A DNA stretch of 23,327 nucleotides from a virus. The notes under the pieces are model-generated. The model was not told the DNA's origin. It did no database searches and saw nothing but the letters and a program-made list of their open reading frames with translations. Positions 1 through 23,327 of the stretch are shown here, in pieces. A program made the position numbers and the translations under genes. The stretch is from the IMG/VR virus record IMGVR_UViG_3300017776_000196, positions 1 to 23,327 of that record; one strand, written 5' to 3'. Position 1 is the stretch's first letter; each line of letters opens with the position of its first letter.

Positions 1-498
1 AGACATGTAAAACATAAAGTATTTTATGTTATGTTTTTCCAAAAAATATTGCACAAGTAATATATTTTGCAACGATTTAACTAACGAATTTTCTGGATCC
101 CAATATTTTTCAAAAAATATTCTTTCATGTGTATCAGTTATAGCATTTAATATCTTATTTTTATTAAACAAAGAATTAAAATATTTTTTCATAAAACCGT
201 AAAAATCTAAATATACTGGAAAGGATACATTTTTCCATTCAGAATTATATATGTAGTCCTCACGATTTACACCTGACCATTCTACACCTACCAGTATTTG
301 TTCAGGGGGTATATTATTTTTTAATAACTCTGAAACTTTCTGTATGATAGTTGTAGCAATATAATAATTACCCATAGAAGTTTTACCTTCAGAATGTAAA
401 CTATAGCCCAAACTATTTGCTACAAATGTAGGCCATATTTTACCGTCTAAATTGATAATATCTGAAAAAGAACAACCAGATGTAACTAAGTGTTTCAT
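1..498 (-). CDS. SGNH-hydrolase-like protein, paralog 1 (partial, runs off left edge)
   Basis: An open frame of 166 codons begins at ATG 498 and continues without a stop through position 1, so the C-terminus is missing. The N-terminus reads MKHLVTSGCSFSD; Ser10 in the GCSF block is the likely nucleophile position of an SGNH/GDSL-type hydrolase. A second block follows (GKTSMGNYYIATTII, about residues 38-52), then ILVGVEWSG. The same blocks in the same order occur in the complete gene at 1732-2418, so the two are paralogs. The start codon overlaps the gp47 stop as ATGA, which indicates translational coupling. The stretch is more AT-rich than its neighbours. The C-terminal Asp-x-x-His catalytic pair would lie outside the window, so activity cannot be judged. 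The substrate is unknown; a role as esterase or deacylase is inference from the fold only. Confidence 0.75.
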   Translation of the reverse strand, partial: MKHLVTSGCSFSDIINLDGKIWPTFVANSLGYSLHSEGKTSMGNYYIATTIIQKVSELLKNNIPPEQILVGVEWSGVNREDYIYNSEWKNVSFPVYLDFYGFMKKYFNSLFNKNKILNAITDTHERIFFEKYWDPENSLVKSLQNILLVQYFLEKHNIKYFMFYMS

Positions 499-1571
499 TC
501 AATATTTTGTGCTTCAACATATAGTGTTTGTAGCACACCCTTCAGTCTATTTGTATCTAGATCTGTTGTCACATTGTCAACATATTCATTCAACAATGTC
601 ATCGTGTCCTCTAGATTTATATTGTCATCACCGATAGCCTCATCTTCAAATTCAGAAAAGTCCTCGATAATTTTTAGTTCATTAAGATTAGAACTATACA
701 ACTTATCAACAAATTTGTCAAACAGTGAGAAGTCCGTTTTGTTAACAACAACTACCTTTACACAACATCCCGAAAGATTACTAAAAATATCAGAATCGAC
801 AATTGCTCTAAAAGATTCTGATGTGTCATCATAATGGAATTTGTGAAAGATGTTAAATGGATTTTGGATAAATTCAAGTTCGTCTGTGTCTGTATCATAG
901 ATATGAAATCCTCTAGGGTCATCAAAATCACTCCAAGTAATTTCGTAAGGGTTGCCAAGATAAGTAATGTTGCCGCGGCTACTCCTATGATGGAAGTGAC
1001 CAGAACAAACGAGATCAAATTTCTGAAAAATACTAGGATCCATACCATGGTCATTTGCATGACCTTTATACATTTGAAAACCAGCAAGTTCATAGTGTCC
1101 AAAACATACTGTAGCATCTGTGTCATTTATAGCATCCATTGTTTGTTGGTAGTTGTCAGAACAAATCCAAGGCGTGAAAAGAATCTTTTTAGGCTTTAGT
1201 GCATTACCAAAAGTCAGTTCAGTTACCTCGGGATACACTGTAATATTATCATAGTCTGTTAGCAACAGCTCAGGTGAATTTACCTCGTTTGTATTCTTGT
1301 AATATGTATCATGATTGCCTGGAATCATGTGCATATCAATATCCAACTTTTCAGTAGCATCAAAGAAATATCTTTTACATTTTTTCAATGTATGAAAGTT
1401 GATATACTTACGGCGGTCAAAAATATCACCAAGGTGAATAACAGTTTTAATTTGTCGTTTTTCCAGTTCAGGGAAAAAACAATTATCATAAAACTTTTCA
1501 AAGAAGGAATCGAAGGGTAACGAATCCGACCTAGCACCAAAGTGTGTGTCAGTAATAAGTGCAATCTTCAT
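495..1571 (-). CDS. 47: gp47-like recombination endonuclease subunit (SbcD/Mre11-type)
   Basis: This 358-residue protein is a calcineurin-like metallophosphoesterase of the SbcD/Mre11 type, close in length to T4 gp47 (339 residues). Metal-binding motifs appear in the expected order: DTHFG at residues 8-12, GDIFDRR near 48, GNHDTYY near 85, a GHYE motif, then GHFHH. With the ATPase gp46 it forms the nuclease complex that resects DNA ends for phage recombination and host DNA breakdown. In T4, gene 46 follows 47; here the next gene downstream is an SGNH-like gene, and gp46 is not in the window. Its start overlaps the upstream 54-residue gene as TAATG, and its stop overlaps the next start as ATGA, so it is embedded in the operon coming from the deazaguanine genes. 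Confidence 0.93.
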   Translation of the reverse strand: MKIALITDTHFGARSDSLPFDSFFEKFYDNCFFPELEKRQIKTVIHLGDIFDRRKYINFHTLKKCKRYFFDATEKLDIDMHMIPGNHDTYYKNTNEVNSPELLLTDYDNITVYPEVTELTFGNALKPKKILFTPWICSDNYQQTMDAINDTDATVCFGHYELAGFQMYKGHANDHGMDPSIFQKFDLVCSGHFHHRSSRGNITYLGNPYEITWSDFDDPRGFHIYDTDTDELEFIQNPFNIFHKFHYDDTSESFRAIVDSDIFSNLSGCCVKVVVVNKTDFSLFDKFVDKLYSSNLNELKIIEDFSEFEDEAIGDDNINLEDTMTLLNEYVDNVTTDLDTNRLKGVLQTLYVEAQNIE

Positions 1572-1735
1572 TAGTATTTAATATTCTTTTCTTTTAAAAA
1601 TTCACTAACCCATTTAGCAATATATTTGGCTGTTCCATTGGTGGGACCAAGCACCCAATTATTTCCTGCAGTGAATTGTCTGGCGTGACTTTTAAAGTAT
1701 TCTTCCAGTTCCTCTATAAATTGTTCATCACTCAT
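1571..1735 (-). CDS. small hypothetical protein (54 residues)
   Basis: A 54-codon frame starts at ATG 1735, overlapping the stop of the upstream SGNH-like gene as ATGA, and ends in TAA at 1571-1573, overlapping the gp47 start as TAATG. It fills exactly the interval between the two genes, which is strong positional evidence that it is translated. The protein begins MSDEQFIEELEEYFKSHARQ and continues through an NNWVLGPTNGTAKY stretch to a Lys-rich, probably helical C-terminus. No membrane segment, signal peptide or known motif is visible. I do not recognise the family. Confidence 0.7.
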   Translation of the reverse strand: MSDEQFIEELEEYFKSHARQFTAGNNWVLGPTNGTAKYIAKWVSEFLKEKNIKY

Positions 1736-2418
1736 ATTTTATAGGTCTCCTTTAACCAAGGTAGGATAACTTGTTTTGTAAATTCTTTATGTTGTGCATC
1801 ATCTGGGTGACAGAGCCAATTTTGATCTTCAGTATTCACAATTTCATTCTCATATTTTGAAAAAGGTAGATCACAATTATTCTTACACCAATCAAATTCA
1901 CCTTCTACGGGAAGCCAATTTTTTCTACTGGCTTGTAATAATTTATACTCCTCATTATCAGACTCTTCTAAAATTAATTCACTACATTGTGACGCCATAC
2001 GAGTCATAAAATATTTTATGCCTTTGTTCTGTAGATATTGTTCAATTAGAAACTGCCAATATGTGGACATCAAAGCTGAATTCGTCAAATTATGTAAGTG
2101 AGTATAATAGGCAGTGGACAACTTATCCGTCCAGTGAGCATTCATAATTTTCCATTCATTCTGATATACTTCATGTCTATCAGTGCCTGACCACATTACA
2201 CCTACTAAAATATCTTTGGCTGTATATTCTTGAAGTAATTTTTCAACACCTAAAATAATAGTTCGAGCAATATATTGATTTCCTACAGAAGATTTACCAT
2301 AATTAACTAAAGGTATTTGTAATATCTCAGACAAAGGCAAAGGCCAACATCTAGTATGACCTTCTTCCGTTTCTGTAAAACTACACCCTGAGGTAAGCAA
2401 TACCTTTACTTCACTCAT
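1732..2418 (-). CDS. SGNH-hydrolase-like protein, paralog 2
   Basis: A complete 228-residue protein with SGNH/GDSL-like layout. Block I is TSGCSFTE with Ser13 as candidate nucleophile; the Gly block is NYGKSSVGNQY (residues 39-49); a third conserved stretch is ILVGVMWSGTDRHE (70-83). Near the C-terminus, HPDDAQH (204-210) fits the Asp-x-x-His catalytic pair (Asp207, His210). No signal peptide is seen, so it probably acts in the infected cell's cytoplasm or in the virion. It is a paralog of the partial gene at the left edge, with the 54-residue gene and gp47 in between. It overlaps queD upstream by ATGA (2415-2418). Members of this fold hydrolyse esters, acyl or acetyl groups; the true substrate is unknown. 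Confidence 0.72.
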   Translation of the reverse strand: MSEVKVLLTSGCSFTETEEGHTRCWPLPLSEILQIPLVNYGKSSVGNQYIARTIILGVEKLLQEYTAKDILVGVMWSGTDRHEVYQNEWKIMNAHWTDKLSTAYYTHLHNLTNSALMSTYWQFLIEQYLQNKGIKYFMTRMASQCSELILEESDNEEYKLLQASRKNWLPVEGEFDWCKNNCDLPFSKYENEIVNTEDQNWLCHPDDAQHKEFTKQVILPWLKETYKI

Positions 2419-2876
2419 ACTTCTAGAATTTCCATTTCATAAATGCCTGAGTTTGCGCCATGCTCTCGACACTCAGCAGATACACAACGACATCTACCAT
2501 CAGTCATTTTGTTAATTAAATTATCTGCAAAATAAAAAGCGTGTTCAGCAAACTTTTCACAACCGACACCATTCATAATACGAACATCCGCAAGACCTTT
2601 GTCTTGCAACTCCATAAGTTCTTTAATCTTTGGATCGTCTTTATCAATCGCAAGTGTGTGGTCAAATTGTTTTTCCAACCATTCCTTTAGTTGTTTCAGA
2701 CCGCCAAAGTCTACAACCCAGTTCTTATCATCAAGAGTTCGGGCGGCAAACTTAAAACTAAATGCAAGTGAATATCCATGAATCAAACTACAGTGAGAAT
2801 GTGTAGCCAATGGCTGTCTAAATGCACATGAAAGTCCACGATCATGCCCATATGTTTTAGTGCTGTAATACATCAA
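2415..2876 (-). CDS. queD: QueD-like 6-carboxy-5,6,7,8-tetrahydropterin synthase
   Basis: This 153-residue protein belongs to the 6-pyruvoyl-tetrahydropterin synthase/QueD family. QueD converts dihydroneopterin triphosphate, the FolE product, to 6-carboxytetrahydropterin. Visible features are Cys17 in GLSCAFRQP, the His-rich metal region THSHCSLIHGYS (25-36), the strand/helix VVDFGGLKQLKEWL (54-67), FDHTL (71-75), GVGCEKFAE (103-111) and the C-terminal SAECREHGANSGIYE. The usual HGH zinc motif reads HGY; as I recall, alphaproteobacterial and marine phage QueD share this THSHC...HGY form, so I do not regard it as a defect. Its start overlaps the glycosyltransferase stop by 20 bp. Start choice between the two tandem Met codons is uncertain. 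FolE and QueE in the same operon support the pathway assignment. Confidence 0.9.
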   Translation of the reverse strand: MMYYSTKTYGHDRGLSCAFRQPLATHSHCSLIHGYSLAFSFKFAARTLDDKNWVVDFGGLKQLKEWLEKQFDHTLAIDKDDPKIKELMELQDKGLADVRIMNGVGCEKFAEHAFYFADNLINKMTDGRCRCVSAECREHGANSGIYEMEILEV

Positions 2877-3903
2877 TCAATCCTTTAGCCGAGAAGTATT
2901 CCTTTTCAAGAAACTCTCTGTTATTATGTATAGTCGAAGTCATATGATTTGTGTGAAAATCATCCATTAAATGACGAATACGGTTAATTAATTCATCCTT
3001 ATATTTTGTGTAACCATTCATGTTTCGTGTCCATTTACTGTCATACTTAAATTCATCGTGATACATTTCTTTGTATGACAATCTATCTGGAACCATCGGA
3101 ATAGCACCTGCACACAATGCCTCATAACATCCTATGCCTAGTGTCTCCTGTAAGTTTGCTGAAAATACCATTTTAGATTCACCCAACAACTTATGATAAT
3201 CTTGTTTTTTCAGATCCATTTGCTGGCAAAAAATAAATTCATATTCGGGAAGTTCATGTGCCAAGTCTTCAAAAATATCTGGTTGTTTCTCAGGCGCAAT
3301 TCTGTGTGGGAACAAAATTTTATTTTGTTTCTTTGTGCCTATTGTGTCACGCTCAATCTCATGTTTAAGATACTCCATAGGCCAACCTGTTCTGAATGAC
3401 TTTGATTTAGAACCAAATGCTTTCTTAAACATTTCCACATGAAAGTCTGACGCAAACCAATTGTAATCAAAACAATGATAAAAACTTCTTTCAGCATTAC
3501 GAACCCAATCAGCATCACCAATTAGTCTACCTAAGAAGTCTTGTGGGTCATAACTACCGGCATGCCACATGCCATGTGTAATAACCTTTACGCCCAATAG
3601 TTCTGACATATATTTAAGATTGATAATACCTGGATGCCAAGCATCTGCAAAAACAAAGTGGTCACCCTCTTTTATCTTATTGTCAGTAAACAATTCAGCA
3701 ATCTTTTTTACTTGTTCTGCTTTGTAAATGTTTGTGCCTGAGAAGTTTAGAAATGCACCTGGTGTTGTGCAAGCCGCAATGTCTGCTGGACCTTCAATAA
3801 TAGTAACATCGAGATTGTTATCACTTAACAGTGCAGGAAATTCTGTTTTCCATTGTGCTGTATAACGTGTTTCCACATATTCTAAATCAATCAAATAAAT
3901 CAT
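2857..3903 (-). CDS. GT-B glycosyltransferase (GT4-like)
   Basis: A 348-residue protein with the C-terminal donor domain of group 1/GT4 glycosyltransferases. The strand KILFPHRIAPEKQPDIFEDL (195-214) has the Arg...Lys pair that contacts sugar-nucleotide phosphates in this fold. SANLQETLGIGCYEALCAG (248-266) carries the characteristic E-x7-E motif (Glu253, Glu261). The N-terminal half is more divergent, as expected for an acceptor domain. No membrane segment is visible. It lies between two QueD-fold genes and downstream of dpdA, with overlaps of 17-20 bp on both sides, so it is co-expressed with the deazaguanine genes. Glycosylation of phage DNA is an established phage strategy (T4 alpha- and beta-glucosyltransferases), so modification of DNA or of the deazaguanine base is a reasonable inference. 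A protein or envelope glycan acceptor is not excluded. Confidence 0.85.
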   Translation of the reverse strand: MIYLIDLEYVETRYTAQWKTEFPALLSDNNLDVTIIEGPADIAACTTPGAFLNFSGTNIYKAEQVKKIAELFTDNKIKEGDHFVFADAWHPGIINLKYMSELLGVKVITHGMWHAGSYDPQDFLGRLIGDADWVRNAERSFYHCFDYNWFASDFHVEMFKKAFGSKSKSFRTGWPMEYLKHEIERDTIGTKKQNKILFPHRIAPEKQPDIFEDLAHELPEYEFIFCQQMDLKKQDYHKLLGESKMVFSANLQETLGIGCYEALCAGAIPMVPDRLSYKEMYHDEFKYDSKWTRNMNGYTKYKDELINRIRHLMDDFHTNHMTSTIHNNREFLEKEYFSAKGLIDVLQH

Positions 3904-4243
3904 TTTTTACAATACCACCATTTTCATCATCTTCATAAACTTCAACTTGAACACCCCTGTCAGGATATTCCTTTTCAATATAGTCCATAAGATCTTCACA
4001 AATCATTTCACAAGATTTATAATCTAGTTGTAATGTTTTTTCATCATAAAGACTTTCGAGTTCACGTTTAAATAAAATAAACTCCACATCTCTATCATCA
4101 TGGAATACGCCTAGTGTAACATAAAAATGAAAAATGTGTCTATGTGGATATTGTAAAAACTCTACACCAGGCAAATCTTTTGCGCCAGGATATTTGTGTA
4201 TGCCTTCCTTCTGAAAGGAAACTTTAATATAAGACTTTCTCAT
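3887..4243 (-). CDS. divergent PTPS/QueD-like (T-fold) small protein
   Basis: I do not recognise a named family for this 118-residue protein, but its layout resembles a shortened QueD/PTPS fold. A Pro-His-Arg-His motif followed by a beta strand (YPHRHIFHFYVTLGV, 32-46) matches the HGHSY-strand zinc region. VEFILFKRELESLYDE (53-68) matches the VVDFxxLK helix. SCEMICEDLMDYI (77-89) matches the SAENxAxxI helix, and VQVEVYED (98-105) matches the C-terminal VxVxE strand. These are alignments by eye. The start overlaps the dpdA stop as ATGA (4240-4243) and the stop overlaps the glycosyltransferase start by 17 bp. It could be a second pterin-binding enzyme, a DpdA partner or an inactive paralog. Confidence 0.6.
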   Translation of the reverse strand: MRKSYIKVSFQKEGIHKYPGAKDLPGVEFLQYPHRHIFHFYVTLGVFHDDRDVEFILFKRELESLYDEKTLQLDYKSCEMICEDLMDYIEKEYPDRGVQVEVYEDDENGGIVKNDLFD

Positions 4244-5505
4244 GCAAACAATCCTTCAAGTGATGGTGGTTCGGAACTTCTTACAGCCGCCGATTTCATA
4301 CTACCTCCAAGATACTGGTCATCCTGCCAGCGCATAAAATCCTCAACTGTCTTTACACTATACAAGTTTCTGTATTGATGTTCAAGTTTCATCTTGCCCG
4401 TAAAGCGCAAAATTTCTTCTTCACTGTGTAGCATTTGTTCTACACGGGACATAAAATTACGAATGCTTGACAAAACAAATGTATATCTAACTCTCAGCCA
4501 TTCATCAAATGTGCCGCCTTCATCTTTCCATGCTTGCGAACCCATATTCAAAACTTTATAAAAGTCTTCAAGTGTTGAGCCGATATCAACAGTTTTTGAA
4601 ATATCCTCATAAAAAATTCTATATCTATCATCAAAGTTTCTGTCATATTTTATTGTTGCCTCATTCATAAAATATAAGCCTGTTTCAGCCGCACGACTAT
4701 GTGTTGTGCTATCATATGAGATTTCAATGTGGTCATACAACCCATTCTGACAAAAGATAAGATAAGGCAAAAGTCTGCGAACAGAACCAACACCTAGAAT
4801 ATGCAAATGTAATTTGTTTTGTTTGTTGCGCCAAGGAATCTGACTAGCAATAAAGGCACGTTTTACATCTTCAAGTGGACCAGTGCCTAGTGCCGCGGCT
4901 CCCATTGCAACCCCACCAATGCGTTCGCGGTCAGTCACAGGAACCTCAGAATACAATCTGTCAGCCCAGGTCATATAAGTGTCATAACAGTTTCCTTGCA
5001 AAATTGCAAATGGCGCACACTTGCTATCATGGTCCTCAAAAATTTCTAATTGTCGTTTTACATTTTGACCAGTCTTCTTAGCCATTTCTTCATAGTTATC
5101 AATATCAAAAATCCTTGCACCTACATCATTCCTATCAGATTTTCCTGATGTAAGTTTTACAGGAATCTCGTCAAAACACATACCGACATCAGCAGACTTT
5201 GCCTGATTCTCATAAATCTTTTCTTTCAGTTCTTCAGTAATTGTTTTACCGAGAGTAACAATTTGCAAGCCTCCAGAGTCAGCATGAATATTCTTGATAC
5301 TACCTGCGTAAGGTTGGAATCGTTTACCAAAACTAGATTCCTGATAGGCATTGTAAAGTGCAGAAAATGTATGACTCTTATGTCCATGAACCATTTTTCC
5401 AAACAAGTCACGAACCATTTCCACACGCTCAGGAACTTGAGATACTTGAGGGTTACTCATTCTCATATAGCTTGTGCCTGAAACTACATATTCTAGGCTG
5501 TGCAT
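4240..5505 (-). CDS. dpdA: DpdA-like DNA-guanine transglycosylase (TGT family)
   Basis: A 421-residue protein of the tRNA-guanine transglycosylase fold. TGT landmarks are in order: HADSGGLQ (74-81) with the first catalytic Asp76, CFDEIP (110-115), AILQGN (167-172, equivalent to VQGG), GGVAMGAAALG (197-207, equivalent to GGLAVG), HILGVGSVRRL (235-245), and SYDSTTHSR (263-271) with Asp265 at the position of the nucleophile motif FDCxxPTR. The CxCxxC...H zinc site of bacterial tRNA enzymes is not visible. Phage TGT relatives encoded with FolE/QueD/QueE are DpdA enzymes that exchange guanine in DNA for a 7-deazaguanine base. The gene overlaps the upstream 181-residue gene by 13 bp and the next gene by ATGA. 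Activity on tRNA rather than DNA is the main alternative and is less likely in this setting. Confidence 0.85.
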   Translation of the reverse strand: MHSLEYVVSGTSYMRMSNPQVSQVPERVEMVRDLFGKMVHGHKSHTFSALYNAYQESSFGKRFQPYAGSIKNIHADSGGLQIVTLGKTITEELKEKIYENQAKSADVGMCFDEIPVKLTSGKSDRNDVGARIFDIDNYEEMAKKTGQNVKRQLEIFEDHDSKCAPFAILQGNCYDTYMTWADRLYSEVPVTDRERIGGVAMGAAALGTGPLEDVKRAFIASQIPWRNKQNKLHLHILGVGSVRRLLPYLIFCQNGLYDHIEISYDSTTHSRAAETGLYFMNEATIKYDRNFDDRYRIFYEDISKTVDIGSTLEDFYKVLNMGSQAWKDEGGTFDEWLRVRYTFVLSSIRNFMSRVEQMLHSEEEILRFTGKMKLEHQYRNLYSVKTVEDFMRWQDDQYLGGSMKSAAVRSSEPPSLEGLFA

Positions 5506-6038
5506 TGCATAAACTCCGGAATAGGCCTGTCAGTCCAACGTGCAATTGGACGCTTGTATTTTTTGTAATAGTCCTGATATGCAACAATGGAATCTTCAGT
5601 CTTTACATCATCAGGCATAGCTTGTGCCATTTTTGTCAACGGACCGTCGGGCAAATTCTTAGGAAGTTTTGCAAGAATATGAAAAAGTTTTTCATCGGTG
5701 AGATGGCGTCTACGATAACGATGTGTGTATTCAAGACACAATTCACACCATAGTCGATATAACCAAACATAGTTTTCCTTAGATGCCCGAGTCCAAATAC
5801 CTGAAGGATGATTAATATGTGAGGCTTTGTAAATTAGTTTCTCGTCCTCAGCATTGTTTAAACGCCAACGTTTAATGTTCCGACCATTAGCAGTTTTGTC
5901 CATATACATTTCACCATCAAGAACACGATGTGCTGTAGACATCAATTGTGCATACTCAATAATCATCTTGACCACATGTTTGTCACAATGTAATTGAGCG
6001 CATACTTTAGGATCTTCATCCAAGTAAAAAATGTTCAT
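5493..6038 (-). CDS. conserved hypothetical phage protein (181 residues)
   Basis: I do not recognise a function. The N-terminus (MNIFYLDEDPKVCAQLHCDK, then HVVKM) and the downstream STAHRVLDGE stretch look like a conserved block that I recall from other phage genomes without a named activity. The cluster Asp-x-Asp-Pro, Cys-Asp-Lys-His and STAHR contains plausible metal- or nucleic-acid-binding residues. A Trp/Tyr-rich middle (HPSGIWTRASKENYVWLYRLW) and a Lys/Arg-rich C-terminus ending RWTDRPIPEFMQ suggest a soluble nucleic-acid-associated protein; this is inference. No membrane segment is seen. It overlaps dpdA by 13 bp downstream and the 74-residue gene by ATGA upstream, so it is co-translated with the DNA-modification genes. 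Confidence 0.8.
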   Translation of the reverse strand: MNIFYLDEDPKVCAQLHCDKHVVKMIIEYAQLMSTAHRVLDGEMYMDKTANGRNIKRWRLNNAEDEKLIYKASHINHPSGIWTRASKENYVWLYRLWCELCLEYTHRYRRRHLTDEKLFHILAKLPKNLPDGPLTKMAQAMPDDVKTEDSIVAYQDYYKKYKRPIARWTDRPIPEFMQCTA

Positions 6039-6259
6039 AGTCCAAGGCTCCGTTTAATTTCATCCTGTGCATCACGTTTACCCAAGTCGTAAACCTCACT
6101 AAACAAATTATATAGATCTGTGCCATTTAAGTCAAGCACATTTATTGATTCTGGTTTGCCTCGCATATCCTTAGTTTCAATAATCAAGCCATCAATAGCA
6201 GGGATAGGGCGAATTTGTGTAAAATTTTTGATAGTTTTTGTAAATGGATATGACATCAT
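6035..6259 (-). CDS. small hypothetical protein (74 residues)
   Basis: A 74-residue soluble protein with two starting Met codons (MMSYPFTKTIKNF). It has a strand-rich first half, an INVLDLNGTDLYNLFSEVY segment and a charged helical C-terminus (DLGKRDAQDEIKRSLGL). No recognised domain. Both ends overlap neighbours by ATGA (6035-6038 and 6256-6259), which supports it as a real translated gene between the exonuclease and the 181-residue protein. Confidence 0.65.
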   Translation of the reverse strand: MMSYPFTKTIKNFTQIRPIPAIDGLIIETKDMRGKPESINVLDLNGTDLYNLFSEVYDLGKRDAQDEIKRSLGL

Positions 6260-6792
6260 GTCCTCAAAATTTTCAATAATGTTTTAGTTTGGCTCATTGC
6301 ATCATCAAGTGCATTATGATGTGTGCCGTCACTTTCTGACTTTCTTATTTGATTATTGTTTACACCTACAAGATTCAAAACTGTTCTATAACATTGAACT
6401 TTCCAAGGCGACCAAGGAATAGTAAGTTCAGTGTTCCAGTATGCTGATTCTAATATGGAGATATCGAAGGCGGCACCATTGCCCCAGATAATTGTTTGTC
6501 GGTCATTGCCAAACCATTCGGCAAAATTTTCCAACGCTTGGGTGACAGGTAATGGATTGACCGTCAAGGCCTTCCTAGCCTCCTTGCTTTGTTGACTCCA
6601 CCACTCTACTGTATCTTTCGAGATATGAAGCCCGGCATCCTTGCAAGAATTGGCGTCTACATTTGTGTAGAAAGTGTCAAGCACTCCTTGTTCAATGTTA
6701 AAAGCTACGGCACCAATTGAGAGGATAGTGGCATATGGACGCACACTTAAGGTTTCAAGGTCAACCATTACCTGTCTAGTTGTATTATTCAT
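6256..6792 (-). CDS. DnaQ-like 3'-5' exonuclease (Rv2179c/DexA-type)
   Basis: A 178-residue DEDD-family exonuclease. ExoI motif: VMVDLETLS with Asp11 and Glu13, followed by ILSIGAVAF. ExoII: IIWGNGAAFDISILESAY with Asp110. ExoIII: HHNALDDA with His159 and Asp164, giving the DEDDh type. The WWSQQS stretch (65-70) after the first domain strand is typical of the Rv2179c-like (DUF5051) phage and bacterial exonucleases; T4 DexA is a related functional precedent. It would degrade 3' ends of DNA or RNA in the infected cell. It begins 6 bp downstream of folE and overlaps the next gene by ATGA. Placement among DNA-modification genes could mean it removes unmodified (host) DNA, but that is inference. 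Confidence 0.85.
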   Translation of the reverse strand: MNNTTRQVMVDLETLSVRPYATILSIGAVAFNIEQGVLDTFYTNVDANSCKDAGLHISKDTVEWWSQQSKEARKALTVNPLPVTQALENFAEWFGNDRQTIIWGNGAAFDISILESAYWNTELTIPWSPWKVQCYRTVLNLVGVNNNQIRKSESDGTHHNALDDAMSQTKTLLKILRT

Positions 6793-6798
6793 ATAGTC

Positions 6799-7470
6799 CT
6801 ACTTATTCACAAAACTCATAAACTCATTACGAAGAGACTGGTCATCTTTGAAACCGCCTCCTAATTTACTCGTAACAGTAGATGAACCTACATCTTCAAC
6901 ACCTCGACTTTTTACGCAATAGTGTTGAGCATCAACGACAACAGCAATATTATCTGTATCGAGAATGTATTGTAGAGCATAATAAATTTGTTCAGTAAGG
7001 CGTTCCTGAATCTGAGGACGTTTAGCAAAATATTCTACAACACGATTAATTTTACTAAGTCCGAGAACTTTTTCGTTTGGAATATATGCAACAGTAGCCA
7101 CACCATCAATTACAACAAAGTGATGTTCACAGTTAGATTGAACATTAATGTTACGCTCTATAACCATTTCATCATAATTCATTTTGTTATCTACTGTAGT
7201 GCATTTAGGAAATGCCTCATAATCAAGACCCCAAAAGATTTCATTTACATACATCTTCGCAACACGTTTAGGAGTTTCAGTAAGACTATCATCCATAAGA
7301 TCTAGTCCTAATGTTGCCATAACGTCTGTGAAAAGTTTTTCAATAGTATCAATTTTATCTGTTCGACTGATACCATTATCTTTAACGGGTGTTTCCACGC
7401 CACACTTTACTAAGTGTTCATGGACTTGGCGACCCAACTCAGGGTCTGTCTTTGTTTTATTGTAAGCCAT
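6799..7470 (-). CDS. folE: GTP cyclohydrolase I
   Basis: A 223-residue FolE of the E. coli type, which converts GTP to dihydroneopterin triphosphate, the first step for both folate and 7-deazaguanine. Zinc ligands Cys114 and His117 lie in SNCEHHFVVIDG, and Cys185 in QHYCVKSRG. The substrate region VAYIPNEKVLGLSKINRVVEYFAKRPQ (several identical blocks shared with the bacterial enzyme, shown here only by its start VAYIPNEKVLG) is intact, as is SKLGGGFK near the C-terminus. An N-terminal extension of about 35 residues precedes the conserved core. A strong Shine-Dalgarno sequence (GGAAGGAG) precedes ATG 7470 in a 39-bp gap, unusual in this otherwise overlapping operon and possibly marking higher translation. 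With QueD and QueE it supplies the base used by DpdA. Confidence 0.96.
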   Translation of the reverse strand: MAYNKTKTDPELGRQVHEHLVKCGVETPVKDNGISRTDKIDTIEKLFTDVMATLGLDLMDDSLTETPKRVAKMYVNEIFWGLDYEAFPKCTTVDNKMNYDEMVIERNINVQSNCEHHFVVIDGVATVAYIPNEKVLGLSKINRVVEYFAKRPQIQERLTEQIYYALQYILDTDNIAVVVDAQHYCVKSRGVEDVGSSTVTSKLGGGFKDDQSLRNEFMSFVNK

Positions 7471-7509
7471 TTATTACTCCTTCCTTACACGAGCTATGAC
7501 TGTTTATAT

Positions 7510-7998
7510 TTATTCCCACGGGAAAATTACCCATCGACTATCATTGTAATATTCTTTTACCGCATAGTCAACTAGTTTTGTATCTATTTTGGTTGTAAGA
7601 ACTGCAACGTCTGTATTAGGATGATTTGCTTTTACTTGTGTTAGTGTTAACCCAGAGTCACAAATATCATCTACAATTAAAACTTTTTGTTCTCTGTTTA
7701 TGATATTATTTAGACGTCCATTCTCTTGAAGTCCCCCATCGCGTGTCTGCCATACGACCGAATCGTATTTTATTCCTAGTTTATGGCTAATCATAACAGC
7801 AGGAGTCACGCCCCCGCGAGCAAGTCCTATAACCATTGTGTAACCTTTGTCTTTAATTTGTTTACACAAGTCATCTACAATATTGTCAATATCTCGCCAT
7901 GACAGAATGATATTTTCAGGATCTTTGTATGTCACTGTATAATCTCCTACCTCAGCAAATGATGCGGTTGCATTGTCAATTTTCATATGATAAAACAT
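7510..7998 (-). CDS. phosphoribosyltransferase (type I PRTase, Gpt-like)
   Basis: A 162-residue type I phosphoribosyltransferase. The PRPP-binding loop is VLIVDDICDSGLT (106-118), with the two acidic residues and the DSGxT turn in place. VIGLARGGVTPAVMISHKLG (56-75) is the second conserved element, as in xanthine/guanine phosphoribosyltransferases. The product would be a purine nucleotide made from a free base and PRPP. It sits between queE, whose TAA stop ends two bases before its ATG, and folE. Possible roles are salvage of guanine released by DpdA back to GMP, which would feed FolE, or conversion of a deazaguanine base to a nucleotide. Both are inference. Met5 is an alternative start. Confidence 0.88.
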   Translation of the reverse strand: MFYHMKIDNATASFAEVGDYTVTYKDPENIILSWRDIDNIVDDLCKQIKDKGYTMVIGLARGGVTPAVMISHKLGIKYDSVVWQTRDGGLQENGRLNNIINREQKVLIVDDICDSGLTLTQVKANHPNTDVAVLTTKIDTKLVDYAVKEYYNDSRWVIFPWE

Positions 7999-7999
7999 T

Positions 8000-8875
8000 T
8001 TATGTCCCTATTTGATTACCAAACACATAGGCATGGTTTCGTGTTGCCACAAAGTATCCTCGGTCCATTGCATCTACAGCAATGTCAGAAATAACTTCTT
8101 GTTGTTCTTTAGTTGCACCGACAGGCATAACCCAAACCTCAGGCAAATCTGTTTCTCCAAATACTTCTGTAAGTTCTTGCATGTTGTTTTCTATTTCATT
8201 CCAAGATTCATCAGTTCCATTACAAACAAATTTAAGAATACTTGTTGATGAAGCTACAATATCTGAGTATTGTAAAATTGTTTCAGGTTTCCAAGCATCT
8301 TTTTCACCGGCAGTATGTAACAGTTTAGGACTAATAGCAAAGTGCCAACGAATGTCATCATTGTTTTCAATAAACTCTTTAAATAAAGGCAATAGAGGTT
8401 TTGTGCCGTTTGTTTCAATAGTAATTGTTTTTGGACGATTGTTTCTCGAAGTAAGTTCTTCAACAATAGCAACCATATGTTTTTGTCTTAACATAGGTTC
8501 GCCGCCTGTAAAACACAACATTGTATCTGTCTTATAACCATCACGAACAAACTTGCCACCTGGCAAATGTGCCTCAAATTTATCGCACACTTGTTCTATT
8601 GTCTCAGATGGACAAAGATGTTTAAACTTAAATGACCATGAATATGAGGAGTCACAGCCTTTATCAAACACAGGAAGTTCCTCAACATTTGAAATACTAT
8701 CAGGATCTACATCCTTGTATGGAAGTTCCCATGTATTTTCATCGGCGGGATTTGTTTGACCAAAGCCATTACATTCAAGATTACAACCAAAGAAACGTAA
8801 CCACACAGAAGGTTTACCTGCGAGTTCGGCTTCACCTTGGAAGCTAAAGAATATTTCGGAATATTTTACATTCAT
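8000..8875 (-). CDS. queE: QueE-like 7-carboxy-7-deazaguanine synthase (radical SAM)
   Basis: A 291-residue radical SAM protein of the QueE family, which rearranges 6-carboxytetrahydropterin to 7-carboxy-7-deazaguanine. The N-terminal YSEIFFSFQGEAELAGKPSV and WLRFFGCNLEC match QueE, and CFTGGEPMLRQ (about 121-131) is the GGEP SAM-binding motif; TIETNGT follows. The cluster loop is unusual. Cys31 and Cys35 keep the first CxxxC, but the next Cys is Cys74 in KGCDSSYSW, about 38 residues on, instead of two residues later. I recall a similar GCDSS form in other marine phages, so this may be a phage QueE subclass. The protein is longer than most bacterial QueE (about 210-250). It is the first gene after a sigma70-like promoter; no clear Shine-Dalgarno precedes its ATG. 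Confidence 0.9.
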   Translation of the reverse strand: MNVKYSEIFFSFQGEAELAGKPSVWLRFFGCNLECNGFGQTNPADENTWELPYKDVDPDSISNVEELPVFDKGCDSSYSWSFKFKHLCPSETIEQVCDKFEAHLPGGKFVRDGYKTDTMLCFTGGEPMLRQKHMVAIVEELTSRNNRPKTITIETNGTKPLLPLFKEFIENNDDIRWHFAISPKLLHTAGEKDAWKPETILQYSDIVASSTSILKFVCNGTDESWNEIENNMQELTEVFGETDLPEVWVMPVGATKEQQEVISDIAVDAMDRGYFVATRNHAYVFGNQIGT

Positions 8876-8882
8876 AATAAAC

Positions 8883-8911
8883 TTTATACACTAATTAATT
8901 ATAAAAGTCAA
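8883..8911 (-). promoter_or_regulatory. sigma70-like promoter for the deazaguanine operon
   Basis: On the minus strand, TTGACT (8911-8906) and TATAAA (8888-8883) are separated by exactly 17 bases, a near-consensus host sigma70 promoter. It fills the 40-bp gap between gp55 and queE. The expected start point is only a base or so before the queE ATG at 8875, so the transcript could be nearly leaderless. This would allow early expression of the modification genes independently of gp55. Confidence 0.6.
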
Positions 8912-8915
8912 GTAT

Positions 8916-9512
8916 TTAATTGTCCAATTCTTTGAGTGCATCAATTTTTTCTTTTGCATACTCAATTGCTTGTTTATCATCCAAATATTTTGGACGGCGT
9001 TTTACTAACTTTTGGTCAGCGTGTTTTTCATTCAACGAATTGGCTTCGTCAACTTGTTTACGCATATAGTCCAAAAACTCTGTTGTGCCGGGGTCACCAT
9101 CGGAGCCTTGTGTTAACAGCTCTTGCATATCAATACTTTGAATATACTTATACTTTGTATCCAATTGTTTCTTTTCCTTTTGAATACGGCGTAAAAAAGC
9201 ATAATATGTAATTTGTGTAAAATATGCAAATGGATTCTTAGACTTTTCAGGATCAAAATTATCAATGTATGTAATACAATTTTCAATCCCATCCAAAATC
9301 ATTTCGTCACGGAAAGTGTAATTAACAAAGTTCGACTTGTAAGCAAGATGGTTTGCAATTTTAACCATACATTCTCCCAAGTAATTTGTTACCCGAGGTT
9401 TTTCCTCGCCCGCCGCTTCTGCGGCAAGACGTCTCTCTCGATATTCAGATATAGCTTTAAGGAACTCTTTGTTGTCAATGTAGTGAGCTCCCTTCTCACG
9501 TTTTTTAGGCAT
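8916..9512 (-). CDS. 55: late-transcription sigma factor gp55
   Basis: A 198-residue homolog of T4 gp55 (185 residues), the divergent sigma factor that directs host RNA polymerase to late promoters. The core matches sigma region 2: FRDEMILDGIENCITYIDNF (about 68-87), then DPEKSKNPFAYFTQITYYAF and LRRIQKEKKQ. An Arg/Lys/Glu-rich N-terminus precedes it and a charged C-terminal tail follows, where T4 gp55 carries its sliding-clamp contact. A good Shine-Dalgarno (GGAGG) precedes ATG 9512. The TATAAATA octamers found before several structural genes in this window are the sites such a factor recognises. The promoter of the queE operon begins only 5 bases after its own end. Confidence 0.92.
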   Translation of the reverse strand: MPKKREKGAHYIDNKEFLKAISEYRERRLAAEAAGEEKPRVTNYLGECMVKIANHLAYKSNFVNYTFRDEMILDGIENCITYIDNFDPEKSKNPFAYFTQITYYAFLRRIQKEKKQLDTKYKYIQSIDMQELLTQGSDGDPGTTEFLDYMRKQVDEANSLNEKHADQKLVKRRPKYLDDKQAIEYAKEKIDALKELDN

Positions 9513-9538
9513 ATTGGTCCTCCATCATAATTTAGTGC

Positions 9539-9568
9539 TTGACTTCTTTGTGGTTCTATGTGTATAAT
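9539..9568 (+). promoter_or_regulatory. possible antisense sigma70-like promoter
   Basis: On the plus strand, TTGACT (9539-9544) and TATAAT (9563-9568) are 18 bases apart. It lies in the short gap upstream of gp55 and points rightward, opposite to every gene, into the 126-residue gene and uvsW. A small CGCT/AGCG hairpin follows at 9569-9580. It could drive an antisense RNA, but AT-rich DNA yields such matches by chance. Confidence 0.25.
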
Positions 9569-9581
9569 CGCTCTGTAGCGT

Positions 9582-9962
9582 TTAGGAAATCTTATTATCC
9601 TTTTGTGCTTCTGCATACTGTATTAGTGTTTCAATCTCTTCTTCAATTTCTGCTTGTTCTACTTCTGTTTCAAAAAATAAAACATTTACCATTTTTTCAT
9701 AACCTTCGACAAATTCTTCTTTTAAGTCAACCACCGTTGTGATGCGGCGGGCGTTAATCGACATCAGTGTCTCGTCTGAAATGCTGATCCAAGGTTTCAT
9801 AGAATATTTTTCAATAACCTGCTCTCCCTTAAGATGAGCCTCAGAAATAATTTCAATCGGATATAATATCTGAACAAAATTATTTTCTGTAAAATCATCT
9901 TCCATGGTTGCAACTACAGTTTCGCCGCTTTCAAACTTAATTACTTTTATTTGATTGTCCAT
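9582..9962 (-). CDS. hypothetical protein between UvsW and gp55 (possible Sm-like fold)
   Basis: A 126-residue protein starting MDNQIKVIKFESGETVVATM. The opening strand with a LxSGExVxAxV-like turn and the later RRITTVVDLKEEFVEGYEKM segment resemble small Sm-like proteins of unknown role that I recall near structural genes in marine T4-like phages; this is a weak resemblance by eye. The last 30 residues are Glu-rich (FFETEVEQAEIEEEIETL) and probably helical. No membrane segment is visible. Its start overlaps the uvsW stop by 26 bp, and a 69-bp gap separates it from gp55. The position next to gp55 allows a role in late transcription, such as a gp33-type co-activator, but nothing in the sequence demonstrates that. 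Confidence 0.7.
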   Translation of the reverse strand: MDNQIKVIKFESGETVVATMEDDFTENNFVQILYPIEIISEAHLKGEQVIEKYSMKPWISISDETLMSINARRITTVVDLKEEFVEGYEKMVNVLFFETEVEQAEIEEEIETLIQYAEAQKDNKIS

Positions 9963-11436
9963 TAGTTGGTAACCTTACTAGTTTATATTTAAAACCTTCT
10001 TCATTATATAACTTAACACGTTCAATCATATGATTCAATGTATAATTCTTCTTGGATTTCCAAGAGAGATCATCGCCAACATCATACAAATTACAGGAAG
10101 TTTTATTATCACCTAATCTCAAGCCTCTACCAATTGACTGTAGATTTCTAATTCTACTTTTAGATGGCGATGCGAAAACAACATTATGTAAGTTCTTTAT
10201 ATTTATGCCTGTTGAGAACGTGCCATATGAGGCAATAATAATTGCATCGTTTGCTTTTTCAGTAAGTTCCCTAATTTTTTCACGTTGGTCAGTTTCAGTT
10301 CCGCCATAAACAAAATATACTGGGCGGGGGTCCTCAACCTTTTGTTTTACTCTGTCAAATAAATGGCGACCATGTTTGTCAACAAATTGAAAAAGGACTA
10401 ATGTATTTCCCTTTTGTGAGGCTGTTAAATTAGTTAAGATAGAATTTCTTTTAGGATGTGCTACAAGAAAATCCATTTCTTCTTGATATGTCATATCCTT
10501 AACTGCTTTACGATCCTCATCCGAGTATTCCAACATAAGACATGTAACATTTAAATTAGCAAGTGAGCCTTTGTCAATAAGTGTCTTTGTAGTTGTAACC
10601 TTATACACACGACCAAAGCATCCTTCCAAAACAAGTTTATGTGTTTTTGTTCCGTCTAATGTGCCTGTTGTCCCTATACGATGTTTTGCACTTAGACACT
10701 TATTCATAATACCTGTCAGCGACTTTGCCTTAAACAAGTGTGCCTCGTCACCATATACAGCATCAAACTTTTCATACCATTTTTTAGGAAACTTGTAAAT
10801 AGACTGCCACGTTGAAATAGTAATAGGAAATTCATTAGACTTTTCTTTGCCACCATAGATACGATGACAGTTTTCACTAACCATCCATTCATCGTCACTT
10901 GCATAATCCTGGAAGTCACTATACATTTGTTCTACAAGGGACGTTGTAGGGACAATAAGTAATTGTTTTTTATTCCTTGCTTGTAAGTAACGTATAAGAA
11001 CATAAAGAATAAGAGACTTACCACTTGCCGTAGGTGACAACAACAATGCCCTGCCTGTTCTAATACTTTCAGCAATAGCCTCAATCTGATAATCTCGTAT
11101 TTCAATAGGCTTACCGCCACTGTGTAATTTCAAAGACTCTGCAAATTTTTTAACATATTCAATTGATACGGGGTCGCCCACATCTTCAATATCAACATTA
11201 ATTTTATATTCTAATTGTCCAGCGAACTCCTCAAGATAACTTAGAAGTCCTACAGGTAATTCTTTTGCGTATATGTTAAACAGCCTTGCTTTACCATCCC
11301 ACATACGAGAACGATACGCAGGCATAAACTTTGCACCCGGAACCTCAAATGTAAAGAAGTCATTAATTTCCTGTGCGACACTTACGTCACACTCTACATT
11401 AAGACTTGCTTCATTCTTTTTGGTTACTGTAATCAT
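9937..11436 (-). CDS. uvsW: UvsW recombination helicase
   Basis: A 499-residue superfamily 2 helicase, nearly the same length as T4 UvsW (503). An N-terminal DNA-binding region (1-105) is followed by IEIRDYQIEAI (111-121), Walker A SPTASGKS (134-141), the motif TTSLVEQ, DEAH at 230-233 in a GDEAHLF context, TGTLDGTK, and in the second RecA domain SYGTFSTGINIKNL and SIGRGLRLGDNK. UvsW unwinds branched DNA and R-loops, and in T4 it ends origin-dependent replication late in infection. The start overlaps the uvsY stop by one base (TAATG), keeping the T4-like uvsY-uvsW pairing. Confidence 0.95.
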   Translation of the reverse strand: MITVTKKNEASLNVECDVSVAQEINDFFTFEVPGAKFMPAYRSRMWDGKARLFNIYAKELPVGLLSYLEEFAGQLEYKINVDIEDVGDPVSIEYVKKFAESLKLHSGGKPIEIRDYQIEAIAESIRTGRALLLSPTASGKSLILYVLIRYLQARNKKQLLIVPTTSLVEQMYSDFQDYASDDEWMVSENCHRIYGGKEKSNEFPITISTWQSIYKFPKKWYEKFDAVYGDEAHLFKAKSLTGIMNKCLSAKHRIGTTGTLDGTKTHKLVLEGCFGRVYKVTTTKTLIDKGSLANLNVTCLMLEYSDEDRKAVKDMTYQEEMDFLVAHPKRNSILTNLTASQKGNTLVLFQFVDKHGRHLFDRVKQKVEDPRPVYFVYGGTETDQREKIRELTEKANDAIIIASYGTFSTGINIKNLHNVVFASPSKSRIRNLQSIGRGLRLGDNKTSCNLYDVGDDLSWKSKKNYTLNHMIERVKLYNEEGFKYKLVRLPTNGQSNKSN

Positions 11437-11879
11437 TACATAAGACCGTTTGTAAATTTAGTCCATTCAATACTGTTTTTAATATCCCATGTGCGACTAT
11501 TTAGATAACGCATAACACGTTCTAAGAAGTCTGCTACTGTTCTAATATATTCGACTTTGTTTGTTTGCTCAATGACATCATCATCTGCATCCAACATATC
11601 ATTCATATCCTGTTTCAATGGCTTAGGACCAAGATACTGTTCCCAACTTAAAGCATCCAGTTCCTGTTTACTAAGTTCACCGCGATAATATTGCATTTTA
11701 ACACGGCGCAGTTTTAGTAAAGCTGCCTCAGACTTACGCAATTGTAAGCGAACATTAGACATGTGATTAAGATACTTGGAGTGTAGTTCTGGTATTCGTG
11801 TGCTTTCAGAACCGAGATTGAGTTCATCAATCTTACTATCTTCAGCCCACGTTTCTTGAAGTTCTTTCAATGTAATCAT
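11436..11879 (-). CDS. uvsY: UvsY recombination mediator
   Basis: A 147-residue protein matching UvsY (137 in T4), which loads the UvsX recombinase onto gp32-coated single-stranded DNA. Visible features are the N-terminal LKELQETWAEDSKID, a basic helical middle (LRKSEAALLKLRRVKMQYYR, about 47-66), the ELSKQELDALSWEQYLG element, and a C-terminal helical region with VADFLERVMRYLNSRTWDIK. It is coupled to the upstream cupin gene by an ATGA overlap and to uvsW by TAATG. Confidence 0.92.
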   Translation of the reverse strand: MITLKELQETWAEDSKIDELNLGSESTRIPELHSKYLNHMSNVRLQLRKSEAALLKLRRVKMQYYRGELSKQELDALSWEQYLGPKPLKQDMNDMLDADDDVIEQTNKVEYIRTVADFLERVMRYLNSRTWDIKNSIEWTKFTNGLM

Positions 11880-12271
11880 AATAATACTTTATCATCTTTA
11901 TCCAAATAAGGACCTTGTTTTACTTCGATGATTTCACCTTCCTCTAAAAATTCAAATCCATGACCGCCTGAAACTAACAGGACCACATCACCTTTGCGTA
12001 ATATTTTAATTGAAAAAAGTTTGTGGTCATCATCATAAAAATTAGCTTGTATAATACCTGATTTTACAAAAAGAGTTTCCTGTGTTTTGGAAATTTCCCT
12101 AACAACCTCACGGTGTTCATGTGGAGGTATCACATGTCCTTTCGGGCGTTTCATATAACCTAATTGTTGTGATGATTCGTTAGATGTGAAAAAATGAATA
12201 CCATCTTTTTCAAAATCATTTCGTAAAATGATAGCTCTTGTTTCACCATTTAATATTACATTATCAATCAT
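11876..12271 (-). CDS. cupin-fold protein
   Basis: A 131-residue single-domain cupin. The first cupin motif is visible as GHVIPPHEHREVVREISKTQETLFV (starting near residue 45, only the first part quoted as GHVIPPHEHR), with His51, His53 and Glu65 as likely metal ligands. The second is KGDVVLLVSGGHGFEF (93-108) with His104. The style resembles small cupins found in polysaccharide or O-antigen gene clusters (WbuC-like); the reaction is not known. It is not part of the usual T4 set. It is placed directly behind a perfect late promoter octamer (12291-12298) and ahead of uvsY, to which it is coupled by ATGA. It might modify a sugar, act as an isomerase, or have been recruited as a binding protein. 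Confidence 0.75.
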   Translation of the reverse strand: MIDNVILNGETRAIILRNDFEKDGIHFFTSNESSQQLGYMKRPKGHVIPPHEHREVVREISKTQETLFVKSGIIQANFYDDDHKLFSIKILRKGDVVLLVSGGHGFEFLEEGEIIEVKQGPYLDKDDKVLL

Positions 12272-12290
12272 ACATTAACTACGAGGTGTT

Positions 12291-12298
12291 TATTTATA
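12291..12298 (-). promoter_or_regulatory. T4-type late promoter before the cupin-uvsY-uvsW operon
   Basis: TATAAATA on the minus strand, identical to the T4 late consensus, ends 20 bases upstream of the cupin ATG at 12271. It is the first promoter after the tail-tube-like gene and would serve cupin, uvsY, uvsW and perhaps gp55. Confidence 0.65.
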
Positions 12299-12310
12299 AG
12301 TAAGTTAGCA

Positions 12311-12350
12311 CGAAACGGTATAGAAGTCTATATGTTAGGTGACCGTTTCG
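12311..12350. repeat. 9-bp perfect inverted repeat overlapping a gene end
   Basis: CGAAACGGT (12311-12319) and ACCGTTTCG (12342-12350) are perfect inverted copies with a 22-base loop. The loop holds a second short hairpin (ATAGA/TCTAT). One arm lies in the last codons of the tail-tube-like gene. On the minus strand no T-tract follows, so it is more likely an mRNA 3'-end stabiliser or processing site than an intrinsic terminator. Confidence 0.6.
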
Positions 12351-12916
12351 ATTTTAAACAATCTGTATCTAAACGCGGCAACACCAACAAAATAATTTTG
12401 GTCGCCAGAACTAATATCAAAATCTAAGCCTTCAAGACTGATAGGGAAAACATCTGTAAATGAAATTCTTAGATTAGGGTTGTTATTAGAATCAAGGACA
12501 AACAAATCTGCATCACTAAATTGTGCTGATTCCTTGCCCCTACCATTAGGAAAGCGGTATGACTGACTATCAATAAGGTCTGTAAATTGTTGATGACTTT
12601 CAGGTGAGCCTAGTCCGAGTAACCAATTGTAAAGTTCATTGTAGTTTGCCATATCCTCTTGAACAAGGAATCGAATGACAAGTTCACCAAACTGTAATTT
12701 TTCACCTGGAAAAACAAGTGTGGACAAGGGTGTTTCTACAGTAGGACTTCCAATTGAAACTTGTGGTAAGTTGGCTGCCTGACAAAAGAAAGAAACATTA
12801 GGAATATTATGAACCTGAAATCTAAAACCATTCGGTCTCAGAAAGTCAAGTTCCTGTGGATTACCCGGATCATTTTGCCCTGATTCTTGGATGCTGGTGA
12901 TAGGATTATAAGCCAT
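12335..12916 (-). CDS. second tail-tube-family protein (gp19-like paralog)
   Basis: A 193-residue structural protein related to the gp19 tail tube family. Typical features are the opening FRPNGFRF-like strand (LRPNGFRFQVHNIPNVSFF from residue 26), the QAANLPQVSIGSP stretch with the conserved Leu-Pro, VFPGEKLQFGELVIRFLVQED, the helix NYNELYNWLLGLGSP, and the closing SLEGLDFDISSGD plus a strand with FRYRLFKIETVT. It could be a baseplate tube initiator, a tail-completion protein (gp3 or gp54 type) or an alternate tube protein; length is closest to gp19 and gp3. It has its own late promoter and a good Shine-Dalgarno (AAGGAGAA), and is isolated from gp23 by a terminator. Confidence 0.75.
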   Translation of the reverse strand: MAYNPITSIQESGQNDPGNPQELDFLRPNGFRFQVHNIPNVSFFCQAANLPQVSIGSPTVETPLSTLVFPGEKLQFGELVIRFLVQEDMANYNELYNWLLGLGSPESHQQFTDLIDSQSYRFPNGRGKESAQFSDADLFVLDSNNNPNLRISFTDVFPISLEGLDFDISSGDQNYFVGVAAFRYRLFKIETVT

Positions 12917-12933
12917 TGTTTCTCCTTATACCA

Positions 12934-12941
12934 TATTTATA
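12934..12941 (-). promoter_or_regulatory. T4-type late promoter before the gp19-like paralog
   Basis: TATAAATA on the minus strand, 18 bases upstream of ATG 12916, with an AAGGAGAA ribosome site in between. It lies immediately after the gp23 terminator. Confidence 0.7.
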
Positions 12942-12944
12942 ACG

Positions 12945-12975
12945 AAAAGAAAACCCCGGAACATAAGTTCCAGGG
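12945..12975 (-). terminator. rho-independent terminator downstream of gp23
   Basis: On the minus strand CCCTGGAAC, loop TTAT, GTTCCGGGG forms a 9-bp stem with one G-T pair, followed by TTTTCTTTT (12953-12945). This is a standard intrinsic terminator located 43 bases after the gp23 stop. Confidence 0.8.
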
Positions 12976-12982
12976 CCTCCTC

Positions 12983-13010
12983 AATAAGTGCCGCTTAACA
13001 CGGTCTTATT
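12983..13010 (-). other. additional hairpin between gp23 and its terminator
   Basis: AATAAG (12983-12988) pairs with CTTATT (13005-13010), and an inner CCG/CGG pair closes the loop. No T-tract follows, so it is not a terminator by itself; it could protect the 3' end of the abundant capsid mRNA. Confidence 0.45.
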
Positions 13011-13017
13011 ATCTAGC

Positions 13018-14283
13018 TTACATAAGGTTAGTAACTTTAACGCTTCTGTAATATTGGTTACGGTCTGCTGTAAATGTGTCAGCATCTGTTGTGCCGTCAG
13101 ACTGTGTAACGTATGGGTTAGCGACCATGCCGTAGCGTGTCTTAAAGCCGATTTTTGGCTGGAAGGTGCTAGGGTCAAGAGCGCGGACCATTTGCAGTGG
13201 GACGTATGGGCAGTAGAACAGACCAGCGTCATATGCAGATGAACCTTTATAACCTACAACGTAGAACTGACTTGCGGCGCCAGTGTTTGCACTGTATGGG
13301 TCGATATAAACTTTGTAGCGACCATTCAATGTACCAGCAAATGTGTTGCCTGTGTCGTCAACATTAAGGTTTGTGTCAAGGGCAGGAGTGTAATCAAGAA
13401 CACCAGCCATTGCAAGGGCACTAGCAACATCTGAAGAACAGATGATGAAGTTACCTTTACCGCGACGTGTGTCTTGTGCGATTACGTTGGCGTCACGTTC
13501 AATGTTGAACAACAAGCCTTTGAAACGCTCAACGCTCCAACGACCATTTGAATCAACGTCAAGGTCAAACGTGCCGGCAGTAGCCGTGCTAGCAGAACCA
13601 GTTTTAGCAACTTTGTAAATTGTTCTGATAACTTCACGGTTAATTTCAGCCAGGATTTCCTGTGACAAAATGTTTGACAACTCAGACTCAGCATCGAGAC
13701 CATGAACAGCTTTCAGGTCCTGAGCAAGCTCGATTGTGTATTCTGCTTTCAGGGCGCGTGTTTTAGCCGTTACAGTTGTTTTCTCGATTGAGAAAGCCAT
13801 TTCGTTGAGTGTAGTTCCGTCACCAAAACCTTCACCAGTTGCAGTTGCAACGCCGGTGCCTGTTGTGTATGTGCCGTCTACTGGGTTAGAACCGGCGTGT
13901 GTGCCTGAGCCAGCGAAGTCAGTATCGGCTTCGTTGAACAGAGCTTCTGTGCCAGTTTGTGAGGCGTAATGTGATTTCATTGCAAAGATAAGTCCTGTTG
14001 GACCTGTCATTGGCTGAACACCACATACGTCATATGCCATAAGATTAGGCAATGCACGACGGACCAGTGAAATCAATACTGGATCGTAGTTGTCAATGCC
14101 TGCACCTGTTTTGTTTTCATGTGTTGCTTCGAAAACAGCCTGACGCTCTTCGCGAATGGCTTTCTCTTGGTTTTCGAGAACAACAGTAGTAACAGCACGT
14201 TTGTGCGGGTCTTTAATGGAACCCAATTCTGGGTGCTCCAGGACTGGTTCCCACTTCTTTTGAAGTTCTTCTGAGAGATACAT
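13018..14283 (-). CDS. 23: major capsid protein gp23
   Basis: A 421-residue major head protein of the T4 gp23 family (T4 521 residues; marine relatives are shorter). The N-terminal helix region (SEELQKKWEPVLEHPELG) is the propeptide. The core starts AGIDNYDPVLISLVRRALPN (61-80), then MAYDVCGVQPMTGPTGLIFA, which is the gp23 signature. A candidate prohead protease site is VFE52|A53, close to the (L/I)xE|A consensus of gp21. Later segments EYTIELAQDLKAVHGLDAE and EILAEINREVIRTIYK are conserved in the family. A late promoter and a GAGGAAA ribosome site precede it and a terminator follows it. It forms the hexameric capsid lattice; gp24 (vertex) is not seen in the window. Confidence 0.97.
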   Translation of the reverse strand: MYLSEELQKKWEPVLEHPELGSIKDPHKRAVTTVVLENQEKAIREERQAVFEATHENKTGAGIDNYDPVLISLVRRALPNLMAYDVCGVQPMTGPTGLIFAMKSHYASQTGTEALFNEADTDFAGSGTHAGSNPVDGTYTTGTGVATATGEGFGDGTTLNEMAFSIEKTTVTAKTRALKAEYTIELAQDLKAVHGLDAESELSNILSQEILAEINREVIRTIYKVAKTGSASTATAGTFDLDVDSNGRWSVERFKGLLFNIERDANVIAQDTRRGKGNFIICSSDVASALAMAGVLDYTPALDTNLNVDDTGNTFAGTLNGRYKVYIDPYSANTGAASQFYVVGYKGSSAYDAGLFYCPYVPLQMVRALDPSTFQPKIGFKTRYGMVANPYVTQSDGTTDADTFTADRNQYYRSVKVTNLM

Positions 14284-14314
14284 TTTTGTTTCCTCTGTTT
14301 AGTTGGTTATATAT

Positions 14315-14322
14315 TATTTATA
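14315..14322 (-). promoter_or_regulatory. T4-type late promoter before gp23
   Basis: TATAAATA on the minus strand, 31 bases upstream of ATG 14283 and between the gp22 stop and gp23. It gives gp23 its own transcript in addition to read-through. Confidence 0.7.
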
Positions 14323-14327
14323 AAAAA

Positions 14328-15542
14328 TTACTTTTTAACTGCTTTTGAAATAGCGTTGGCATAAATGCTCATTGGCGAATTGCCATCGACCATTTCCTCA
14401 GCCACAGTATCGTCCATTTTGTCATCGTCAGTAGCTCTTACTTTAGGGAAATAGTTTTCCTTAATGACAGCTACTTTCTCAGCAAACAAGTCCTGATTAT
14501 CAAACTCTACGTCCTCAACCAGTTTAGCAAGTTTTTCTGCTTCGGTTACAGTAAGATCCGTTGTAGATTCAGCAATTATTTTACTACGCAGGAGGTCTGT
14601 TTTTTCTGCTACCATTGCAACTTTATCCTCAATAGACTCGTCAAGTTTAGACTTGAGTGAATCAATTTCGGCTTGCATTTCACCTAGCACATCATACTTT
14701 TCAGTAGGCACTTCGATGTAATGCTCGGAAAAGAGAGTTTGCATACCCTTGATAAAGTCTTCGGTAATTTCTGTGCGAAGACCATGCTCAACAGCAAGTT
14801 CATTCTCTTTCATCCAATTCTCAGCAACGTATGAGAGATAGCCGTCAATTTTTTCGACCATTTCTTCTTTCAATGTTTCCTGAGCGATACGGGCTTCTTC
14901 AGCCAGTTCTTTTTCAATTTCTTCTACTTCAGCAGATACGCGAGCAGTGACAACAGCTTCAAACAATGAGGCAGCTTTTACTTTAAATTCTTCGGAAAGA
15001 CCATCTTCGTCACCGAACAAACCTTCAATGTCACCATCGAAAAGTGTTTCTTCTTCAACGACTTCTTCGTCTTCTTCCTCGTCCTCTTCAACGACTTCTT
15101 CTTCGTCGTCTTCGATTTCTTCTACTTCTTCTTCATCATCTGTTACTTCTTCAAGTGTTTCTTCGTCAGAGACTTCTTCGTCCTCACGCACACCCTGAGA
15201 TGTAGGTTGATTTACAACAGATGCTGTATCTGTGCCGCCTTCAAAATTAGGGGCTTGACCAGCGCCAGTAGTAGCAGGAGCAGTAGCAGTTCCTTGTTTT
15301 CCAATAGCGGCTTTACCGATTTCAGCAGTAAGACCACCATTCTTGTCACCAGTGCCTGAAAGGTCAACCATTTCAGGACTAGAGTTAGATGAACCTTGAG
15401 CAGGCATTGATGCGTCTCCCTGACTCTTATCGAGTGGGCGAGAAGCAGCTGCCTCGTCTAGTTCATTAGCTTCTTCAGTGAGTTCCGCTTCTACTTCGCG
15501 GCTCTTAGCAAGAAGCTCTCTGATTTTGCTTTCTACAGCCAT
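14328..15542 (-). CDS. 22: prohead scaffold protein gp22
   Basis: A 404-residue scaffold (prohead core) protein, longer than T4 gp22 (269). The C-terminal two thirds are helical and charged, as expected for a scaffold: ARVSAEVEEIEKELAEEARI, AEIDSLKSKLDESIEDKVAM and VEFDNQDLFAEKVAVIKENYFP are typical. The N-terminal 180 residues are extra: a Gly/Ala/Thr-rich linker (60-118) and a very acidic run of Glu/Asp (119-165). A candidate gp21 cleavage site is LFE195|A196. It is made after a late promoter at 15581-15588 and a TTAGGAG ribosome site, and lies directly between protease and capsid genes. The scaffold is degraded during head maturation. Confidence 0.92.
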   Translation of the reverse strand: MAVESKIRELLAKSREVEAELTEEANELDEAAASRPLDKSQGDASMPAQGSSNSSPEMVDLSGTGDKNGGLTAEIGKAAIGKQGTATAPATTGAGQAPNFEGGTDTASVVNQPTSQGVREDEEVSDEETLEEVTDDEEEVEEIEDDEEEVVEEDEEEDEEVVEEETLFDGDIEGLFGDEDGLSEEFKVKAASLFEAVVTARVSAEVEEIEKELAEEARIAQETLKEEMVEKIDGYLSYVAENWMKENELAVEHGLRTEITEDFIKGMQTLFSEHYIEVPTEKYDVLGEMQAEIDSLKSKLDESIEDKVAMVAEKTDLLRSKIIAESTTDLTVTEAEKLAKLVEDVEFDNQDLFAEKVAVIKENYFPKVRATDDDKMDDTVAEEMVDGNSPMSIYANAISKAVKK

Positions 15543-15580
15543 TTGTTTTTCTCCTAATAGAGTTTTATTAATGTCTAAAT

Positions 15581-15588
15581 TATTTATA
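15581..15588 (-). promoter_or_regulatory. T4-type late promoter before gp22
   Basis: TATAAATA on the minus strand in the 51-bp gap between gp21 and gp22, 38 bases upstream of ATG 15542. Confidence 0.7.
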
Positions 15589-15593
15589 CTTTT

Positions 15594-16247
15594 TTAGATT
15601 TTGGACAACTTATTTAAGAAGGAGTTAAAAACATTTAGTTTAGCTTCTTCTAGTTCATGCCGAGGCGTAGCTTTGATATATGCTTGTGCCTGCTCTATTT
15701 CACGAGCTTGCCATACACCATCAACCATTACCCATTCACGAGATTCCATAATACCTTCTACATAAGCATCTGGTGCTGATGGGTCAGCAACAATATCCGC
15801 CGCAGTAGCAAGAACAAAGTCATCCTGAACCTCGTTGATTCCGTCTTTTTCTTTAATTGAGCCAAGTCCTCTTGAACTAACGCCTAATTGTGCACCTGCT
15901 TCAATAAGATTAGATGCAATTTTACCCATTGGTGTATCCAAAACTTTAGCTCTACCAATGTAATTATCACCACTTTCTTTAAGTGATGTAATCATGTGGG
16001 ACACACGATCCAAATTAAGAGTTGGACCTTCCGGGTGACCTAGTTCACCGAGAGCTCTTTTCTTATCAATTTGCTCTGCAGTGTAACGTGCAACTTCCTT
16101 TTGCATAACCTCTTTAGGATATACACGACCATTGCGGTTTTTAAGATTAGACTGTAAGAACACACCCTCAATATATAGGGTCTTCTTGCCATCTTTTTCT
16201 TCTTGGATATATTGAATTTCTTCTGTAAGTTCTTTAATAAGTCTCAT
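15594..16247 (-). CDS. 21: prohead core protease gp21
   Basis: A 217-residue serine protease of the T4 gp21 family (212 in T4). The sequence GVFLQSNLKNRNGRVYP (28-44) opens the domain. Catalytic residues are His71 in GELGHPEG and Ser124 or Ser125 in LGVSSRGLGS, the herpesvirus-assemblin-like layout. VLATAADIVADPSAPDAY follows, and IME168|S169 is a plausible self-cleavage site. It matures head proteins by cutting after (L/I)xE. Its start overlaps the stop of the upstream 128-residue gene by one base (TAATG). Confidence 0.95.
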   Translation of the reverse strand: MRLIKELTEEIQYIQEEKDGKKTLYIEGVFLQSNLKNRNGRVYPKEVMQKEVARYTAEQIDKKRALGELGHPEGPTLNLDRVSHMITSLKESGDNYIGRAKVLDTPMGKIASNLIEAGAQLGVSSRGLGSIKEKDGINEVQDDFVLATAADIVADPSAPDAYVEGIMESREWVMVDGVWQAREIEQAQAYIKATPRHELEEAKLNVFNSFLNKLSKI

Positions 16248-16633
16248 TAGCCTAGATCTCCCTGGTTCTGATGTTGTTGTGAACCGTAACCAGAAACTTT
16301 GGCAGCCTCTATAATAACGGTACCGCCATTACCACCTGAGATAACAACTTCGATATCACTACCTTGTTCGTCATCATCAGAGAAACCATAAAATTCTAAC
16401 TTACCATTGAGTGAAAGCTCGAACAACATCTTACTGTTTCTTTGAACAATCGCTCTTGCACTATCTGATAAAGCCCAGTGAATAGCTTTGATATTTGCTT
16501 TAGGCGAAGACTGTGTTTCGGTTGATTTTTTTAATGTTGTTGCTAACGCAATTGTGCCTGTAGCGGCAGTCCCTCGGACGGCAACTACGCCTTGAGTTTG
16601 CGTCAATTTAAGTGTGTCTACTGTGACTGCCAT
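16247..16633 (-). CDS. hypothetical protein between the core genes and gp21 (128 residues)
   Basis: I do not recognise this family. The 128-residue protein is rich in Thr, Gly and Ala and looks beta-stranded: VDTLKLTQTQGVVAVRGTAA at the start, MLFELSLNGKLEFYGFSDDD in the middle, then DIEVVISGGNGGTVIIEAAK, ending in a Gln/Gly tail (GSQQHQNQGDLG). No membrane segment or signal peptide. It occupies the place of T4 gene 68 (prohead core) but does not resemble a helical core protein; a small virion or capsid-decoration role is inference from its place in the head operon. An AAGGAAT ribosome site precedes ATG 16633. Confidence 0.7.
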   Translation of the reverse strand: MAVTVDTLKLTQTQGVVAVRGTAATGTIALATTLKKSTETQSSPKANIKAIHWALSDSARAIVQRNSKMLFELSLNGKLEFYGFSDDDEQGSDIEVVISGGNGGTVIIEAAKVSGYGSQQHQNQGDLG

Positions 16634-16643
16634 TTACTATTCC

Positions 16644-16994
16644 TTAGCTTTTTTTCTTTTTATGATTGCCGTGACTGCCCTCTTCAAGAACTTCGAGAGC
16701 ATAAGTTTCACATGTTTCAATACCATGCTCAAACATTACTTTATACCACCAAACTTTTCCCTGTGCGTCTGGTTCTGCATGTTCACCCATAATAGGTTTG
16801 CCTTCACCATACTTAGGGTGAATAACTTTTGTAGCACATACATGTGTAAGACTAGGATCTTCAGAGCTGCCTTGTTTAGGAGGAGTCTCGTCACCTTTTG
16901 TACCTACTTCTGTTGGATGATACGCTGTGGGATCGTCCATCTTAGGCTTTTCTACCGGGATTGCTTCTTCCCGAAAAAGTTTAAACGTCTTCAT
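16644..16994 (-). CDS. small head-region protein with capsid-targeting-like N-terminus
   Basis: A 116-residue protein starting MKTFKLFREEA. This is strikingly similar to the capsid-targeting sequence of T4 internal proteins (MKTYQEFIAEA as I recall), which is cut by gp21 after the Glu. The following 40 residues are hydrophilic and Pro/Gly-rich, then a compact beta domain: VIHPKYGEGKPIMGE, KVWWYKVMFEHGIETCETYA and LEVLEEG, reminiscent of small SH3/Tudor-like nucleic-acid-binding domains. It ends in a basic HGNHKKKKS tail. The features fit an internal head or prohead core protein packaged with DNA, but no known T4 protein is a clear match. Its start overlaps the gp67-like stop by 14 bp. Confidence 0.72.
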   Translation of the reverse strand: MKTFKLFREEAIPVEKPKMDDPTAYHPTEVGTKGDETPPKQGSSEDPSLTHVCATKVIHPKYGEGKPIMGEHAEPDAQGKVWWYKVMFEHGIETCETYALEVLEEGSHGNHKKKKS

Positions 16995-17331
16995 TTTCTT
17001 CCTCTGTTTCTGTTTCAGGCTCTTCAGTTTCTACTTCCGCTTCTGCTTCTGTCTCTACTGGTTCTTCAGCCTCACCTGTTTGATCTGGCATAATATCAGA
17101 TGCATCAGCCACGTCACCTTCTGGTTCAACTGGCTGATTAAAAATGGACGCCGCTACTTCTGCTTTTCTGTCGGAAACAAGACTATCTGCTTTGTATCCA
17201 ACAACATCATTAAATGTAGCCTGAGCATCAGTCAATTTACCATCAGCCCATTGGTCCATCATTTTACGAATACCATCTTCATTGCGTTTCCAGGTTTCGT
17301 CATCCATATGTTTTATTTCATTTTCACTCAT
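16981..17331 (-). CDS. 67: prohead core protein, gp67-like
   Basis: A 116-residue protein located where T4 has gene 67, directly after the portal. The middle (GKLTDAQATFNDVVGYKADS then LVSDRKAEVAASIFN, 51-85) resembles the gp67 helix containing an FxxxxxxKxxxLxxxxKxxIAxxxF pattern. The last third is extremely acidic (PVETEAEAEVETEEPETETE), as in T4 gp67, a precursor of the internal peptides. It should sit in the prohead core during head assembly and be cleaved by gp21. The start overlaps the portal stop as ATGA. Confidence 0.75.
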   Translation of the reverse strand: MSENEIKHMDDETWKRNEDGIRKMMDQWADGKLTDAQATFNDVVGYKADSLVSDRKAEVAASIFNQPVEPEGDVADASDIMPDQTGEAEEPVETEAEAEVETEEPETETEEENEDV

Positions 17332-18842
17332 TGTTCTGTCTCACCTTCTGGTTGAGGCTCTACAGCCTCAGCTTCACTATTTATTTCACCATCAATTCTT
17401 GCAACATCCTCGTCAGACATACGCAAAATTTCTTTCTGGACATATTCTTTACTGAAGAATTGTCCTACATATCCTGCAACACCATTAAGAACTTCAATTC
17501 TACTACGCAGAATTTCTTGTTCCTTTGACTCTGTATAATAAGCATCAGAGGCAAAGTGGTATTTAAGATCTTGTCTAATGTCTGACCAGTCATCCTCAGT
17601 AATAATACCCTTGAGTATCAACTGTGTTTTTAGTAAGTCATCAAACAAAGAACTAAATCGGCGGCGCAGTTTTGCGATAAACTTGGTAAATTTAAGTTCG
17701 TCACGGTTAATTTCCGCAGAACGACCAAAGTTTAATCCAGCCTGTTGTTCCAAACGCGATACAGGTACATTAAGTGCCTGATACAGTTTACGTTGGAAAT
17801 AATCAACGTCACCTGTTTCACCTAAGTTCTGTCCGCCTGGCAATGTTTGAATCTCGGTTCCTCTACCACCTTCACGGCGTGGCATCCAATAGTCTTCAAG
17901 CATTGACATAAACTTTTTATCATCACGAATCTCACCAGTGTTGCCATCATAAACAAGTTTGTTACGATAGCGATCCATAATATCTTTGAGATACTGCTCT
18001 GCTTTAATCTTAGGCAAGTTGCCAGTATCCACATAAAAAATTCTTCTTTCAGGTGCTCTTGTAATACGATAAATTACAACAGCATTTTCCATCATTCTAA
18101 GTTGGTTTGCTGGACGGATTGCTTTGTGTAGATACGACAAAGGAATGTTTTTGTCCTGGTCAACCAAACCTGAAGGGCAATATGAAATAGCATCTTTGCT
18201 AATTTTCAGTGCCTTGTCATCTAAAGTAGTTGTAGACTTATACTGACCTGGCTTACTTGAAATACCCTTATCATCATATATAAAATATTCATTGATGTTC
18301 TTAATGAACTGGACCCCTGTTTGAGGATCCTTTTCTTTTTTTACTTCTCTAACTTTACGGATTTTTCGAGGATCAATATAACGAATATCCGTAATGCCTT
18401 GTTTCGGTTTCGCTGTATCAATCACTTTATGAAAATAGATACGACCATCAATATACCAGCGTCTGAAATAATCTTGCGCTCTGTTGTCAAAGTCAAATAA
18501 TCTAAGAACGGTGTCAAACTCTTCTTGAATAGCCTTCTTTACTGTTGTAGACTGATTAATATTATCAGTGTTAACAATAACAGGCTTTTCATCATCTAGG
18601 TTAGATATGGAATCGTTGATAATATCTTCAATTGCCATATCTATATCTGACATCATAGATATATCTCTATATCTTTTTATCAGTTGTTCTTCGGTGTTTG
18701 CAACACCATCTACATCAAAGTAGGTACCATAATATCCACCGCCTCGGATGGACTCTATTGCACCCTCATCGGAAGGAGCCACAAAGGACTTTTCAGTCGC
18801 GGCGGGCTTCTTCCGATTGATTTCAAAACCAAAAATTTCCAT
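17328..18842 (-). CDS. 20: portal vertex protein gp20
   Basis: A 504-residue portal protein of the T4 gp20 type (524 in T4). Family stretches include DIDMAIEDIINDSISNLDDE (45-64), RRWYIDGRIYFHKVID (near 128), DIRYIDPRKIRKVREVKKEK, RITRAPERRIFYVDTGNLP, DYWMPRREGGRGTEIQTLPG and VPVSRLEQQAGLNFGRSAEI, which are characteristic of this portal. It forms the ring at the unique vertex through which gp17 pumps DNA. The C-terminus is Glu-rich. A TAGGAGA ribosome site precedes the ATG; no late promoter octamer is seen in the 29-bp gap from gp19, so it is probably co-transcribed with gp18-gp19. Confidence 0.96.
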   Translation of the reverse strand: MEIFGFEINRKKPAATEKSFVAPSDEGAIESIRGGGYYGTYFDVDGVANTEEQLIKRYRDISMMSDIDMAIEDIINDSISNLDDEKPVIVNTDNINQSTTVKKAIQEEFDTVLRLFDFDNRAQDYFRRWYIDGRIYFHKVIDTAKPKQGITDIRYIDPRKIRKVREVKKEKDPQTGVQFIKNINEYFIYDDKGISSKPGQYKSTTTLDDKALKISKDAISYCPSGLVDQDKNIPLSYLHKAIRPANQLRMMENAVVIYRITRAPERRIFYVDTGNLPKIKAEQYLKDIMDRYRNKLVYDGNTGEIRDDKKFMSMLEDYWMPRREGGRGTEIQTLPGGQNLGETGDVDYFQRKLYQALNVPVSRLEQQAGLNFGRSAEINRDELKFTKFIAKLRRRFSSLFDDLLKTQLILKGIITEDDWSDIRQDLKYHFASDAYYTESKEQEILRSRIEVLNGVAGYVGQFFSKEYVQKEILRMSDEDVARIDGEINSEAEAVEPQPEGETEQ

Positions 18843-18871
18843 ATTAAATATCTCCTACACGTTAGATGTGA

Positions 18872-19387
18872 TTATGCTACATCATAATGTGTGTATTGGA
18901 ATGTCACTGTAAATTCTTCAAAGATATCATTCTGTGCATATTGCAAAGCGATCTCTGACATGTTGATTGGGAAGGCATTACGCAGTGTGTATTTACCACC
19001 AGCTAATACTTCATCGTTACGATCCAGATGTTCGACCATAATATCCGCTTGATAATCGCTTGGTGTAAGAACACCTGTGTTATCTTCACGGTCATTAAGT
19101 CCATTCATCCACTCCTCGAAAGGAGTGCGCAGTGAAAAGTCCGAATCGTTTACAATTGTAATTGTGAACGGATCGAAAATTCTCTCACCAGCAAGTTTAA
19201 TCTCACGACCTCTATACTGGATAATTGCTGGGTTAACGTTGGAAGCTGGGAGTGCCGCACCAGTTACAAGCAAACTATAACTATTATCCACGTTACCTAC
19301 ATAACCTGGGAAAGCTAATGTCACTCTAAACTGGTTAGGTCTTGCTCCACCTGCGCCTAGCCTAGCCTTAAACTCTTCAATATTCAT
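18872..19387 (-). CDS. 19: tail tube protein gp19
   Basis: A 171-residue tail tube protein, close to T4 gp19 (163). Features: ARPNQFRVTLAFPGYV (15-30), ASNVNPAIIQYRGREIKLAG (48-67) with the conserved YRGRExKLAG, FDPFTITIVNDSDFSLRTPF, EEWMNGLND, and the C-terminal FPINMSEIALQYAQNDIFEE then FTVTFQYTHYDV. Hexamers stack to form the tube inside the gp18 sheath. AGGAGAAG precedes ATG 19387. A variant late octamer GATAAATA (19410-19417 on the minus strand) lies in the 33-bp gap to gp18; with only one mismatch to consensus it may add transcription, with low certainty. Confidence 0.94.
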   Translation of the reverse strand: MNIEEFKARLGAGGARPNQFRVTLAFPGYVGNVDNSYSLLVTGAALPASNVNPAIIQYRGREIKLAGERIFDPFTITIVNDSDFSLRTPFEEWMNGLNDREDNTGVLTPSDYQADIMVEHLDRNDEVLAGGKYTLRNAFPINMSEIALQYAQNDIFEEFTVTFQYTHYDVA

Positions 19388-19409
19388 TTTTATCTTCTCC
19401 TGATTGAAT

Positions 19410-19417
19410 TATTTATC
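19410..19417 (-). promoter_or_regulatory. possible weak late promoter before gp19
   Basis: GATAAATA on the minus strand differs from the TATAAATA late consensus at one position and lies 22 bases upstream of the gp19 start in an otherwise gene-free 33-bp gap. Confidence 0.35.
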
Positions 19418-19420
19418 TGA

Positions 19421-21337
19421 TTAGGCGCCAAGCTCTTCAAATGAAATGCCTGTGCGGGTTGCAACAAATGTCAGTGTAATAAAGTTAATAGAGCGGGCAG
19501 GCTTAATGAAAATGTCTGCTCTAAACTCATTAGCATCTACTACCTGAGCTGTGTTATTTGTTTCGTCACATACGACACGGAAGTCATAAATGCCTCTACG
19601 ACCTTGAACATCACGTAAGAATGGCTCAACCAAACTACGGAATTGTGCTCTTGTAAACGCATCGTTAAATTCAAACAGTTGGAATTTAGCTGCCGTTGCA
19701 ATTGCTTTTTCAAGAGTGATAAACAATCTACGAACGTTAATACGGCTAAATGCACTTTCTTTTGCCAACATTGTTTTGTCACCAAATAATACAAAGCCGC
19801 TACCTTGGAAACCAACAATTGGGTTTGCGCCGCCTCTGTAAAGTGTATCGCGATCTGATTTCTTAGGATTAAATGCAAGTTTTACTGCATTTTTAATTTG
19901 TCCTCTGTTAAAGCCTGCAGGAGAGAACCATGGGTCAGCTTCCAAATCAGCAGTTACACATGTTCCTGCTGTGTCGCCATTACATGGAATCCAACGATAC
20001 TTATCATTGTATTTGTCATACATGTATTTCCAACCCGTATCAAATACGGCATATGAAGAACGTGTGTATAATGTCTGTGTGCCTTGAATTGCTGTGACCT
20101 CAGAACCTGCGTTGTTTACAACATTTGCTTTTGTAGGTGAAAGGAATACCATGCAATCCTTACGAATATCCGTAATATTGTCAATGATATAATCACCGAC
20201 AGTTGCACTATGAGCACCAGCAAGAAGTAAGTTTACATCTACTTCTTCATCATTAGCAAACAAGTCATAACCTGATTGTAAATCACCATCTGCAGGTGAA
20301 GTATCAACACCACCTGTAAGTGAAACGTTAATATCATTAGAAGATGAAACAAGATCATCAAAGGATGTGCCGGCAGCCTCACTACCCCAGTTTGTGCCAT
20401 CACCTGGATGGTCCATCCAATAAATCCATTGGGACTGGTTGTTAATTACGTTTTTATAGAAGTTACTCTCGTTTTGGTCGTTTTTAGCATCAGACGCTTT
20501 AGACAAGCCTGCAAATTTTTCCAGAACTGTGCCTGCTGTGCCTGTGATTTTACCATCTTCATCCACAACAATAATATGTAACTCGTCATACAAACCACCT
20601 TGATTTGTTGCATATTGTGTAGTTACAGGTGTGTAATCAAAGTTAGACTTATATGTCCAATCTGTTGAAAGAGTAGCCGTTGCAGTTGCGCCTGTGCCGC
20701 CACCTCCAGAAAGTGTTACTGAAGGTGCTGTTAAATAACCAGCACCACCAAATGTAACAGTAATTGAAGCTACATTGGAACCAGACAAAGCCGCAGTTGC
20801 AGTTGCTTGAACACTACCGCCATCTGGTGCGGCGATAGTAACTGTTGGTGCAGATGAGTAACCTGAACCACCTGCTGTAACAGCAATTGAAGCTACAGAT
20901 GTGTTACCATAGGTTACAACATCAGCAACACCTACTGCAAGTGAATTACCTAAAGTGCCTGGGTATTTTGCGGCCCATGGTCCAACAGTAGCCTCACCTG
21001 CTTCGTAGGATGCTTCATATGAATCTAAATTTCTAATTTGAACAGCCGTTCCTGAAGTAACAGCATTTCTACCTGCCGAACCTACTTCACGAACAACCTT
21101 AAGGGCTGAACCGTAAGCAAGAAAGCTAGCTGCCGTCAGAAAATCTGTAGAAGTTGTATCTGTAGGCTTACCAAAGCGGTCAACTAAGTTGTTCTCGCTA
21201 TCAATGGTAATAATTTCTCGGGCAGGACCCCAACTAAAATCACCAACAAAACCGCCAATGGTTGTGCCAACCGCTGGGACTACATTGGTAGCATCTTGTT
21301 CCTGAACGAGAACGCCTGGGGAAAGCTGAAAAGCCAT
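19421..21337 (-). CDS. 18: contractile tail sheath protein gp18
   Basis: A 638-residue tail sheath subunit, similar in length to T4 gp18 (659). The N-terminal LSPGVLVQEQDATNVVPAVG and GGFVGDFSWGPAREIITIDS (28-47) are the conserved start; the C-terminal domain shows NIRRLF-like NVRRLFITLEKAIATAAKFQ, EFNDAFTRAQFRSLVEPFLR and a closing ARSINFITLTFVATRTGISF. A variable middle carries two copies of a Gly-rich beta repeat (residues 148-223) that I would not expect in a T4 sheath. The sheath contracts to drive the tube through the host envelope. GAGGAGAA and an upstream late promoter at 21389-21396 support strong late expression. Confidence 0.96.
   Translation of the reverse strand: MAFQLSPGVLVQEQDATNVVPAVGTTIGGFVGDFSWGPAREIITIDSENNLVDRFGKPTDTTSTDFLTAASFLAYGSALKVVREVGSAGRNAVTSGTAVQIRNLDSYEASYEAGEATVGPWAAKYPGTLGNSLAVGVADVVTYGNTSVASIAVTAGGSGYSSAPTVTIAAPDGGSVQATATAALSGSNVASITVTFGGAGYLTAPSVTLSGGGGTGATATATLSTDWTYKSNFDYTPVTTQYATNQGGLYDELHIIVVDEDGKITGTAGTVLEKFAGLSKASDAKNDQNESNFYKNVINNQSQWIYWMDHPGDGTNWGSEAAGTSFDDLVSSSNDINVSLTGGVDTSPADGDLQSGYDLFANDEEVDVNLLLAGAHSATVGDYIIDNITDIRKDCMVFLSPTKANVVNNAGSEVTAIQGTQTLYTRSSYAVFDTGWKYMYDKYNDKYRWIPCNGDTAGTCVTADLEADPWFSPAGFNRGQIKNAVKLAFNPKKSDRDTLYRGGANPIVGFQGSGFVLFGDKTMLAKESAFSRINVRRLFITLEKAIATAAKFQLFEFNDAFTRAQFRSLVEPFLRDVQGRRGIYDFRVVCDETNNTAQVVDANEFRADIFIKPARSINFITLTFVATRTGISFEELGA
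20669..20896 (-). repeat. tandem Gly-rich beta repeat inside gp18
   Basis: Encoded residues 148-223 of gp18 hold two imperfect copies of about 38 residues. Each has the form VASIxVTxGGxGYxxAPxVTxxxxxGGxxxATATA, seen as AVTAGGSGYSSAPTVTIAAP and TVTFGGAGYLTAPSVTLSGG. Similar repeats occur in phage tail fibres and structural proteins. They probably form surface-exposed strands on the outside of the sheath. Confidence 0.7.
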
Positions 21338-21388
21338 TTTATTCTCCTCGAATTGTTAAGCGTTTTTCTTTATTAATCTGCTACAGAA

Positions 21389-21396
21389 TATTTATA
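21389..21396 (-). promoter_or_regulatory. T4-type late promoter before gp18
   Basis: TATAAATA on the minus strand in the 65-bp gap between gp17 and gp18, 51 bases upstream of ATG 21337. Likely the promoter of the gp18-19-20 transcript. Confidence 0.65.
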
Positions 21397-21402
21397 ATTC
21401 TT

Positions 21403-23058
21403 TTATTTTGTGTCCGCAAACATCCAAACGTCACCGCCTATCACTTCCATTTCAGGTTCCGATCCGTCTAGAATCTCACCGAATGGTGTGAGGTCATTCT
21501 CAATCATACGCATTTCAGAATTATATATGCCTTCACGAACATTAACATTTGTTAAGTCACTAAAGAATGAATTGGTTGTAACCCAACCAAACAATACTAA
21601 ACTCATAACCAAGTCATCGTGATAACCTTCGTCTGCCTGAAATGTGCCACTTCTTTCAATAAACGTGGAAAGTTCTTGAATAATATCTGCATCGAAAAGC
21701 AAAAGTTTCTTTTCTTCCATTAAACTTTTAAATGCAAAACAGCCTTGTCTTTTTACTGCTTTAGATGTTGTAACTCCTAAACGTGCCGTTTTGCCAAATC
21801 CAGGAGTAATATATTGTTTTCCGTTTTCTGTAACAGTTGTAAAAATGTTTTCATATTCATTTTCTTGATGTAGAATGTCTAATACTTGTTGTCCTATATC
21901 ATTGGATTCAATCATTACAAAGGCATTATTGTAGTCTCGACCTACTTTGTCAATAATATTGGGATACAATAATGGTGAAATTTTATTGTGTCTATATTTT
22001 GCAACAACCTTATAGGGCATTGCGGTTACATCCATTACAGTAAAAGCAGAATAATCTCCTCCTATACCTCTTGCAACGTCTGCAACCAATACATAGTATT
22101 TATCCTTTTGAGGTTCTTCATAAATATCCAAACCATCATTCGTATAATTAGGATCTATAGAACTTAATACTGCAATAGTTTTACCATTAATTAATGTGTT
22201 GGATGAACCAAGAAACTCACATAAAACTTCCTGATTAAATTTTAATTCACCTAGAAGTTGTAATTGTTGCTCTGCCCATGCTTCATCTCTGCCAGGTATC
22301 TCACTGTAGGGAATAAACATATTCTTAAAACCATTGGTGCCTTTTTCAGATTCATTCCAGAACTTCCAAAAATGATTATAACCTAAGGGTGTTGATGTAA
22401 GCAGAATCTTTGTAGTTTCACCGGCAGAAATAGTTGGATATACTGATGTAAAAAACTCATCTGCAACATTATTAGGAATAATTGCCGCCTCATCAATGTA
22501 AAGCCAGTTTACTGATTTACCTCGAATACCACTTGCCGTTGTAGCGGCTGTAAATACACGGGAGCCATTTTCAAGATCCACGTCACCCTTGTTCCAAGTT
22601 TTAACACCTTGTTGCATCCATATAGGAAGATTTTCATACATAATTTGATATCTAGCCAACACTTCTCTAGCCGCATTACTTTTGTTAGCCATAATTGCAA
22701 CAGTTTTGGAATCTTGAAATATAGTGTAATGTAGAATACATGCGGCCGCGGTAACTGTTTTGCCTTGCTGGCGTCCCTCCATAAGAATACAACGCCTATT
22801 ATCCATTATGAAGTCTACTTTTTTCTTTTGACAATCATATAATTTAAAAGGTTGTAGCCCTTGGTCAAGTGTCACAATCATACAATAATTTTCAATAAAG
22901 TATATAGGGTCTTCTTTACACTTCATATATTCTGAAATTTGTTCCTTATTCCAATCGTGTTTATACCCTACCCGCTTTAGGTTAGGATTACCATGATAGG
23001 AGGTATCCTCAGTCTTTTCTATCTGTAGGGACATTTTCAATCGTCTTCTGTTCGTCAT
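21403..23058 (-). CDS. 17: terminase large subunit gp17
   Basis: A 551-residue packaging motor protein. ATPase motifs: Walker A GRQQGKT (95-101), Walker B LYIDEA (186-191), coupling motif LLTSTP (219-224). Nuclease motifs: VLVADVARGIGGDYS with Asp327, IESND with Glu384, and YHDDLVMSL with Asp481/482. It translocates DNA into the prohead through gp20 and cuts the concatemer at headful. The N-terminus is uncertain: ATG 23058 overlaps gp16 by 50 bp and has no clear ribosome site; Met9 (ATG 23034, starting MSLQIEK) gives a 26-bp overlap and may be the real start. Confidence 0.97.
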   Translation of the reverse strand: MTNRRRLKMSLQIEKTEDTSYHGNPNLKRVGYKHDWNKEQISEYMKCKEDPIYFIENYCMIVTLDQGLQPFKLYDCQKKKVDFIMDNRRCILMEGRQQGKTVTAAACILHYTIFQDSKTVAIMANKSNAAREVLARYQIMYENLPIWMQQGVKTWNKGDVDLENGSRVFTAATTASGIRGKSVNWLYIDEAAIIPNNVADEFFTSVYPTISAGETTKILLTSTPLGYNHFWKFWNESEKGTNGFKNMFIPYSEIPGRDEAWAEQQLQLLGELKFNQEVLCEFLGSSNTLINGKTIAVLSSIDPNYTNDGLDIYEEPQKDKYYVLVADVARGIGGDYSAFTVMDVTAMPYKVVAKYRHNKISPLLYPNIIDKVGRDYNNAFVMIESNDIGQQVLDILHQENEYENIFTTVTENGKQYITPGFGKTARLGVTTSKAVKRQGCFAFKSLMEEKKLLLFDADIIQELSTFIERSGTFQADEGYHDDLVMSLVLFGWVTTNSFFSDLTNVNVREGIYNSEMRMIENDLTPFGEILDGSEPEMEVIGGDVWMFADTK

Positions 23059-23327
23059 TTATTGCTTTTAACAAATCAGAAGTGCTTCCATTAAATACAA
23101 TGTTTGTTTGTTTTTCAATCTTACTGGCGACTTTACCATCAATTTTATCAATTTTTTGTTTGCGCTCCTGCACATCCATAACATCCTTTGCTTGGTCGCT
23201 CATAGTTTTTATTAATTGTCCGGCGACCTCAAATGCACGAGGATTATCTGAGTTTTGTGCTATTTGCAAAATGCCTTGAATTGCTTCTTCACCATATACC
23301 ATTGCCCTTTTCAAGGCATTTCTAGCT
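23009..23327 (-). CDS. 16: terminase small subunit gp16 (partial, runs off right edge)
   Basis: An open frame of 105 codons reads from the right edge (first complete codon GCT at 23326) to the stop at 23009, without an ATG start before the edge; the N-terminal part lies outside. The visible residues ARNALKRAMVYGEEAIQGIL, then SDNPRAFEVAGQLIKTMSDQ and the helical Lys/Asp-rich DVQERKQKIDKID fit the helix-rich small terminase of T4-like phages (164 residues in T4). It would recognise phage DNA and stimulate gp17. The internal TTG at 23314 is not needed as a start. It overlaps gp17, as expected for the 16-17 pair. Confidence 0.85.
   Translation of the reverse strand, partial: ARNALKRAMVYGEEAIQGILQIAQNSDNPRAFEVAGQLIKTMSDQAKDVMDVQERKQKIDKIDGKVASKIEKQTNIVFNGSTSDLLKAINDEQKTIENVPTDRKD

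Follow-up and report, generated by a model that had tools for sequence, protein, structure and literature searches.

A glycosyltransferase gene (GT) lodged in the deazaguanine cluster of a T4-like phage probably encodes an enzyme that puts a sugar on 7-deazaguanine in phage DNA after the base has been inserted by DpdA2. It is nearly certain that this gene belongs to the deazaguanine system. The GT occurs in hundreds of phage sequences and in a small number of bacterial islands, and these viruses probably contain a sugar-coated guanine analogue. Phage DNA is already known to contain deazaguanine bases and glycosylated pyrimidines. An earlier note on this DNA had proposed a sugar-decorated deazaguanine, a reading that was supported by the linkage to dpdA and by cellular relatives acting on the 7-deazaguanine of tRNA; the sugar in DNA is what we infer.

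Organization of the locus

The window, that is, the whole stretch of DNA that was analyzed, is a 23.3-kb fragment of a T4-like phage taken from a virus record. On its minus strand the gene order is folE, a dexA-like gene, a 74-aa open reading frame (ORF), phrog_624, dpdA2, the small QueD-fold gene, GT, queD, and a 228-aa ORF (Table 1), and the reading frames overlap at each junction from the dexA-like gene through the 228-aa ORF. As the earlier note had described, the GT was found between two QueD-fold genes and overlapping both, by 17 nt with the small QueD-fold gene and by 20 nt with queD. FolE, QueE, and a phosphoribosyltransferase are encoded 3 to 5 kb upstream of the GT, and the phosphoribosyltransferase was present at 68 related loci among the matches listed. 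No tRNA was found by a tRNA scan of the window, and promoter and terminator scans of the window gave results barely over the shuffled expectation.

Table 1. Features of the window that surround the GT gene
Positions	Strand	Feature	Basis or remark
1732-2418	-	228-aa ORF	
2415-2876	-	QueD, 6-carboxytetrahydropterin synthase family, C-x3-HGY variant	PTPS 1.7e-13; QueD-like phrog_2389 1.5e-39
2857-3903	-	GT4 glycosyltransferase, GT-B fold, QTMAN-related, 348 aa; proposed deazaguanine glycosyltransferase	ORF (ATG start, unbroken), motifs, model, profile
3887-4243	-	Small QueD-fold protein, 118 aa, phrog_17812; candidate deazaguanine-processing enzyme	Model, Foldseek
4240-5505	-	DpdA2-type DNA-guanine transglycosylase, 421 aa	Motifs, match to nt-1 DpdA2
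5493-6038	-	phrog_624 protein, weak similarity to pyrimidine dimer glycosylase	13-nt overlap with dpdA2
6256-6792	-	dexA-like gene	
6799-7470	-	FolE, GTP cyclohydrolase I	Pfam 1.4e-61
7510-7998	-	Purine-type phosphoribosyltransferase	Pribosyltran 8e-13
8000-8875	-	QueE, 7-carboxy-7-deazaguanine synthase	phrog_2076, QueE-like, 1.8e-48; NCBIfam QueE models 1e-11, under cut-off

Several gene products of the cluster showed peculiarities of their own. The radical-SAM cysteine motif of QueE is apparently split, with C-x3-C, about 40 additional residues, and then the third cysteine (CDSSYSW). QueD has C-x3-HGY and not C-x3-HGH, which makes the third canonical zinc ligand a tyrosine; this tyrosine was seen in the window and its marine relatives, in 50 of the 50 copies that matched the motif, and the Magnetospirillum copies have HGH. 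The phrog_624 protein was seen again beside dpdA in many marine loci.

The GT product is a predicted retaining GT4 enzyme

From its sequence and model, the GT product is predicted to be an intact retaining GT-B/GT4 glycosyltransferase. The AlphaFold model has the GT-B fold (pLDDT 92.6), and its best PDB fold matches were BshA, glycogen synthase, MshA, PimB', and PglA, which are retaining GT4-type enzymes. Residues H114, R201-x4-K206, and E253-x7-E261 were invariant across 59 diverse sequences, and the corresponding patterns (E-x7-E, R-x4-K, and the acceptor-side histidine) were retained in 129 of 130; the GT thus combines the GT-B fold with the two motifs, E-x7-E and R-x4-K, by which GT4 enzymes of the CAZy type are recognized. 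The dN/dS ratio of the gene was 0.07. The match of the window GT to Pfam Glycos_transf_1 (E = 5e-4) fell under the Pfam cut-off, and 19 of 22 relatives matched the same model (best, 8e-12). Apart from this weak match, the window GT could be placed in no family of Pfam, PHROGs, NCBIfam, or PADLOC, and a PDB sequence search returned marginal matches only. T4 alpha- and beta-glucosyltransferases appeared neither in the PDB sequence matches nor in the top 50 by fold, so that the likeness to T4 DNA glucosyltransferases that the earlier note had looked to did not emerge, and the protein was found instead to be of the GT4 type and related to QTMAN.

Relationship to QTMAN

QTMAN (GTDC1) is defined by the mannosylation of queuosine in tRNA-Asp. 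A profile of the phage GT, run against 249 Pseudomonadota genomes at E <= 1e-6, matched only the family's own member and the genomes in which the QTMAN_N domain (PF12038) scores over its cut-off, all 20 of 20; the remaining proteins in these 249 genomes reached 1e-5 at best. At lax thresholds, the best GT-profile match in 11 QTMAN genomes lay in the QTMAN reading frame. By hhalign, the GT family aligned with QTMAN (97.9%, E = 6e-13) in just the donor half (about residues 145 to 330), where both have HR..EK/DK, E-x7-E, and RLxYxE signatures, so that the similarity is specific to the QTMAN donor domain. QTMAN is likewise of the GT4 type, and its known substrate is also a 7-deazaguanine in nucleic acid; in tRNA, it attaches alpha-mannose to queuosine at the cyclopentene hydroxyl (PMC12518689).

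In contrast, the N-terminal acceptor half of the window GT is unrelated in sequence and gave no alignment with QTMAN, which counts against the preferred reading, and none of 22 GT members matched QTMAN_N at E <= 1. The GT family also differs in that it accompanies DpdA in phages, which are without queuosine-specific genes. Because the similarity is confined to the donor half, the family is best regarded as a relative of QTMAN with an acceptor half of its own and not as a QTMAN. Among 385 genomes of the class Alphaproteobacteria, the GT was found in one, namely, the genome used as the center, and the class is therefore not a general reservoir.

Linkage of the GT to deazaguanine genes

A first scan yielded 39 viral contigs (IMG/VR) with GT relatives, nearly all of which had the arrangement DpdA, small gene, GT, with QueD added in marine phages; a wider GT set had the same partner genes. 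A profile scan gave at least 594 GT relatives (the best 80 of these were retained), as well as 16 contigs labeled bacteria or archaea; several GT contigs with such labels probably represent phage contamination of metagenome-assembled genomes. The Pfam TGT model misses DpdA2 in 14 records, which makes its silence uninformative, and a purpose-built DpdA profile was used. The linkage proved near obligate. In an HMM census of loci with a near-full-length GT (n = 129, among the matches listed; neighborhood of 8 kb), DpdA was found near the GT at 116 loci, the small QueD-fold gene at 121, and at least one deazaguanine gene at 127. The two exceptions were a short contig (L034) and Xanthomonas phage PhiXhv (L045), in which a Gat-QueC fusion is encoded two genes from the GT and a DpdA-like gene is found at a distant genomic site. 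When GT sequences were clustered at 70% identity, DpdA lay no more than 6 kb away in 21 of the 24 usable clusters, among the matches listed; a clipped contig, Phosso, and PhiXhv made up the remainder.

Reciprocally, every locus of the window-like DpdA2 clade (49 to 100% identity) with enough downstream sequence carried the GT (57 of 57), a count that overstates independence since these are related phages. All five GT-bearing isolate lineages (Phosso, ACP17, the PA5oct group, X1, and PhiXhv-12) had a DpdA homologue in the genome, with a weaker match in PhiXhv (8e-16). The two DpdA types were found in 70 and 13 of 50,697 phage records, and we consider five of five lineages against these base rates to be the fairest co-occurrence figure. 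The opposite pattern named in the earlier note, with homologues mostly without dpdA and beside envelope- or virion-glycan genes, was not what was observed; nearly all homologues lie in dpdA/queE/folE neighborhoods, whether they come from marine or freshwater phages, from isolated jumbo phages, or from bacterial islands. With the gene order kept where GT identity drops to about 50 to 60% and with the low dN/dS ratio, the arrangement is not a matter of chance. The unit dpdA, small protein, GT, queD was upheld for DpdA and the small protein, which are fixed, but not for queD, which does not always adjoin the GT. Lineages in which canonical queD does not adjoin the GT still have the small QueD-fold protein, which is the fixed GT partner besides DpdA.

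DpdA2, the small QueD-fold protein, and the modified base

The window DpdA was 36% identical over 63% (E = 7e-45) to YP_008125322 of phage nt-1, the protein that defines DpdA2 (PMC6884629). It has a DSGGLQ motif, containing the TGT signature DSGG, and invariant Asp112 and Asp265, so that both nt-1 homology and TGT active-site motifs were found; the match to tgt_general (E = 9e-6) was under the cut-off. A family of 175-aa proteins (L063:6831-7358) with no Pfam or PHROG match was seen at 65 loci directly upstream of the small gene.

QueD has zinc-binding histidine ligands and a catalytic cysteine four residues ahead of the HxH zinc motif. The "small T-fold protein" of the earlier note was indeed QueD-fold: its model (pLDDT 94.9) had E. 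coli QueD as the best PDB match by Foldseek (E = 6e-6, TM 0.74). A PDB sequence search with the protein gave nothing meaningful. The zinc-type histidine triad (H16/H34/H36) is retained, and a conserved leucine, Leu30, occupies the position of the QueD catalytic cysteine, which was not found. Relatives occur in Cellulophaga phage phiST and other deazaguanine phages. DpdL has reportedly been proposed as a 7-carboxy-7-deazaguanine (CDG) decarboxylase for phages such as phiST; since phiST encodes a homologue of this small protein, we take the latter to be possibly DpdL.

QueC was not found in the complete genomes of ACP17, PAC2, and Phosso. PhiXhv has Gat-QueC, three long marine contigs encode a QueC-like PP-loop protein, and two freshwater contigs gave partial matches; given this patchy distribution, the base may vary among phages, or host enzymes may help. 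The PP-loop protein of the marine contigs (L048, L049, and L050) has a C-terminal cysteine cluster, and in L048 and L050 its gene lies between ribonucleotide reductase-like genes. A search of 14 records found no QueF, the enzyme that would yield the amine preQ1, and of the bases that can clearly be made (CDG, preQ0, and 7-deazaguanine) none offers an ordinary hydroxyl acceptor; both points count against the preferred reading. In a tentative and rather unlikely solution, the small protein would be a CDG decarboxylase whose product, 7-deazaguanine, offers a bare, nucleophilic C7 as the acceptor; after insertion by DpdA2 the GT would form a C-C bond, giving a C-glycosylated 7-deazaguanine (or, alternatively, a CDG glycosyl ester might be formed). 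Any assignment of the sugar and of its attachment atom is provisional.

Bacterial islands and related clusters

In Azospirillum, Pelagibacterium, Thalassobius, and Pseudooctadecabacter, the GT adjoins a queuosine precursor transporter-like gene and a long DpdA, and a tyrosine recombinase lies near the GT in three of these four islands. The transporter-like gene of L138 matched Vut_1 (1e-5) and TIGR00697 (2e-5), both under curated cut-offs. Magnetospirillum carries GT, small gene, DpdA, and QueD, in that order. The bacterial copies look like a mobile DNA-marking island that possibly imports a deazaguanine precursor. Loci L129, L136, L137, and L138 carry the transporter-like gene, the GT, and the long DpdA, with a large protein of an unclassified family beside DpdA in three of the four; they had no PADLOC matches and are possible deazaguanine-based self-marking systems.

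A second putative GT was found near most bacterial copies. Such proteins with a DxD-like motif and no Pfam match (L132:11954-12820, L136:3344-4282, and L053:637-1533) were seen beside bacterial copies and, in one case, in a contig of phage origin. In Synechococcus phage BUCT-ZZ01 (L166), in which the window-type GT was not found, two GT4-type genes (3373-4716 and 6364-7530) flank DpdA and the small gene. Because several different GTs occupy the same slot, these arrangements argue for glycosylation as the common function. Enzymes of the sugar-nucleotide type were also encoded repeatedly in GT-positive clusters, which favors glycosylation. Among the matches listed, UDP-Glc/GDP-Man dehydrogenase family genes lie near the GT at 31 loci and Gfo/Idh/MocA genes at 21, and an epimerase-domain gene lies near the PA5oct-type GT. 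In PhiXhv-12, a divergent GT relative lies by a PIG-L GlcNAc deacetylase and the Gat-QueC fusion, a cluster that could make a glucosaminyl deazaguanine.

Proposed pathway and alternatives

In the pathway that we favor, FolE, QueD, and QueE would convert GTP to CDG, and the small QueD-fold protein (with QueC-like or Gat-QueC proteins in some relatives) would alter the 7-substituent. DpdA2 would then swap guanine in replicated DNA for the altered deazaguanine, onto which the GT4 enzyme, drawing on a nucleotide sugar, would transfer the sugar moiety with its configuration retained (expected product, alpha), much as QTMAN acts on tRNA queuosine and T4 glucosyltransferases act on hydroxymethylcytosine in DNA. 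The acidic pI of the GT (5.7), with no obvious DNA-binding charge, counts against this pathway. Acidity would suit a GT that works ahead of insertion, on the free base or on a nucleotide, with the glycosylated deazaguanine as the DpdA substrate, as would the overlaps with two genes for small-molecule enzymes, queD and the small QueD-fold gene, and the recurrent phosphoribosyltransferase. However, QTMAN, the closest relative, works on queuosine already in tRNA (PMC12518689), and a hexose-bearing base would have to fit the DpdA pocket; we consider this order of events unlikely. With QTMAN as the closest cellular family, the GT could also be a viral QTMAN that acts on queuosine in host or phage tRNA, retunes translation, and is merely co-located with the DNA pathway. 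This seems highly improbable, since the linked partner, DpdA2, is a DNA modification subfamily (nt-1 DNA contains dG+ and dPreQ0), a survey found queuosine-specific enzymes to be absent from viruses (PMC6884629), and QTMAN_N was unmatched by any GT member.

The low score of the window GT against Glycos_transf_1 would suit a GT4 fold that has been catalytically altered to bind modified bases and transfers no sugar, but the retention of all three catalytic patterns in 129 of 130 sequences leaves little room for such a loss. GT4 enzymes often build glycans, and a GT decorating a virion protein or the host surface might have hitchhiked in the cluster; this is the least probable of the explanations, given the overlapping reading frames, the reciprocal linkage at 57 of 57 loci, and deazaguanine genes at 127 of 129 loci among the matches listed, in unrelated phages and bacterial islands. 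Glycosylation of 7-deazaguanine in DNA after DpdA2 insertion is the reading that we retain.

Comparison with known systems

The DpdA2-type systems of Vibrio phages nt-1 and KVP40 share the DpdA2 family and FolE/QueD/QueE with the window, whereas no match to the window GT was found in those phages; nt-1 DNA contains dG+, dPreQ0, and dADG, with no sugar reported (PMC6884629). Clusters of the phiST type have the small QueD-fold homologue within a queD-queE-folE cluster, but this GT family was not found there, and MazG-like and kinase-like genes are in its place. BshA of bacillithiol synthesis (GT4 enzyme BshA and PIG-L deacetylase BshB) is the best fold match of the GT, and the PhiXhv GT relative likewise adjoins a PIG-L deacetylase; BshA differs in its acceptor and context and is only 10 to 13% identical to the GT. 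T4 glucosyltransferases glycosylate hydroxymethylcytosine in DNA. These and other hydroxymethylcytosine and hydroxymethyluracil enzymes resemble the GT in the GT-B fold and in its proposed role of placing a sugar on a modified phage DNA base, and they differ in the acceptor base, which is inserted by base exchange in the window system and via a modified dNTP in T4-type systems.

Significance

A literature search found no report of glycosylated deazaguanine in DNA and nothing linking a GT to DpdA, although earlier predictions of either are possible. The available part of a jumbo phage survey (PMC7824862) describes deazaguanine and Mom-like systems in PA5oct and does not mention base glycosylation. 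The GT family is present in isolated, culturable phages, including PA5oct and Paride. PA5oct has been studied for therapy, and Paride kills dormant cells. If the proposed pathway is correct, a sugar placed in the major groove at guanine would widen the protection from restriction, and perhaps also from CRISPR nucleases. C-glycosylated 7-deazaguanine, if formed, would add a new class to the known DNA hypermodifications and serve as a self-mark in phages and some bacterial islands. An orphan GT family would also be linked to QTMAN, which would suggest that glycosylation of deazaguanine in nucleic acids has arisen in more than one setting.
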